Shown here: piece by piece, positions 1 to 64,000 of the stretch
Layout of the letters: each line of letters opens with the position of its first letter
Numbering within the stretch: position 1 is the first letter of the stretch
From: Fodinibius sediminis
GTDB taxonomy: Bacteria; Bacteroidota; Rhodothermia; Balneolales; Balneolaceae
DNA length: 64,000 nucleotides
Direction: 5' to 3'
Assembly (NCBI RefSeq): GCF_900182555.1
Contig: NZ_FXTH01000008.1
Coordinates: forward strand, 62,001-126,000
Position numbers and translations under genes: made by a program
Notes under the pieces: model-generated
The model's input: only the letters and a program-made list of their open reading frames with translations
Told to the model about the DNA's origin: nothing
Database searches by the model: none

Positions 1-477
1 GTCAATATCAGTTCGTCCGTTTACGGCGTATTCGATGCAGAGGATGATTCCTTTGATGATGGCAGGCACGGGATTCGCATTAATCTGAGGCCCGGCAAAC
101 GATTGCGCGATATTGAGGACGATATTACGATTAAGAAAGTCAGGTCCCGCGAGCGCAAACCTGTTCTGCGGCATTATTATGACAATGGGACCGAAACCCA
201 GGATGGCATGATCACGCCTGGTGCCGGGGCGCGTATCAGTGGGAAGCTGCTGAAATTTGATGAAGAGGATAGCCGCCAGGGGGTCTTTTTTATTGACAGC
301 CGTGACAGCACGCAAACAAGAGTTGATGCGCGTATGCTCCGGAATATGCCGGGCGAGCTGATCTTTAACAATCCCTCCCTCACTGCTGGAACCTACCGGC
401 TGGAGGTTCGTGCTATGCTGGAAGGAATCAGTTCAATACGTACGGGGGTGCTGGATAATGAACTGACGGTGGAGTAA
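1..477 (+). CDS. DUF4469-containing protein, 3' part (5' end outside window)
   Basis: The reading frame is open from base 1 to a TAA at 475-477, so this is the C-terminal 158 residues of a protein that starts before the window. The visible part resembles the end of Bacteroidota proteins that pair an HU/IHF-like DNA-binding domain with a C-terminal immunoglobulin-like DUF4469 domain. Family-like features are the basic RPGKRLRD stretch near residue 33, an MITPGAGARISG strand, and a LTAGTYRLEVR strand near the end. These proteins are thought to be nucleoid-associated, but the domain's function is not established. The HU-like half cannot be seen here. A long hairpin follows the stop codon. Confidence 0.7.
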   Translation, partial: VNISSSVYGVFDAEDDSFDDGRHGIRINLRPGKRLRDIEDDITIKKVRSRERKPVLRHYYDNGTETQDGMITPGAGARISGKLLKFDEEDSRQGVFFIDSRDSTQTRVDARMLRNMPGELIFNNPSLTAGTYRLEVRAMLEGISSIRTGVLDNELTVE

Positions 478-510
478 CTGCAATTAATACAGCTTGAGAT
501 AACGAAACCC

Positions 511-558
511 TATATGTAAAGAGGTTTCAGCCCATCGGTTGAAGCCTCTTCACATATA
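511..558. terminator. Long intergenic hairpin after the DUF4469 gene
   Basis: A 20-base arm at 511-530 pairs with 539-558 around an 8-base loop, with one A-C mismatch and two G-U pairs. It lies 34 bases after the stop of the DUF4469 gene. No T-run follows on the + strand, so it may be a terminator, an mRNA-stabilising hairpin, or both. The rest of the 478-810 gap shows no gene or clear promoter. Confidence 0.5.
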
Positions 559-810
559 AGGTTGGCTTGGATTAAACCGACTACTTGAAAAGCAGTAACA
601 TAGCCGGTTTATTTATCCTGAACCATAATGCTTAGCCATATCCAGACAGGCTCTGCTATGACACTCCAGGTCGGGTGCTGTAACACAAAGGCAGCGTGGG
701 GAGGCCAATATCGCTCCCGCATTTTCTTTTCTTTTGCCTTATACTTTGAAAGGCTGCCTCTCTGGGGCATCCCCAAATTATGTAATTGTAATCTGACCAA
801 CAGAACACCC

Positions 811-1830
811 ATGATTGATCTGCGCAGTGATACCGTAACCAAGCCAACCCCTGAGATGCGAACGGCGATGGCCGAGGCCGAGGTGGGCGACGATGTATTT
901 GCGGAAGACCCCACCGTGAATAATTTCGAACTTAAAATGGCGAATCTTTTTGGTTTTGAGGCAGGGCTTTTTGTACCCAGCGGCACCATGGGTAACCAGC
1001 TGGGGGTACATGTGCTTACGGAGCCGGGCGATGAGGTTTTGATAGAAGAGACGGGGCATATTTTTAATTACGAGTCGGGGGGAGCGGCACACTTGTCTTC
1101 GGTCCAGCTGCGGCCGGTCCGGGGAGGCAGAGGCAAGCTTGCCGAAGAGGATCTGAAAGACCTGGTGCGGGGGGCGCAAGACTGGGAGCCCAATACCAAG
1201 GTGCTGGCCCTGGAAAATTCCACCAACAAGGGCGGGGGGTGCTGCTATACGGATCAGGAGCTCAGGGAGCTTCGCGACTATGCCGACGAGCAGGGACTGC
1301 ATCTCCACCTCGATGGGGCCAGGATCTGGAATGCCATGACGGCCACGGAAACGGATCCCGGCTTCTATGGTGTCATTGCTGATACCTTGTCTGTTTGCTT
1401 TAGTAAAGGGCTTGGGGCTCCGGTGGGATCGATGCTGCTGGCCTCTGCGGGACGTATCAGGAAGGCCCGGCGAATGCGTAAAATGTGGGGAGGCGGCATG
1501 CGGCAGGTGGGCATCCTCGCCGCAGCCGCCGACTATGCAGTGGGGAACCACCTGTCCCTGCTGTCGGAGGATCATCGCAGGGCGCGCGAGCTGGCCCGTA
1601 CAATCCGGACCTGTTCTAAACTATCCATTGATCCGGAGTCGGTAGAGACCAATATCCTGATCTTCGAGGTCTTGGAAGGAACAGCTCAAAAAGCAGTTGA
1701 ACGCCTGCAGGAGGATGATATTTACCTGGTTCCTTTTGGCCCGCAAACCCTGCGGGCAACTTTTCATTTCCAGATTACTGACGATGATCTCGAGAAGGTA
1801 AAGAGTGCCTTTCAAAGCCTCTTCGGCTAG
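811..1830 (+). CDS. ltaE: Low-specificity L-threonine aldolase
   Basis: This cytoplasmic PLP enzyme (fold type I) cleaves L-threonine or L-allo-threonine to glycine and acetaldehyde. The protein is 339 residues, the usual family length. It starts with the conserved MIDLRSDTVTKPT, which fixes the ATG at 811 although the frame is open further upstream from 628. The PLP lysine is in CFSKGLGAPVGS at about residue 199. GDDVFAEDPTVN near residue 30 and LHLDGARIWNA near residue 170 are typical of the family. No Shine-Dalgarno is obvious before 811. It converges on a small exported protein whose stop abuts this one directly at 1830/1831. Confidence 0.93.
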   Translation: MIDLRSDTVTKPTPEMRTAMAEAEVGDDVFAEDPTVNNFELKMANLFGFEAGLFVPSGTMGNQLGVHVLTEPGDEVLIEETGHIFNYESGGAAHLSSVQLRPVRGGRGKLAEEDLKDLVRGAQDWEPNTKVLALENSTNKGGGCCYTDQELRELRDYADEQGLHLHLDGARIWNAMTATETDPGFYGVIADTLSVCFSKGLGAPVGSMLLASAGRIRKARRMRKMWGGGMRQVGILAAAADYAVGNHLSLLSEDHRRARELARTIRTCSKLSIDPESVETNILIFEVLEGTAQKAVERLQEDDIYLVPFGPQTLRATFHFQITDDDLEKVKSAFQSLFG

Positions 1831-2295
1831 CTACTGTTTTTTCGAGTCATCGGTATGCGACTGAAAGAGGGGATTGTCGCGCTTGACGGTGGGTTCCATG
1901 TCATAGATGCCGTAGAAACCGAACTCAAACTGGTTGTTAATGAAGGGGCTGACCGCTCGCATGAACTTCGATAGCCAGTCGGGACCAATATGCTTCTCCA
2001 GCTCTTTGCGGTAGGCCTCAACCGCCATATCCAAATACTCCTGGCCTTTGAAAGGGGGCTGGTAATATTCGGTTTCTTCAGGTACTTCATAGCTTCCCAT
2101 CTCTGTCATGACTCCCCCGGAAGCGGGACGGTCAAATTGGAGATTTAACAGTACAGGGGCAGGTTCATCTTCCTCCAGTTCAAGCTCCTGCCGCGTGCTA
2201 TCGCGTTCCTGGGCAGCAGACGCAAAGGGCAGGCAGAGAAAAATACCGCCAACCAGCAGCAAGCATGACATCAGATGTGTAACGGTCTTCGACAC
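1831..2295 (-). CDS. Small exported protein of unknown function
   Basis: The 154-residue product is not recognised. The chosen start is a GTG at 2295, giving an N-terminus with a lysine, a hydrophobic core and an ASAAQ cleavage region, so it is a credible Sec signal peptide. An internal ATG at 2271 would leave only the hydrophobic core. The mature part is acidic at first (ELELEEDEPAPV) and then aromatic-rich (EYYQPPFKGQEYLDMAVEAY, FEFGFYGIYDMEP). No cysteine follows the signal peptide, so it is probably periplasmic and not a lipoprotein. Its stop touches that of the threonine aldolase gene. Confidence 0.6.
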   Translation of the reverse strand: MSKTVTHLMSCLLLVGGIFLCLPFASAAQERDSTRQELELEEDEPAPVLLNLQFDRPASGGVMTEMGSYEVPEETEYYQPPFKGQEYLDMAVEAYRKELEKHIGPDWLSKFMRAVSPFINNQFEFGFYGIYDMEPTVKRDNPLFQSHTDDSKKQ

Positions 2296-3007
2296 GTCGT
2301 ATGGATCAATTGGCTTTACGGATATACAGCAAATCCCTTCGGATTAAAATAACAGATTAATTGGCAATTTGTTGTATGAATTAGGCAGGGAAGCGGAAGT
2401 TTCGGCGCCGGATTCACTGGCTTTGTGAGAGAAGTTTCGTGCGGCTGCATACCTGAAGCAAAGGCCGGTCAACCCATGATGATTAAGCCATAGCCAGGAA
2501 ACTATCGGTAAACAAAGGGCTGGTGAATGTCCTGAATTAGCTGTTGAAACAGCGGTAAGATCGGAGCTATTGGATCGGTTTTGAATGGTAGCAACAGGCA
2601 GAAAGGAATCATTTGGATGGGGAAAGCCGGAAAAATGACCCTCTGAAGGCTATTTTAAAGGCATATCTTATGAAAAGGCATGGTTTGTTCCCTTTTCAGG
2701 GATTTAACGGCGCTTACAGGCGAATTTCGGGCCTTTTTGAGATAAATGTGCGAAAATATTGCCGATTTTACCCTTCCGGGGATAAATTGAGCGTATTTGA
2801 ATGTTTTGAGAGAGCAGTCGGGAATCTGCAAAAACAGGGTATGCCTTCTTTGTTTTTTGGAACGATATCCGGTGTTGAGTAGCTGGGATTCAGCCTGTTT
2901 TTACCATTGCACCAGATGGACTGGGAACCGTTGTAAGGAGGAGGTAAACAGGAAGATTACAAGCTGCGATGACCGGCGGAGACCGGAGGGGGATTGGAAG
3001 AAAATGG

Positions 3008-3030
3008 AGAGCCCGAAAAGGCTCTTTTTT
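3008..3030 (+). terminator. Rho-independent terminator on the + strand
   Basis: A perfect 6-bp stem, AGAGCC with GGCTCT, encloses the loop CGAAAA and runs straight into a six-T tract (3025-3030). This is a textbook intrinsic terminator. No recognised + strand gene lies upstream within 1.1 kb, because the threonine aldolase ends at 1830. It therefore implies an unannotated + strand transcript ending here. Confidence 0.75.
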
Positions 3031-3114
3031 ATGATGAGTCAGCCCGTAAATTTTGACTTGAAAAAGGGCGTGAACAATAAAGAAACAGGAGTCTGAATTT
3101 GTCCCGAATTGATG

Positions 3115-3146
3115 CCGCGGAATGGTCTAAAATTACCGCGGAATGG
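3115..3146. repeat. Pair of 11-base direct repeats
   Basis: The motif CCGCGGAATGG occurs at 3115-3125 and again at 3136-3146, a spacing of 21 bases or about two helical turns. CCGCGG is itself palindromic. It lies in the purine-rich non-coding region, with no gene immediately downstream. Confidence 0.5.
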
Positions 3147-3876
3147 AGGCTTCAAAATAAGCTCAGACGGCCCAGGAATTTCTGTGCTTTTTGAATGGAA
3201 TCAAGTGACGAATTCAAGGGGGGATACCGGAGGCATTGTTGTCTGGTCAGCGGACGTGATGGAGCCATCGAATCAGTCAAGCGAAGAAGAGGTTCCGCCC
3301 CTGACGAAGCCGTTCGAATCTTCCTTATCAGGGGGGGGCGGGGTACCGTATTTCAAGGGGCCATTGGGATCATTCCGGGGGCGGCTTTGCGGTTGAAGGG
3401 GGAGAGGTCAGGCGCCTGAGGGATCATTAAGAAAGCGGCTGATCAGTCCGGGGGGGAAGAAGATCTGGAGGTGAAAAGAAGGCCTTGGGCAGGGCAGGAT
3501 AAAGAGCGAAATAAGAGACCGGGATATCTTCAGGGGGTGGCAAACAGCAGGTAAATCAAGGCCGGGAAAAAGATGAAAAGAGGGTCAAGGAAAAGTGATT
3601 TGGGACCAATCCGTCATTTTGACATTGCCTGATGGTACTAAGGGTGAAAACCCACTATATGGGGAGATAATTTATTGGGTATCAGAAGGTTATAGGATTT
3701 AGGTAGATTTAAGGCACTTTCGCGGGGATAACTGAAGAAAAGTCGTACTATGTTACTGCGTCAAGTGAGATTTTATAATGTTATAAAATACACCAAAGAA
3801 ACTATATAGCAGTGAGTTAGAATAATAACCTAATAAAATTTCTTGTATATGGAGGAGGACATAATTGAGCGCTGCC

Positions 3877-4035
3877 TAAATAATTTAGGTGGATATGATT
3901 GAATAAGATACGGCTGTTGTCAATAGCAGAGCTGTAAATTTGGTAACAGTAAGGCGCATAGAAAGTTACGATCGTTTATAAATTAGGCCAATACCCATCC
4001 GGGATATGTTTTATGAGGCTTAAATAATTTAGGTG
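3877..4035. repeat. 15-base direct repeat in AT-rich non-coding DNA
   Basis: TAAATAATTTAGGTG occurs at 3877-3891 and at 4021-4035, 144 bases apart. The first copy lies inside a small inverted repeat (CCTAAA-TAA-TTTAGG, 3875-3889). The surroundings are AT-rich and contain no gene. Confidence 0.5.
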
Positions 4036-4192
4036 AAGGGCAGAAATTGATAATGAGACAATTTATCATGCATAAATTAAAAACAATAACTTAAAGTATA
4101 GCAATGGATTAGGATAAATATATAGAAATTACATTTAATAAAATAGCCGCAAACGGTAATGCCGGTCCATGTTTTTGCTTCTTTTGGGGTTT

Positions 4193-4223
4193 AAAAAACC
4201 GCTGGTCATTGCCTGACCAGCGG
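4193..4223 (-). terminator. Rho-independent terminator of tex
   Basis: Read on the minus strand, a perfect 10-bp stem (CCGCTGGTCA with TGACCAGCGG, loop GGCAA) is followed at once by six Ts (A-run at 4193-4198 on the + strand). It sits about 50 bases beyond the tex stop codon. Confidence 0.85.
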
Positions 4224-4270
4224 CTGAAAATGGAAGGGTATTATGACGAAGCTGCAGGGAGGGATTTGCG

Positions 4271-6442
4271 TTATTTCAGGGCAAGTCCGATGCGTCCGCG
4301 CTCCAGGTCGAGTGAGACAATTTGCACTTTTACAATGTCTCCCACCGAGACGATATCATGGGGATCGTCGACCTTGCGGTCGGCCATATTTGAGATGTGA
4401 AGCAGCCCGTCCTGCTTCACCCCGATGTCGATGAACGCCCCAAAATCAACCACATTCCGAACCGTACCCTCGAGCACTTGCCCGGTGCTCAAATCTTCCA
4501 TCTTCATGATGTCTTCGCGGAGCACGGGCTTGGGCAGCGACTCCCTCGGATCGCGACCGGGCTTCTGCAGATTTTCGATAATCAGCTCGAGTGTGGGCAC
4601 GCCAATACCGACCTGTTTGGCCACTTGTTTTTTATCGATATTGGAGAGCTTTTCAGCAATGGCTTCGTGCTGTTGCTGGAGCTTCGAAAGATCGATATTG
4701 AAGAGGTTGCAAAGCGTCTCTGTAGCCTCGTAACTTTCCGGGTGAATGGCGGTATTATCAAGCGGATTTTCAGACTCCGGAATGCGCATGAAACCGGCCG
4801 ATTGCTGGAAGCGAAATGCGCCCACCCCTTTGATCTCTTTAATCTGTTCACGGCTCGAAAAAATGCCTTCGGTCTCGCGTCTTTTTACAATGTTTTTTGC
4901 CACCCTTCGGCTGAGTCCGGAGATGTGTGAAAGCAGCGGAGCGCTGGCCGTGTTCAGGTTGACGCCCACCTGGTTCACGCAGCTTTCCACGACGTCATCC
5001 AGCGACTGGGCCAGCTGGTTCTGATTGACATCGTGCTGGTACAGTCCGACCCCGATGGATTTGGGATCGATCTTGACGAGTTCGGCCAGGGGATCCTGTA
5101 CCCGCCGGGCGATGGAGATGTTACCCCGCTGGGCGGCCTCGAGGTCCGGGAACTCTTCAGCAGCCACCTTGGAGGCGGAGTATACCGAGGCCCCGGCTTC
5201 ATTGACGATCAGGTAATTGAGTTCTTCGTCCGGATGCTTTTCTTTTCTTTTCTGAATGAAGTTGGCCACAATCTGCTCGGTCTCCCGGCTGGCGGTACCG
5301 TTGCCGATGGCAATAAGGTTCACCCCGTATTTATCGATAAGCTTTTCATATATCTCCTCGGCTTCGGCCACTTTGTTCTGGGGTGGCGTGGGATAGGTGG
5401 TGGTACCTTCGAGGTACTTGCCTGTCTCATCCACCACCGCTACTTTGCAGCCGGACCGATAGGCCGGGTCGATACCCATGACAACCTTGTGATCCAGCGG
5501 CGGCTGCATCAGCAGGCTCGACAGGTTTGTGGCAAAGGTCTCGATGGCATGGGCGTCGGCCTCTTCAGTGAGGTGGTTGCGAAGCTCCCGTTCGAGTGAT
5601 GGGAAGAGGAGGCGTTTATAGGCATCTTCCACGGCATCCTGCAGGTGTGGTACGAAGATGCTCATATCGTTGGTGATGACGATATCGTCGATATTCTCAA
5701 GGGTTACTTCATCCCACAGTTCAACATTGACAAACAGTACATTCTCGCGCTCCCCGCGGTTGATGGCCAGCACCTGGTAGGGTTTGAGGTACTTGGTTTT
5801 TTGGGAGAAGTCGTAGTAATCCTCAAAGTTGGTCCGCTTTTCTACGGCTGGATTCTTTTCCGTCTTCAGCACGGAATGTTCCTGGAAGATCTCCCGCAGC
5901 TTTTCACGGACCTCCACCGACTCGTTGATCCACTCGGCCACGATGTCGAGGGCACCGTTCATGGCATCCTCGGCCGATTCAACCTCCTGTTCTTCGTCCA
6001 CAAATTGGGTCGCATGCTCCATGGGATCGCCCTTTTCAATCTCCTGGGCCCAGATGAGCTCAGCCAGGGGCTCAAGCCCTTTTTCCCTGGCCATGTCGCC
6101 ACGGGTGCGGCGCTTCGGTTTATAAGGCAGGTAGAGGTCTTCCAGGGTATTCAGGTCGCTGCACGATTTGATCTGTTCCTTAAGCTCATCGGTTAGTTTG
6201 TCCTGTTCGTCGATGGTTTTTAGAATAGTCTTTTTCCGGTCTTCCAGCGTCCGGTGGAATTCGAGCTTGTCACGCACGTTGCGGATCTGTTCTTCGTCGA
6301 GTCCGCCGGTCGCCTCCTGCCGGTAGCGGGCCAGGAAGGGAACCGTGGCACCATCATCCAGAAAATCAGCCACTGAACTGACCTGCTTGGCTGAAAGGTT
6401 AAGTTCGCTGGCGATGCTGCTATAAATCTGTGATTCGGTCAT
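4271..6442 (-). CDS. tex: Tex-family RNA-binding transcription accessory protein
   Basis: Tex is a cytoplasmic nucleic-acid-binding protein of the Tex/Spt6 family; its exact molecular role is unsettled. At 723 residues it is close to the usual length. An N-terminal helical Tex domain occupies roughly residues 1-200. A YqgF/RNase H-like domain starts near residue 325 with VVMGIDPAYRSGCKVAVV. Tandem helix-hairpin-helix segments follow around 505-570 (LLSHISGLSRRVAKNIV, IKEIKGVGAFRFQQSAGF). A C-terminal S1 domain spans about 650-720 (GQVLEGTVRNVVDFGAFIDI). It is transcribed alone, divergent from the phosphatase gene at 6568, and has a strong terminator. Confidence 0.96.
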   Translation of the reverse strand: MTESQIYSSIASELNLSAKQVSSVADFLDDGATVPFLARYRQEATGGLDEEQIRNVRDKLEFHRTLEDRKKTILKTIDEQDKLTDELKEQIKSCSDLNTLEDLYLPYKPKRRTRGDMAREKGLEPLAELIWAQEIEKGDPMEHATQFVDEEQEVESAEDAMNGALDIVAEWINESVEVREKLREIFQEHSVLKTEKNPAVEKRTNFEDYYDFSQKTKYLKPYQVLAINRGERENVLFVNVELWDEVTLENIDDIVITNDMSIFVPHLQDAVEDAYKRLLFPSLERELRNHLTEEADAHAIETFATNLSSLLMQPPLDHKVVMGIDPAYRSGCKVAVVDETGKYLEGTTTYPTPPQNKVAEAEEIYEKLIDKYGVNLIAIGNGTASRETEQIVANFIQKRKEKHPDEELNYLIVNEAGASVYSASKVAAEEFPDLEAAQRGNISIARRVQDPLAELVKIDPKSIGVGLYQHDVNQNQLAQSLDDVVESCVNQVGVNLNTASAPLLSHISGLSRRVAKNIVKRRETEGIFSSREQIKEIKGVGAFRFQQSAGFMRIPESENPLDNTAIHPESYEATETLCNLFNIDLSKLQQQHEAIAEKLSNIDKKQVAKQVGIGVPTLELIIENLQKPGRDPRESLPKPVLREDIMKMEDLSTGQVLEGTVRNVVDFGAFIDIGVKQDGLLHISNMADRKVDDPHDIVSVGDIVKVQIVSLDLERGRIGLALK

Positions 6443-6496
6443 ATTTGGGGTTGGAAGGTTGAATATTAGAAATTACCTATTGCTGTATGCTCAAAA

Positions 6497-6522
6497 ATTC
6501 TGAATTCTTGATTCTGAATTCT
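6497..6522. repeat. Direct 12-base repeat in the tex/hisN divergent promoter region
   Basis: ATTCTGAATTCT occurs twice, at 6497-6508 and 6511-6522, with a period of 14 bases, in the 125-base gap between two divergent genes. It may be an operator, but the repeat is AT-rich and no regulator is suggested. Confidence 0.35.
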
Positions 6523-6567
6523 ATATTGCGGTAGCAGAAAATAATCACCCTAGGACTAATAATACAC

Positions 6568-7335
6568 ATGAATTCGGATCTTGATGTTATTCACCAGGCA
6601 GCGATTGAAATTGCCCGGAAGGGCGGTACGCATACGCTTAACTATTTTCAACAATCGGTCGATGTAGAACGCAAGTCAGACGATTCGCCGGTAACGGTTG
6701 CGGACCGTGAGGCGGAGTCGGTGATGCGGGAGGCCATTGGTGAACGATTTCCGGATCATGGCATTATCGGTGAGGAGCACGGTCATACGAATGAGTCCAG
6801 TTCGATCCAGTGGATCCTGGATCCGATTGACGGTACCAAATCCTTTATCCACGGTGTGCCGTTTTATACGACGCTTATTGGCGTAGTGATTGAGGACGAA
6901 CCGTCGGTGGGCATTATTCATGCCCCGGCACTGGAGGAAATGTGTGAAGCCGCCCGGGGCAAAGGAGCTCGACTGAATGGCAAGGTCTGCCGCGTGCGAG
7001 AGTGTAAAACCCTTGGCGAAGCCACCTTTCTGAGCACGGATGTATATACGCCCGCCCTGTGTAACTACGGGGAGGCCTTTGATACGCTGATTCAGAAGAC
7101 GCGGCTTCACCGCACCTGGGGCGATGCCTACGGGCACATGATGGTGGCTACGGGACGGGCCGACCTGATGTTTGACCCGGAATTGCACATCTGGGATGCC
7201 GCTCCGCTGCTAACGGTGCTGCGGGAGGCAGGAGGCATCTTTTGTGACACTGCCGGCAAAGAAACGATCGAGTCGGGCAACGGGTTTTCCTGCAGCCGCA
7301 CCTTGCTCCCGGAGGTGCTGGAAGTGTTCAATTAA
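6568..7335 (+). CDS. hisN: Inositol-monophosphatase-family phosphatase, HisN-type (histidinol-phosphatase)
   Basis: This is a Mg-dependent phosphatase of the inositol monophosphatase superfamily, 255 residues. Metal-binding motifs are intact: GEEHG at 68-72, DPIDGT at 85-90 and WDAAP at 209-213. The stretch TWGDAYGHMMVATGRAD near 183-199 is characteristic of the HisN histidinol-phosphatase subgroup, which removes phosphate from L-histidinol phosphate. The family call is firm; the substrate is inferred from that subgroup signature. No other histidine gene is nearby. The next gene, a glycerate kinase, starts 29 bases downstream, so the two may be cotranscribed. Confidence 0.8.
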   Translation: MNSDLDVIHQAAIEIARKGGTHTLNYFQQSVDVERKSDDSPVTVADREAESVMREAIGERFPDHGIIGEEHGHTNESSSIQWILDPIDGTKSFIHGVPFYTTLIGVVIEDEPSVGIIHAPALEEMCEAARGKGARLNGKVCRVRECKTLGEATFLSTDVYTPALCNYGEAFDTLIQKTRLHRTWGDAYGHMMVATGRADLMFDPELHIWDAAPLLTVLREAGGIFCDTAGKETIESGNGFSCSRTLLPEVLEVFN

Positions 7336-7364
7336 TCGCTCATACTGTTAACCAGAGGCTAATT

Positions 7365-8687
7365 ATGGCCAAATGTCAAGACCTGGTAGACCTGTTTAAA
7401 GAAACGCTGAAGGCCACTTCGCCCGGGCAGGCCATAGCCGATGCGGTGACAATGCGAGATGGAGAACTGCTTGTCAATGAATCGGCCTGGGATCTGCATG
7501 GTCGGCCGGTCTGCGTGCTGGCAGTTGGCAAAGCCTCCGTTCCCATGTACCAAAGCCTGGATGAGATACTGGGGCAGAAAATTACTCAAAGTCTTGTGAT
7601 AACCCCGGATAAAGAGGCCCTGTCGGCGTGCGGTGCCGGGGAAGTGCTGGTGGGGGCCCACCCGGTACCGGATGAACGAAGCCTGCGGGCCGGACGCCGG
7701 GCGGCCCGCTTTATGGAGGAGGTGCCCCGGGAGGCCTTGGTAATTACCCTGATCTCAGGGGGAACTTCCTCGCTCATGTGCTGGCCGGAGGAGGGGATTT
7801 CCATCAGCGAGCTGAGCCGGACCTACGAGCTTCTGAACAAATCGGGGGCTGCTATTCGGGAGATCAATACGGTGCGCAGGCACTGCAGCCGGATCAAGGG
7901 GGGGCAGCTGCTCCGCTATATGCCCGGTGAGGCAACCCTCATCGACCTTTTGATTTCTGATGTGCCGGGTGACGACCCGGCTATTATCGGGAGCGGTCCG
8001 ACGACCCCGGATCATTCTACGTTCCAGGATGCTTATCATATTTTGCTTGAGTACGAACTGTGGGAGGACCTGCCGGCCCCGGTGCGCAGTCATATTGAAA
8101 GAGGCCTGGATGGAGTGGACCCTGATGTGGTGCAGCCCGGCGAGGATCCGGTTGGTAATCACGTACAGCATGTGATAAGCTCGGCGCGCCTGTTTGCCCG
8201 TAGGGCCGCTGACATTTCCCGGTCGAAGGGTATCCGTGCCTCCGTGGTTGAAGAGCCGTACAACGCCGATGTGGAAGCGGTGGCAGCCTGGATAATGGAA
8301 CAGGTATTTGCCGGTGAACATGAAAAGGAGAGGCCGCAATTATTCCTGTTTTACGGGGAGAGTACCGTGAAGGTTACCGGCTCCGGCAAGGGAGGGCGCA
8401 ACCAGGAGCTGGCTCTGCGGGGTGCACAGAAAATTGCAGGGGAGGAAGGGATCTGCTGGCTGAGTGCCGGCACTGACGGCATTGACGGACCCACGGATGC
8501 AGCCGGTGCGCTGGTGGATGGCCGGCTGATAGAACGCGCCGTGAAACAGGGGCTTGACCCGGCGGACTACCTGGATGATAACGACGCCTATCATTTTCAT
8601 GAGCATATGGGGACGCTGGTGAAAACCGGCCCTACCGGAAATAATCTTATGGATGTGGTGTTTGTAGCCGTGAATTTTGAAGCATGA
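7365..8687 (+). CDS. Glycerate 2-kinase (DUF4147/MOFRL family)
   Basis: The family phosphorylates D-glycerate to 2-phosphoglycerate with ATP, in the cytoplasm; some members were earlier named hydroxypyruvate reductase. The 440-residue length is normal. The N-terminal DUF4147 domain carries VLAVGKASVPMYQ near residue 49 and the glycine-rich LISGGTSSLMCWPEEG near residue 130. The C-terminal MOFRL domain carries GKGGRNQELALRGAQ near 342 and AGTDGIDGPTDAAGALVDG near 366. It lies 29 bases after the hisN-like gene on the same strand, with AGAGG-like bases before its ATG. No other glycerate or serine-cycle gene is adjacent. Confidence 0.88.
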   Translation: MAKCQDLVDLFKETLKATSPGQAIADAVTMRDGELLVNESAWDLHGRPVCVLAVGKASVPMYQSLDEILGQKITQSLVITPDKEALSACGAGEVLVGAHPVPDERSLRAGRRAARFMEEVPREALVITLISGGTSSLMCWPEEGISISELSRTYELLNKSGAAIREINTVRRHCSRIKGGQLLRYMPGEATLIDLLISDVPGDDPAIIGSGPTTPDHSTFQDAYHILLEYELWEDLPAPVRSHIERGLDGVDPDVVQPGEDPVGNHVQHVISSARLFARRAADISRSKGIRASVVEEPYNADVEAVAAWIMEQVFAGEHEKERPQLFLFYGESTVKVTGSGKGGRNQELALRGAQKIAGEEGICWLSAGTDGIDGPTDAAGALVDGRLIERAVKQGLDPADYLDDNDAYHFHEHMGTLVKTGPTGNNLMDVVFVAVNFEA

Positions 8688-9256
8688 GGCCTTTTGACGG
8701 GCGGTGCCGTCGGGCGCTGTTTACGGCTAAGCCCAAAAGAGAGTCCTTGCCGCCCAGGAGCAAGATCTTATTTTGAAATTGGTCATTCTTGGAGGGAGCC
8801 TCTCCCGCGGTGTTTATTATCCCGGCACGATATTCCCGTTAGTCTCCTGAGCCATTGGTTTCATGGTTGGATACTGTTCGGTTTTCGAAGATATACTGGC
8901 TGTGATAAGCCTTTAAGCTTGAAAGAGCCAGAATTATGCACAGCGCTGAAAGCTGTCAGGCAGAAAGGATGTAGTTCAACGGGAGGCCCCGGGAAGAGAA
9001 TCGACGAATTTTGGTTTAAAGTCCGCACCGACGGCCACCGGGTGATCAGCATCCAGGCTCGCCGCCAGTGCAGAGAAGTTAAATTCGCCGTCATTGCCTG
9101 GGTACTTATCCATCCCTGGAAAGTGAAAGTAAAGCCGCAAAGGTTTCTTGCAGGGCAATGACGATTGTATAATTGACGCATGGGTTAAGTGGAACATCAG
9201 GGCCTGAGAAACGCTTTTAATGTGTTCCTTGCATTCCGGAAGCCCTGGTTGGGAGT
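8688..9256. other. 569-base gap with a possible gene remnant
   Basis: No recognisable gene lies here. On the minus strand a frame of 45 codons starting at an ATG (9113) and ending at a TGA at 8976 has coding-like codon use. It includes MDKYPGNDGEFNF and VAVGADFKPKFVD. I cannot match it to a family. It may be a remnant of a gene once downstream of the alcohol dehydrogenase. A + strand frame from 8694 to 9161 looks like noise. Confidence 0.3.
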
Positions 9257-10273
9257 TCACCCGATGTCAAGAACAACACGGAAACGGGCCTCGTTGTTGA
9301 TCATACGCTCATATGCTTCGTTAGCCTGTTCCAGGGGATAGGTTTCAACCTTCGGAGTTATGTCCTGGAGGGCGCTGAAATTGAGCGTATCTTCAGAGTC
9401 CCTGGCATCGCCACTGGGCCATCCGGATACAGATTTTCGTCCCATGATCAGCTGCAGGGGCGATACTTCAATGGGATCGCCGGTGGCGGCTACGACCATC
9501 AGCTGCCCGTTGCGTCCCAGTCCGTCGACGACCGAGGAGATGGCTTCGCTGTTCGGTGCGGTAGCAAGAATAACTTTGGCTCCCCCCATCTTTTGTAGTT
9601 CCTCCGCGGCATCTGTGGCCTCAGTATCAATATAAGTGTGGGCTCCCAGTTCCCGGGCCAGCTCCTTTTTGGCCGGTCCTCGGGAGAGGGCCGCCACTTT
9701 GCAGCCAAATTTGTGGGCATATTGCACGCCCAGGTGACCCAGTCCGCCAATGCCCTGTACCGCGACAAGATCACCGGGCTCGAGGTTGCTGTTTCGCAGT
9801 GCGTTAAAGGTGGTGATGCCTGCGCAAAGCAGTGGAGCCGCTTCCGCTGAGTTGAGTGCTTCCGGGATGGCGGCGAGCGCGCTTTCGGGCGCTGTCATAT
9901 ACTCGGCGTAGCCACCGTCGAAATGCAGTCCGGTCACCTGTGCGTTCTCACAATTGATAAAATCACCGTTGCGGCAAGACTCACAGGTATAGCAGTGTCC
10001 GCCGTGCCAGCCAACACCGACGCGTTGTCCTTCTTTCCACTGGCTTACGTCACTTCCCCGTTCTTCCACAATTCCGATGACCTCATGTCCCGGAGTCCGG
10101 GGGTACTCTATACCCGGCATGAGGCCGTCCTTGACAAAGGCGTCGCTGTGACAAATTCCGCAGGCCTGCACCCTGATCAGAACTTCATCGCTGCCGGGGG
10201 TGGGGATATCTTTTTCCACGGCTTCAAAATCTCCGCCTGCTTCCGTTATCTGCATGGCTTTCATTGTACTCAT
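9257..10273 (-). CDS. Zinc-dependent alcohol dehydrogenase (MDR superfamily)
   Basis: The enzyme interconverts alcohols and aldehydes with NAD(P) in the cytoplasm. The 338-residue product has both zinc sites. The catalytic site shows CGICHSD (Cys41) and PGHE (His63, Glu64). The structural site has four cysteines in CYTCESCRNGDFINC (94, 97, 100, 108). A Rossmann GIGGLGHLG motif follows in the second half. I chose the ATG at 10273; a second ATG at 10264 is equally possible. It resembles the AdhA/AdhP-type branch, but substrate and cofactor cannot be read from sequence. It seems to be a single gene, divergent from the next. Confidence 0.92.
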   Translation of the reverse strand: MSTMKAMQITEAGGDFEAVEKDIPTPGSDEVLIRVQACGICHSDAFVKDGLMPGIEYPRTPGHEVIGIVEERGSDVSQWKEGQRVGVGWHGGHCYTCESCRNGDFINCENAQVTGLHFDGGYAEYMTAPESALAAIPEALNSAEAAPLLCAGITTFNALRNSNLEPGDLVAVQGIGGLGHLGVQYAHKFGCKVAALSRGPAKKELARELGAHTYIDTEATDAAEELQKMGGAKVILATAPNSEAISSVVDGLGRNGQLMVVAATGDPIEVSPLQLIMGRKSVSGWPSGDARDSEDTLNFSALQDITPKVETYPLEQANEAYERMINNEARFRVVLDIG

Positions 10274-10452
10274 AAGTATCAATTCTTTGGTGTTAATATT
10301 GTATTGAGGTATGAAGGTAACAGCAGATCATGCTAAATCATTTGCCCGGGAGGGAATAAAACAAGGGCGGAAGACTAAAAATTTATGCAATTCCATAAGA
10401 CTCCTTATATTCTTCTGTTTCAGCAAGGGGAATTAACCTATAGGAGAATATT

Positions 10453-12816
10453 ATGAGCGGCATTTACGGGCTTTCATATTTTTTAAAGAGGAAACCATTG
10501 TTTATTGTCTTAATACTGGGGGGGATCCTGTCGGCTCCGGCACAAGCACTTTTTGCCCAGTCGTTTGATTACGAGCGTTACCCGAAATTGGATTTTGACT
10601 TCACCCATATGCAGCTTGAAATGGGCCTGCAGCCCCAAAATATGCGCATGAATGGGGCCGTAACCTACCAGGTCAAAGCCAACATAAGCGGGGCTGATAC
10701 GGTTACATTGTATGCCGCCCATATGGAAATCAGTGCAGCCTCGGTGGATGGGGAGAGGGTGGAGTTTCAGCTGAAGAACGATTCGCTGCTGATCCCGCTT
10801 TTAGAACCCGCAGAGAGGGGACAGAACCATGAAATATGGGTTCGCTACAGTACCACTCCCGGTTTTGGACTTCTGAAGAACAATAACGGCACGGTCTGGA
10901 CCTCACAGCTTCCGCGGGCGCAGCGCCACTGGGTTCCCATCCTCGATAATCCGCATGTTGCCATGCCAACGGATCTTAAAATTTCCGTCCCCGCGGAGTT
11001 TACGGCCTGGGCAACAGGACGCAAAGTGGGAGAGGAAGCCGTGAATGAAGAAGTGACGCAGTATAACTTTGTTTCCAAGACAGACATTCCGGCCTCGGAA
11101 CTGGCTTTTGCCATTGGAAATTTTCAGAGCCAGTCTACCACCTTCGGGATCAAGCGAATCAATATGGCCGTGGAGCAGGAACCGTCGGGTGAGGTTGATC
11201 TGCAGCAGCTGTTACAGCAGTCGTACGACTGGCTGGGAAAAGTGGAAACGGAGATGCAATCGGAATTTCCCTATGAGCGCCTGAATATCGTGATTATGAA
11301 TGATCACGGATGGGAAACCAAATCATGGGGCGGGGGAACCATTTTTATTTATCAGAACAGGGGCAGTTTGCAGCATCAGCTTCTCCGGGGAATCATCGGG
11401 CAGTGGATAGGCAGCAGTCAGCGGGCCGCGCAGTGGAGCGAGGCGGATGCGATTACCCTTTACCAGACGCTTGTACAGCAGTCCATGACCGGCAGCACGC
11501 CAACGCTTGACGTACAAGACCTGCCCCGGCAGTCAACACCAAGCGTTTATGATGTCTTTGGCCCGGAGCGGTGGAACGCCTGGCAGCAGCAGTGGCTGCA
11601 GTGGAAAGAGCAGTCGAAGGCCTGGATGATATCCGATACCCATCCCGGGATGCTCGAACAGCTGTCTCCTGTCGTCCAATGGAGCGACTATGCCGATTTA
11701 TGGTATCAGAAGAGCGGCCAGCCCATGTTTGAGATCCCCCGGCTCACCGTGGCCCACGATACCTCGGCCGCCGATACAACGGTTGCCGACTCCGTAATTT
11801 ACCGGGTACGATACAACCGCGACCTGGCGGGTGAAAGCATTACCCTGGGCTTCGAAGCGGTACAGGGGGGCTATGATGAGCTTAAAACGCTCCGGTTGCA
11901 TAAAGTGTACGCCGAAGGGATTGAGACGGGAGAGGTAACCTTCACCGGGCTGTCCGACTCTGTGACGGTTTCTGTATCGCCGGACATTCGAACCCTGCGT
12001 CTTGAGGTCCCGCAAGAACTGCGCCTTGGCATCGAAGAACACAAACCGGTTCCTTTTCTGATTTACGAGCTGCGCAATGCTGAATCATTGAATCAGCGGG
12101 TACGGGCCGCCCGCAATCTGGGCAAGCACACGGACAATCCGGACCTGCAGCTGGCCATTGTTGACGCCCTGGAGGGCAATGTAGAGCCCGACGTACGGGC
12201 GGCATTGCTGATGTCCCTGGCAGACATCACGCGGGGCGCTGCCGGTACGGAGCAGCTGTTTCTGGAGGCCCTGCAAAGCGAGAGCCGCCTTGTACAGAAA
12301 GCAGGACTGAAGGCGCTCCAGAATTATCCGGAAAGCGTGGAAATTCAGAAAAGGGTCAGGCAGATGACCGCAAGTACAAACCACATAGCCATCTTCAAAC
12401 AGGGCATATCCGTACTCTCCGGCATTGCGACACAGGAAGAACTTGACGCATTCCTTTCGGAGGTTGCACGCCGCGATACCGTGGGCTACCGATCGGTGGC
12501 CGCCATACGTCAGCTGGCCTCGAAGGGGGAGACGGGAATGCTGACCGAGGCTGAGCGCTTCCTCGGCGGGAGCTATGATTACGGGGTGCGGCAGGAGGCC
12601 CTGGAGGTTCTTACCGAATATGATGAAAATGCCCAGAACTGGCTGCAGCGGGGAAGGGAATTATTGACGGAGTCGCGGGATCCGCGCATACGGTTTTTGG
12701 TCGTCCGGGGACTGCTTCAACACCAGAACTCCGAAATCGTTTCTTTCCTTAGTGAGTATCTGTCGGATGAATATGATGCCCGCGTCTACCGGGCGATAAG
12801 TGAGGGTATGCGCTGA
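10453..12816 (+). CDS. Exported M1-peptidase-like protein without the zinc site, with C-terminal HEAT-like repeats
   Basis: The 787-residue protein has a signal peptide (about residues 1-36, ending ALFAQ). An aminopeptidase-N-like beta domain and a degenerate catalytic domain follow. Where M1 enzymes have HExxHxWxG, this protein reads RGIIGQWIG at 312-320: QW and G remain but both histidines and the glutamate are gone. The GAMEN-type region reads SWGGGTIFIY at 291-300. After residue 550 come alpha-helical HEAT-like repeats (NLGKHTDNPDLQLAIVDAL and similar). It is therefore probably a non-catalytic binding or scaffold protein in the periplasm. The start has GGAG 10 bases upstream. A PHP-domain gene follows after 63 bases. 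Confidence 0.75.
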   Translation: MSGIYGLSYFLKRKPLFIVLILGGILSAPAQALFAQSFDYERYPKLDFDFTHMQLEMGLQPQNMRMNGAVTYQVKANISGADTVTLYAAHMEISAASVDGERVEFQLKNDSLLIPLLEPAERGQNHEIWVRYSTTPGFGLLKNNNGTVWTSQLPRAQRHWVPILDNPHVAMPTDLKISVPAEFTAWATGRKVGEEAVNEEVTQYNFVSKTDIPASELAFAIGNFQSQSTTFGIKRINMAVEQEPSGEVDLQQLLQQSYDWLGKVETEMQSEFPYERLNIVIMNDHGWETKSWGGGTIFIYQNRGSLQHQLLRGIIGQWIGSSQRAAQWSEADAITLYQTLVQQSMTGSTPTLDVQDLPRQSTPSVYDVFGPERWNAWQQQWLQWKEQSKAWMISDTHPGMLEQLSPVVQWSDYADLWYQKSGQPMFEIPRLTVAHDTSAADTTVADSVIYRVRYNRDLAGESITLGFEAVQGGYDELKTLRLHKVYAEGIETGEVTFTGLSDSVTVSVSPDIRTLRLEVPQELRLGIEEHKPVPFLIYELRNAESLNQRVRAARNLGKHTDNPDLQLAIVDALEGNVEPDVRAALLMSLADITRGAAGTEQLFLEALQSESRLVQKAGLKALQNYPESVEIQKRVRQMTASTNHIAIFKQGISVLSGIATQEELDAFLSEVARRDTVGYRSVAAIRQLASKGETGMLTEAERFLGGSYDYGVRQEALEVLTEYDENAQNWLQRGRELLTESRDPRIRFLVVRGLLQHQNSEIVSFLSEYLSDEYDARVYRAISEGMR

Positions 12817-12879
12817 AAGGAGCTAAGGCCTGCGGCTGATGAAAACAAATAACCGGGATTAATAACATTATTACAGAGC

Positions 12880-14256
12880 ATGAAAACAGGTTTAAAAAAG
12901 GGATTTATCACCGCTGTATTACTGATGATTGGGTTGGGGGGCGCTGATGCCCAGTCAGCTCACCCGGCGGATCATGCATCTCACCATACGCATAAGACCG
13001 TTGATTATACCGTTGATCCGGATACTCGGGAAGAAGCGACTCCGGTGCCCGATGAAGAAGGCTTCTACTGGTGGAAGGGGAACCTGCACACGCATACGCT
13101 GTGGAGCGATGGTGATCATTTTCCTGAGACCGTGGCAAAGTGGTACAGGAATAATGGGTATCACTTCCTGTCACTGTCCGATCATAATACCCTCCAGACC
13201 GGTGATAAATGGATTCAACCCCGCCTCAGCCGGTATGCCGCCTCCGCCGGCGGAGTGGATGTGTTTGAGCAGTACCTGGAAGAATTCGGGAAAGAGTGGG
13301 TGGAGTTCAACAGGAAGGACGATACCCTGCAGGTTCGTCTGAAACCCCTTAGCGAGTACCGCCATCTCTTTGAGGAACCCGGCCGCTTTCTGTTGATCCA
13401 GGGTGAGGAGATCACGGATGAAAAGGTGATCCATATGAACGCCCACAATATCGGTTCGTTTATTGAGCCGCAGGGCGGAGAAACCGTGCGGGCCATCATC
13501 CAGAATAATGTGAATGCCGTGCATAAGCACCAGAAAGAGTCCGGCCGTCCGGTGCTGCCTCACCTGAACCATCCCAATTTTCACTATGCCGTAACGGCTG
13601 AAGATCTGGCCCATATCAGTGGACTGCGGTTCTTTGAGGTATATAACGGGCACCGGGGCGTACAGAATTACGGCGATGAGCATCATGTGGACCTGGACCG
13701 GTACTGGGATATTGTGCTGACCCTGCGCCTGGCGCACCTGGATAAAGGCATTATGTATGGACTGGCCACCGACGATGCTCATCACTACGATGGGAGTACG
13801 GACCACACAGCTTTGCCCGGCCGCGGATGGGTGATGGTGAAAGCCCGCTACCTGACGCCCCGTCATATCATAACCGCTCTTAAAAAGGGCGACTACTATG
13901 CCACAACCGGGGTAACACTGCGTGATTTTAGCGCGAGGGATAAGGAATACCTGGTGGAGATTGAACCTGAAGAGGGGATTGATTATAAAATCCAGTTTAT
14001 CGGCACGCCCAAAGATCATGATATCTCAAGTGAGGAGGTTCTGGATGAAAATGGAAAGCCGATACGGGCGACCCGCACTTACAGCAGGGAGATCGGACAA
14101 GTGTACAGGGAGGTGGAAGGCACGCAGGCCAAATACGAGTATACGGGCGATGAATTATACGTCCGGGCCAAAATCATTTCTACCAAGAAACACCCCAATC
14201 CCTTCCAGGAAGGCGAAACGGAAATGGCCTGGACCCAGCCTGTATTGGTGGAATGA
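12880..14256 (+). CDS. Exported PHP-domain metallophosphoesterase
   Basis: The 458-residue protein begins with a signal peptide (about 1-25, ending GADAQ), then a His-rich linker. The PHP domain starts at NLHTHTLWSDGDH (His70, His72, Asp77) and continues with LSDHNTL (Asp101, His102), HLNHPNFHY and ATDDAHHYDG. These supply the metal ligands of a polymerase-and-histidinol-phosphatase (PHP) fold. PHP enzymes hydrolyse phosphoesters; the substrate here is unknown, and location should be periplasmic or surface. A C-terminal beta-rich region follows after about residue 330. It lies 63 bases after the M1-like gene and is probably cotranscribed with it. Confidence 0.85.
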   Translation: MKTGLKKGFITAVLLMIGLGGADAQSAHPADHASHHTHKTVDYTVDPDTREEATPVPDEEGFYWWKGNLHTHTLWSDGDHFPETVAKWYRNNGYHFLSLSDHNTLQTGDKWIQPRLSRYAASAGGVDVFEQYLEEFGKEWVEFNRKDDTLQVRLKPLSEYRHLFEEPGRFLLIQGEEITDEKVIHMNAHNIGSFIEPQGGETVRAIIQNNVNAVHKHQKESGRPVLPHLNHPNFHYAVTAEDLAHISGLRFFEVYNGHRGVQNYGDEHHVDLDRYWDIVLTLRLAHLDKGIMYGLATDDAHHYDGSTDHTALPGRGWVMVKARYLTPRHIITALKKGDYYATTGVTLRDFSARDKEYLVEIEPEEGIDYKIQFIGTPKDHDISSEEVLDENGKPIRATRTYSREIGQVYREVEGTQAKYEYTGDELYVRAKIISTKKHPNPFQEGETEMAWTQPVLVE

Positions 14257-14299
14257 ACTTGGTGAACGGAAGCCGCGGCCGGTTATTCATAGTGACAGG

Positions 14300-14323
14300 A
14301 GGGAGTAACGGCAGCTACTCCCT
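14300..14323. terminator. Hairpin at a convergent gene junction
   Basis: AGGGAGTA at 14300-14307 pairs perfectly with TACTCCCT at 14316-14323. It sits between the PHP gene end (14256) and the ABC permease stop (14315-14317), which it overlaps. There is no strong T-run, so it is only a candidate bidirectional terminator. Confidence 0.4.
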
Positions 14324-15604
14324 GATCCATTTCCACAATTCCTTGAATCCGGCACTGTTGCCGTAGCTGAGGATGCCCACGCTGTAGATTTTGGCACTCA
14401 GCCACATGGTCAGGGCGAAGGTGACGATCATTAGAAGGATAGACAGGGATATCTGCCAGAAGGGAACATCGGTGATCGCAATGCGGGTTATCATGACAAT
14501 GGGCGTACAGAAGGGGATAAGGGAACCCGCCACGGCCAGGGTGCTGTCAGGGTTCTCCATGGCGCGAAACATGATAAAATAGCCGATCATGACGGGAATC
14601 ATGATGGGAAACATGAACTGCTGGGTGTCGGTTTCTGAATCCACGGCAGATCCTATGGCGGCAAAAAGAGAGCTGTACAGCAGGTATCCCAGGATAAAGA
14701 AGAGAACGAAATAGAGAATGAGGGAGGGTGAAATATCAGGCATCGTGAAGATCGCGGGATCTATACCGCCTGCCCCTTCCGGGACGGTTGTCATACCCGG
14801 ATCAGAGCGCAGCAGGATGCCGGCCAGCGGCCCGGCCGCGGTGGCGAGGGCAAAAAAGGAGGCCAGCCAGAAGGTTAGTTGAGAGATGGCAAGCGCCCCT
14901 ACGCCGGCCATCTTTCCCAGCAGCAGTTCAATGGGTTTGACCGAGGAGGTGATGACTTCAATGATGCGATTGGTTTTTTCCTCAATGACGCTTCGGGTCA
15001 GCATGCCCCCGTAGCCCAAGACAGATCCAAAAATAATGATCCCCATCGCCATGCCCACAAGCGTCAGGAAGCCGGTGTCATCTTCGGTTGCCTCACCCTG
15101 GGGGCTGAGCTTAACGGTCGACAGGGAAATGCCAGTGGCAAAAATTTGCTGTACTTCCTCAGAAACCTCGGCGCGGGCAATGCGCTCATCGCGGATGACG
15201 GTTTGGAGATCGGACTGGATGCTTGACTGCAGGCTGATGCCCCCGGCGCCGCTGGATACAAAGCGGGGATTTTCCTCGAGCCTGAGATGGGCCTCGCTGA
15301 GCACTACATAACCATCGATCCTTTCATGCAGTACCCGTGCATCAAGAGAATCGTCCGACAGGGGGGATAGATCCTGGTACCGGTCGCCCGCCAGCTTTTC
15401 CAGCCGGGGATAAAGGGCACCGGTTTTGTCGACGACGCCGATCGTATGTTCCGCTCCGCTGTCCCATAGGGCAATGCCAATGCCTGTGCCGATGAAGGCA
15501 AGCATGCCGAGCGGTATCAGGATGGTGGCAATAATGAATCCCCTGGATCGAAGGCGGGTTACATATTCTCTTTTGAGGACCAGTAAAATCTGGTGGAAGT
15601 TCAT
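14315..15604 (-). CDS. ABC-2 type transporter permease (NatB-like)
   Basis: This is the membrane subunit of an ABC exporter, 429 residues. A first membrane helix near residues 21-46 is followed by a large outside domain of about 140 residues (HTIGVVDKTGALYPRLEKL onward). Five or so further helices cluster after residue 180 (for example GMAMGIIIFGSVLGYGGML). EEKTNRIIEVITSSVKPIELLLGK is typical of the ABC-2/NatB family. It starts 3 bases beyond the stop of its ATPase partner, so the two are translated from one message. NatAB-type systems export sodium in Bacillus; the substrate here is not known. Confidence 0.88.
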   Translation of the reverse strand: MNFHQILLVLKREYVTRLRSRGFIIATILIPLGMLAFIGTGIGIALWDSGAEHTIGVVDKTGALYPRLEKLAGDRYQDLSPLSDDSLDARVLHERIDGYVVLSEAHLRLEENPRFVSSGAGGISLQSSIQSDLQTVIRDERIARAEVSEEVQQIFATGISLSTVKLSPQGEATEDDTGFLTLVGMAMGIIIFGSVLGYGGMLTRSVIEEKTNRIIEVITSSVKPIELLLGKMAGVGALAISQLTFWLASFFALATAAGPLAGILLRSDPGMTTVPEGAGGIDPAIFTMPDISPSLILYFVLFFILGYLLYSSLFAAIGSAVDSETDTQQFMFPIMIPVMIGYFIMFRAMENPDSTLAVAGSLIPFCTPIVMITRIAITDVPFWQISLSILLMIVTFALTMWLSAKIYSVGILSYGNSAGFKELWKWIRE

Positions 15605-15607
15605 GGT

Positions 15608-16528
15608 TCAGGCCAGTTCCTTGGGATTGATGTTGTCTTCGCCTACCGTGGAAATAAAAATTTCGGTCAGAGAGGGTTCCACCCGTTCAAATTTATAGAT
15701 CTCGGCATGCTGCATCGCCAGCTGAAGTATCTGTTGGATGTCCTGGCCATTGAGTACCCGTATCTCGGCAAAATTCGTAGACCGGTTGTTGATACGTACC
15801 TGCTCAAGACGGTCGAGGAAGGTGGGATCTCCCTGGAATTCTATGGTCACCGTATTCTTTCCGAACGACTGCTTGATCTCACGCAAATTGCCCTTGAGTA
15901 CCACCTGCCCCTTGTTGAACAGGCAGATGTCATCACACATCTGTTCCACCTGTTCCATGCGGTGCGTGGAGAAGAGAACGGTTTTGTCCTTCTGGCGAAG
16001 TTCAATGACGATCTCCTTGAGCATTTCGCTGTTGATGGGATCGAGACCGCTGAACGGTTCGTCAAAGATATAGATATCCGGATCATGGGCTATGGTAGCG
16101 ATAAACTGAATTTTCTGGGACATGCCCTTGGATAACTCCCCCACTTTTTTGTGATACCAGTCGGAGGCATCAAAGCGATCGAGCCAGTACCTGGTGGTCT
16201 TCCGGGCCTCATCGTAGGTTAACCCCTTCAGCCTGGCCAGGTAGATCAGCTGTTCGCCGACTTTCATCTTTTTGTACAGGCCCCGTTCCTCGGGCATATA
16301 GCCAATCATTTTCTGGGTCTGTGAACTTGCTTTGCGGCCATTGATGGTGATGGTACCCGCATCGGGGATAATGATATGATTGATCATGCGGATGGCCGTG
16401 GTTTTTCCAGCGCCATTGGGGCCCAGAAGTCCGAAGATACGTCCTTTTTCCACTTCGAAGTTCACCTCCTTGACGGCCTGGGTTTTGCCGAATGATTTGC
16501 TGATACTATTAACATTGATAACGGCCAT
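15608..16528 (-). CDS. ABC transporter ATP-binding protein (NatA-like)
   Basis: This is the cytoplasmic ATPase of the exporter whose permease follows 3 bases downstream. At 306 residues it has Walker A (GPNGAGKTT, 36-44), the Q-loop region, the LSKGMSQ signature near 138, Walker B with its glutamate (YIFDEPFSGLDP near 158) and the switch histidine (STHRMEQVEQ). The extra C-terminal part of about 90 residues is usual for NatA-type ATPases (DUF4162-like). Transcription is divergent from glgA. Confidence 0.93.
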   Translation of the reverse strand: MAVINVNSISKSFGKTQAVKEVNFEVEKGRIFGLLGPNGAGKTTAIRMINHIIIPDAGTITINGRKASSQTQKMIGYMPEERGLYKKMKVGEQLIYLARLKGLTYDEARKTTRYWLDRFDASDWYHKKVGELSKGMSQKIQFIATIAHDPDIYIFDEPFSGLDPINSEMLKEIVIELRQKDKTVLFSTHRMEQVEQMCDDICLFNKGQVVLKGNLREIKQSFGKNTVTIEFQGDPTFLDRLEQVRINNRSTNFAEIRVLNGQDIQQILQLAMQHAEIYKFERVEPSLTEIFISTVGEDNINPKELA

Positions 16529-16757
16529 AGGCGGGTACTACCTTCGTCACGGGGTGATCTTATTATGTTCACAGCCTTTATTTGTTTCCGGCATTCTCCA
16601 GCCCCAGGGCTGATTTACGGAATACAGCAGCTTGTGAAACAGGGAGTTAATAAATCGTGTTTCAAAATGTACGGGATGTTAATGCTTGTTAGTCAAAAAA
16701 TAAAGATTTTGATTGGACTATAAACTTTAATTAATTAGTCATTGAAATAAGACTGGT

Positions 16758-16765
16758 TATTTTTG
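16758..16765 (+). promoter_or_regulatory. Possible Bacteroidetes-type -7 box upstream of glgA
   Basis: TATTTTTG fits TAnnTTTG and lies 58 bases before the glgA start. No clear -33 TTTG is present at the usual distance, so support is weak. Confidence 0.3.
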
Positions 16766-16823
16766 TACTATGGTTAAGGAAATGGGGCAGAGACACCTAG
16801 AACATCAAAAAGAGTTTTAGAAT

Positions 16824-18260
16824 ATGAAGATAATTCACCTGAGTGCAGAATGTTACCCGGTTGCCAAAGTGGGAGGACTGGCGGATGTGGTGGGAGCACT
16901 GCCCAAATACCTGGTCCAACAGGAGGTTGAGGCATCGGTTGCCATGCCCAAATATGATAACGAATGGGTTTCAAAGCATGAATTTGAAACGGTATTTGAA
17001 GGACGGGCCCCGCTGGGGGATTGGGAATTTGATTTTCGCATCCAGCGAGAAGTCGATGACACTCTGGGATTTCCGCTGTTTATGGTGGATATCCCCGGCC
17101 TGTTTGACCGCCCCGGCGTATATGTTGAACAGGAAAGCGGGGCGCCCTACGGGGATGAGTTTGAGCGGTTTATAAGTTTTCAGATTGCAGTGCTTGACTG
17201 GATAAACCAGATGTCCCGGAAACCCGAGGTGGTTCACTGCCACGACCATCATACCGCGCTGGTGCCCTTTATGATGACTCAGAGTTACCGGTATCAGGCA
17301 TTGAAGCATATTCCTACGGCACTTACCGTGCATAATGGCGAGTACCAGGGGGTTTATGATCACGGGCGGCAAAATATGCTCCCGTATTTTGACCCGCAAA
17401 CCGAGGGGCTGCTGGATTGGGACGGTCGGCTGAACAGTCTGGCGGCAGGGCTTAAAACCTGCTGGAAGATTACGACGGTTTCACCCTCATACATGGAAGA
17501 ACTTGGCTATGACAGCCATGGCCTGGAGGGTCTTTTCCAGCATGAAAAGCAGAAGTCGCAGGGCATCATCAATGGAATTGACACCGAGGTGTGGGATCCG
17601 GCAACGGACCCGATGATTGCCCACCACTACGACCGTCAAAAGACGGCGGACGGAAAACGAAAGAACAAGCAGGCGTTATGTGAGCAGTTCGGGCTCGATC
17701 CGCAGTATCCGACGATATCGTTCATCGGACGGCTGGTGCACGAAAAGGGAGCTGACATGCTTCCAGACCTGTTTCGCACTTTCCTGGAATCGCCGCAGAG
17801 CGTGAACTTTATTGTGCTGGGAACGGGCGATCGTAATTTGCACCGCCAGTTTGAGGCGATGAGCAGCCGTTTTGTCGGCTATTTTGATGCGGCACTGGAC
17901 TACAACGAGCCGCTTGCGCATCAAATTTATGCGGGAAGCGATTTCATGATTATGCCCTCGCGTGTTGAACCCTGCGGACTGAACCAGATGTATTCCATGC
18001 GCTATGGTACCGTGCCCATCGTTCGTAAAACTGGAGGATTGAAGGATACAGTTGTAGATCTGGGCGATCCCGATGGATACGGCATTACCTTCTACGACTT
18101 TTCTCTCGATGCGGCCCGGCATGCGGTCCAGCGAGCCATTGACCTGTTCAGACAGGGGCGTAAAATGGCAGCGCTTCGAAAAAAAATTATGCATCTCGAT
18201 TTTTCTTGGAATGCTTCAGCTAAAAAGTATATTGCATTATATAAAGAACTGTCAAATTAA
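16824..18260 (+). CDS. glgA: Glycogen synthase (ADP-glucose type)
   Basis: GlgA extends alpha-1,4-glucan chains with ADP-glucose; it is a cytoplasmic GT5 glycosyltransferase of the GT-B fold. The protein is 478 residues, the standard length. The N-terminal substrate loop KVGGLADVVG is at 15-24. The C-terminal half shows ISFIGRLVHEKGADML near 295 and the catalytic-site stretch MPSRVEPCGLNQMYSMRYGT near 376-395. It is followed after 19 bases by glgC, so this is a two-gene glycogen operon. No branching or phosphorylase gene is adjacent. Confidence 0.96.
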   Translation: MKIIHLSAECYPVAKVGGLADVVGALPKYLVQQEVEASVAMPKYDNEWVSKHEFETVFEGRAPLGDWEFDFRIQREVDDTLGFPLFMVDIPGLFDRPGVYVEQESGAPYGDEFERFISFQIAVLDWINQMSRKPEVVHCHDHHTALVPFMMTQSYRYQALKHIPTALTVHNGEYQGVYDHGRQNMLPYFDPQTEGLLDWDGRLNSLAAGLKTCWKITTVSPSYMEELGYDSHGLEGLFQHEKQKSQGIINGIDTEVWDPATDPMIAHHYDRQKTADGKRKNKQALCEQFGLDPQYPTISFIGRLVHEKGADMLPDLFRTFLESPQSVNFIVLGTGDRNLHRQFEAMSSRFVGYFDAALDYNEPLAHQIYAGSDFMIMPSRVEPCGLNQMYSMRYGTVPIVRKTGGLKDTVVDLGDPDGYGITFYDFSLDAARHAVQRAIDLFRQGRKMAALRKKIMHLDFSWNASAKKYIALYKELSN

Positions 18261-18279
18261 CGGATAAAATCATTCATCT

Positions 18280-19551
18280 ATGCATAGCTCTACGATAGCT
18301 GTTATTCTTGGAGGGGGGCAGGGAACACGCCTTTATCCACTTACAAAACTTCGGTCCAAGCCGGCTGTGCCCATTGCGGGCAAGTATCGCCTGGTGGATA
18401 TACCAATTTCGAATTGCCTGAATTCAGGAATTCGTCGAATCTATGTCCTTACCCAGTTTAATTCGGCCTCTCTGAATCGGCATATTAAAAATACCTATAA
18501 CTTCGATGTGTTCAGCAGTGGCTTTGTGGATATCCTGGCGGCCGAGCAGACGCCGAAGAGTAAGAACTGGTATCAGGGAACGGCCGACGCGGTTCGCCAG
18601 TCGATTCACCATATGACTAACAAGCAGCACAAGCATGTTGCTATCCTCTCGGGCGATCAGCTTTACCAGATGGATTACCGTAAAATGATTGAGAAGCATG
18701 AAAACAATAATGCTGATCTCACGGTCGCCACTATTCCGGTCGAGGCCGAGGATGCCACGGGCTTTGGGATTATGAAAACCAACGAGTCGGGTTTGATAGA
18801 ACGCTTTATCGAAAAACCGGACAAAGAGGAGCTGGACCAGTGGCAGTCGGATATGCCTGAAAAGTTTCGCAGCCAGGGGCGCCATTACCTGGCTTCCATG
18901 GGCATCTACATATTCAAGAAGGAAGTGCTTACAGAGCTGCTGGACCGCTATGAGGATTCCACAGATTTTGGAAAGGGCATCATCCCCAAGGCCATCGAGG
19001 ATAACTACCGGGTGCAAAGTTATGAATATGACGGCTACTGGACCGACATAGGAACGGTGAAATCGTTCTTCAAGGCAAACTTGGCATTGACGGACGATCT
19101 GCCAGAGTTTAACCTCTACGACAACGAAGATTTTATTTATACTCGCGCACGCCTGCTGCCGGCATCCAAACTGTCGGGTACGACTTTTGATCATTCGGTA
19201 CTCGCCGAAGGATGCCTGATTGAGGCCAGCCGCATAGAACGGTCGGTCATCGGCATTCGATCGCGTATCGGCAAGGGGACGACCATCGAGCGCTCCATCA
19301 TCATGGGCAACGACTATTTTCAGTCGCGGGAGGAGCTTGATCAGAAAGACAGCGACCAGCCACCCATGGCCATTGGCGAGCGCTGCTTTATCAGCAATGC
19401 CATCATTGATAAAAACTGCAGCATAGGCAATGATGTGCGTATTGCCGGTGGCGATCACCTGGAAGACGGCGACTACGGGGAATATCACGTGGTTGACGGG
19501 ATCGTGATTGTGCCCAAGCGTTCGGTTATCAAAGATGGGACTAAAATATAG
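18280..19551 (+). CDS. glgC: Glucose-1-phosphate adenylyltransferase
   Basis: GlgC makes ADP-glucose and pyrophosphate from glucose-1-phosphate and ATP, the committed step of glycogen synthesis; it supplies GlgA encoded just upstream. The product has 423 residues. The nucleotidyltransferase domain opens with GGGQGTRLYPLT (11-22) and SKPAVP (26-31). IYIFKKEVL lies near residue 207 and YWTDIGTVKSFF near 251. The C-terminal third has hexapeptide-type turns of a left-handed beta-helix (SRIGKGTTIERSIIMG). A weak hairpin at 19583-19600 follows the gene. Confidence 0.95.
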   Translation: MHSSTIAVILGGGQGTRLYPLTKLRSKPAVPIAGKYRLVDIPISNCLNSGIRRIYVLTQFNSASLNRHIKNTYNFDVFSSGFVDILAAEQTPKSKNWYQGTADAVRQSIHHMTNKQHKHVAILSGDQLYQMDYRKMIEKHENNNADLTVATIPVEAEDATGFGIMKTNESGLIERFIEKPDKEELDQWQSDMPEKFRSQGRHYLASMGIYIFKKEVLTELLDRYEDSTDFGKGIIPKAIEDNYRVQSYEYDGYWTDIGTVKSFFKANLALTDDLPEFNLYDNEDFIYTRARLLPASKLSGTTFDHSVLAEGCLIEASRIERSVIGIRSRIGKGTTIERSIIMGNDYFQSREELDQKDSDQPPMAIGERCFISNAIIDKNCSIGNDVRIAGGDHLEDGDYGEYHVVDGIVIVPKRSVIKDGTKI

Positions 19552-19712
19552 TATTCCTTGTCCAGGGTTTCCAGAAGGTCGGGGATACAAAAGCGTATCC
19601 GGGATTCTTGCCCCATCCCGATTCCGTACATACAGAGGATAAGACCGAAACTTACTGGAATGATTCAGGACCAGGGGCACCGCCTGGCATGTGCCTGTGC
19701 CCGGCTCTGATG

Positions 19713-20420
19713 CTATGTGTCCTGGATTTCTTTCAGTTTGCCCATGGCGCGGTCGTTCAGGTTTTCGAATAGTTCTCTGTTGATATCACCGACCGTATAT
19801 TTCAGGTGCAGCCATACCACATAGGTGGCCATTACGTCTTCATAGCAGTAGTGCTCGATCTCGGGGAGTTCATCCCGCCTATACATTTCCAGGACTTCAT
19901 GACCTTCCCCGGTTTGTTTGAAGGGGATGTCGATAAGGTATCCCAGGTGCTTTAGCTTGGGCCAGGAGCTGGCACCGTAATTGCTGAACTCATCCAGCAG
20001 ATCGATATTATCATTGCTGTACCGGTATTTGATATCGTAGTGATTGAGCCGTACCGGCATCTGCATGCTGTGCTTCATGGCCCGGTAGGTAAGCAGGGGA
20101 AGATCAAAACCACGGCCGTTGTGATGAATAAGACCAAAATCTTTGTAGGTGCTCAGCGCATCAAACAAGCTTCGCAACCCTTCTTTTTCGTCCGTGCCAT
20201 GCCAGGCAACTTTCTGTTTCGGCGAGCCGTTGTTTTCGATCCATAGCCCTACCCAGGAGACCATCCGGTGGAACATGGGGGGGAGGAAGCCGGATGTATT
20301 GCGTGCGAGCTCTTCACTTGCCTGAATCAAGAGGTCGTCTTCATCTTCTTCGGGATGATCGATAACTTTTCGGACGAATTCAAAATCGGGAACTGTTTCA
20401 ACGTCAAAAATGAAAAACAT
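19713..20420 (-). CDS. PolB-like 3'-5' exonuclease (DEDD superfamily)
   Basis: The 235-residue protein opens with FIFDVETVPD, the first motif (Asp, Glu) of DEDD exonucleases. The second motif is in LIHHNGRGFDLPLL near 103 and the third in CYEDVMATYVVWL near 192. It matches the family of stand-alone predicted exonucleases related to the proofreading domain of PolB. Role in repair or RNA/DNA turnover is inferred only. It starts 2 bases after the asparaginase stop, so it is the second gene of that operon. Confidence 0.85.
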   Translation of the reverse strand: MFFIFDVETVPDFEFVRKVIDHPEEDEDDLLIQASEELARNTSGFLPPMFHRMVSWVGLWIENNGSPKQKVAWHGTDEKEGLRSLFDALSTYKDFGLIHHNGRGFDLPLLTYRAMKHSMQMPVRLNHYDIKYRYSNDNIDLLDEFSNYGASSWPKLKHLGYLIDIPFKQTGEGHEVLEMYRRDELPEIEHYCYEDVMATYVVWLHLKYTVGDINRELFENLNDRAMGKLKEIQDT

Positions 20421-20422
20421 GA

Positions 20423-21421
20423 TTATTTCGTTAATTCACCTGCCAAATTCTTGTTAAATAGGCTGCCTGCCGTATCGTTATCGGCATGCCGCCCCAAAAG
20501 ATACATTAATTTTGTGAGCGTTGCTTCGGTGGTCATATCCCCGGCCCCGAGGATGCCCATCTCCAGGGCCCTACGGCCGCTTTCATAGTTGGACAGGTCA
20601 ACGGCATCATAAGCGGCCTGGGAGGTGATAACCAGCAGAATATCATCGGCGACGCATTGTTCAAAAAAAGGAAGCAGGCTTTGGGCGCCCCGGATGGGAA
20701 AGTTACCACTGCCAAAAGCTTCGATGACCAGGGCCCTTGTATGGTCCAGGGGGAGCTTCCTCAAAAAGGAGGGGTTGAGCGAGGGATAAATTTTCAGCAG
20801 AAAAACGGCATCGGAAAAGGTGGTCGAAAGCTGCAGGCTTCCGTTCGGCTGCCGGATGGTGGGCCGCATGTCAATATGCAGGCCAATCTCGGCCAGGGGA
20901 GGGTAGTTGGGAGAGGCAAAAGCATCGAAGTCGCCAATGCTTATTTTCGTTGCCCGGTTGCCGCGATATACAAAATCATTAAAGCAGATGGCTACCTCCG
21001 GCAGTTCGGTAGTCGCCATTTCAATAGCATTAATCAGGTTCCGGCGGGCATCGCTTCGGATGCTGCTCATCGGGACCTGGCTTCCGGTCATGATGATAGG
21101 TTTGCGCGAATTTTGCAGGGCAAAGGACAGGGCCGAGGCCGTGTATGCCATGGTGTCCGTTCCGTGCAGGATGACGAATCCGTCATAATGGTGATAGTGC
21201 TGATGGATGAATGACGCCAGTTCAGCCCAGTGCGCCCTGTTTATATCAGAGCTGTCTTCCAGGAAAAGACGCTGCGTCTCAACCCGGGCAATTTCGGAAA
21301 GGTCGGGCAGGGTGCGTGAAATGAGGTCTGCCCATTTTGAGGTATCCAGGGTCGGTTTTTGATGAGGGCTGGTATCCATGGCTATGGTACCGCCGGTCTG
21401 AATCAACAGGATGTTTTTCAT
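20423..21421 (-). CDS. ansA: Type I L-asparaginase
   Basis: The enzyme hydrolyses L-asparagine to aspartate and ammonia. The start is placed at the ATG (21421) directly before KNILLIQTGGTIAM, giving 332 residues and no signal peptide, as expected for cytoplasmic type I enzymes. The nucleophile is Thr12 of TGGTIAM; the second active-site segment is HGTDTMAY at 86-93; a lysine-bearing third site is not obvious in SSIRSDARRNL. The extended frame to 21484 would add residues with no similarity. A good promoter lies at 21457-21485. The exonuclease gene follows 2 bases downstream. Confidence 0.93.
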   Translation of the reverse strand: MKNILLIQTGGTIAMDTSPHQKPTLDTSKWADLISRTLPDLSEIARVETQRLFLEDSSDINRAHWAELASFIHQHYHHYDGFVILHGTDTMAYTASALSFALQNSRKPIIMTGSQVPMSSIRSDARRNLINAIEMATTELPEVAICFNDFVYRGNRATKISIGDFDAFASPNYPPLAEIGLHIDMRPTIRQPNGSLQLSTTFSDAVFLLKIYPSLNPSFLRKLPLDHTRALVIEAFGSGNFPIRGAQSLLPFFEQCVADDILLVITSQAAYDAVDLSNYESGRRALEMGILGAGDMTTEATLTKLMYLLGRHADNDTAGSLFNKNLAGELTK

Positions 21422-21456
21422 GGATCTGAATATTGTTCGGGTGCAGCTTATGTTAC

Positions 21457-21485
21457 CAAATTTAAAACAAAGTATTGAGTTCAAA
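21457..21485 (-). promoter_or_regulatory. Bacteroidetes-type promoter for the asparaginase operon
   Basis: Read on the minus strand, TTTG (21485-21482) is followed after 17 bases by TAAATTTG (21464-21457), matching the TTTG / TAnnTTTG pattern of Bacteroidetes sigma-A promoters. It lies 36 bases before the asparaginase ATG. Confidence 0.55.
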
Positions 21486-21632
21486 TCTTTTTTTGTATTA
21501 CTTACCTATGTAATCCAAGTTGCCGGTAACTGTTATGGGGAACATACAATGCACTTGTGGAGAGAATTGTTGGCATCCACCCATGCGTACCGTTTCCGGC
21601 CTTTTCCCATCCATTAAAAAAGGAGGTAGTTT

Positions 21633-23762
21633 ATGAGAGTCTATCCATCATCCAGAATACGAAATGTTGTACTGTTGGGCCATGCGGGGACGGGCAAGAC
21701 GACCTTGTCTGAGACCATGCTCTTCGAATCGGGAAGTAAACAGCGGAGGGGATCGATAGACGCATGTTCCACTTCGTCCGATTACCATGAGATAGAACAT
21801 GAAAAGGGCAAATCGGTGTTCAGTACCTTGTTGAATCTGGATTGGCGGGGCAATAAGATAAACCTGATAGATACTCCCGGCACCTCCGATTATATCGGTG
21901 AGGTCGTGGGGGCGCTGCGGGTGGCCGATACCGCGGTGTTTACCCTGAACGCCGAGTACGGCATTGAGGTGGGAACTGAGTTGCATTGGAAGTACACCCA
22001 GAAATATAACATTCCCTCGCTGCTGATCGTCAACAAGCCGGACAGCAGCCATTCCAAATTCCAGCAGACGGTGGATATGGCCAGGGAACGGTTTGGTCGG
22101 GGGGTTGTTGTGGTGCAGTATCCCTACAGCGAAGGTGAAGATTTTCACGCCATTATTGATGTGCTAAAAATGACGATGTACGAGTTTCCGGAAGATGGAG
22201 GAAAACCGGACAAACTGCCTATTCCCGATTCGCATCAAGCACAGGCGGAACTCCTTCATAATGAACTTATTGAATCAGTGGCCGAAAATGATGAAACGCT
22301 GCTGGACCTCTATTTCGAGCAGGGGATGCTCACGGAGAGCCAGATGCGCGAGGGGTTGCAGCAGGCACTGCTGCACCGTGATTTGTTTCCACTTTTTTGC
22401 TGCTGTGCCAGGCGGAACATGGGAACGGGGCGTGTGATGGGATTCCTGGGGAATGTGGCCCCGAACCCGCTGGAGGCCAACCCGCCGCAATCACCGGAGG
22501 GGCGGGAGATTCCCTTGAAGCCGGAAGGAAATCCGCTGATGTTTATTTTCAAGAACAGCTCTGAGTCGCACGTAGGCGATATGCTTTATTTCAAGGTTTA
22601 TGGAGGTGCAGCGGAGCCGGGCCTGGATTTGCTGAATCATTCGACAGAAAATACCGTGCGGCTATCGAGCCTCTATCTGCTGAATGGAGATGAGCGTACT
22701 GAAGTTAATAAAATCAATACCGGTGATATTGGAGCCGCTGTCAAACTTAAAAATACCAATATTAACGACCTCCTCTATACCAAGGGGGATGCAGTGGACA
22801 TTGATCCTATTCACTTTCCGCGTCCGATCATCCGCACGGCCATCAAACTGAAACAGGATGGCGAGGAGGATAAGCTGGGCACGGCCCTGCACCAGCTGCA
22901 GCGCGAAGATCCATCCCTGGAAGTAGAGCACAGCAAAGAGTTGAAACAGGTGATTATCCATGGTCAGGGTGAGGAACACCTGGCTGTGATCAAGCATGCC
23001 CTCGAACATCGTTTCCATCTGGATTTTGAATTCACAGAACCGAGGATTCCATACCGGGAGACCATCACCAGGGCGGTGCGATCGCATTACAAGCATAAAA
23101 AACAGTCGGGCGGTGCCGGCCAGTTTGCAAAAATATCACTCTTGATGGAACCGCTTCGCGACTCCATGCCCGAACACCATGAGCTGAAGGTTCGCGAGGA
23201 AGAGGAGATTGATCTGGAGTGGGGAGGAAAGCTTGTGTTCAGAAACTGTATTGTTGGAGGCGTAATCGACAACCGGTTCATGCCTGCCATCCTGAAAGGC
23301 ATTATGGAAAAAATGAAAAATGGTCCGTTGAGCGACTGCCGGGTACGCGACATCCGGGTTTCTGTCTACGATGGGGCTATGCATTCGGTCGATTCCAATG
23401 ATGCCGCTTTTCGCACGGCGGCTCTTATGGCTTTCCGTGATGGTTTCCTAAAGGCCGCTCCCAAACTGTTGGAGCCCATTTATACCATTGAGGTTTCCGT
23501 CCCGGCCGATTATATGGGGGATGTGATGGGTGATATCAGCACCCGGCGGGGCCAAATCCTGGGAATGGATTCAGAAGGATCAATCCAGAAAATACAGGCT
23601 CAGGTACCCCTGGAGGAACTGGACCATTATGCCACACGGCTGAAATCCATCACCCAGGGCAGTGCTGGATTCATGCGGGAGTTTTCCCATTATGCCCAGG
23701 CCCCCCGCGATGTTCAAAAGAGGGTCATGGAGCAAACGCAGCAGCAGCCGGAGATGGGCTAA
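21633..23762 (+). CDS. Elongation factor G-like translational GTPase (EF-G paralogue)
   Basis: The 709-residue protein has the five-domain EF-G layout. The G domain has P-loop GHAGTGKTT (17-25), where classical EF-G has a HIDAGKTT-type loop. It also has DTPGTSDY near 79 instead of the usual DTPGH, and NKPD near 133. Domain IV/V features appear later (KQSGGAGQFAKISL near 491, PADYMGDVMGDISTRRGQI near 627). The altered P-loop and G3 histidine place it with EF-G-like paralogues, not the main FusA. The role is unknown; some paralogues act in ribosome recycling. The start has an excellent AGGAGGT. Its 3' end overlaps the convergent ostA-like gene by 4 bases. Confidence 0.88.
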   Translation: MRVYPSSRIRNVVLLGHAGTGKTTLSETMLFESGSKQRRGSIDACSTSSDYHEIEHEKGKSVFSTLLNLDWRGNKINLIDTPGTSDYIGEVVGALRVADTAVFTLNAEYGIEVGTELHWKYTQKYNIPSLLIVNKPDSSHSKFQQTVDMARERFGRGVVVVQYPYSEGEDFHAIIDVLKMTMYEFPEDGGKPDKLPIPDSHQAQAELLHNELIESVAENDETLLDLYFEQGMLTESQMREGLQQALLHRDLFPLFCCCARRNMGTGRVMGFLGNVAPNPLEANPPQSPEGREIPLKPEGNPLMFIFKNSSESHVGDMLYFKVYGGAAEPGLDLLNHSTENTVRLSSLYLLNGDERTEVNKINTGDIGAAVKLKNTNINDLLYTKGDAVDIDPIHFPRPIIRTAIKLKQDGEEDKLGTALHQLQREDPSLEVEHSKELKQVIIHGQGEEHLAVIKHALEHRFHLDFEFTEPRIPYRETITRAVRSHYKHKKQSGGAGQFAKISLLMEPLRDSMPEHHELKVREEEEIDLEWGGKLVFRNCIVGGVIDNRFMPAILKGIMEKMKNGPLSDCRVRDIRVSVYDGAMHSVDSNDAAFRTAALMAFRDGFLKAAPKLLEPIYTIEVSVPADYMGDVMGDISTRRGQILGMDSEGSIQKIQAQVPLEELDHYATRLKSITQGSAGFMREFSHYAQAPRDVQKRVMEQTQQQPEMG

Positions 23763-25318
23763 TCCAATCCGGAGGTATCCGGGATACTCTTTTCCAGCGT
23801 ATCGGCTTCAAGGGGTGTTTCAGGTCCAGCCTCAACCGGCAGCCGATGATGCCCGGGGTGGGTGTTACGCAGATGCTGGATGTACCGGCGGGGTAAATCA
23901 AAGAAGAGTTCATCTTCGAGGGGGGGGAAGCGTCGTTTCATGGGAGCCTCCGGTTCCGGGGGACGCTGGTCCGGGTTCCAGCTGAAGCCTTCCAGCTGAC
24001 GCTGGGCAGTTTTTTCATTTTCCGGGAGAAAAGATCCTTCGTTCGGACCGGTGGCTTTCAGCGAATCAATCTCACCCTCGCTGAAGATAATTCTGATAGA
24101 GGGTGCGGAAAGTTCAATAGCCCCATCGGGTTTTTGCTGCTGATTCTTGGTGAAGCGATAGAGGTGCGCGTTCTGGAATACATGAATTTGATGCAGTGTT
24201 CCCTCGGAGAAGTCGGCATAGAGGGTGTCCCCGGTAATTTGATTCAGCCGGTTGATGGTGGTATCCTGCTGTACGGAAAAGGGATCAGGGTACGATTTCA
24301 GGCTGTCGATGGACCCATCGTTGAGAATGGCTCTGATATAAGGGCCGGTCAGCTGTACATTTTCGTGCCAGGCTACGGCATTAGACCAGAGTTCAAACGT
24401 CTGGGTGCTGTCGGTATACCGGGAAGTATCCGAAATGGCAGAGAAATCGGGCGACCAGATGCGAACATTTCCAAAAGCATGGGTAATGACAGTCGTATCG
24501 GCCGCACTACGCTGTTCCCGGGATAAAATGGTCTGGGCCTGAATATGGGTGGTGTCGGCCTGTGTGGTATCACTGGTATCGGACTCATAATTTTTGAGCC
24601 AGGCCTCGGTTTCCAGCAGGCGGCGCCCGGTGGAGTCGGTTTCCAGGTATTCCCCTTTGAGCATGGTGCTGTTTTCACGGTCATCTCCGAAGACCTGTCC
24701 ATGCATTTCGTAGTATCCTTTGCTGCGATTTCCAAAAAGCGAGTCGCCCTCGAGATATTGCAGGGAGTCCGCTAGCTGGACTTTTCCCTTGAATTGGACA
24801 CTGTCGACGGCACGGTAGTAGTAGCCGGAATCGGCTCTAAGGGTTCCCCGCATATCTTCCAGCCGTATCTGGTCAATAAAATGAGCAACTTTGTTGGAAA
24901 ACCGGTAATCAACGCTGTTTCCAAAAACAGTAGCGCTGTCGGCTTCCATGATCACCCGCCCCCTGAGCTGGCTGAAGTCAATATCGGTGTAATAGGTGAG
25001 GCTGTCGGTCCATATTTTTTCTTCACCGGTGTCGATTTCAATATTGCCGAATGCACGGATTTCATTTTTATTTATGAACTGGTAGGCGCTGTCGCAATAC
25101 ATTTCGAGGTTGTCGTGCTGTATATGAACCTGTCCCAGGATACGGCGGACCTGTTCGCCCTCATAAACGCCCCCGACAATGCGGGATGCATTGAGGATCT
25201 GAACCTGTTTTTGCTGGGCGCTGGCTTCTTCAGAGAGAAGGGAGAAGCTGAGAAAAAAGAGAAGGGAGGCATAAAGCGGAAGCTTAGCCACGGTATTTTT
25301 CGGTAATGGCTGCCTCAT
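23759..25318 (-). CDS. OstA-like protein of lipopolysaccharide transport
   Basis: The 519-residue exported protein has a signal peptide (about 1-34, ending ASAQQ) and then repeated beta strands of the OstA/LptA fold: VEGEQ-like and YCDSAYQF, GNIEIDTGEEKIWTDSLTYY, FRGRVIMEADSATVFG. Such periplasmic strands form the bridge that carries lipopolysaccharide to the outer membrane. The C-terminus is Pro/Arg-rich. It follows the lptC gene by one base, which supports the LPS-export role. It is much longer than E. coli LptA but in the range of Bacteroidota OstA-like proteins. Confidence 0.85.
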   Translation of the reverse strand: MRQPLPKNTVAKLPLYASLLFFLSFSLLSEEASAQQKQVQILNASRIVGGVYEGEQVRRILGQVHIQHDNLEMYCDSAYQFINKNEIRAFGNIEIDTGEEKIWTDSLTYYTDIDFSQLRGRVIMEADSATVFGNSVDYRFSNKVAHFIDQIRLEDMRGTLRADSGYYYRAVDSVQFKGKVQLADSLQYLEGDSLFGNRSKGYYEMHGQVFGDDRENSTMLKGEYLETDSTGRRLLETEAWLKNYESDTSDTTQADTTHIQAQTILSREQRSAADTTVITHAFGNVRIWSPDFSAISDTSRYTDSTQTFELWSNAVAWHENVQLTGPYIRAILNDGSIDSLKSYPDPFSVQQDTTINRLNQITGDTLYADFSEGTLHQIHVFQNAHLYRFTKNQQQKPDGAIELSAPSIRIIFSEGEIDSLKATGPNEGSFLPENEKTAQRQLEGFSWNPDQRPPEPEAPMKRRFPPLEDELFFDLPRRYIQHLRNTHPGHHRLPVEAGPETPLEADTLEKSIPDTSGLD

Positions 25319-25319
25319 A

Positions 25320-25901
25320 TCAGTCTACCAGAAATTGTCCTGTGGGTTTCGTGATGGTGTAATTTACTAAATCCGTTGTTCCTTCAAAGCCGGTGCCCGC
25401 AATACTGTCGGTGGGTGTTTTGATAATGACAAATTTTGGAGTGGTAATGCGGTTATCGTCCTGCCCCCACCGAAGGTATTCCGATTCAAGGTGTCGATTG
25501 TCGGAGGTGTTGACCCGGACGTCCCCAAAGAGTTCAAAAATAGCTTTATCGGCATTATATACGGCCCGGTTGCAGCTTGCGCGGGTGGTCACGGCCCCGG
25601 TACTGTCATAAAGCTGGATATCTACGGGTCCCTTGATGCGTGTGGTATTGCTGTCTTTTGCGGTGTAGGTAGCTGCATAGGAGCCGGTCAGGTGCATTTT
25701 TTTTATCCCCTCCTCAATGATTTCCATGTCCACATCCCAGCTTTCGGTGGTGGAGGTAAGCGAGTCACCCAGCGCCTCATCCACCTGGTGGGCTTGTTCC
25801 TCGGAGAGTTCACCGCACGAAGCCAGCGTCGCGGTGAGCGCGAGACTCAATAATAAGGAAAACAGTGGTTTATGTGGTTCCAAAATAGCGGTCACCTGCA
25901 T
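25320..25901 (-). CDS. lptC: LPS-export protein LptC, lipoprotein form
   Basis: LptC links the inner-membrane Lpt ABC transporter to the periplasmic LptA/OstA bridge. The start is placed at the ATG at 25901 (MQVTAILEPHKPL), giving 193 residues. A hydrophobic signal of type II follows with lipobox LASC, so the N-terminus should be lipidated. The rest is the beta-jellyroll (MHLTGSYAATYTAKD, IKGPVDIQLYDSTG, DNRHLESEYLRW). The gene overlaps the end of upp by 32 bases and is followed after one base by the ostA-like gene, so translation is probably coupled through all three. Confidence 0.83.
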   Translation of the reverse strand: MQVTAILEPHKPLFSLLLSLALTATLASCGELSEEQAHQVDEALGDSLTSTTESWDVDMEIIEEGIKKMHLTGSYAATYTAKDSNTTRIKGPVDIQLYDSTGAVTTRASCNRAVYNADKAIFELFGDVRVNTSDNRHLESEYLRWGQDDNRITTPKFVIIKTPTDSIAGTGFEGTTDLVNYTITKPTGQFLVD

Positions 25902-26511
25902 CACCCAATCCGGGGACGATATATGCGTCGTCGTTAAGTTTTTCATCGATGGCAGCAGTAATTACGGGTATATCGGGATGCTCGCCGGCTAATTTTTGCA
26001 AGCCTTCCGGTGCTGATATTAACGATACAAATCGTAAATGTTGTGCCCCCTCCTCCTTGAGGTAGCAAAGGGCGTCATGAGCACTTCCACCGGTAGCCAG
26101 CATGGGATCCACCACCAGCACAAGGGCGTCTTCAACACCGTCGGGTATGTTGGAATAGTATTCCACGGGTTGCTGTGTTTGTTCATCGCGGTACATGCCC
26201 AAATGCCCCACTTTGGCATCCGGAATGAACTGGAGCAGGGCATCAGAAAGCCCCAGTCCGGCCCGCAGGATGGGCACTACGATTACATCCTGGTTAATGT
26301 CATATCCAGTGGTTTCCCGGAGGGGAGTAGACACCGGAAAGGTCTTGAGAGGCAGCTCTTTAAGAGCATGGTAGGCCAGGATAACCCCAATTCGCCTAGT
26401 GGCGGCACGAAATCCTTCTGTTTTGGTATTGACATCGCGCAGGATGGTGAGATCCCGATCAATAACCGGATGCTTGATCAGGGTGACATGCTCAGAAGAT
26501 GGAGAAGCCAT
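25870..26511 (-). CDS. upp: Uracil phosphoribosyltransferase
   Basis: Upp converts uracil and PRPP to UMP in pyrimidine salvage. The 213-residue length is normal. The PRPP-binding loop is VDPMLATGGS at 134-143, PILRAGLGL lies near 80-88, and the uracil-binding C-terminus GLGDAGDRYFGT is intact. It is the first gene of a set with lptC and the ostA-like gene, an odd functional pairing. Eleven bases separate it from the AgcS symporter gene upstream, which runs the same way. Confidence 0.96.
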   Translation of the reverse strand: MASPSSEHVTLIKHPVIDRDLTILRDVNTKTEGFRAATRRIGVILAYHALKELPLKTFPVSTPLRETTGYDINQDVIVVPILRAGLGLSDALLQFIPDAKVGHLGMYRDEQTQQPVEYYSNIPDGVEDALVLVVDPMLATGGSAHDALCYLKEEGAQHLRFVSLISAPEGLQKLAGEHPDIPVITAAIDEKLNDDAYIVPGLGDAGDRYFGTT

Positions 26512-26522
26512 GGGAATCTGGA

Positions 26523-28193
26523 TTAAGAGTCCGGGGTTTCGTGTTCCTTGCTAAAATAATTCTGGGTGATTTGATATATTTTACCCGAGAGCGCGAAGAG
26601 TGCGATGATATTGAAGAAGGCCATGAGTCCCAGCATGACATCGCCGAAAGCCCAGATGGTGGTAAGTGTTACGATGGCTCCAAAAAAGTGCATGCCTACA
26701 AAGGCCAGCCGGTACCAGAATATGGAATTGAATCCGAACAGGTACTGGGCTGCGCGATCCCCGTAATAGCTCCAGCTTATAGAAGTGGAAATAGCAAAAA
26801 GGAGTACGGCGAACGTAACGATATATCCTCCTCCCGGAAAGAGCGGGCTGAGGCCAATATCAAAGGCTCGTATCGTCAGGGGGGCCCCGTTTTCCACGAT
26901 GCCTCCATACAGCTGGTTGAGCTGCTCCCCGTTTTTGGTGTAGACGCCTGTGGGGCGAAGTCCTTCCGCTCCAGCCAGTTCAGCAAGTTCAATGCGTCCG
27001 GTAAAGGGGGTATTGTACGAGGCATCGGTAAACATCGTATCAACCGGGATATTGTAATGTTCCATGGCCCCGTTCTCGGGAATGCCGTTGCTGAAATAGA
27101 GTGCCTGGCTGTCGGTGTTGACGCCTCCCTGCGACAAGGTATATGAGAAGGAATCGGTGGATGGGCTCAGGGCGGTCTTATGTTGCATATCCCAGGCTCC
27201 GGTGGATACAATAACCAGCCCGGTCATCGTGCAGATGATCAGCGTATCAATAAAGGGTTCCAGGAGGGCCACCACCCCTTCACGTACCGGCTCATCCGTC
27301 TTGGCCGCTGAGTGGGCAATAGGGGCTGAACCCTGTCCGGCTTCGTTGGAGAAGATGCCGCGCTGTACCCCGTAACTGAGAGTAAATATCAGGGCGCCTG
27401 ATCCCACGCCCAGAGCTCCGGCCTGGGGATTGAATGCATAAGTGATAATGGTTTGCAGCGCCGGTAGGATGGCATCGTAGTTGAGCATGAGAATAAGAAC
27501 GGCTCCCGTGACATAGAGAATGCCCATAAAGGGAACAAGCCGTGAAGTTACCCGCCCAATGCGTTTAATACCGCCCAAAATTACAGCGGCCACCAAGCTG
27601 GCTGTGACGAGTCCGGTAATCCAAACCGGGATTTGAAAATCGCTTTGCATCACATCGGCCACGGTATTGGCTTGTACGGCGTTGCCCGTCAGAAAGGCGC
27701 AGATGGCGGCAGATATCGAGAAGGCAACAGCCAGCCACTTCCAGTTGGCTCCCAGTCCCCGTTCAATATAATACATGGGGCCGCCGGAAACCGTACCGTC
27801 GGGATTGGTTTCACGGTATTGCTGTGCCAGGGTCACTTCGGTATACTTGATGGCCATCCCGAACACAGCCGTAACCCACATCCAGAAGAGTGCCCCCGGG
27901 CCGCCATAGTGGATGGCCAAAGCCACCCCGGCAATATTGCCGATACCAACCGTGGCCGACAGGGCCGTGGTCAGTGCCTGAAAGTGATTGATATCGCCCT
28001 CATCCTCGGGGTCGTCATAAAAGCCGGTAACAACTTTCAGCCCGTGGCGGAAGCCTTTTATCTGTATGAATCCCAGACGGAAAGTGATGTAGATGCCGAA
28101 CGCAAGCAAAAGACCTACCATGACTGGAAATGCTTCAGGGGTATTCCAAATGATTTTCTCAAGGAAGTCAACGATGCGTTCGAAGGTTTTCAT
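26523..28193 (-). CDS. AgcS-family sodium:alanine/glycine symporter
   Basis: This inner-membrane secondary transporter imports alanine or glycine with sodium. The 556-residue protein has about ten hydrophobic segments. The family signature is around SGGPMYYIERGLG near residue 140, and FSNEAGQGSAPIAHSAAKT near 277 is also typical. A hydrophilic insert of about 90 residues (350-440) sits between late helices, longer than in short family members. It is followed by upp after 11 bases. Confidence 0.93.
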   Translation of the reverse strand: MKTFERIVDFLEKIIWNTPEAFPVMVGLLLAFGIYITFRLGFIQIKGFRHGLKVVTGFYDDPEDEGDINHFQALTTALSATVGIGNIAGVALAIHYGGPGALFWMWVTAVFGMAIKYTEVTLAQQYRETNPDGTVSGGPMYYIERGLGANWKWLAVAFSISAAICAFLTGNAVQANTVADVMQSDFQIPVWITGLVTASLVAAVILGGIKRIGRVTSRLVPFMGILYVTGAVLILMLNYDAILPALQTIITYAFNPQAGALGVGSGALIFTLSYGVQRGIFSNEAGQGSAPIAHSAAKTDEPVREGVVALLEPFIDTLIICTMTGLVIVSTGAWDMQHKTALSPSTDSFSYTLSQGGVNTDSQALYFSNGIPENGAMEHYNIPVDTMFTDASYNTPFTGRIELAELAGAEGLRPTGVYTKNGEQLNQLYGGIVENGAPLTIRAFDIGLSPLFPGGGYIVTFAVLLFAISTSISWSYYGDRAAQYLFGFNSIFWYRLAFVGMHFFGAIVTLTTIWAFGDVMLGLMAFFNIIALFALSGKIYQITQNYFSKEHETPDS

Positions 28194-28334
28194 GTGGTTT
28201 TGGGCTTAGATATTTTTAAAAAGAACCAAGGTGAAGGTAAAAAAAGATTTTCGAATTTTTCAGTTTAAATTAAGATGTTAACTATGAGTATCCATAAAAA
28301 AGCGTTAAAATAAGAGTAATTAAAATAGTATAGC

Positions 28335-28368
28335 TTGTAACAGCATATATTCATTATTCTAACTTTTG
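28335..28368 (+). promoter_or_regulatory. Possible promoter of the HU gene
   Basis: TTG at 28335-28337 and a TAACTTTTG stretch at 28360-28368 resemble the -33 and -7 elements of Bacteroidetes promoters, with a spacer of 22 bases. The -7 match is inexact. Confidence 0.3.
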
Positions 28369-28404
28369 AATAGCTAATCTATACTCGACTAAAGGTGGTA
28401 TATT

Positions 28405-28701
28405 ATGACAAAAGCAGATATAGTTGACGTTATAGCCTCATCAACGGGACTTACAAAAGTAGAGACCGAAGCTGTAGTCAACGGCTTTATGGAGACGGTG
28501 ATTGACGCTATGAAGCGCGGCGAGCATATCGAGTTGCGTGGATTTGGAACATTCAAAGTGGTTAAGAGAGCCCAACGTGTAGCGCGAAATCCAAAGACAA
28601 ATGAAGAAGTGATCGTACCCGAGCAGTATGTCCCGGTATTAAAAATGTCAAAGGATTTCAAGAATCAAGTTAATGAGTCGATGATGGAAAAAGAAGAGTA
28701 A
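28405..28701 (+). CDS. HU/IHF-family DNA-binding protein
   Basis: This small nucleoid protein of 98 residues bends and compacts DNA as a dimer. The family pattern is complete: N-terminal helices (TKADIVDVIASSTGLTKVE), ELRGFGTFKVVKR in the beta body, and the arm sequence RVARNPKTNEE that enters the minor groove, with an unusual IVPEQYVPVLKMSKDFK tail. An AAGGTGG lies 8 bases before the ATG. It is a single gene with AT-rich upstream DNA. Confidence 0.95.
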   Translation: MTKADIVDVIASSTGLTKVETEAVVNGFMETVIDAMKRGEHIELRGFGTFKVVKRAQRVARNPKTNEEVIVPEQYVPVLKMSKDFKNQVNESMMEKEE

Positions 28702-28838
28702 CCATTAACACTGGCTTGATATACGAATCCCTCATCATTGATCAGAGAGGCTGAAAACCGTCCATTGTGGGTGCACTTCAAGTACGTTCACAGGAAGCCT
28801 TCCGACAGGAAAGCATAACTTTTCCGACCAGGTTAAAA

Positions 28839-29492
28839 TCAGGCAGCCACTTGGCTTTCCAGTGTTTGTTCTGCTGATTTTATCACTTTGTTCGACTTCA
28901 CCAGGAGCTCATGCAGAATCCGCAGTACAAAATGATGCACCTCGTTCAGGCTCTTGAGATCCACAAGGGTGTATTGAAAGTAGGAGATGAGGTTGACGGC
29001 CGAGAGGTATTTTCCGTTTGGCGTACCTTCAACCTCTACATGCCAGCGGGTGATGATATCATCGTCGGCTAACAGCTGATTTACTTCCTGCGTTATTTCT
29101 TCCATCCACAAGCTGGCCGCTTCGACCTTGTGATAGCCGTTCTGGGCTGCCAGCTTTCGATGGTGGGCCTTTTCATTGAACAGCCAGGTAATCTCAATGT
29201 CAATAGCGGGCGAGATGGATGTGCTCACCATATGGTCCTCTTGCAGAAAAGGATGCTCTTGCATCCCGTCAAGCTGCTTGGCAAGCACGGTTTCGCGGAA
29301 TCGATCCCAGTCCAGGTTTATGGAAAGGGCCTTGATGAAATCCGAAGACTGACTTAAGTCGATTTCAATTTCCAGTCCCGTTGCATTTATTCTATCTTCA
29401 TTCCAGGTGCGAAAGGTATTGATGGTTATCTCTCTGTTATGTAGGTCGTCCTCTATCCGGTTGATGACCGAATTAAAAATTGGATATGTCAT
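28839..29492 (-). CDS. Conserved-looking cytoplasmic protein of unknown function
   Basis: The 217-residue product is not recognised. It has no signal peptide or membrane segment. The N-terminal half has alternating strands (INATGLEIEIDLSQSSDF). A later segment, WHVEVEGTPNGKYLSAVNLI, looks like a strand-turn-strand. The C-terminus is helical (LKSLNEVHHFVLRILHELLV). It is a single gene between hup-like and rqcH-like genes and is divergent from the latter with a 52-base gap. Confidence 0.6.
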   Translation of the reverse strand: MTYPIFNSVINRIEDDLHNREITINTFRTWNEDRINATGLEIEIDLSQSSDFIKALSINLDWDRFRETVLAKQLDGMQEHPFLQEDHMVSTSISPAIDIEITWLFNEKAHHRKLAAQNGYHKVEAASLWMEEITQEVNQLLADDDIITRWHVEVEGTPNGKYLSAVNLISYFQYTLVDLKSLNEVHHFVLRILHELLVKSNKVIKSAEQTLESQVAA

Positions 29493-29544
29493 CGGCTAAA
29501 TCATTTTTTCATTAGTTTTTGAACGTCTCTTTGCTGAATATGGT

Positions 29545-31134
29545 ATGAATAACTTTTACACGTTAATATATTTAAACCGCGAGATAAAAGAAAAGATCCA
29601 GAATGGAATTTTTAGTTTTGGTATCAGTCCTCACAAAGATGTTTTGCATATCTATATTGAAAGTGACAAGGAAACATCGCGGCTTATTTTCAGTGCAAAT
29701 GCACGGGAAACGGCCCTGTTTTTAGATCGGTACCGGCCTCCCAAAAAACGTAATGTCATAGATTTCTTTCCATCACTTGAAGGAGCGAGAGTTGTCGATA
29801 CGAGCCTGGCTGATAAAGACCGGCTGCTGTCGATAATCTTTGAAGGGGGGCGTTCGCTGCTTTTCAAGCTGTTCAGCGGCCGCCCCAATGTTTTCCTGGT
29901 GGAGGGGGATCGCATTGTGGATGCCTTCAAAAACCCGGAAGATCTCAAAGGTACGTCACCGCCGGAGCCGATGGCCCCGGTGTTCAAGGAGGAAGTGAGT
30001 GCCGGACGGAATGCCAAAAACCAGATGACGGAGATTAACCCGCTTTTGCCGCGGAACCTGCTCCCCTATATCATCGAAGAACATGAGGTTGAACAGATGA
30101 GTCCCGGGAAGGTTAAAACGTTTACTCGTGAACTTAGCCGGTCGCTGCTGGAGGAGCCCCATCCCCGGGTGCTTGAGACCGGTGATTTCTGTTTGTGGTC
30201 GCAGAAGTGGCTGAGCCTTCCCAGTGAAAAGGAATGCGAAACCGTTAACGACTGTGTGGCGTTTGCCTACAAGAATGCTGTACACCTGCGTCGCCTGCAT
30301 TCCAAAAAGGAGGATATTGTGCAATTTTTGGAGCGGGTTGAGGGAAAAAAGAAGGAGATGGTTCGCCAGTTGAGCCAGGCTGAAAAAAGCTTGAATCGGG
30401 CGGATGAATATGAGAAGTTTGGTCACTTGCTTATGGCACATGCGCACGAACAGCTGACTCCGGGCACAGAACAGATAACAGTGGAGGACTTTTATGAAAA
30501 CAATGATGAGATAACGATTCCCCTGAAAGAACAGGCCGACATTGCCGGCAATGCTGAACGCTATTATGAAAAAGCTAAGGATGCCCGCAAGGCATATGAA
30601 GAGGCAAAAAAGCGGCTTCCGGGGGAGGAAAAGGAACTGCTGCATGTTCAATCGCTCCTGGAGGAGGTCCGGGAAATCGATCGTTTATGGGATTTGGACT
30701 CCTGGCTGAAAAACAACAGCGAGAGCCTTAATAAGCTTGGTTTTGGCAGCAGTGATGATAAACAGCTATCTTCGCCCTACCGTAAATTCAAGCTGGGAAA
30801 ATACGAAGTATGGATTGGCAAGAATGCCAAGAGCAACGACAAGCTGACCAGCCTGGCGCATAAAGAGGATATCTGGCTGCATGCCCGCGGCGTAGGAGGT
30901 TCTCATACGGTCATTCGCATGGGAAATCGTAAAGACTATCCTCCCAAGCGGGTGCTGCTGCAAGCGGCGGCTTATGCAGCCTATTATTCCAAGGCTCGTG
31001 GAATGAAATCAGTACCGGTGATGTACACAAAATGCAAGTACGTTCGAAAACCGAAGGGGGGAGCTCCCGGCGCTGTGGTACTGGAGCGCGAAGAAGTGGA
31101 GATGGTTCCCCCGATGAATCCTAACAATCAGTAA
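29545..31134 (+). CDS. rqcH: NFACT-family protein, RqcH-like ribosome quality control factor
   Basis: RqcH/Rqc2 proteins bind stalled 50S-peptidyl-tRNA and recruit Ala-tRNA to add alanine tails. The 529-residue protein has the NFACT-N domain (1-170), with an Asp-Arg pair at 92-93 (DKDRLL) in the position of the conserved DR of active family members. A helical coiled-coil region follows (about 240-390; EKKEMVRQLSQAEKSLNRA). The C-terminal NFACT-R domain has KYEVWIGKNAKSND and DIWLHARGVGGSHTVIR near 450. It is shorter in its middle than Bacillus RqcH, so orthology is likely but not certain. aroK follows after 7 bases. Confidence 0.82.
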   Translation: MNNFYTLIYLNREIKEKIQNGIFSFGISPHKDVLHIYIESDKETSRLIFSANARETALFLDRYRPPKKRNVIDFFPSLEGARVVDTSLADKDRLLSIIFEGGRSLLFKLFSGRPNVFLVEGDRIVDAFKNPEDLKGTSPPEPMAPVFKEEVSAGRNAKNQMTEINPLLPRNLLPYIIEEHEVEQMSPGKVKTFTRELSRSLLEEPHPRVLETGDFCLWSQKWLSLPSEKECETVNDCVAFAYKNAVHLRRLHSKKEDIVQFLERVEGKKKEMVRQLSQAEKSLNRADEYEKFGHLLMAHAHEQLTPGTEQITVEDFYENNDEITIPLKEQADIAGNAERYYEKAKDARKAYEEAKKRLPGEEKELLHVQSLLEEVREIDRLWDLDSWLKNNSESLNKLGFGSSDDKQLSSPYRKFKLGKYEVWIGKNAKSNDKLTSLAHKEDIWLHARGVGGSHTVIRMGNRKDYPPKRVLLQAAAYAAYYSKARGMKSVPVMYTKCKYVRKPKGGAPGAVVLEREEVEMVPPMNPNNQ

Positions 31135-31141
31135 ATACCTA

Positions 31142-31693
31142 ATGAATATGCCTAGAGTTATCTTTCTCTGTGGATTTATGGGCGTCGGCAAGACAACCAT
31201 CGGCCGGAAACTGGCCCGGAAACTGGATCGGCCGTTTTTAGATCTGGATGATCGAATTGTTGAAAGAGCGGGTAAATCCATCCCGCGTATATTTGAAGAA
31301 TCGGGGGAGGGTTCATTTCGGGCTGTCGAGCGGCGATCGCTCCTGGAGGTTGCCGACAACTTTAGTGGGGTCGTCGCTCTCGGTGGAGGAAGCCTGCAAA
31401 ACCAGCACCTGCTTGATCATTTGAAGCGTCAGGGGCTTCTTATTTTTATTGAAGCACCCATGGAGCTCATTCTAAATCGCATATCCAGGGATCCCAATCG
31501 CCCGCTTCTGCTTGATGAGCACGGAAAGACGAAAGAGCGCGAGGTGCTGGAAGAGGAGCTGCAAATGCTGTATAACGACCGCCTGCCCTTGTACGAACAG
31601 GCCGCAATACGATTGAAAATACGGGACGGGGAGTCACCCCAAAAGCAAGTTGAAACGTTGATTAAAAAAATTCGCAATCATGGCGCACAGTAG
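31142..31693 (+). CDS. aroK: Shikimate kinase
   Basis: AroK phosphorylates shikimate at the 3-hydroxyl with ATP in the pathway to chorismate. The 183-residue product has the P-loop GFMGVGKTT (11-19), the LDLDDRIVERAGKSI shikimate-binding segment at about 33-47, and LGGGSLQN near 80. Two ATGs (31142, 31148) are possible starts; either keeps the whole fold. It overlaps aroB by 14 bases and follows the rqcH-like gene by 7. Confidence 0.95.
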   Translation: MNMPRVIFLCGFMGVGKTTIGRKLARKLDRPFLDLDDRIVERAGKSIPRIFEESGEGSFRAVERRSLLEVADNFSGVVALGGGSLQNQHLLDHLKRQGLLIFIEAPMELILNRISRDPNRPLLLDEHGKTKEREVLEEELQMLYNDRLPLYEQAAIRLKIRDGESPQKQVETLIKKIRNHGAQ

Positions 31694-32795
31694 TATTGAA
31701 GTATCTATTTCATTTGAAGATCAGTATGAAGTTCATGTAGGGCAGGATATTCGCCGGATATTTCCTTCTTTCTGCTCCAACCGTTATTCCAGGGAAAAAA
31801 TCATTGTCGTCATTGATGAGAAGGTCCATCGCTTGCACGGCGAAAAAGTACAGGCGGTCTGCGATGAGTATTTCCAAGACAGTTTGTGGCTATCGGTTCC
31901 CGAGGGCGAACGGTCCAAGTCGCTGGGGCAGTGGCAATCACTGATAGATCGGATTCTCGGAGATGGCGTGGAACGGGGGACGCCCCTGCTGGCGGTGGGA
32001 GGAGGGGTTTCCGGCGATCTGGCGGGTTTCGTAGCTGCTTCCACGTTGCGGGGCATCCCGCTGATCCATATGCCTACCACCCTGCTTGCCATGGTGGACA
32101 GCTCCATCGGGGGCAAGACGGGGTTGAATCATGATACGGGCAAAAACCTGATAGGAGCTTTTTATCAGCCCGATGCCGTTTTTGCTGACACCGCTTTTCT
32201 GCAAACACTCGAACAGAAAGAGTGGATCACCGGGATGGCGGAAGTGTTAAAATATGCTGCGATAAGATCGCCGGAATTGTTCGATCAGGTGGCCGGCCTC
32301 TCGCGGGGCGCCCTTGAGCCGGGTGAAGAATGGGCGCAGATTATCAGCGAGAGCATCCGTATCAAAACTGATATTGTAGAAGAGGATACCCTGGAAGCCG
32401 GAAAACGGGCTTTTCTTAATTTTGGGCATACTTTTGGACACGCCCTGGAAAAAGTGGCCGGCTATGGAAGCCTTTCTCACGGGGAGGCTGTTTTTGCCGG
32501 GATGATTGCTGCGACCTATTTTTCACAGCACCTGGGCCATCCGGTTGATGATATACGTTTTGCCCCTTTCCTGCCGTTATACAAGCAACAGATTCAATCA
32601 ATGCCCACGGATATTGAGGCGCTCATTGAAGCCATGAAGACGGATAAAAAGGTAAAAGATAATACGCTGCAATTAGTGTTATTGAAAGACTGGGGTTCGC
32701 CTTATATTCACCCTTGTACTGATTTTTCAATGCTCAGGGAAGCGTGGCAGTATACGCTGGCACAGTTTAACGTAAATATTATTAGGTATAAGTGA
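31680..32795 (+). CDS. aroB: 3-dehydroquinate synthase
   Basis: AroB converts DAHP to 3-dehydroquinate with NAD and a divalent metal. The 371-residue protein shows the NAD-binding GGGVSGDLAGFVAAS near 103 and PTTLLAMVDSSIGGKTGLNH near 127. The metal ligands are in GMAEVLKYA, FLNFGHTFGHALE and LSHGEAV. Its first 14 bases overlap aroK, and tamB starts 3 bases after its stop. Confidence 0.96.
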   Translation: MAHSSIEVSISFEDQYEVHVGQDIRRIFPSFCSNRYSREKIIVVIDEKVHRLHGEKVQAVCDEYFQDSLWLSVPEGERSKSLGQWQSLIDRILGDGVERGTPLLAVGGGVSGDLAGFVAASTLRGIPLIHMPTTLLAMVDSSIGGKTGLNHDTGKNLIGAFYQPDAVFADTAFLQTLEQKEWITGMAEVLKYAAIRSPELFDQVAGLSRGALEPGEEWAQIISESIRIKTDIVEEDTLEAGKRAFLNFGHTFGHALEKVAGYGSLSHGEAVFAGMIAATYFSQHLGHPVDDIRFAPFLPLYKQQIQSMPTDIEALIEAMKTDKKVKDNTLQLVLLKDWGSPYIHPCTDFSMLREAWQYTLAQFNVNIIRYK

Positions 32796-32798
32796 TTT

Positions 32799-35700
32799 TT
32801 GATTCTACGCTGGTTACATAAAAGCTGGAAATATTTATGGGGCACTGTCCTCATAGTTCTTTTGATAATACTCATAGCCGTCGGTGGCGTAGTGGGATTG
32901 CTCCAGCTTGACATTACCCATAATTATCTGCTCGATCGCATTGAAAGCCGGATAGGGCAGGAGTATGATGCCAAACTGAATGTGGGAGACCTGCACGGGT
33001 TCTTGCCCTTTAATGTACAGCTGGAGGATGTGGTATTGGTTTCTCGGGACGCAGCTGAAACCGATACGTTGGCCCGTATCGGCAGCGTCAGCAACAAGAT
33101 TGACATTTGGGAACTGCTTCAGAATAAAGTAAGCATCACCGGACTGGTCATTGAAAACCCGGAGCTTTGGCTGCGCAGGGACGAAAATGGCAAGATTGTT
33201 TTTTTAAGGCGCCTGCAGTCACCCCCGGATACTTCGGCTGAGTCTGATGAGCCCTGGTTGAGTAATGTGGAAATATTGGCTCCCCGGATGGCGATTTCGA
33301 ACGGAACGCTGCATCTGCAGAATTTTACCGACAAGTCACAGGCCGTGAACCTGCCGCAATCGGTTACAATCTCCAACCTGAATGCCAATTTCTTCCTGGA
33401 GTGGACCGGCAACCAGCGCTATCTCGATATCGAGTCCATATCGGCTGAAACAGAAGCGCTGGATTTGCAGCAATTCTCAATGACAGGACAAGTATACAGC
33501 GATCAGCGTTATTTGGAATTTAATTCGTTTTACCTGCACTTTGGGAATTCAGAAATGATTCTGAACGGGGAAATCGATGGGGTGGATCTCGGAACGCCCG
33601 ACTTTATGAATCAATTTCTGACGGCCCATTATGACCTGGATATCATTTCTACGGCGCTGTACCCGCAGGAAGTGCGGGATGTCATTCCAGCCGTTCCCGA
33701 TGTCTCGGGACCGCTTACCTTCCAGTTGTATACGGAGGGATCAACCGACTCGCTTTGGGTGGATGAGGTTTCCATCGGCAAGGGGGAGAGCCTGCTTCGC
33801 CTGAACGGGGCCTTCCGGAACTTGCGGGAGCGGGATGCCTTTTCATACCGGCTAAGCATAGACAGCGTGAATGTGCGGCGTCAGGATCTCCGGGCCCTGC
33901 TTGATACGGTGCGGGCGCCGAAGTACGAGGCTCTTGAGGGGCTCACGATGCGGGGCGAGGCCGATGGCAGCCTGGATTCCATCAATGTTGACCTGGAAGT
34001 GAGTTCGCCCTTCGGACTGCTGGATCTGCAGGGGCAAGGCCAGCTGACGGCTCCCCATGGATACCAGGGGTTGATAAGAGCCCGTGATATGGATGTGAGC
34101 TGGCTGGCGACCGCCCTGGATACAACCTCCCTGAATTTTGAAGCGACGCTTAATGGAAGGGGCTATGAACCGGAGCAGGCTGTTTCGGATGTTGAAGTTC
34201 TTTTTGAGCAGAGCCTGGTTAATCAGCTGACCGTCGACCGGTTCCGGCTGACCTCAGCCCTGGACCACGGTCGCTGGAATCATCAGTACGAATACCAGAA
34301 AGGATCGCAGCGGATTACCGGGACTGGTGAAATTGACTTCAGTCGTGAACGGGAGCCGATTATTCTCAAAGGGAGGGCTGAAAATATTAACCTGGCCGAG
34401 ATCTCCGGGGATACCCTGATAGCCCCGACGCAGCTTAATTTTGATTACAACGTGGAGGCTGAGGAGCTGGATCTGGCGGATACCGAGGGACGGGCCAGTT
34501 TTGACGTGGCGCCGTCGGTTATTGGCGGAGATTCGGTAAAGGCGCACCAGTTTTATGCGGATATTAACACCCTGGATAACCAGCGGCGTTCTTTCAGGGT
34601 AACGAGTACTCTTTTTGACATGAATATCCGCGGTAACATATATCCGGATGAAATCCTGCGGCAGGGCCGTTTTTGGTCTGCTTATCTAAAGGAACGATAC
34701 CATGAGGAAATTACCATTGACAGCTCGTACAGCACCCTGCAGCAACTGCCGTATCCTTCACAGAATATTGTTCTGGACGGGAGAGTGAGGGCGAAGGACT
34801 TGAGCCTTGTCAGGAAGTATTTGCCCTATGCGCCCCCTTTTCATACCGATTCGCGTATTACATTCAATGTCAACTCCGATCGCAACCGGTTACTGTTTTC
34901 TGCAGAGGTGCGGGCCGACACCCTGCAATTTGACCAATGGAGCATAAAGGACGGGCAGACCCAGCTGACGGCCAGTTTCCGTAGCGGGCAGCCACTCAAA
35001 GTATCGTCATCCATTGATTTTAAGGCTGATGTTGGAACCCTGAACTCGAGCCTGATAGATATGGATTCCGTGGGGGTGGATTTTGCGATGAAGCAGGATT
35101 CGCTCTACTACCGGCAACGCGTAAATAGAATTGGGAAAGACGCTCGTTTTGATTTGGAGCTGGCAGGCGGATTAACGGACAGTTCGCTCGTTGCTGCCAT
35201 TGAAACATTCTATCTGGGCAATGATCAATATGCGTGGACCAGCCGCGAGAGGCCCGTTGTGCATTTTTTGGAGCAGAAGAGGGCTGTCTTTACTGATTTC
35301 AGTTTCGAAAATGAGGATGAATATTTTCAGCTCCAGGGAACCCTGAGCGGCAGTCAGCAGGATTCCCTGTCTTATACTCTCAGGGACATCAACCTTTCGC
35401 GCATATCGGACCTGGTCAACGGGAAGGTTGGGTTTGGAGGTATTTTAAACGGTCGGCTGAAGACCCAGTCGCTTGTGGACCAGCCGACCATCCAGGGTGA
35501 ACTCGATGTTGATCGTTTTAGCCTCAATGACCGGATTGTGGGCGATGTGACCTTCGACAGCAATTATAACCAGGCCAGCGATCGGTTTGATACGCGAATC
35601 GAGGTTTTTACCGACCCCGAGAAATATGGGGCATATCTGAAGGCCAATGACGGGGTGCAGCAGCACTTTGTGCTTGACGGTTATTTCTCGACGGCGGAAG

Positions 35701-37508
35701 CAGCGGCCCGGGAGGACAGCCTTTTTTATTTTGATACCGACTTCAAACAGATCGATATGTGGCTGATTCCCCTGATTGTGGATAACCTTTTCCAGCAGAT
35801 GGAGGGGCAGGCATCAGGAAAAGGATATGTCAGCGGGGACTTAAATAACCTGGATTTCCATGCCGATTTTGAGGCACAGAACGTCTTTGTTAAACCACGA
35901 TTTGTGAATACAAACTATTTTATCAACGGTCCCGTAACAGTAGACCGGCAGGATGGCGTTATCCTGGATTCACTCTCGGTCATGGATACAAAAGGCGGTT
36001 CGGGCACACTGTGGGGCACCGTGGATCTGAATGATTTTAAGCCGATCACCTACCTCGATCTGTCGATGGCCATGGACGAGCTGCAGTTCTTAAATAACAC
36101 CATGGATCCCGATATCCCGTTCTTTGGGAATGTTTCCGGAACAGGTACCATCAGGCTGAGTGGTTCCAATACCGACATGTATATGCGTACGCCCAGCCCG
36201 GTGCGTCTGACCGATGATTCTGGGGTCTCCATTCCCCTGCTGGAAGAGACGGAGCTCACTGAGACCGGCAAATTTATCCAGTTTGTAGATTCGTTCGAGG
36301 AGCGGGAAAAATCACCGGAGCCGGCCAATGGCGAGGAAGAGGAACAGCAGGAGGAAGCCCTGCAGCAGGAAATACAGTCGATGACTTTCAGCGAACGGTT
36401 CGATCTGGATCTTCGTTTTATCACTGACAACAATATTGCCGTCAACCTGATCTTTGATCCGGTAACGGGTGAAGAGCTCAATGCACGGGGTTCGGGTCAA
36501 ATGCGTATTACCATGCAGGACCAGGAGGTGCAGATGTTTGGACGCTATCAAATCGCCAGTGGAACCTACCAGTTTGTGACGGGTGAGATCATCAGTAGAA
36601 AGCTCGATTTGCAACCCGGAGGAACGATCGTATGGGAGGGGCCTCCTGATAATGCCCGACTCGATATCAGTGCTGTATATCATGCGCGCCCCAATATCGC
36701 GACGCTTACGGCGGAGGGCCCGATAGAATCCCAAGGCCAGAGCAGTAGCCAGCAGGCACCGGTTGATCTTATTGTTGATATCACCGGCACCTTGAATAGT
36801 GTCGAAAATAGTTATTACTTTCAGCTGCCGAGTTCGCTGGATCTCTCGTCGAGCTCAACCCTGTCGTATACCATCAGCCAGATCAACCGGGATGAGCAGC
36901 AAAAGCTCCTGCAGGCTACCAGTATCCTGTTTACGGGACAATTTATCCCGACTCAGGGAGCTGGAAGCGCTACCGCATCACTCAGCCAGAGCCTGACCAG
37001 GGGGTCAACCGTATTGAACCCGCTGCTCTCAAATCAGGTTATCAGTCCGTTGCTATCCAATCAGATTAACGCCCTGCTTGACAGCGATGTCAGCCGTATG
37101 GATATTGATTTTAATTTGAATGCGTATAATGAAGTCGACCTGGGAATAGCATTGCGTTTGTATAACGACCGCCTCATTTTACGGCGTGAAGGTCAGATTA
37201 CCGGCGGTGGTCCCCAAACGACGCTCGGAGACCGTATTGGTGATCTTAATGCCACCTATCGCATCAGCCGGAGGCTCTCACTTACGGCGTTTCACCGGCA
37301 GAACCAGATATTGAGTAATTTTGGTGTTCAGTCTCAGGCCGGCGACATAACGCCAAGTGTGGACGGAGTGGGACTGGAAACACAGTTCCAGTTCAATACG
37401 TGGCAGGAATTATGGCACAAAGTAGTAGGTGGCCCATCATCCACCCCTGCTCGAAAAGAGGAGGAGAACATTGGTGAGAGTGCAACAAGGACAGAAGAGA
37501 CTGAATAA
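32799..37508 (+). CDS. tamB: TamB-family translocation and assembly protein (DUF490)
   Basis: TamB-like proteins are anchored in the inner membrane and span the periplasm as a long hydrophobic beta-groove. They help outer-membrane protein insertion or phospholipid transport. The 1569-residue product has one N-terminal membrane helix (about 13-36), a very long beta-rich body, and a C-terminal DUF490 domain (about 1180-1520; SGQMRITMQDQEVQMFGRY, GTIVWEGPPDNARLDI). A polar Glu/Gln stretch near 1170-1190 interrupts the body. The start is a TTG at 32799, because no ATG or GTG lies near the helix. It follows aroB by 3 bases. The BamA-like partner TamA is not adjacent, but a barrel protein lies two genes on. 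Confidence 0.9.
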   Translation: MILRWLHKSWKYLWGTVLIVLLIILIAVGGVVGLLQLDITHNYLLDRIESRIGQEYDAKLNVGDLHGFLPFNVQLEDVVLVSRDAAETDTLARIGSVSNKIDIWELLQNKVSITGLVIENPELWLRRDENGKIVFLRRLQSPPDTSAESDEPWLSNVEILAPRMAISNGTLHLQNFTDKSQAVNLPQSVTISNLNANFFLEWTGNQRYLDIESISAETEALDLQQFSMTGQVYSDQRYLEFNSFYLHFGNSEMILNGEIDGVDLGTPDFMNQFLTAHYDLDIISTALYPQEVRDVIPAVPDVSGPLTFQLYTEGSTDSLWVDEVSIGKGESLLRLNGAFRNLRERDAFSYRLSIDSVNVRRQDLRALLDTVRAPKYEALEGLTMRGEADGSLDSINVDLEVSSPFGLLDLQGQGQLTAPHGYQGLIRARDMDVSWLATALDTTSLNFEATLNGRGYEPEQAVSDVEVLFEQSLVNQLTVDRFRLTSALDHGRWNHQYEYQKGSQRITGTGEIDFSREREPIILKGRAENINLAEISGDTLIAPTQLNFDYNVEAEELDLADTEGRASFDVAPSVIGGDSVKAHQFYADINTLDNQRRSFRVTSTLFDMNIRGNIYPDEILRQGRFWSAYLKERYHEEITIDSSYSTLQQLPYPSQNIVLDGRVRAKDLSLVRKYLPYAPPFHTDSRITFNVNSDRNRLLFSAEVRADTLQFDQWSIKDGQTQLTASFRSGQPLKVSSSIDFKADVGTLNSSLIDMDSVGVDFAMKQDSLYYRQRVNRIGKDARFDLELAGGLTDSSLVAAIETFYLGNDQYAWTSRERPVVHFLEQKRAVFTDFSFENEDEYFQLQGTLSGSQQDSLSYTLRDINLSRISDLVNGKVGFGGILNGRLKTQSLVDQPTIQGELDVDRFSLNDRIVGDVTFDSNYNQASDRFDTRIEVFTDPEKYGAYLKANDGVQQHFVLDGYFSTAEAAAREDSLFYFDTDFKQIDMWLIPLIVDNLFQQMEGQASGKGYVSGDLNNLDFHADFEAQNVFVKPRFVNTNYFINGPVTVDRQDGVILDSLSVMDTKGGSGTLWGTVDLNDFKPITYLDLSMAMDELQFLNNTMDPDIPFFGNVSGTGTIRLSGSNTDMYMRTPSPVRLTDDSGVSIPLLEETELTETGKFIQFVDSFEEREKSPEPANGEEEEQQEEALQQEIQSMTFSERFDLDLRFITDNNIAVNLIFDPVTGEELNARGSGQMRITMQDQEVQMFGRYQIASGTYQFVTGEIISRKLDLQPGGTIVWEGPPDNARLDISAVYHARPNIATLTAEGPIESQGQSSSQQAPVDLIVDITGTLNSVENSYYFQLPSSLDLSSSSTLSYTISQINRDEQQKLLQATSILFTGQFIPTQGAGSATASLSQSLTRGSTVLNPLLSNQVISPLLSNQINALLDSDVSRMDIDFNLNAYNEVDLGIALRLYNDRLILRREGQITGGGPQTTLGDRIGDLNATYRISRRLSLTAFHRQNQILSNFGVQSQAGDITPSVDGVGLETQFQFNTWQELWHKVVGGPSSTPARKEEENIGESATRTEETE

Positions 37509-37552
37509 AAGTAACAACATTGAAATTATAGAAAGATTTAAAAATTTATTTA

Positions 37553-39742
37553 ATGAATAAGAGCAAGAAAGAAACCTTTGAAGAGATTATTCTCGACATA
37601 CTGCGGAAAAATCCGCAGGCACAGCTACCGTTTGATGTACTTCAGAATATCTTACAAGTAGACGGAAAAAAAGACAACAACCGCCTGAAAGGCGCCATAA
37701 ACAGCCTGTTTGATCGAAACTTGATCGTCAAGCGAAAGGGTGGAGCGATTCAATTGGCCTCCGATGATCGGAAAGAAAGAGGCAGTGACAACATTATCAC
37801 AGGCAAGATCGACATCAGCCGCCGGGGTACGGGCTACCTCATCACTGAAGCTTTTGATGAGGATGTGCGCATACATTCCAAGCACCTGGGCACAGCCCTG
37901 CAGAATGACCGGGTCAAGGTCGAGCTTTTCAGTCGTGGACGAGGAAAACGACGCGAGGGTAAAATAGTTGAAATCCTGGAACGCGGCCGAAGCATGTTTG
38001 TGGGAACCCTGAAAAAGCAGGGCAAACGCAATTACTTGATTAAACCGGATGAGAAATCAGCTCACACTGATTTTTTTGTTCTGGCCGGTAATATAGGAGC
38101 GGCCAAATCCGGGGATAAGGTGGCCTTTGAACTCGTTGACTGGGTACACCCCCGCTCCCTGCCAGAGGCGCGTATCATCGAAGTGCTGGGCAGGGAAGGG
38201 ACCAATGAAGCCAACCTGCTTTCCATTCTGGCGGAAAACGAGATTAAGGCCGGCTTCCCGGAAGAGGTCGAATCCTATGCTGAAAATATTTCCACAGGTG
38301 TAGCTGAAAAGGAAATTATGAGGCGTCATGATATCCGTGATAAGACCGTTTTTACCATTGATCCCGAAGATGCAAAAGATTTTGATGATGCCATAAGTAT
38401 CGAGATGCTCGACAATGGTAATTACTATCTTGGGGTTCACATCGCAGATGTAACTCACTACATGCCGCGGGAAACCGTACTGGACGAAGAGGCCCACAAC
38501 CGCGGAACCAGTGTATATCTGGTTGACCGGGTGATACCTATGCTGCCCGAGAAGCTCAGCAACGGCGTCTGCAGTCTGCGTCCGCATGAAGACAAGCTGG
38601 CATATAGCTGTTTCATGGAGATCACTCCCAGTGGACAACTGGTGGATCACTCCATCAAAGAGACCGTTATTCATTCGGATCATCGTTTTTCCTACGAGAA
38701 GGCACAGGAAGTGATAGACGGGGCATCCAGCGACTACGCCACGCAGATGCAGATGGCCGCCAAACTGGCCCATGTCCTGCTTGATAAGCGCTTCCGGGAG
38801 GGGAGTATTGACTTTGACACCCCGGAACCCAAGTTTGTGCTTGATGAAAATGGCAAGCCGATTGATGTCAAGCTCAAGAAACGGCTGTTTGCTCACCGGT
38901 TGGTCGAAGAGTGTATGCTGATGGCCAATCGGACGGTGGCCAAGCACATCAAGGGGCTTCGCAAGCGTTCGAACAAGAAGACCACCAACGAACTCTATCC
39001 GTTCTTCTACCGCATTCATGATCAGCCGGATTTGGACAAGCTGAAGAATATCGAGGAGAATGTTAAGCCCATCGGCATCAACTTTCATATTGACAGTCCC
39101 GTAGTCAGTTCCAAGGCAATTAACGTCTTGCTGGAACAGATCAAGGATACTTCCCTTGAGCTTACGGTTAACGACCTGATGCTCCGGGCGATGGCCAAGG
39201 CCGAGTACAGCCCCGATAACATCGGGCACTTTGGACTTGGATTTGATAATTATGCACACTTTACCAGTCCGATTCGCCGTTATCCAGATGTGATAGTTCA
39301 TCGTTTATTGAAAAGCTATGCCTCTGGAAAGCCCAGTTATACTTTTAATGAACTGAAAAAACTGGGTTCGCACTGCAGCGAACGGGAGCGTGCGGCTATC
39401 GATGCCGAGCGTGATTCGGTCAAGTTGAAACAGGTTGAGTATCTGAGTCAGCATCTTGGAGAAGATTTTCCGGGCGTCATCAGTGGTGTGATGGAGAGCG
39501 GCATCTTTGTTGATCTCAAAGATATCCACTGTGAAGGAATGGTCCGGGTAAGTGATTTATCAGATGATTATTATATTTATGATGAAAAACAGCACTGCCT
39601 GATTGGTAAAAATCGCGGAAAAAAATACCAGTTGGGGAAAGAATTGTACGTGAAAGTTGTTAGAACAGACATAAAGGCTCGACAAATTGATCTTCAGCTT
39701 GTGGATAAGGGGGATAAATCTAATATTAAAAAAACTCGTTGA
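37553..39742 (+). CDS. rnr: Ribonuclease R
   Basis: RNase R is a processive 3'-5' exoribonuclease that degrades structured RNA and defective mRNA. The 729-residue product has an N-terminal helix-turn-helix (about 1-65), cold-shock-type OB domains (about 80-210) and the RNB catalytic domain. The metal-binding site is IDPEDAKDFDDAIS at 269-282. A C-terminal S1 domain (GVISGVMESGIFVDLKDIHCEG) ends the protein, with little of the basic tail of E. coli RNase R. The gene lies 44 bases after tamB. The following gene starts one base after its TGA. Confidence 0.96.
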   Translation: MNKSKKETFEEIILDILRKNPQAQLPFDVLQNILQVDGKKDNNRLKGAINSLFDRNLIVKRKGGAIQLASDDRKERGSDNIITGKIDISRRGTGYLITEAFDEDVRIHSKHLGTALQNDRVKVELFSRGRGKRREGKIVEILERGRSMFVGTLKKQGKRNYLIKPDEKSAHTDFFVLAGNIGAAKSGDKVAFELVDWVHPRSLPEARIIEVLGREGTNEANLLSILAENEIKAGFPEEVESYAENISTGVAEKEIMRRHDIRDKTVFTIDPEDAKDFDDAISIEMLDNGNYYLGVHIADVTHYMPRETVLDEEAHNRGTSVYLVDRVIPMLPEKLSNGVCSLRPHEDKLAYSCFMEITPSGQLVDHSIKETVIHSDHRFSYEKAQEVIDGASSDYATQMQMAAKLAHVLLDKRFREGSIDFDTPEPKFVLDENGKPIDVKLKKRLFAHRLVEECMLMANRTVAKHIKGLRKRSNKKTTNELYPFFYRIHDQPDLDKLKNIEENVKPIGINFHIDSPVVSSKAINVLLEQIKDTSLELTVNDLMLRAMAKAEYSPDNIGHFGLGFDNYAHFTSPIRRYPDVIVHRLLKSYASGKPSYTFNELKKLGSHCSERERAAIDAERDSVKLKQVEYLSQHLGEDFPGVISGVMESGIFVDLKDIHCEGMVRVSDLSDDYYIYDEKQHCLIGKNRGKKYQLGKELYVKVVRTDIKARQIDLQLVDKGDKSNIKKTR

Positions 39743-39743
39743 T

Positions 39744-42700
39744 ATGAATAAGCCACAATTCGGTTTCCGGTTTTTCATTGGCTTTTTTGTGATGATTCTG
39801 CTGGGGGGGCTGACCCAGACAGTCGATGCCCAGTACTTCTCATTTGGCAAAAACCGGGTGCAGTATGATGATTTTGACTGGCGCTATATCCAGTCCGAGC
39901 ACTTTGATGTATACTACTATACGTCAAAAAATTATGATCTGGCCAACTTTACAGCTACTGCCCTGGAGGCGGCTCTCCAGCAGCTGCATGAGGATTTTGA
40001 CCATCGTATTGCCGATCGGATACAGATAATCATCTATGATTCTCATAATGATTTTTCCCAGACAAATGTGGTTCCCCTTCCGGTGGATGCTGAAGGAATC
40101 GGCGGTGTAACGGATGCCTATAAAAACCGCATTACAATGCCCTTTACGGGGAATTTTACCAAATTTCGAAGTACGCTGCACCATGAGCTGGTGCATGCGG
40201 TCATCAACGACATGTTTTACGGGGGCACAGTGCAGTCGCGCCTGAGCGGAAATGCCCTCCAAATTCCCCTTTGGTTTAACGAGGGGATGTCCGAGTATAC
40301 CTCCTTGGGGTGGGATACAGAGACCGATATGTGGATTCGGGATGCCATCATCAATGACTATCTGCCTCCTATTCCGCGGCTGGGGGGATATTTTGCCTAC
40401 AGGGGAGGGCAGTCTGTATGGAACTATCTTGTCGAAGAATACGGACGGCAGAAGATCACCGAGATTATCCAGACCATGAAAACGCAGCGGAGTGTGGAAA
40501 CGGCATTTACACGCACCACAGGCTATAACATCGAGGAGCTTTCGGAGCAGTGGAGGGATTTTTACCGTGAACGGTACCTGCCGGAAGTGGCCAATCGCGA
40601 GGACATCACGGACTTTGCCGAACTGGTAACCAAGCGCGAAAAGTTTGGCACGTTTAATACCAGCCCCGCCGTGTCGCCGCAGGGAGACAAGATCGCGATG
40701 ATAACAAACACACGCGGGTATTTTGACGTGGTGGTAGTCAGTGCTCTTACGGGAGAAAAGCTGAAAACCCTGATCAAGGGTGAGGATAACGTTGTTTTCG
40801 AAGAGCTCAACATATTGAACCCGAACCTCAGCTGGTCGCCGGACGGTACGAAAATTACTCTTTCGTCCAAATCCAAAGGGGATGACAACCTGGCCATCGT
40901 AGATTACAATACGGGCAAGGTCCAAATGGTGAAGTTTCCCCGCCTGGATGCAATCGGTTCGGTGGCCTGGTCGCCGGATGGCAACAAGATCGCTTTTGAC
41001 GGTAATATCGGTCCGTTCCAGGATATTTATGTGTACAACCTGCAGACCGAGGAGTTCAACAATGTCACGAATGATGTGATCTCAGACTACGAGCCGGCAT
41101 GGGGTTCCGATTCCGAAACCATCTATTTCGTCTCAAACCGTGGGGATGAGGTCAGGCTCAACAACGTTAAAAATACCTCCCGCCTGCTGCTTACGGATGA
41201 TCTGTACAGCAGTGATATCTATTCGGTTACCATCGGTTCATCGCGGGCCCAGCGTTTGACTATCACACCCAAGTGGAACGAGAATCAGCCGATAACCACC
41301 CGCGATGGGAAGCTGTTTTTTATCTCCGATCAAAATGGAATTCCCAATGTTTACCAGATGAATCTGGATGACCGGACTACAGCGCCATTGACTGATCTGC
41401 AGACGGGCATCATGCAGATGTCGGTAAGTGCTGACGGCAGTCGGCTGGCGGTGAATACGATTAATGAGGGGGCGCTTGACATCTTTTTGATTCGGTCGCC
41501 GATGTCCAACAAAAAGGAGCAGCCGCTTGAACCCAACGAGTGGGCGCAGCGGAGAGCCCGGGAAAGCGTTGGAGAAAGGGTGCCGGCTACAGAATATGTT
41601 CGTCAGATGCTTCGTACCACGCCTGTTGATGAGACCAGCCTCTCTCAGGCGGTTTCGGACCAGGTCAGCGGCCGGGAACCTAAACCGGCTGTGCTGGATA
41701 CCATCGATACGGTTCCGGCCGACACCTCCGGGACCGCGGCCCCGGCAGATACCACCAACCAGGAGGAAGCGGATGCCGACAGTATTGATTTTCGAAACTA
41801 TGTCTTTGATTCATCAGTCGAGGAAGACACGGTGTTTGCATCAAAATACCTCGACAAGTCGAAGTTTGACCTGGAGGGCAATCGCACCGATGACGGGCGC
41901 TATGTTCCCCGGGAGTACCGGCTGAAGTTCACGACCGACCTGGTCTATGCGGGAGGGAGCTTTTCAACCTATTACGGCACCTACGGACTGACTCAAATCG
42001 TGTTCAGTGACCTGCTGGGCAATCACCAGATTGCCTTTGGCAGTAACCTGAATTTTGATCTGCGCAACAGCAGTTACTTCCTGCAGTACGGCTACATGGA
42101 GAATCGGGCCAACTGGATTTTCAATTTTTTCCATAATGCCAGTAATTTCCAGGATTTCTCCGGCCGACTTTACCGATTCCGGTCCTACGGCGGTGCTGTT
42201 AACGTACAATACCCGATAGACAAGTTCCGGCGCATTGATGTCGGGGTGTCAGCCGTAGGGTTGGCGCAGGACTTTTCCATTGCCTATTCCGATCAGACTC
42301 AGAATGAGACCTCTACTTTTATTTATCCGCAGATTACCTATACCAGTGATAAAACGCTGCAGGGATTTATCACTCCTGTGTCAGGATCGCGTTATTCGGT
42401 AAGCCTTACGGCTAGCCCCCCTGTGACCAGCCAAACACCCCAGTTTGCGTCTGTCCTTGGGGATTTTCGAAAGTATTTCAATCTTGGTTCCCGGTATTCC
42501 CTGGCATTCCGCGGTTCGGGAGCGGCTTCATTCGGCAGCGATTCTCAGACCTATTTCATGGGCGGAATGCTGGGCTGGATCAACCAAAAATGGTCAGGCA
42601 ACTCTCTGCCGCTGGACCGGCTCGGGGATACCTTCTTCACGCTGCCGGCCCTTCCGCTGCGCGGACACCCCTATAATGCCACCTATGGCGACAAGTTTAG

Positions 42701-43109
42701 CCTCATCAATGCCGAATTCCGATTTCCGCTCTTCGCAGCTATTCTGCCGGGGCCTATTCCTGTCATTCCCCTTTATAACTTGACGGGGGTGGCGTTCTGG
42801 GATGCTGGTATGGCCTGGGGTCAGGATATTCTGTTCGAATACCGCGGCCAGCCGGGCGCGGATCCCGAAGTGCTGAACAGCCGAGAGCTTGATTTTAAAG
42901 TAGCCCGTAAAGTAGAACGGACGTTTCTAACGGAAAGGGGAGAGCGTTCCGTGGCTGTCAATGAGGGAGACATCCTGATGGGTGCAGGATTTGGGCTCAG
43001 AACCATTCTGTTTGGTTTTCCGCTGCGGTATGATGTGGGCTGGCCCTACTACCGGGGAGGGTTTGAAAGTGACCCAATTCATTACGTAACGATTGGCATC
43101 GATTTCTAG
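39744..43109 (+). CDS. Fusion of MA-type gluzincin peptidase, TolB-like propeller and outer-membrane barrel
   Basis: The 1121-residue protein starts at the ATG at 39744, one base after the rnr stop; the frame is open further upstream inside rnr. A signal peptide (ending VDAQ, residue 29) leads to a peptidase domain with HELVH at 147-151 and the third-ligand motif NEGMSEY at 179-185, as in gluzincins. A propeller with TolB/PD40 repeats follows (LSWSPDGTKITL, VAWSPDGNKIAF). A Pro/Thr/Asp-rich linker spans about 650-730. The last 360 residues resemble a BamA/TamA-type barrel, ending in IGIDF with a terminal Phe. It should sit in the outer membrane with a periplasmic peptidase. Function is unknown. 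Confidence 0.85.
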   Translation: MNKPQFGFRFFIGFFVMILLGGLTQTVDAQYFSFGKNRVQYDDFDWRYIQSEHFDVYYYTSKNYDLANFTATALEAALQQLHEDFDHRIADRIQIIIYDSHNDFSQTNVVPLPVDAEGIGGVTDAYKNRITMPFTGNFTKFRSTLHHELVHAVINDMFYGGTVQSRLSGNALQIPLWFNEGMSEYTSLGWDTETDMWIRDAIINDYLPPIPRLGGYFAYRGGQSVWNYLVEEYGRQKITEIIQTMKTQRSVETAFTRTTGYNIEELSEQWRDFYRERYLPEVANREDITDFAELVTKREKFGTFNTSPAVSPQGDKIAMITNTRGYFDVVVVSALTGEKLKTLIKGEDNVVFEELNILNPNLSWSPDGTKITLSSKSKGDDNLAIVDYNTGKVQMVKFPRLDAIGSVAWSPDGNKIAFDGNIGPFQDIYVYNLQTEEFNNVTNDVISDYEPAWGSDSETIYFVSNRGDEVRLNNVKNTSRLLLTDDLYSSDIYSVTIGSSRAQRLTITPKWNENQPITTRDGKLFFISDQNGIPNVYQMNLDDRTTAPLTDLQTGIMQMSVSADGSRLAVNTINEGALDIFLIRSPMSNKKEQPLEPNEWAQRRARESVGERVPATEYVRQMLRTTPVDETSLSQAVSDQVSGREPKPAVLDTIDTVPADTSGTAAPADTTNQEEADADSIDFRNYVFDSSVEEDTVFASKYLDKSKFDLEGNRTDDGRYVPREYRLKFTTDLVYAGGSFSTYYGTYGLTQIVFSDLLGNHQIAFGSNLNFDLRNSSYFLQYGYMENRANWIFNFFHNASNFQDFSGRLYRFRSYGGAVNVQYPIDKFRRIDVGVSAVGLAQDFSIAYSDQTQNETSTFIYPQITYTSDKTLQGFITPVSGSRYSVSLTASPPVTSQTPQFASVLGDFRKYFNLGSRYSLAFRGSGAASFGSDSQTYFMGGMLGWINQKWSGNSLPLDRLGDTFFTLPALPLRGHPYNATYGDKFSLINAEFRFPLFAAILPGPIPVIPLYNLTGVAFWDAGMAWGQDILFEYRGQPGADPEVLNSRELDFKVARKVERTFLTERGERSVAVNEGDILMGAGFGLRTILFGFPLRYDVGWPYYRGGFESDPIHYVTIGIDF

Positions 43110-43265
43110 GAATAGCTGGTCTTTGGCCTAACGGATGCTGTTCTGTGCCTGGCTTAACACACCGGTTTATTTCGATATTCGTGAGCGGACTTACGGCCAT
43201 TGCTGCAGTTGGTTTACTGTGATAAGGGGGCTGAAGGGTACGTAATAAAACGGGTTGGTGGAGTT

Positions 43266-43300
43266 CTTTTTTTACTATTAGCGAAATAGTTCTATATTTG
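43266..43300 (+). promoter_or_regulatory. Bacteroidetes-type promoter for the sugar transferase gene
   Basis: TATATTTG at 43293-43300 is a perfect TAnnTTTG box. A T-rich -33 region (TTTTTTTA, ending at 43273) lies 19 bases upstream. The start codon is 76 bases further on. Confidence 0.5.
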
Positions 43301-43376
43301 ACTTTTGTATTGGAACTTTTAACATAAGTATTGGCTATAAGATAAGTTAGCTACAATTTCTCAATAAATTATTAAG

Positions 43377-44135
43377 ATGGGATATAAAAGCGAATCGGTG
43401 GCCGCTAATAATGTCATTCAAGAGAAATATCAAACGGTCAGACAATCTATTGTACAGGAAATGTACGATACGAACATAGGGTCGGTCGAGGGCACAGACA
43501 GTAGTTATTCCAAGTTTGAATCACTTGCGAATAACACTTTTCGCGGAAAGCGCAGCATCGATTTATTTATAGGATGCTTTGCCTTTCTTGTCTTTTTGCT
43601 GGTATATCCAATCTTTGCTGTTTTTATCAAGCTCAGTTCAAGAGGGCCGGTATTGTATAAACAACGGCGGACCGGTCAGCATGGCCATGATTTTATCTGC
43701 TACAAATTTCGGACCATGCATCAGCTGGATCTTCGCCGTATTGACGGGAAGCCGGTGGTCACCCAGAAAAACGACAAACGTGTTTTTTGGTTTGGCAGTT
43801 TGCTCAGGATGACCAACCTGGACGAACTGCCGCAAGTGCTCAATGTGTTAAAAGGCGATATGAGCCTTATTGGTCCGAGGCCCTACCAGGTTGAAGAATG
43901 TGCCCACTGGAACAATATGTACAACGATTTTTACTATCGGTATGCGGTAAAACCCGGCATCTCGGGCTTGGCCCAGGTGAAGGGATACCGGGGCGGCACG
44001 CTGGATGAAGATCACATGCGTAAACGCCTGGATTATGATTTGATCTATGTCGAAAAACAATGTTTCGGGCTGGACTTGAAAATACTGGGGCAAACTATCT
44101 TCAAGATGATTCATCTGGACACAGATGGACATTAA
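43377..44135 (+). CDS. Initiating sugar-phosphate transferase of polysaccharide synthesis
   Basis: The enzyme transfers a sugar-1-phosphate to undecaprenyl phosphate on the inner face of the membrane, the first step of capsule or exopolysaccharide assembly. At 252 residues it is a short, PglC/WcaJ-C-terminus type: one hydrophobic segment (about 65-85, FIGCFAFLVFLLVYPIFAVF) preceded by a 60-residue N-terminal extension. Catalytic motifs are KFRTM, NLDELPQVLNVLKGDMSLIG, RPY and KPGISGLAQVKGY. The nucleotide-sugar donor cannot be read. It converges on the GT4 gene with a hairpin between. Confidence 0.92.
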   Translation: MGYKSESVAANNVIQEKYQTVRQSIVQEMYDTNIGSVEGTDSSYSKFESLANNTFRGKRSIDLFIGCFAFLVFLLVYPIFAVFIKLSSRGPVLYKQRRTGQHGHDFICYKFRTMHQLDLRRIDGKPVVTQKNDKRVFWFGSLLRMTNLDELPQVLNVLKGDMSLIGPRPYQVEECAHWNNMYNDFYYRYAVKPGISGLAQVKGYRGGTLDEDHMRKRLDYDLIYVEKQCFGLDLKILGQTIFKMIHLDTDGH

Positions 44136-44178
44136 ATCCGGTGGATCTGTTTAGCTATTGGGTCTACCTGCACCGGAT
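44136..44178. terminator. Hairpin between convergent polysaccharide genes
   Basis: ATCCGGTG at 44136-44143 pairs perfectly with CACCGGAT at 44171-44178, with a 27-base loop. It fills the 42-base gap between the sugar transferase and the GT4 stop codon. It has no clear T-run, so it is only a candidate bidirectional terminator. Confidence 0.35.
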
Positions 44179-45311
44179 CAGCTCTCAACATTAACGTTAC
44201 CGGTGTCATTGAGCTTTTCATCAACAAAAGCTTTGAATTGTTGGCGAAAGTGCTTTTCATCAAAATGAGCAACTGAGTCAATTACACCCTCCCTATCAAA
44301 GGCCTGCTGCTCAAAAGTGGTTATCGCCTGTCGCAAGCTATCCGAGGTTTGCTCCTCAAAAAAGAGTCCATTCACTCCTTCCTTGATATAGTCCCGGGTT
44401 CCTCCTTTGGCAAATCCAATCACCGGTGTTCCCAGTGCCATCGCTTCAACGGGACTCATGCCGAAATCCTCTTCAGCGGCGAACAGGAACGCCTTGGCTT
44501 TGGCAACCAATTCGGTTTTCGTCTCCTCATCTACGAAGCCGAGGAAGGAAATGTTGTCGGATTTGGCTAGGGCCTTCAAGCGTTCACTGTCATTTCCAGC
44601 ACCGGCAATGAGTAGTTTACGATCTGGAAACTCGTTAAATGTTTCAATTAAGAGGTCTACTCTTTTGTATGGAACGAGCCGGCCAACCGTAATATAGTAA
44701 TCGCCGTTTTCAACCTGGGTATATTTATCACGATAGGCCTCGACCTTGATGGGAGGATGTATCACCCGGGCCGGCCGCCGGTAGATGTGTTCAATGCGCT
44801 TTTTAACAGTCGTGGAATTGGCGATAAAGTAATCTACCCGGTTTGCTGTGGCAACGTCCCAGATCCGCAGATAATTCATCACATAGCGTAAAATAGGCCG
44901 GGTGAAGCGCCCGATGTCGTTTTCATTGTACAGGTATTCATGGTATTTGACCCAGGCCTGTCGGATGGGAGTGTGCACATAGGATATGTGCAGGGTTTCG
45001 GGACGACATAATACCGCTTTGGCCCACAAGTAAGAACTGGAAATAACCAAATCATAGTCCCTCAGGTCAAAATCTTCAATATAGGTGGGATAAAAGGGGA
45101 GCAGCTTGCGATAATGCTTCCTTCGCCATCGCGAATCCCTGAGCTTGGGATGTTCCACCACCTTGTGATTGGCAAAATACTTATTCACAATCTCATCTTC
45201 CGCTATCATCGTGTAGATATCCGCGTCGGGGAAAAGAGAGGCAATTTGGTTGGTGACAATTTCCGCACCGCCGAATTGATTGAGAAAATCCGTAATGATG
45301 GCTGTCTTCAA
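44178..45311 (-). CDS. GT4-family glycosyltransferase (WbaZ-like)
   Basis: This cytoplasmic or membrane-associated GT-B enzyme, 377 residues, adds a sugar to a lipid-linked or surface glycan. The N-terminal half has NQFGGAEIVTNQIASLFPDAD near 11-31 and the characteristic SYVHTPIRQAW of WbaZ-like mannosyltransferases near 108. The C-terminal half has YYITVGRLVPYKRVDLLI and the nucleotide-sugar-binding EEDFGMSPVEAMALGTPVIG near 284. Neighbouring Wzi and sugar-transferase genes place it in surface polysaccharide assembly. The donor sugar is not known. Confidence 0.88.
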   Translation of the reverse strand: MKTAIITDFLNQFGGAEIVTNQIASLFPDADIYTMIAEDEIVNKYFANHKVVEHPKLRDSRWRRKHYRKLLPFYPTYIEDFDLRDYDLVISSSYLWAKAVLCRPETLHISYVHTPIRQAWVKYHEYLYNENDIGRFTRPILRYVMNYLRIWDVATANRVDYFIANSTTVKKRIEHIYRRPARVIHPPIKVEAYRDKYTQVENGDYYITVGRLVPYKRVDLLIETFNEFPDRKLLIAGAGNDSERLKALAKSDNISFLGFVDEETKTELVAKAKAFLFAAEEDFGMSPVEAMALGTPVIGFAKGGTRDYIKEGVNGLFFEEQTSDSLRQAITTFEQQAFDREGVIDSVAHFDEKHFRQQFKAFVDEKLNDTGNVNVES

Positions 45312-45459
45312 AATAGCAGATCGTAAAGGTTCAAAGTCAACAATGAGGAGGAGATGCCCCCCTATACACTATAAAATATAAATTCTAACACAAACGTTAC
45401 CGGATTTTCAGAGCGCTGCACTTTGTCTTCCCGGTTCCCGCTTGTTTCAGATCGGATGA

Positions 45460-45483
45460 AGAAAGGCAGCATGTCAAGCTGCT
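45460..45483 (-). terminator. Hairpin terminating the wzi pair
   Basis: Read on the minus strand, GCAGC-TTGACAT-GCTGC (45482-45466) begins right after the first Wzi stop codon and is followed by CTTTCTTC. The stem is short but well placed. Confidence 0.45.
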
Positions 45484-47292
45484 TTATTGAAACAGGTATT
45501 GGACGGATAGTTGATACTGCATATTAATGAGATCATCCTTGTAGCGGCCCTCCCAGCTGATTGGGAGTCGGCCATAATTAAAGCGTCCATAGTTATAGTT
45601 TTTATTCCATACCATGCTTGCGCCCAGCAAAAGGTTGGAAATGCGATACTTACCGTTAAGGCCGATATTGAGTTTCACCTGGTGACGGTACTGATCTTTA
45701 AAGCCTCCCAGGGGATACCATCGCTGGTTGAATTCAAAATGAAGATGGTCATTTTCAACCATTCGCTGGGCGAAAATTCCGACCTTGCCGTTCTTAAAAT
45801 AGCCGTCGATGCCAATGTACTGGCTGCTGGAGCCGGGCCCAATAGCAGCCCCCAGTACCTGTCCCCGGTTGGTATGCCCCTGCTTAACCTTCTTGTGTGT
45901 GTAGTAGTAGGTCTGTGGACGAACATCATCTACGCGAGGGGGGATCAGGGAGTTGATCTCCGCATTAACCTTGACAAAGTCTATCCAGCTGCTCTGTAGG
46001 ATTTTTTGGGCGCCCAGCGTGTAGGCCCGGCCGTGCTGCGGCTCCATCAGAAAATCCCGAAAATTCCAGTTATGATCCTCTTTGTAAAATTCCCCGTAAA
46101 ATTCGGCATCACTTTCGGGAAGGACCCACCGAAAAAATACGGACGAAAGAGCATTTTTTTCCTGGTAGTGACTGGCATCCCTGAATCCGTCCAATACCTT
46201 CTCTTCAGGATTGGGAAAGGAGCGGAAAATAGCAAAGTAGTCTGCGGCTTTGAGCCCTTCGTCCGGTATATACTGATGGATGATACGGCTGGTGCCCACA
46301 TGAAAATTCGGAAGAAAAGAGGGGGAGTATACGATATTCAGCCCGTTCATAAAGCGCTTGCGCTGATAGCGTTTTCCGAGGTCAAAATAGCCAGAGTCAC
46401 GCGGCCAGCCCCAGATCCATTTTAGCTGGAGGTGGCCGATATTCCAGGGAAGTTCGAAGGGGGCGCGCGTCCCGAGGAAGGCGTGGGGCACGCCGGGGGC
46501 GTTATTGCTCATGGTCAGGGCATATTGCACGCCGGGGCCCCACCAGAGAGGTTCGGAACTTAATCCCAGTTCCAGGCCCTGGGCATGAAATCGTACGGAT
46601 GAGTGTCCCCAGTCGTAGGTTGAATAGCTGTCGGGTCCAAACCGGTAAGGGCGGTCAATACGCTGTGCTAGGGTATCCTCGGGGAGCGTACCTTCGGCTA
46701 CATAGCGGATATCGCCGTCGCGTTCGACGGGGACAAAGCGTGGAACCCGGAACTTTTTATTCTGCTGATAGATAATGTGCGGTCGAAAATTAATATCCAG
46801 AAAGTGGGAGGTCAGGTGGAAGCCCCCCTGAAATTCGGTATTCATCCCCCGGCCATACCAGGCGGCTCCATTATTCTCTCCATATGGCAGCTCATTGTTA
46901 TAGGTGCCGGCCAGCCGGGGTTCATAGAAGCCGAGCGTAAAATCATCAGAGAGCTCAATCGAGGGCGACTGTAGTGGCTGTGCCCACCAGGCAGCCGATG
47001 TTCCCGCGTTCTGAACGGTCTTTTGGTAGCTGCTGTGACTGACAGGACGATTCATAAAAGAGATTTCAGCAGTAGAGTCGGACATCAGCTGGAGCAGCCG
47101 AAACTGGGTGTCCCGGAAATCGCCCACGGGAATAGTTTGGGCACTCAGATGCAGGGGAGCTGCTGCAATAAGCGCTATAAGCAAAAGGACTATTGCCTTG
47201 TATTTGGTAGTCGCTGTATACAATAAGGTGGAGATCAAACTATTGGGTTTTATGATTCCGAGAACTTCGTTTGGTTGATTGCCGGTCCGCAT
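45484..47292 (-). CDS. wzi: Capsule assembly protein of the Wzi family (second gene of pair)
   Basis: Wzi-type proteins are outer-membrane beta-barrels that hold capsule at the surface. The 602-residue product has a long N-terminal lead (about 32 residues) before a hydrophobic signal (IVLLLIALIAAAPLHLSAQ). Barrel strands follow, including the family-typical LWWGPGVQYALTMSNN and WGWPRDS. It is about 30 residues longer than its upstream paralogue, mostly at the N-terminus, so an internal start is possible. It begins 7 bases after the stop of that paralogue and is followed by a hairpin. Substrate is unknown. Confidence 0.85.
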   Translation of the reverse strand: MRTGNQPNEVLGIIKPNSLISTLLYTATTKYKAIVLLLIALIAAAPLHLSAQTIPVGDFRDTQFRLLQLMSDSTAEISFMNRPVSHSSYQKTVQNAGTSAAWWAQPLQSPSIELSDDFTLGFYEPRLAGTYNNELPYGENNGAAWYGRGMNTEFQGGFHLTSHFLDINFRPHIIYQQNKKFRVPRFVPVERDGDIRYVAEGTLPEDTLAQRIDRPYRFGPDSYSTYDWGHSSVRFHAQGLELGLSSEPLWWGPGVQYALTMSNNAPGVPHAFLGTRAPFELPWNIGHLQLKWIWGWPRDSGYFDLGKRYQRKRFMNGLNIVYSPSFLPNFHVGTSRIIHQYIPDEGLKAADYFAIFRSFPNPEEKVLDGFRDASHYQEKNALSSVFFRWVLPESDAEFYGEFYKEDHNWNFRDFLMEPQHGRAYTLGAQKILQSSWIDFVKVNAEINSLIPPRVDDVRPQTYYYTHKKVKQGHTNRGQVLGAAIGPGSSSQYIGIDGYFKNGKVGIFAQRMVENDHLHFEFNQRWYPLGGFKDQYRHQVKLNIGLNGKYRISNLLLGASMVWNKNYNYGRFNYGRLPISWEGRYKDDLINMQYQLSVQYLFQ

Positions 47293-47298
47293 CTTCGA

Positions 47299-49023
47299 TT
47301 ATTGAAAATTAAAGAGATAGCGGGCGGAGAACTGCAGCTGCATGTTGAGCCTGTCTTTCTTCTCAACGGTGTCGAAATCAACATCCAATTTGCCATAATC
47401 ATATCGCCCGTAATTGTAGTTTTTGTTCCAAATCAATTTGGCTCCCAGCAACAGAGGGCCGGTTTTGTAGGAACCCTGCAACCCAATATTCAAATTGATG
47501 CGGTGCCGCCAGATGTCTTTATATCCGGTACCCAGATCGGGCCGATCATAATATTCATAATGGAAGAAATCATTTTCAGCCACGCGCTGAACAAATAATC
47601 CGAGCATGCCTTCCTGGAAATAGCCTTCGGCGCCGATGTACTGGCTGCTGGAGCCGGGCCCGATAGCAGCTCCCAGCACCTGCCCCTCGCTGGTATGCCC
47701 CTGCTTGATTTTGGCATGTCGGTAATAGTAGGTTTGGGGACGCACCTCGTCAATCCTGTTGGGAACCAGTGAATTGATTTCGGCATTCAGCTTGACAAAG
47801 TCGATCCAGTTGCTCTCCACAATCTTTTGAGCGCCCAGCGTATAGGCCCGGTCGTGGTCCGGTTCCATCATAAAGTCGCGCAGGTCATAGTTATGGTCTT
47901 CCCGGAAATATTCTCCATAAATCTCGGCATTGCTTTCAGGGAAAACCCATCGGAAGTAGACCGAAGCCAGCTGGTTTTTTGTATCGTTGAGCCCTCTGCT
48001 GTCCGATTCGTCCTGTCTGGTTTTCTGAAAGGCCTGGATGATATCAAAGAAATCGTCGGCGTCGAGCCCGCTTTCAGGCACATACTGGTGGAATGAGCGG
48101 GTTAATCCCACGGTCAGGTTTGGGATGAAAGAGGGGGAATAGCTGAAGTTAAGAGCATTAAGGAACCGCTGGTTGTTGTTCCGGCTAAAATACTTTGAAT
48201 CGCGCGGCCAGCCCCAGACCCAGCGAAATTCAATAGCCCCGATGTTCAGGGGCAGGGGGATGGGAGCGCGCGTGCCCCAGAAAAGATGGGGGATGCCGGC
48301 GGCATTATTGCTCATCATCAGCGCATACTGTACCCCGGGTCCCCACCAGAGCGACTCCGTACTGGCCCCGGCCTCAATCCCTTTATAGTGAATGCGGGCC
48401 GAGGAGTGGCCCAGGCTAAAATCACTGTTCGAATCAGGACCAAACCGGAAGGGCATGTCAATATTGGAGAAAATAGCGGTATATCTGGGATTCCCCTCGC
48501 TGTCAGTCGGGATAAAACGCGGCGTGGGAAAATCCCGGTTCTGGGTGTAGATAAGATGCGGTCGAAAGGTAAGGGTGAGGTAATCCGAGGTGAGATAAAA
48601 CCCACCTTTTAATTCACTGTTAAGACCGCGGCCATACCATGCAGCGTCATTATTTTCGCTGTACGGAAGGCTGCTGTTGTAGGTATTGGTCAATACCGGC
48701 TCATATATTCCTGCTTCAAAGAAGTCAAAAAAAGTGGTCCGGGGGCCTTCCAATGACCGGGACCACCAGGCGTTGGCCGGGGGGGAAAACTGGCTTGTCA
48801 GAGCCCGGTAGTCAGGCATCCAGAGCGGACGGTTGGTAAGGGAGGTTGCTATGGTGGAATCTGAAAGAAGCTGTAAGGTTCGGTACTGGTTATCCTTGAT
48901 GTCGCCAACCGGAACAGGCTGTGCGAAAAGGTGTTGCACGGGAAAGGCCCACAGGATAAAGACACACAGGGCCAGCTTGGCACATGCAATAACTGAAGAG
49001 GAAAAAACTTTTTTACGACTCAA
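47299..49023 (-). CDS. wzi: Capsule assembly protein of the Wzi family (first gene of pair)
   Basis: This is a 574-residue Wzi-type outer-membrane barrel with a signal peptide (about 1-35, ending HLFAQ). The start is a TTG at 49023; no ATG or GTG precedes the signal peptide in frame. It is a paralogue of the next gene. In the window around WWGPGVQYAL and GWPRDS, 40 of 57 residues match by eye. Other shared blocks are AWYGRGLNSELKGGFYLTSD and RVDEVRPQTYYY-like and GQVLGAAIGPGSSSQYIG. Tandem duplication with divergence is the simplest history. Both probably display surface polysaccharide made by the neighbouring enzymes. Confidence 0.85.
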   Translation of the reverse strand: MSRKKVFSSSVIACAKLALCVFILWAFPVQHLFAQPVPVGDIKDNQYRTLQLLSDSTIATSLTNRPLWMPDYRALTSQFSPPANAWWSRSLEGPRTTFFDFFEAGIYEPVLTNTYNSSLPYSENNDAAWYGRGLNSELKGGFYLTSDYLTLTFRPHLIYTQNRDFPTPRFIPTDSEGNPRYTAIFSNIDMPFRFGPDSNSDFSLGHSSARIHYKGIEAGASTESLWWGPGVQYALMMSNNAAGIPHLFWGTRAPIPLPLNIGAIEFRWVWGWPRDSKYFSRNNNQRFLNALNFSYSPSFIPNLTVGLTRSFHQYVPESGLDADDFFDIIQAFQKTRQDESDSRGLNDTKNQLASVYFRWVFPESNAEIYGEYFREDHNYDLRDFMMEPDHDRAYTLGAQKIVESNWIDFVKLNAEINSLVPNRIDEVRPQTYYYRHAKIKQGHTSEGQVLGAAIGPGSSSQYIGAEGYFQEGMLGLFVQRVAENDFFHYEYYDRPDLGTGYKDIWRHRINLNIGLQGSYKTGPLLLGAKLIWNKNYNYGRYDYGKLDVDFDTVEKKDRLNMQLQFSARYLFNFQ

Positions 49024-49204
49024 GGTAATCTTGGCTAATTGTTAAATGGACCAAAGTAAAAGAATGTGGCTAAAATAGCTAAAATCTATTGAGACCTACC
49101 CGAATCTGGATAGCCTTTTTTAATGCTTTTTGTTCCCGAACCGATGGAATCGTAAAGTTTCGTCAGTGAAGGCTGATCTCCAGCGGCTCAGGAGGTAAAA
49201 TGAA

Positions 49205-49264
49205 ATGAACAAATTTGAAAACTTAGAATATTTCTTTTTCTTAATCACGGTCCGAAATTATTAA
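49205..49264 (+). CDS. Possible 19-residue leader peptide before the SLC13 permease
   Basis: A short frame (MNKFENLEYFFFLITVRNY) starts at 49205, nine bases after a strong GGAGGT, and ends 20 bases before the permease start. The permease itself has no clear Shine-Dalgarno. It could act as a coupling or attenuating leader. The short length means chance is not excluded. Confidence 0.3.
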   Translation: MNKFENLEYFFFLITVRNY

Positions 49265-49284
49265 CCAATCTGAACCAACAATTC

Positions 49285-51054
49285 ATGACTCTAGCTGGAT
49301 GGACGGTTGTTGCCGTCATCGTATTGTGTTTGATTCTACTTATCAAGACGCGTATTTCTGCGGATGTTATTTTTCTGGGCGGACTTACCATTTTGATTGT
49401 CAGCCAGGTAGTACCTGCCTCCGAAGCCTTGACCGGCTTCTCCAATGAGGGGATGCTAACGGTGGCGGCTTTATATGTTGTGGCCGCCGGCCTGAAAGAA
49501 ACCGGGGCCATTCAGTATGTTGTGAATAAGATTATTGGTCGCTCCAGGAGCATTCGGCGCGCCCAGCTGAGGGTGATGGCCCCGGTCATGGTGTTGAGTG
49601 CCTTTTTGAATAATACCCCTGTTGTAGCTTCTTTTATTCCGGCGCTGGAAGATTGGGCCCGAAAAAATCGCATCCCCGCTTCAAAAATTTTGATTCCACT
49701 CAGCTATGCGGCTATTCTGGGCGGGACGTGTACCCTTATAGGGACCAGCACCAATCTCATTGTAAATGGACTCCTGATTGAAGAAACGGCGGCAGGCTCA
49801 CTCGGAATTTTTGAACCTGCTCTTGTGGGGATTCCCTGCGCTATAGCCGGCTTTCTTTATCTGGCCGTATTCGGTCGAAAGCTGCTTCCCATTCGAGGAT
49901 CCGGTTTTGATACGTTTAAAGACCCTCGCGAATATACGATAGAGATGCTGGTGGATACCGAAAGCCCGATGGTGGGACAGACGGTTGAAGAAGCTGGACT
50001 TCGCAACCTGCCCGGCCTCTTTCTGGTTGAAATATACCGCGAGGGTCAGATTATGGCGGCAGTAGATCCGGAAATAAGATTAAATGGAAATGACCGGTTG
50101 ATTTTCACGGGTATAGTAGATTCTATTATAGATCTGCAGCAGACCAATGGACTGAGTCCGGCCACGGACCAGCTGTTCAAGCTTGATTCTTCACGCCGGG
50201 AACACCTTCTTATTGAAGCCGTGGTATCGCCTACTCACCCGATTAATGGACGCACGATAAAAGAGGGCCGATTCCGCAACTTGTATGATGCTGTAGTGTT
50301 GGCGGTGGCGCGCAACGGGGAACGGGTCAAGGAGAAGATCGGGGATATTGAACTTCAAACAGGAGATACACTCCTGTTGGAGGCTCATCCCAATTTCTTA
50401 CAACAGTACCGAAATTCCAGTGACTATTATTTGATAAGTGGCATCAGTAATTCCAGTCCCCCGAATTATGAAAAATCAGGCGTCGCATGGGCTACCCTGG
50501 GCGTTATGATAGGATCAGTTGCCCTGGGACTCCTGTCTATGTTTCAGGCTTCCTTTTTAGCGGCCGGAATGATGATTCTATTTCGATGCTGCCGGGCGGC
50601 TGAAGCGAAAAGCTATATTGACTGGTCGGTGCTGCTGGTCATTGCGGCTTCGCTCGGGATCGGTAATGCCATGCAGGAAACAGGGGCTGCAGCGACGCTG
50701 GCCGAAGGTTTTCTGGGGTTTGTAGAATCAAATCCCTATGGAGCTCTGATAGGTACTTATATTGCTACATGGATACTTACTGAAATGATTACCAATAATG
50801 CGGCGGCGGTTCTTATTTTCCCGATTGCTGTCTCCATGGCGGCATCGTTTGGCGTCAATTACATGCCTTTTGTTATCACCATTATCATGGCTGCTTCTGC
50901 CAGTTTCTCAACCCCCATTGGATATCAGACAAACCTGATGGTCTACGGACCGGGAGGGTACAAGTTTACGGATTTTACGAAAATTGGCCTCCCCCTGAAT
51001 CTTATTGTTGCAACAATTACAATTATACTGGTTCCGATGATTTGGCCGTTTTAG
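49285..51054 (+). CDS. SLC13/DASS-family transporter with RCK_C domains, probable sulfate permease
   Basis: This 589-residue inner-membrane transporter has about ten helices split by a cytoplasmic insert. The first half carries LNNTPVVASFIPALEDW near 113 and the sodium-site motif GGTCTLIGTSTNLIVNG near 150. The central insert (about 205-385) contains two TrkA-C/RCK_C regulatory domains (MVGQTVEEAGLRNLPGLFL; INGRTIKEGRFRNLYDAV). The C-terminal repeat has MITNNAAAVLIFPIA and ASFSTPIGYQTNLMVYG. The fold transports di/tricarboxylates or sulfate; sulfate is favoured because cysQ, cysC, cysD and cysN follow on the same strand. Confidence 0.85.
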   Translation: MTLAGWTVVAVIVLCLILLIKTRISADVIFLGGLTILIVSQVVPASEALTGFSNEGMLTVAALYVVAAGLKETGAIQYVVNKIIGRSRSIRRAQLRVMAPVMVLSAFLNNTPVVASFIPALEDWARKNRIPASKILIPLSYAAILGGTCTLIGTSTNLIVNGLLIEETAAGSLGIFEPALVGIPCAIAGFLYLAVFGRKLLPIRGSGFDTFKDPREYTIEMLVDTESPMVGQTVEEAGLRNLPGLFLVEIYREGQIMAAVDPEIRLNGNDRLIFTGIVDSIIDLQQTNGLSPATDQLFKLDSSRREHLLIEAVVSPTHPINGRTIKEGRFRNLYDAVVLAVARNGERVKEKIGDIELQTGDTLLLEAHPNFLQQYRNSSDYYLISGISNSSPPNYEKSGVAWATLGVMIGSVALGLLSMFQASFLAAGMMILFRCCRAAEAKSYIDWSVLLVIAASLGIGNAMQETGAAATLAEGFLGFVESNPYGALIGTYIATWILTEMITNNAAAVLIFPIAVSMAASFGVNYMPFVITIIMAASASFSTPIGYQTNLMVYGPGGYKFTDFTKIGLPLNLIVATITIILVPMIWPF

Positions 51055-51162
51055 TTTAAAACCGGGAATAGCCGGGTATGAAAATGATCTACAGGAACAT
51101 TTTGAATTCATGCCAATACAATTAGAGGGTATTTTTATTATTCAAAAATCTTAAATCAGGAA

Positions 51163-51179
51163 TATTTTTGCTATATTTG
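51163..51179 (+). promoter_or_regulatory. Two possible -7 boxes upstream of cysQ
   Basis: TATTTTTG (51163-51170) and TATATTTG (51172-51179) both fit TAnnTTTG, about 43-52 bases before the cysQ start. A matching -33 TTTG is not evident. They suggest cysQ can be transcribed separately from the permease. Confidence 0.4.
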
Positions 51180-51221
51180 CTGCCCCTGAATCACAGTTAA
51201 TTGAAGAGACCATAAATTTAG

Positions 51222-51986
51222 ATGTTGAAGGAAATTATTGAGACCGCTCAAAAGGCGGGTGAAGCTATTCTCGAGTTCTATGGTGATGAGATAGATGTCA
51301 TGCACAAGGATGATGACTCGCCCCTGACAAAAGCTGATTTGGCTGCCCATCGAATTATCATCGACGCTTTGAAAAAAATCGATCCGGATACGCCGGTTAT
51401 TTCTGAGGAATCAGGTATTCCTGATTATGAAAACCGCAAGGATTGGAAAACGTTCTGGATTGTGGATCCGCTCGATGGAACGAAGGAGTTTATAAAAAAG
51501 AATGGCGAGTTTACCGTCAATATCGCCCTCATTGATGAGGGGGTTCCTGTTTTGGGGGTTGTCTATGTTCCGGATCAAAAAACGACCTATTACGCGACGA
51601 AGGAAGCGGGGGCGTACAAACAGGTGAACGATGAGGCTCCGCGACGTATTTATTCTGAGTCCAGCAGCAGGGAAAAGAAATTGTCGGCCGTTCAGAGTCG
51701 CTCACATGGATCCGACAGTTTGATAAGCCAGCTGCAGGAAAAAGGCCTGGAGGTTACAGAAACCGTTCCGGCGGGCAGTTCAATTAAGTTTTGTCTGGTA
51801 GCTGAAGGAAAAGCTGATATTTATCCGCGTATGGGACCGACGATGGAATGGGATGTGGCCGCCGGTGATTGTGTCTATCGCTATTCGGCCCGTGATGGGA
51901 TGCACGCATCTCCGTTGACCTACAACAAGCCGGATTTAAAAAACAGTGGTTTCCTGATTGGGCTCGAGGAACAGATTGAACTTTAA
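51222..51986 (+). CDS. cysQ: 3'(2'),5'-bisphosphate nucleotidase
   Basis: CysQ removes the 3'-phosphate from PAP (the by-product of PAPS use) or PAPS, preventing toxic build-up. The 254-residue cytoplasmic enzyme is of the inositol-monophosphatase superfamily, with metal-site motifs SEES at 61-64 and VDPLDGTKEF at 81-90. The GSSIKFCLVAEGKADIYPRMGPTMEWD segment is typical of CysQ and separates it from the HisN-type paralogue elsewhere in the window. It precedes cysC, so it serves PAPS turnover. Confidence 0.94.
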   Translation: MLKEIIETAQKAGEAILEFYGDEIDVMHKDDDSPLTKADLAAHRIIIDALKKIDPDTPVISEESGIPDYENRKDWKTFWIVDPLDGTKEFIKKNGEFTVNIALIDEGVPVLGVVYVPDQKTTYYATKEAGAYKQVNDEAPRRIYSESSSREKKLSAVQSRSHGSDSLISQLQEKGLEVTETVPAGSSIKFCLVAEGKADIYPRMGPTMEWDVAAGDCVYRYSARDGMHASPLTYNKPDLKNSGFLIGLEEQIEL

Positions 51987-52114
51987 TTAGCTTTTGTTGA
52001 CAAAAGGCTGTTTCAGGATATTTGGGAGGGCTTCCCGGGCAAACATGCGAAAATGATCAGTGAATTTAAGCAACCACAATAATACATTAAACGGAATAAA
52101 AGTATATTTACGCA

Positions 52115-52645
52115 ATGTCAGAAGAAAAGAAGTTAAAGCCGGCTGTTCTCTGGTTTACCGGTTTGTCGGGATCTGGAAAAAGTACAATATCGGAAAAGGT
52201 ATACCCGGCCCTGAAAGAGCTCGGCTACCGGGTTGAACATCTGGACGGAGATGCCATCCGCGAGATTTTCCCGAAAACGGGTTTCAGCAAAGAAGAGCGG
52301 AATGCTCACGTCAAAAGAGTGGGATATATCGCCAGCCGGCTTCAGGCGCACGATGTCTTTGTCATTGGTTCGTTTATATCTCCCTATCGGGAAGCACGGG
52401 ATTTCGTGCGCGAGATGTGCGGGGATTTTGTGGAAATTCATGTATCCACGCCGCTCGAAGTATGCGAAGAACGGGACGTCAAGGGGCTCTACGCCAAAGC
52501 ACGGAAAGGGGAGATCGATAATTTCACCGGCATCAGTGACCCTTATGAGGAACCGGAAAATCCAGAGCTTACCATAGATACGACAGATATTACACCGGAG
52601 GAAGGCGTACAGATGGTTCTGGACTATCTCAGAAATAGAGACTAG
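52115..52645 (+). CDS. cysC: Adenylyl-sulfate (APS) kinase
   Basis: CysC phosphorylates APS at the 3'-position to give PAPS. The 176-residue protein is close to the minimal family size. It has the P-loop GLSGSGKST (16-24), LDGDAIRE (43-50), the FSKEERNAHVKRVGYIASRL segment and SFISPYREARDFVRE. The C-terminal GLYAKARKGEIDNFTGISDPYE is the usual substrate lid. It is a stand-alone enzyme, not fused to CysN. It lies 128 bases after cysQ and 165 before cysD. Confidence 0.96.
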   Translation: MSEEKKLKPAVLWFTGLSGSGKSTISEKVYPALKELGYRVEHLDGDAIREIFPKTGFSKEERNAHVKRVGYIASRLQAHDVFVIGSFISPYREARDFVREMCGDFVEIHVSTPLEVCEERDVKGLYAKARKGEIDNFTGISDPYEEPENPELTIDTTDITPEEGVQMVLDYLRNRD

Positions 52646-52810
52646 AACCAGGCAGGTGTGTTCTCTCAAGAATCATAGGATGAAACATTCCTGCTTCTAA
52701 ATAAATAAGAAGAGTACAATAAAAACTGTTGGAGACGTTCTCTAATGGTATTTATATCTATTAATGCTTAGTTTTAGCAGCTTTGTAAAATAAATCAATG
52801 AACTTGTTGT

Positions 52811-53716
52811 ATGCGAAAGTATAAGTTAAGCCACATTCGGCAGTTAGAAGCTGAATCTATTCACATTATGAGAGAGGTTGCCGCCCAGTTTGAAAACCCG
52901 GTTCTTATGTTTTCGGGTGGGAAAGACTCTATCACCATGGCCCGCCTGGCAGAGAAGGCATTTTGGCCGGGCAAGATTCCATTTCCATTTTTACATGTGG
53001 ACACCGGTCACAATTTTGATGAAACCATTGAGTTTCGTGATCAGCTGATGGATCACCTGGGCGTTCGCCTGATTGTGGCCAAGGTACAGGACCTGATCGA
53101 CTCCGGACGGGTTAAAGAGGAAAACGGCCCCAATGCCAGTCGAAACAAACTGCAGATTCCCGCCCTTCTGGATGCGCTCGAGGAGCACGGCTTTGATGCG
53201 GCCTTTGGTGGGGCCCGCCGGGACGAGGAAAAAGCACGTGCCAAGGAGCGTTTCTTCTCTCACCGGGATGAGTTCGGCCAGTGGGACCCCAAGAACCAGC
53301 GGCCGGAACTTTGGAATTTGTATAACGGCCGGAAAAACCACGGCGAGCATTTCCGGGTATTTCCATTGAGTAATTGGACTGAGATGGATGTATGGCAGTA
53401 CATTGCGGCAGAAGAAATTGACATTCCCAGCTTGTATCTCGCCCACGAACGCGAAGTTGTGGAACGGGAAGACACTTATTTAGCCAAGTCCAAGTATATT
53501 ACCCTGAGTAAAGAGGAAGAATATGAGATGCAAACCGTCCGTTTCCGGACCATTGGAGATATGACTTGTACCGGGGCTTTCAAGTCGCAGGCATCCACCG
53601 TACCGCAGATTATTGAAGAGGTTGCTTCCGCACGTATCACCGAACGAGGCAACCGAACCGATGACAAACGGGCCGAGGCTGCCATGGAGGAACGTAAAAA
53701 GCAGGGATATTTCTAA
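52811..53716 (+). CDS. cysD: Sulfate adenylyltransferase subunit 2
   Basis: CysD carries the ATP-pyrophosphatase site that forms APS from sulfate and ATP, in complex with the GTPase CysN. The 301-residue length is normal. The PP-loop is SGGKDS at 35-40. GGARRDEEKARAKERFFS near 136 and WTEMDVWQYIAAEEIDIPSLY near 190 are family hallmarks. The C-terminus carries a basic tail ending in YF. cysN starts 78 bases downstream. Confidence 0.96.
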   Translation: MRKYKLSHIRQLEAESIHIMREVAAQFENPVLMFSGGKDSITMARLAEKAFWPGKIPFPFLHVDTGHNFDETIEFRDQLMDHLGVRLIVAKVQDLIDSGRVKEENGPNASRNKLQIPALLDALEEHGFDAAFGGARRDEEKARAKERFFSHRDEFGQWDPKNQRPELWNLYNGRKNHGEHFRVFPLSNWTEMDVWQYIAAEEIDIPSLYLAHEREVVEREDTYLAKSKYITLSKEEEYEMQTVRFRTIGDMTCTGAFKSQASTVPQIIEEVASARITERGNRTDDKRAEAAMEERKKQGYF

Positions 53717-53794
53717 AGAAGGATTTTTTTGGAAGCCCGTGACTGCACCAATACAAAATTGCGAAATTAATTTATAGCAAATTCTACTGATAGC

Positions 53795-55075
53795 ATGAGT
53801 TCGAATAAAACAGAAGCACAAAAATATCTCGATATGGACCTCCTGCGGTTTACGACGGCAGGAAGTGTAGATGACGGCAAAAGTACGCTTATTGGACGGC
53901 TGCTGTATGATTCCAAGTCTATTTTTGATGATCAGATGGAAGCGATAGAGGAATCAAGTCAGAAAAAGGGGGATGAATATACCAATTTGGCCCTGCTGAC
54001 CGATGGACTTTCAGCTGAACGGGAGCAGGGGATCACCATTGATGTCGCCTACCGTTATTTCTCGACTCCCAATCGCAAGTTTATTATCGCTGATACGCCG
54101 GGACACGTGCAGTATACCCGTAATATGGTGACCGGGGCTTCGACGGCCAACTTGGCTGTGATTCTGGTGGATGCCCGGACGGGGGTCATTGAACAGACCT
54201 GTCGCCATTCTTTCATCGCATCATTACTGCAGATCGAACATATTGTACTGTGTGTCAACAAGATGGATCTTGTGGATTACAGTGAAGAGCGCTTTCGGGA
54301 AATTCAGGAGGAATTCCGATCCTTCTCTTCCAAACTCGATATTCCAGATATCCATTATATCCCCATCAGTGCACTCTATGGTGATAATGTGGTGGAGAAA
54401 TCAGATAATATGCCGTGGTATGGTGGGTCAACACTCTTGTATACCCTGGAAAATGTACAGGTTGACAGCGACTACAATCATGTGGATAGTCGCTTCCCGG
54501 TGCAATGGGTAACGCGTCCACAGTCGGAGGAATACCCTGACTACCGGGGCTATGCCGGAAAAGTGGCTGGCGGAGTATTTAAGCCCGGAGACGAGATAAT
54601 TGCACTTCCGTCTGGGTTCACCAGTACGATTGACACCGTGGAAACCTTTCAGAAGGAAGAAGAGGAGGTCTTCCAGCCGATGTCAATCACGATGACCCTC
54701 GAAGATGATATTGATATCAGCCGTGGTGATATGATCGCCAAGCCCGACAACCAGCCCAAGGTGGGACAGGATATTGATCTGATGGTCTGCTGGCTCAACA
54801 AAGAGCAGCTCAAGCCAAACGGGAAATATGCACTCAAGCACACTACCAAAGATGCACGGTGCATTATTAAAGATGTAAAGTATAAAGTAAACATCAATAC
54901 CCTGCATCGCGTTGAGGGGGACAAGGAAATTGGGCTGAACGATATCGGGCGTATTCAGATTCGGACCACCGAACCGCTTTTCTACGACAGTTACAAACGC
55001 AACAGGGTGACGGGAAGCCTCATTCTGATCGATGAATATACCAATGAAACGGTGGGTGCGGGGATGATTATCTGA
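53795..55075 (+). CDS. cysN: Sulfate adenylyltransferase subunit 1 (GTPase)
   Basis: CysN couples GTP hydrolysis to APS formation by CysD. The 426-residue protein is an EF-Tu-like GTPase: G1 GSVDDGKST (23-31), G2 region EREQGITIDVAYR, DTPGHVQYTRNMVTGAS and NKMDLVDYSEERF. Domain II/III strands follow. There is no C-terminal APS kinase domain, in keeping with the separate cysC. It ends the sulfate-activation run. Confidence 0.96.
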   Translation: MSSNKTEAQKYLDMDLLRFTTAGSVDDGKSTLIGRLLYDSKSIFDDQMEAIEESSQKKGDEYTNLALLTDGLSAEREQGITIDVAYRYFSTPNRKFIIADTPGHVQYTRNMVTGASTANLAVILVDARTGVIEQTCRHSFIASLLQIEHIVLCVNKMDLVDYSEERFREIQEEFRSFSSKLDIPDIHYIPISALYGDNVVEKSDNMPWYGGSTLLYTLENVQVDSDYNHVDSRFPVQWVTRPQSEEYPDYRGYAGKVAGGVFKPGDEIIALPSGFTSTIDTVETFQKEEEEVFQPMSITMTLEDDIDISRGDMIAKPDNQPKVGQDIDLMVCWLNKEQLKPNGKYALKHTTKDARCIIKDVKYKVNINTLHRVEGDKEIGLNDIGRIQIRTTEPLFYDSYKRNRVTGSLILIDEYTNETVGAGMII

Positions 55076-55173
55076 GCTGGAACGGCCCTGCTTTTTCTTT
55101 CACCTGAGCATTGCATTCAAGGACAGCGACAGTCCTGTTACGGCCTTCCTTTGGGTTGACGAAAAGCCATCTT

Positions 55174-56091
55174 CTACTGTAGTTTTTGATATTCCGAGAG
55201 ATGGCTTTGATCAATATTAGAGAGCAGCTGATAGGCCTCAAGCCTAACTTCAGGTTTGGCATCTTCGAAAATATTGCCAATTTCACGATATTTGGTATTG
55301 AAAAATGTATCGAAGAGCAGGTTTGAGGCAGTGGTTTGTTTCGCCTGTTCTATTTTCTGCAGTGCCTTCAGAATTTGTTGACGTGCTTCTTCCGGATCAT
55401 CAACAAAATAGTCCAGCCCCTGTCGATGATACTGATACATGGCCAGGCGAAGCCCTTCATAATTGGGATTCAGCAGGCCGGCCACCAGCAGTGCCCGGTT
55501 GCGCCGGTTCATGCTTCCGCGATCCCAGCCGGGTGCAGTGGATGGCGCCTGGGATACAATGTTCTGAGCCTCTGAGAAATAGGGCGTGCCGCCGAGTTCA
55601 TCGAAGCTGTCGAAATCGTACCCCAGAATAATGTAAGCGTAAAAGTCCAGGAAACTGGTTAAAGCATCGAATCGTAGCCTGTCATGAATGAGGCTGCGAT
55701 TGGGTGTATAGGAGAAACCCCAGTTCTCCTCATTATAAAAAAAGAGTGCTGTTTCACGGGCCGTATGGTAGATGGGACGTCGTGATCTGAAAATTACCTG
55801 GGCATCAAAGTTGAAATTGTCATCTACACTCAGTAACGTAATCTGTATATCAACCCGGACCCGTTCTTCTGTCCCAAAATTGGTATCGGTCCAGGTATAT
55901 TCATTGAGGTACGTTTCTATTTCATCAGAGAGATTGTCCATATAGCTGAGCGAGGTACTGTTGATTTGGCTGCGATCTACGGTCACATCCGCATTAATCT
56001 CCTGACAGGCAGCCTGCTCAGAGAATAGCAGGGCAAGAAGACAAAGAGCAAGGGAGCTCCACCTTTTAGATACAGAGAGTAAATTCATCAA
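55174..56091 (-). CDS. DUF4835 protein, PorD-like
   Basis: The 305-residue exported protein has a signal peptide ending near AACQ (residue 30). The body matches DUF4835: INADVTVDRSQINSTS at the start of the mature part, LNEYTWTDTNFGTEERVRVDIQITL near 63-87, YHTARETALFFYNEENWGFSY, FDALTSFLDFYAYIILGYDFD, and a helical C-terminus. In Bacteroidota this family includes PorD, linked to the type IX secretion system, though its role is poorly defined. No core type IX gene lies in the window. It is divergent from the PorV-like gene with a 32-base gap. Confidence 0.8.
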   Translation of the reverse strand: MMNLLSVSKRWSSLALCLLALLFSEQAACQEINADVTVDRSQINSTSLSYMDNLSDEIETYLNEYTWTDTNFGTEERVRVDIQITLLSVDDNFNFDAQVIFRSRRPIYHTARETALFFYNEENWGFSYTPNRSLIHDRLRFDALTSFLDFYAYIILGYDFDSFDELGGTPYFSEAQNIVSQAPSTAPGWDRGSMNRRNRALLVAGLLNPNYEGLRLAMYQYHRQGLDYFVDDPEEARQQILKALQKIEQAKQTTASNLLFDTFFNTKYREIGNIFEDAKPEVRLEAYQLLSNIDQSHLSEYQKLQ

Positions 56092-56123
56092 AGCGACAAT
56101 TCAAAAATAGGGAGTCGTTTATT

Positions 56124-56975
56124 ATGAAGTGTATTATACAAAAGCATCAGGATTCTTACAGAAAGTTCTTTTTTCTATCTATATCAGCCTTTCTGCTGTA
56201 TGCATGGCCCGCTGATCTCAAGTCACAAGCGGTTTTGGGAGCACGGGAAATGGCGATGGGGCAGGCAACTACGGCCCTGCCTAACAGTTCATGGTCGATT
56301 TTTTCCAATCCGGCTATGATGCCTGGCAATCAATCATCGGTCTCGTTTTTTGGTGTACGCTATTATGGGTTGTCTGAGATCACCGATATAGCGGCTGCCG
56401 CAATCTATGCCACTTCGGTGGGTGTCATCGGAGCAGGAGTACACCGTTATGGATACAACTTGTTCAATGAAAGCAGGCTGCGGCTCGGGTACAAGAACGC
56501 AGCGGCGGGATTTCATTACGGGCTTGTTATGAACTACAGTCACGTGGCTCAGGGTGGAGAATACGGGTCAGCCGGTGCGCTGGGGGTGGACCTGGGGGTA
56601 GCGGCCCCCATTCTGCCGGAATTATGGATTGCGGCCAAGGCGGTTAACATCAACCAGCCCGTATATGGATCACGGAATGGGGAGGAGCTGCCGCGAAATC
56701 TCAGCCTTGGATTCTCCTATTATCTTACCGATATCGCCCTTTTTTCAGGCGAGGTATTCAAGGATGTGCGGTTTCCCATAGCCTATAGGGGAGGGATTGA
56801 GGTTCAAATTGTGGGAGGACTGACCGGGCGGGCCGGCATGACAACCTCACCGCAGACTTTTACAGCGGGTTTTGGGTATGCAGGTTCCTTATGGAGGACA
56901 AGTGTGGCTGTTCAGCGTCATGAAAACAGCATCCTGGGATACAGTCCCGCGGTTGATTTCAGTATCAACTGGTGA
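56124..56975 (+). CDS. PorV/UPF0164-like outer-membrane beta-barrel protein
   Basis: The 283-residue product has a signal peptide (to about residue 34). The mature start GAREMAMGQATTALPNSSW with SIFSNPAMM is the pattern of the PorV/FadL-like UPF0164 family: an N-terminal plug followed by barrel strands (AAAIYATSVGVIGAGVHRYGY, YSPAVDFSINW at the end). Such barrels in Bacteroidota include PorV, a type IX secretion component, but other members are unassigned. GGGAG lies 12 bases before the ATG. Its TGA overlaps the next start (TGATG), so translation is coupled. Confidence 0.72.
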   Translation: MKCIIQKHQDSYRKFFFLSISAFLLYAWPADLKSQAVLGAREMAMGQATTALPNSSWSIFSNPAMMPGNQSSVSFFGVRYYGLSEITDIAAAAIYATSVGVIGAGVHRYGYNLFNESRLRLGYKNAAAGFHYGLVMNYSHVAQGGEYGSAGALGVDLGVAAPILPELWIAAKAVNINQPVYGSRNGEELPRNLSLGFSYYLTDIALFSGEVFKDVRFPIAYRGGIEVQIVGGLTGRAGMTTSPQTFTAGFGYAGSLWRTSVAVQRHENSILGYSPAVDFSINW

Positions 56976-59029
56976 TGCGCATCTTCAGACTGAGCATATT
57001 GATAGGTGTATTGATGCTTCCGGCTTTGAGCGCCGCCCAGCAGCCCGACTCGGTGCGCTCTGAAGTACAGAAGGATCTGGAGCAGGCCCTGGAGGAACTT
57101 GATTCGGAGAGCAGGGAGAATAAGAGTGAGCAGCTGATACAGTTTTTGCAGGGACTGGCCGCAGATCCTGTGAATATCAACAGGGCTGATCTTCAGGCGC
57201 TCAGGCAGGTGCCCGGCGTGAACCTTAAGATCGCCCGTGCGATCATCCGCTACCGTAGTCGTGTAAAGCCGTTCGAAGGGCTGGATGAATTAAAAAAGAT
57301 CACCGGTATTGGCAAGGTAACATTCGAGAAAATGAGTCCCTATGTTACCACAGGGGAGGGGATGGCCCTGAGCAAGCTGCTGTACTCGGATTATCGCTAC
57401 TGGACGCATAATGGGCAGCTCCAGGTGTTTTCAAGATACCAGCAGGACCTGCAACAGGGACGGGGGTATACAACGGCACCCCGGGAAGGCGGCTATGTGG
57501 GCAGTCCCGTCAAGTATTTTCAGCGAATAGGTTACCGGAGTGATCATTTGTCTGTAAACCTGACACAGGAAAAAGATGCTGGTGAGAACCTGTCCAGTCC
57601 CCTTCGCTTTGATCACCAGTCATGGCATCTGGCTCTTGAAGGGAACGGCCGGTTACAAATGCTTGCTTTGGGAGATTACAGTTTATCTTTCGGGCAGGGC
57701 CTGGTGCTGTGGAACGGCGGATCATTCGGCAAGGGCAGCAGTATTGGAACGGTAAACAGAAATGGCCGCGGCATCAAGCCGTATACCTCGGCTCAGGAAA
57801 CCAATTATTACCGCGGCGCGGCTGTAACTTATGGAGGTCAATTCCAGCTGACGGGTTTTTATTCCTCCCGGCTCCGTAGCGGCCGTTCCGTTTCGCAGGA
57901 TACCACCCGCTTGCCTGATGAAAGCGGCTATCATCGGACCCTGAATGAGTATGAACGGAAGGGTAACATCAGCCAAACAGTACTGGGAGGACGGGCACAG
58001 GTTGAGTTTCCCGTTGGGATTATAGGAGCTACCGGTTACAGGACAACATTTGATCGCTATGTTGCGGCAAGTGACCAGGACTACGCCTTGTACAATTTCC
58101 GTGGAAGATCTTCCCTGACTGCCGGCGTTGATTATACTTTGGTAGTGGGACCAGCAGTCGTTTTTGGTGAAGGGGCAGGAAGCAGCAACGGCGGCTGGGG
58201 ACTTATCACCGGCCTGGAGAGTTCGATTGGAAAAAAGACGGGTATTATGCTGGCCTATCGCAACTATCGGAAGGAGTTTCAGTCGCTTCTCGGGGATGGA
58301 TTCGGCGAAGCTTCAGGGCCGCCGAAAAACGAAGAGGGCATGTATATGGGGTTGGAGCATGAGGCTGGCGATAGATTAACATTAAGTGTGTATATGGACC
58401 AGTTCAGGTTTCCTCATGCACGTTTTGGGACGTACCAGGCAACCAAGGGATATGACTGGCTCGGAAAAATAGAGATGGACATCATGCCGGGGCTGGAGGC
58501 GTATCTTCAGGTCAAAAGTGAAACCAAAGAAGATGAATATGAGTGGGAAGATGAGACAGGGCGCCTTCATCGAATGCTGGGGGAGGCCCGGCGTAGCAGC
58601 ATCCGGGGGCAAATAGCCTACTGGATTAACGAATATGTCCGAATGCGTACCCGTGGAGAGTGGATCCAAAGTCGCGATCCCAGTGGCAGCAAAGAGACCG
58701 GCTACCTGATGTATCAGGACCTGCGTCTGCTGGTTGCTTCGGGTCTGACACTGGATGCCCGATTGACGTTCTTTGATACCGAAAGCTACCGCTCAAGAGT
58801 ATACCAGTTTGAAAATGATCTGCTTTATGTTTTTGCCACTGAGCCTCTCTTCAACCAGGGACAGCGTATGTATCTGTTGGTCAATTATGAACCTATCTCT
58901 CTTATCGAGATATGGGCTAAAATAGGCCATACTAAATACGAAGACCAGCAGGTGATAGGCAGTGGGCTTAATGAAATACAGGGGGATAGCAAAACGGAGA
59001 TCAGTTTTCAGATACGATTCAAGTTTTAA
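56975..59029 (+). CDS. Exported helix-hairpin-helix protein with predicted outer-membrane barrel
   Basis: The 684-residue product begins at the ATG sharing one base with the previous stop. A signal peptide (to about residue 22) is followed by an acidic/basic coiled segment. A ComEA-type double HhH domain spans about 65-125: VNINRADLQALRQVPGVNLKIARAIIRYR and FEGLDELKKITGIGKVTFEKM. The remaining 550 residues are amphipathic strands ending in ISFQIRFKF, as in outer-membrane barrels. HhH modules usually bind DNA backbone or proteins, so a DNA-handling surface protein is possible. No function is established. It is coupled to the PorV-like gene. Confidence 0.75.
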   Translation: MRIFRLSILIGVLMLPALSAAQQPDSVRSEVQKDLEQALEELDSESRENKSEQLIQFLQGLAADPVNINRADLQALRQVPGVNLKIARAIIRYRSRVKPFEGLDELKKITGIGKVTFEKMSPYVTTGEGMALSKLLYSDYRYWTHNGQLQVFSRYQQDLQQGRGYTTAPREGGYVGSPVKYFQRIGYRSDHLSVNLTQEKDAGENLSSPLRFDHQSWHLALEGNGRLQMLALGDYSLSFGQGLVLWNGGSFGKGSSIGTVNRNGRGIKPYTSAQETNYYRGAAVTYGGQFQLTGFYSSRLRSGRSVSQDTTRLPDESGYHRTLNEYERKGNISQTVLGGRAQVEFPVGIIGATGYRTTFDRYVAASDQDYALYNFRGRSSLTAGVDYTLVVGPAVVFGEGAGSSNGGWGLITGLESSIGKKTGIMLAYRNYRKEFQSLLGDGFGEASGPPKNEEGMYMGLEHEAGDRLTLSVYMDQFRFPHARFGTYQATKGYDWLGKIEMDIMPGLEAYLQVKSETKEDEYEWEDETGRLHRMLGEARRSSIRGQIAYWINEYVRMRTRGEWIQSRDPSGSKETGYLMYQDLRLLVASGLTLDARLTFFDTESYRSRVYQFENDLLYVFATEPLFNQGQRMYLLVNYEPISLIEIWAKIGHTKYEDQQVIGSGLNEIQGDSKTEISFQIRFKF

Positions 59030-59366
59030 CTGGGCGAGCGGAATGCAGCGGGATATGGATGAGATTCATGAGTTCTGAAGACAAAGGGGGGCTTATTTTA
59101 TATACGCGAATCTTTTCCGGAATGAAGAGCCTCCGTTTTCGAAGGAACATTTTGCTTTTATTGGCATACTAATCAACAACACGATACGTATTTGTTGCGA
59201 GGGGTCGGAATGCGTCTTGAAGGCAGTGTTTAGCTGGAATGATAAAATAATAGGTGTGTTCATACTTATTTTTTACATTTAGACCTCTTGTAATCTCATG
59301 CTTTAACTATTGATTTATATTGATATCTTTGTTCACAACTGAAACAGCAAACGGTTTCTGTATCTC
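59030..59366. other. 337-base intergenic region upstream of the TPR gene
   Basis: No gene, strong terminator or RNA gene is visible. It becomes AT-rich toward the TPR start and contains one promoter-like box (59302-59331). Confidence 0.5.
59302..59331 (+). promoter_or_regulatory. Bacteroidetes-type promoter upstream of the TPR-aroA pair
   Basis: TATCTTTG at 59324-59331 fits TAnnTTTG. TTTA at 59302-59305 lies 18 bases upstream as a near -33 element. The TPR start codon is 36 bases downstream. Confidence 0.4.
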
Positions 59367-62363
59367 ATGGTAAATCTATCCAAATTTCTCAGTATTATTT
59401 TAGCCCTTGTGATAGGCTATGCTGTTCCCGCTCATGGCCAGGAAGTTCAAAAGTCCTCATCCGATGACTATCAAAGAGGGATTCAGCTGTTCGACCGGGG
59501 ATTATATGAAGAGGCGGTGGGAGAGCTGGAACAGTTTGTGGATACGCACGAGGAACACCAGCTCGCGCTATCTGCTCAGTTCTACTTGGCCCGGGCTAAT
59601 GCGAGAATGGACTCCTTGAATAAGGAATCGTATTACGAGCGGTTTATAAGCAGGCATCCGCATTCTGATTTTGCCTCAACCCTGCTGTTTGACTTGGCGG
59701 AAGAAGCCAAGAGAAAGAAACAATACAGTAAGTCGATCAACTTGTATCAGCGGTCTATTGACCTGGGGCTTCCCAAGAAAAAAGCAGCTGAAGCGTATTA
59801 CTGGATGGCGGAAGTTGCCATTGAGGCCGGAGATACCGAACAGGCGAGGAAATACTTTTTGACAGTAGGTGAGAAATATCCTGATTCTGAGTGGGCTCCC
59901 AAGGCGCTGTACACGCGCGGCCGCCTGTTTTTAAGCGAAAATAACTATGATGCTGCCACCCAGGCCTTTGAGCTTCTCAAGAAACAGTATCCCAATGCCG
60001 AAATCACCCGGCGCATTGGAATGGCCCTGGGTGAATCCTATTACCAGCAGGGGCGCTATCAGGAAGCTATTGGCGCATTCCAGGATGCCATGCCCTATCT
60101 GGACGAGGAAATGAAGACGAAGGCTGTATTATTAATAGCTGAAAGCCACAATTATCTGCAAAACTTTGACGAGGCATCGGCCAATTACCTGCAGTATATC
60201 AACCGTACCAAAGGTACAGACAAGGAGCGTTCGGCCCATTATGGACTGGGATGGCTCTATCACAAACAAGAGATTTATCACTGGGCCTCTGACGAGTTCG
60301 AAAAAGCTGCAGTGGGATCGGATGAACTTGCCCGGAAGGCTCTGTATTATAAAGCGGTAAACGAGAAACTGGGTTCCCGGTACCGGGAGGCGATGGAAAC
60401 CTTCCGAAGTTTTGGAGACCGGTTTCAAGAGGGGCCCTGGGTTGAGCAGACCTACTATGAATGGGCTATTACCGCTTATGAAATGGGCAACTACTCTGAA
60501 GCTATTGAGGTCTTGCTGCCGCTGGTTCGAAATGAGGAACAGTTGGAGTGGGGCGGCAAGGTTTATACACTATTGGGTGAAGCATATTTTGCAAACGAAG
60601 AGTATACCCGTTCAATAAAAGCGTTTGAAGCTGCTGAAGCTGTGACGGATGTTGATCCGGCGGTAAAACGGGAGGCCCGTTTTCAAAAAGCCTGGGTGCA
60701 GTACAGTAATCAGGCGTATGAGGCGGCACAGGCTATTTTCCAATCACTTCATAATGAGGTTCCCAACGAGGAGATAGGAAAAGAAGCGCTATTCTGGAGT
60801 GCGGACGCCTACTATAATATGGAGGAGTACGGTCCGGCTGCCAATCAGTTCAGTCAGTTTATGCAGCAATATCCGGATCATGAGCTGGTCGGTCCGGCCA
60901 GTTATTCGCTGGGATGGAGCTATTTCAAGATGGGCAATTTTAAGGAAGCCATTGGTCCCTTGAATACCTTCCTCCAAAAGTACGAAGCTCCTGAAACAGC
61001 GCTCTACCCCTACGACACTGATACCCGGCTGCGCATAGGTGATGCCTACTATGCCCTGGGGAACTACAGCGATGCCATTGCTACCTATAAACAGGTGCTG
61101 GGAGCAGAACCGGGCGGTGACTATGCGCTCTTCCAGATAGGCAACAGCTATTACCGCAGCGAACGGACCTATGACGCGGTGACTACCCTTCGACGGTTCC
61201 TGCGTACCTATCCTGACAGCCGGTTGAGCGAGCAGGCGCAGTATAATATCGCCTACATCTATTTGAATACCGGAAATTATTCTCAGGCTGTTGAAGAATT
61301 TCAGACCGTTATTAATAAGTATCCCGGTACCAGCTGGGCCGCTCGGGCGCAGTATAATATCGGGGATACCTACTATAATGCCGGCGACTATGACAAAGCG
61401 ATTGCAGCCTATAAGGAAGTAATGGAGAAGTATCCGGATAGTGATTACATCATCGAGGCTGCCAACGGTATAGAATATGCACAGGTGTCTGCAGGGAAAA
61501 CGGACACCGGTACCTCCGTCTTGGAGGATTTTCTTCAGGAAAACCCCCAGACGTCAATGGCCGATCGTCTTCGGTTCCGCAAAGCGGACAAGATGATGCA
61601 GGCCGGCGATTACAACGGCGCAATAGAGGAATTCCAGCAATACATACGAATCACAAACAACGAGGAGTTGCTTCCTGATGCTTATTTCAACATGGCGAAT
61701 GCCTATGAGCAGACCAATCAAATGAACGAAGCTATCAACGCCTATCAAACGATTGTACAGGAATACCCCGATTCGGAGCGGGCCGGTCCTTCCCTGGCGG
61801 CACTGGGACGTGTTGCCTACAGCCGGGGTAACTACCAGCAGTCTAACGACTATTTCAGCCAGCTCCTGGAGCAGGGGGGGAGCCAGTATCGCCTGGAGGC
61901 CTTTATCGGAATGGGCAATGCTCAGATTGCCATGGGCAACACCGGTCAAGCCGAGGAGCAATATCGCTCAGCCCTCGAGGTCAACGGAAGTTACGATCCT
62001 GCAAATGTTGGCCTGGCCAGAGTGGCTATTCAAAACGGTGCATACCAGGATGCCCGTGATCTGTTAAATTTGGTGGCCGAGGCCAATACGACGGAAGTGG
62101 GGGCCGAAGCACAATATCTGCTCGGAGTGGCTAGTCAGCGCAGCGGCAGCTACGAAGAGGCGGTGCAAAGCTACGCAAGAGTCAGCGTACTTTACGGTGC
62201 TTTTGACCGATGGAATGCCAAGGCGCTGCTTGGAAAAGCGGAAAGCTTTCTTAAGCTGCAGCAGCCCGGCGAAGCTCAAGCTGCCCTGAACACGCTGGTC
62301 ACTGATTATCCGGACAGCCCGGAAGCACAGGAAGCACAACGTATACTGGATTCTACAAATTAA
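59367..62363 (+). CDS. Large exported tetratricopeptide-repeat protein
   Basis: The 998-residue protein has a signal peptide (about 1-24, ending AHGQ) and then almost only TPR-type helix pairs, roughly twenty to twenty-five of them. Repeating motifs are YPDSEWAPKALYTRGRL, YYQQGRYQEAIGAFQ and YNIGDTYYNAGDYDKAIAAY. It resembles the YbgF/BamD-like TPR superfamily and is a probable periplasmic scaffold. Single-strand TAATG overlap couples it to aroA, which is surprising for a scaffold. Partner proteins are not indicated. Confidence 0.85.
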   Translation: MVNLSKFLSIILALVIGYAVPAHGQEVQKSSSDDYQRGIQLFDRGLYEEAVGELEQFVDTHEEHQLALSAQFYLARANARMDSLNKESYYERFISRHPHSDFASTLLFDLAEEAKRKKQYSKSINLYQRSIDLGLPKKKAAEAYYWMAEVAIEAGDTEQARKYFLTVGEKYPDSEWAPKALYTRGRLFLSENNYDAATQAFELLKKQYPNAEITRRIGMALGESYYQQGRYQEAIGAFQDAMPYLDEEMKTKAVLLIAESHNYLQNFDEASANYLQYINRTKGTDKERSAHYGLGWLYHKQEIYHWASDEFEKAAVGSDELARKALYYKAVNEKLGSRYREAMETFRSFGDRFQEGPWVEQTYYEWAITAYEMGNYSEAIEVLLPLVRNEEQLEWGGKVYTLLGEAYFANEEYTRSIKAFEAAEAVTDVDPAVKREARFQKAWVQYSNQAYEAAQAIFQSLHNEVPNEEIGKEALFWSADAYYNMEEYGPAANQFSQFMQQYPDHELVGPASYSLGWSYFKMGNFKEAIGPLNTFLQKYEAPETALYPYDTDTRLRIGDAYYALGNYSDAIATYKQVLGAEPGGDYALFQIGNSYYRSERTYDAVTTLRRFLRTYPDSRLSEQAQYNIAYIYLNTGNYSQAVEEFQTVINKYPGTSWAARAQYNIGDTYYNAGDYDKAIAAYKEVMEKYPDSDYIIEAANGIEYAQVSAGKTDTGTSVLEDFLQENPQTSMADRLRFRKADKMMQAGDYNGAIEEFQQYIRITNNEELLPDAYFNMANAYEQTNQMNEAINAYQTIVQEYPDSERAGPSLAALGRVAYSRGNYQQSNDYFSQLLEQGGSQYRLEAFIGMGNAQIAMGNTGQAEEQYRSALEVNGSYDPANVGLARVAIQNGAYQDARDLLNLVAEANTTEVGAEAQYLLGVASQRSGSYEEAVQSYARVSVLYGAFDRWNAKALLGKAESFLKLQQPGEAQAALNTLVTDYPDSPEAQEAQRILDSTN

Positions 62364-63652
62364 TGGATTACAAAGTACAACCGGCTACGTCGTTGCAGGG
62401 AACCCTGCAACTACCCGCCGATAAGTCTATTTCGCATCGGGCAGCCATGTTTGCCGCCCTGCATGAGGGCACCTCGGTCATCACCAATTTTTCAGAAGCG
62501 GCAGATCCCCACAGTACCCTGGATTGCCTGCGTCGCCTGGGTGTAGAAATTGAGGAGCAGTCCGGCCATACCATCAAGGTGGAGGGGGTGGGGCGCGACG
62601 GCATGAAAACCCCGTCCACTGACTTGGACTGTGGAAATTCCGGAACTACGATGCGCCTGCTCAGTGGTATTATTACCGGTTCAGGACTATCGGCGCGGTT
62701 AACGGGCGATGAATCTCTCTCTAACCGGACGATGAGACGCATTATTGAGCCGCTCCGTAGGATGGGGGCTCATATTGACGCTCGAGAAGATGACTTTGCG
62801 CCCCTTTCAATAAGCCGCAGCGCCGCCTTGAAACCCTTGCACTTTCCGCTGCCTATCGCCAGTGCTCAGCTGAAATCGTGCGTGCTGCTTGCCGGCCTGT
62901 TTGGAGAAAAACCGACCGAAGTTGTTGAAACCCTGCCCAGCCGCGATCATACCGAACGGCTGCTGAGTCTCTCCATTGTAAAAGAGGGAGAAAAAAAGAT
63001 TATCCGGTCCAGCCGCCAGGACCCTGTACCGCAGCAGTCCTACCGGGTTCCCAATGATTTTTCTGCAGCCGCTTTTTGGCTGGTGGCCGGGGCCATTCAT
63101 CCCGATGCAAGCATCAGGCTGCCAAAGGTAGGGTTGAATCCATCCCGTACAGGGGCCCTGGAGATTCTGAAGCAGATGGGGACCGATATTGAAATTACGA
63201 ACAACCACAATGCAGGGGCCGAGCCGGTTGCTGATATCCGGGTCAAGAGCTCCAGGCTGCGACCGGTTACGATAACGGAAGAGATTGTTCCCAACTGCAT
63301 TGATGAGATCCCGATTTTAGCCATTGCCATGCTTTTTGCCGACGGTGTATCGAAGGTATCGGGGGCTGAAGAGCTGCGTCACAAGGAAACAGACCGCCTG
63401 CATGCCCTCGCGGAAATGCTGAGTGCGGCCGGAGCTGAGTTCGAAGAGTATGCAGACGGACTCAAGATAGCGGGAGACCCGGATTTTATCCCTGATGGAG
63501 CAGCATTTAAAAGCTTCCATGATCACCGCATTGCTATGGCGGCGGCGGTAATGGGACTGATGGGGGAGGAACCCTCAACGGTACTGGACGGCGACTCCAC
63601 TGCTATTTCCTATCCCAACTTCTGGACCGACCTGTCAATGCTGACGAATTGA
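62363..63652 (+). CDS. aroA: 3-phosphoshikimate 1-carboxyvinyltransferase (EPSP synthase)
   Basis: AroA condenses shikimate-3-phosphate with phosphoenolpyruvate in chorismate synthesis. The 429-residue product has ADKSISHRAAM at 19-29, DCGNSGTTMRLLSG near 89, PSRDHTERLL near 192, and DEIPILAIAMLFADG and EELRHKETDRL in the second half; FHDHRIAMA marks the active site near the end. It starts inside the TPR gene's stop (TAATG). aroK and aroB are 30 kb away in the window. Confidence 0.96.
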   Translation: MDYKVQPATSLQGTLQLPADKSISHRAAMFAALHEGTSVITNFSEAADPHSTLDCLRRLGVEIEEQSGHTIKVEGVGRDGMKTPSTDLDCGNSGTTMRLLSGIITGSGLSARLTGDESLSNRTMRRIIEPLRRMGAHIDAREDDFAPLSISRSAALKPLHFPLPIASAQLKSCVLLAGLFGEKPTEVVETLPSRDHTERLLSLSIVKEGEKKIIRSSRQDPVPQQSYRVPNDFSAAAFWLVAGAIHPDASIRLPKVGLNPSRTGALEILKQMGTDIEITNNHNAGAEPVADIRVKSSRLRPVTITEEIVPNCIDEIPILAIAMLFADGVSKVSGAEELRHKETDRLHALAEMLSAAGAEFEEYADGLKIAGDPDFIPDGAAFKSFHDHRIAMAAAVMGLMGEEPSTVLDGDSTAISYPNFWTDLSMLTN

Positions 63653-63789
63653 TTTTTCGTTCCGCAAATTTGACAAAAGCTGCCTATTGTTGACGCAATA
63701 ATGCCAATACGTCATAAAACTATCCTTTCTTTGTAGCTTGGCATTGTGATTGCTCTTATAAGAGCGAACATCAACAAATGGGTGGATCC

Positions 63790-64000
63790 ATGAGTGAATT
63801 CAAAGTCGATATTGAAAAACAGCTAACGAAGCTTGGCAAGGATATACAGGATTTCGTGGAGCGTATTGTTCCCCTTGAAGATCGGGGCCATGATTTTACC
63901 CCTGCCTGTGATATCATTGAAAGTGATAAAACTTTTGTTATTAAGCTGGATTTGCCCGGTATGGCTAAAAATGAAATTAACATTGCTCTCAAGGAGCAGG
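63790..64000 (+). CDS. Small heat-shock protein (Hsp20), 5' part
   Basis: The first 70 residues are visible; the gene runs off the window. MSEFKVDIEKQLTKLGKDIQ is an N-terminal helix. The alpha-crystallin domain begins with PACDIIESDKTFVIKLDLPGM and KNEINIAL, typical of Hsp20 chaperones that hold unfolding proteins. The ATG at 63790 is preferred over one at 63778 because GGTGG lies 5 bases before it. A TTGACG (63690) with CATAAA 17 bases on resembles a sigma-70 type promoter. No CIRCE element is seen. Confidence 0.85.
   Translation, partial: MSEFKVDIEKQLTKLGKDIQDFVERIVPLEDRGHDFTPACDIIESDKTFVIKLDLPGMAKNEINIALKEQ

Follow-up and report, generated by a model that had tools for sequence, protein, structure and literature searches.

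A rigid array of nine sites beside tex in Fodinibius-type bacteria, a candidate nucleoprotein scaffold

The window analysed here is a 64-kb stretch of DNA, G000:C8:62001–126000, where G000 denotes the window's own genome. A gene-free gap runs from position 2296 to 4270 of this window, between a 154-aa ORF on the minus strand (1831–2295) and the stop codon of tex at 4271; a preliminary description had placed it at 2296–4192. Among named loci, the closest to this tex (89% identity) are those of Fodinibius roseus, F. salsisoli, Aliifodinibius salipaludis and an uncultured Aliifodinibius, which makes Fodinibius the probable genus. The 154-aa ORF is 40–74% identical to its relatives, and by eye its N-terminus is signal-like. 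The other gaps of the window had been put at about 570 bp or less, which is roughly right, save for one gap of 645 bp (at an ORF cut-off of 100 aa).

The gap contains four ORFs of at least 60 aa (ATG, GTG or TTG start), all on the plus strand and 74–99 aa in length. None makes a plausible protein, in line with the preliminary description: twelve gap translations (two of them from one frame) gave no Pfam match at E up to 0.1, and the 89-aa ORF gave no match among 88 other genomes of the family. A scan of the 64-kb window for tRNA and tmRNA found none. The compositional claims made earlier are accurate as well. The plus strand of 3421–3600 was recounted at exactly the purine number reported before, and has more purines than any other 180-base window of the 64 kb (20-base steps), with AT-rich sequence from about 3600 onwards. 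Across the 64 kb, G-skew also peaks within the gap: the 25 windows of 600 bases with the highest GC skew (50-base steps) start at 2351–3701, and the skew of the gap is 0.29, against −0.35 to 0.21 in 23 other gaps of at least 500 bp from the stretches examined. The terminator noted earlier proved to be two, one in mid-gap on the plus strand (five sites of this kind found, against 2.4 expected from shuffles) and one belonging to tex on the minus strand, and the repeated motif is present at 3874–3891 and 4018–4035. Judged by sequence comparison, the gap is two things, a non-conserved left part and a conserved element (Table 1).

Table 1. Coordinates of the gap, its flanking genes and the sites of the conserved element, in window positions.
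Feature	Positions	Strand	Remarks
154-aa ORF	1831–2295	−	without Pfam family; synteny kept across all 12 genus genomes
Left part, non-conserved, G- and purine-rich	2296–3604		relatives carry genes here
Terminator-like hairpin with T-run	3006–3027	+	inside left part; downstream of 89-aa ORF (2613–2882)
Most purine-rich 180 bases of window	3421–3600	+	132 of 180 purines
Conserved rigid nine-site element	3605–4154	+	aligned columns hold 523–552 bases in 12 genus genomes
Site S1	3610–3624	+	relatives TGGCAWTTTGACA-like
Site T1	3674–3697	+	TTG-N5-CAA-N4-TTA
Site S2	3755–3768	+	TTGTCAA-like; weak in G000, rank 9
Site T2	3802–3831	+	CAANNNNTTR in 4 of 13 genomes
Site R1	3865–3890	+	TGTGCG-like (TGAGCG in G000), then palindrome CCTAAATAATTTAGG at 3875–3889
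Site T3	3943–3974	+	resembles IHF consensus in 10 of 13 genomes; G000 copy degenerate, rank 80
Site R2	4017–4034	+	palindrome CTTAAATAATTTAGG at 4019–4033
Site S3	4056–4071	+	AGACAATTTATCAT at 4056–4069
Site T4	4094–4127	+	CAANNNNTTR in 5 of 13 genomes
tex terminator	4199–4223	−	outside element
tex	4271–6442	−	adjoins element in 13 of 13 carrier genomes

Anchoring the search on tex and on the 154-aa ORF, I located the same locus in all 12 genomes of the genus, and retrieved the gap from all 11 relatives, where it measures 2.0–4.6 kb. This comparison divides the gap, with conservation at 3605–4154 and none at 2296–3604. At the left of the gap, ten of the 11 relatives have an ORF of ∼400 aa, a class-III aminotransferase (PF00202, tested on the G007 copy); adding G021, a genome of another genus, it is missing only from G000 and G011 among 13 genomes. 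An extra plus-strand ORF is found in G002 and G009 only, the two copies being 47% identical to each other; in Pfam the G009 copy is ChaN-like below the cut-off, and the G002 copy has no match. An aldo/keto reductase (PF00248) is encoded on the plus strand in G009, an ORF in G021 begins with the same sequence, and the gap of G006 retains a remnant of such a gene (48% over 97 aa). In the interval from the 154-aa ORF to the element, genes have thus been lost and gained repeatedly (window 2296–3604; L070–L080 and L143).

Since relatives carry varying genes there, 2296–3604 appears to be a place of repeated gene loss, and is probably a separate, lineage-specific remnant of it. The option of a decayed locus, raised in the preliminary description, fits this part of the gap, but no gene remnant is recognisable in G000 itself: tblastn searches of the window gap for the aminotransferase, the ChaN-like ORF and the aldo/keto reductase gave a best E of 0.21. 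Elsewhere in G000, the aminotransferase most similar to the G007 copy shares 54% identity with it, and G007 itself has another aminotransferase copy, carrying a single in-frame TAA, at G007:C11:633509–634675. A block of conservation lying upstream of the aminotransferase was considered as the start of a long RNA and dropped, since in G002 and G009 it coincides with the beginning of the ChaN-like ORF; the block may be the promoter of the aminotransferase.

The last part of the gap before tex aligns nearly without gaps across the genus genomes, and comprises nine sites in the order S1, T1, S2, T2, R1, T3, R2, S3 and T4. R is a 15-bp palindrome, its half-sites using overlapping variants, and the consensus R1 has TGTGCG before the palindrome. 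Exact R (CYTAAATWATTTARG) occurs at 15 places in nine of the 12 genus genomes, 14 of them in the element, with 0 for the backward control. In the five genomes where both copies are exact (G000, G001, G002, G005 and G007), the palindromes of R1 and R2 start 144 bp apart. The sole exact R outside the element in the 12 genomes is at G000:C17:8960–8974 (CTTAAATAATTTAAG). Exact S3 is present at seven places in seven of the 12 genomes, all of them in the element, and its backward control at three. T3 matches the IHF consensus WATCAANNNNTTR exactly in seven of 13 genomes and with at most one mismatch in ten, the G000 copy being degenerate. The pattern CAANNNNTTR is found in T1 of 10/13 genomes, T2 of 4/13, T3 of 9/13 and T4 of 5/13.

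Measured in 13 genomes (including G021) on the alignment that suggested the sites, the distances between neighbouring sites vary by 0–3 bp, apart from one loss of ∼10 bp. They are 62–65 bp for S1–T1 (54 in G011), 80–82 for T1–S2, 46–48 for S2–T2, 62–63 for T2–R1, 78–79 for R1–T3, 74 in all 13 genomes for T3–R2, 39–40 for R2–S3 and 37–39 for S3–T4. The S1–T1 interval of G011 (L070), ∼10 bp or about one helical turn shorter, is the only large spacing change in the 13 genomes. Outside the element, T4 is 176–391 bp from tex, and S1 lies at gap position 1315–3930. Identity in the spacer columns is random, with a median of 0.29 (range 0.24–0.45).

Held-out tests correct for the alignment-derived definition of the sites, but only partly, because the rows are related. 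Scoring every position of a gap with matrices built from the remaining genomes put 85 of the 117 sites first and 110 at ranks 1–3; the seven lower ranks are S2 (9) and T3 (80) of G000, S3 of G007 (118), S2 of G005 (90), T2 of G001 (38), S3 of G003 (24) and S2 of G009 (12). A leave-one-out profile, with the other 12 rows realigned, recovered the element in every one of the 13 gaps over 485–535 bases, at E from 3.1e-33 (G021) to 9e-60 (G004), the G007 match beginning at model position 53. In longer sequence the left-out element was also found, at 1.1e-37 in the 64 kb of G000, 5.4e-48 in G011 and 1e-37 in G021.

While their bases are scrambled, the spacers are not without constraint. The preference for A/T or G/C is kept per column (variance 0.034, against 0.017 in controls), a value reached by none of 500 row rotations, a control that ignores the relatedness of the genomes. 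Purine preference is kept to a lesser degree (again 0/500), and amino/keto identity is not (472/500). Relatedness alone should appear in all three classes, and keeping A/T against G/C but not amino against keto is what would be expected if DNA shape is read. Composition along the alignment has no periodicity of 10.5 bp (z −0.5 for A/T), and arithmetic on the site distances gives no common 10.5-bp phase. A/T periods of 16 and 21 bp are seen along the alignment (z 7.6 and 7.0), and one of 11.25 bp in purine and amino content.

The element is single-copy in all 12 Fodinibius-type genomes and in G021, and always lies beside tex. A model built from sequence alone on the 12 genus elements finds the G021 copy at E 1.2e-16 (whole-genome), ∼270 bases from tex. 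In total 13 of 128 genomes of the order carry it at E ≤ 1e-4, and the profile scan gave no match at that level or better in the other 115, with the proviso that the order-wide scans used stricter filters by which weak matches could be lost. Other genomes of the family gave partial matches only (at most 20.6 bits, E of at least 4e-4), which are probably chance matches in AT-rich DNA. Weaker matches on the minus strand at the element loci arise because the sites are palindromic. Queried with the whole gap, a DNA search of 57 other genomes yielded no relative (at most five candidates scored per genome), and thus an ordinary sequence search misses the element. Searching viral contigs for tex yielded no further loci, and a literature search returned nothing on non-coding RNA of Fodinibius or conserved intergenic regions of Balneolaceae.

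An array of sites whose distances are kept while the spacers are scrambled suggests protein and DNA working together as a machine, more than it does an RNA gene. More precisely, the fixed distances over saturated spacers, the nearly private palindromes and the IHF-type sites together suggest a non-coding DNA element at 3605–4154, single-copy and inherited vertically, that serves a nucleoprotein complex as its scaffold, a reading to which I give slightly better than even chances. The T sites (TTG-N5-CAA-N4-TTA, with T3 of the IHF type) would bind a DNABII (IHF/HU) protein and bend the DNA; a DNABII-family protein is present in the family (L059). R1 and R2, both palindromes and with T3 roughly halfway between them, could bind a dimer and be joined by the bend, while S1–S3 would bind a further protein, and the complex itself would be the function. 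Next to the element, none of the genes could be recognised as coding for a dedicated binding protein. The scaffold also has to accommodate the low fit of T2 and T4 to CAANNNNTTR, the degenerate T3 of G000, the seven low-ranking sites and the lack of a common 10.5-bp phase.

The preliminary description had raised a structured non-coding RNA. A functional non-coding locus is indeed indicated at 3605–4154 by the comparison with relatives proposed there, but RNA structure is little supported by Rfam, folding, covariation or terminator strand. The RNA reading can be recast as a large plus-strand non-coding RNA spanning the element, and perhaps the purine-rich part, that carries protein-binding motifs instead of conserved helices; I regard this as possible, though improbable. 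It would explain the G-skew on the plus strand, which extends over the gap in all 12 genus genomes (0.04–0.29), including the part of the gap outside the aminotransferase, and over the spacers (0.12–0.38 in the 12 genus genomes, −0.03 in G021), where it could reflect transcription. At Rfam gathering score there is no match in the window or in 12 relative loci, and at E up to 5 the window has a single irrelevant weak match, to DicF at 2211–2258, outside the gap.

R1 and R2 are able to form hairpins or to pair with each other, and in RNAalifold on 12 rows the energy beats column shuffles on both strands (0/60 each); mean pair probabilities of at least 0.3 are confined to R1–R2 or R1–R1 on the plus strand and to R1–R1 on the minus strand, with five control permutations at 0.29 or less. 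Single-sequence folding energies are ordinary, with a mean MFE z of −0.88 on the plus and −0.77 on the minus strand in 12 genomes (extremes −3.22 in G011, plus, and −2.26 in G001, minus), and at 3200–3620 the fold is less stable than in 97 of 100 shuffles (z +1.57). Among variable columns, helices do not exceed the control (81/100 and 76/100 controls as good, for windows 6 and 8), whereas allowing conserved columns gives a borderline excess (7/100 and 1/100). The 15 short helices found in a search run without a control all fall inside conserved sites.

In R1 a C-to-T change in seven of 13 genomes retains a G-U pair, but in R2 a G-to-A change stands against a retained C in four of 13. Long-range pairing of S1 with S2 and of R1 with R2 was examined and rejected: part of S1 pairs with S2, but the changes are one-sided and uncompensated, GAC of S1 becoming GTC in G003, G010 and G021 while S2 stays GTCAA. 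A simple scan of the last 420 bases before tex found terminators on the minus strand in nine of 13 genomes, on the plus strand in one (G009, which has both) and none in four, and G000 has a plus-strand terminator upstream of the element, at 3006–3027. RNAs, moreover, rarely keep saturated loops at fixed length, which counts against the RNA reading.

It is less probable still that the element is a complex promoter or operator region, serving a candidate short transcript or a neighbouring gene. Its AT-richness, operator-like palindromes and bending-type sites would suit such a role, as would the TATA-like stretches that follow T2 and T4 in several genomes and the short distance from S1 to the aminotransferase start in G005 (234 bp) and G007 (347 bp). 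However, this distance reaches 2647 bp in G009, with complete genes between, and genes also intervene in G021. Promoter-like matches in 2200–4400 number five against 3.1 expected, and no other promoters share exact R or S3.

A domesticated recombination or transposition site, left over from a mobile element, is very unlikely. Lambda-type attP and Mu- or Tn7-type ends combine bending sites with protein sites in a rigid array, and the element resembles them in its repeated protein sites at fixed distances and its bending-type sites. Unlike them, it occupies a fixed chromosomal locus, identical in 13 of 13 carriers, with one strong full-length match per genome, and no match was obtained for the R1 pattern in viral contigs, for 3600–4200 in plasmids or for 2296–4192 in phages. 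Neutral intergenic DNA brought into register by a forced alignment would explain the random identity of the spacers, but is hardly credible, being contradicted by leave-one-out profiles that recover a near-full element of constant length in all 13 gaps.

Returning to the nucleoprotein scaffold, its most likely role, itself doubtful, would be in chromosomal control or architecture, as a site of the datA/DARS type. I tentatively propose, with less confidence than for the scaffold as such, a new class of control site: a 540-bp single-copy scaffold of Fodinibius-type bacteria, with a putative dedicated palindrome-binding protein and DNA-bending proteins, required to control replication or organise the chromosome. 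Most known examples of elements like datA and DARS come from enterobacteria. If the proposal is true, a base-exact array of sites over saturated spacers in the Balneolota, which I take to be the phylum of these genomes, would imply that such scaffolds arise independently, and that conservation of spacing can reveal scaffolds missed by ordinary sequence searches.

Among known systems, OLE, GOLLD, ROOL and HEARO are large structured bacterial non-coding RNAs, and the locus of the element is, like theirs, long, gene-free, conserved and intergenic; unlike them, it matches no Rfam family, lacks covariation in variable columns and has an ordinary folding energy. With oriC it shares AT-richness, several sites and an IHF-like site. 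In contrast to oriC, it lies on a different contig from dnaA in 12 of 12 genus genomes, and the 3.5-kb dnaA region of each of these has 3–5 exact DnaA boxes (TTWTNCACA), whereas none of the 13 elements has one, and boxes with a single mismatch are at no position common to more than three genomes. The GC skew does not switch at the locus, 20-kb samples of G005:C1 and G000:C8 around it being positive throughout. A replication origin or terminus is rejected on the position of dnaA and the sampled skew.

In E. coli, according to PMC4585315, datA, DARS1 and DARS2 are intergenic non-coding sites of DnaA control that hold several initiator sites, with IHF sites in datA and DARS2, and in oriC, datA and DARS the binding sites, and mostly the distances between them, are kept while the spacers change. 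The element resembles datA and DARS as a single-copy non-coding locus with conserved site distances and varying spacers. It differs from them in having no exact DnaA box, and in that its distances are kept between genera, theirs between strains of one species.
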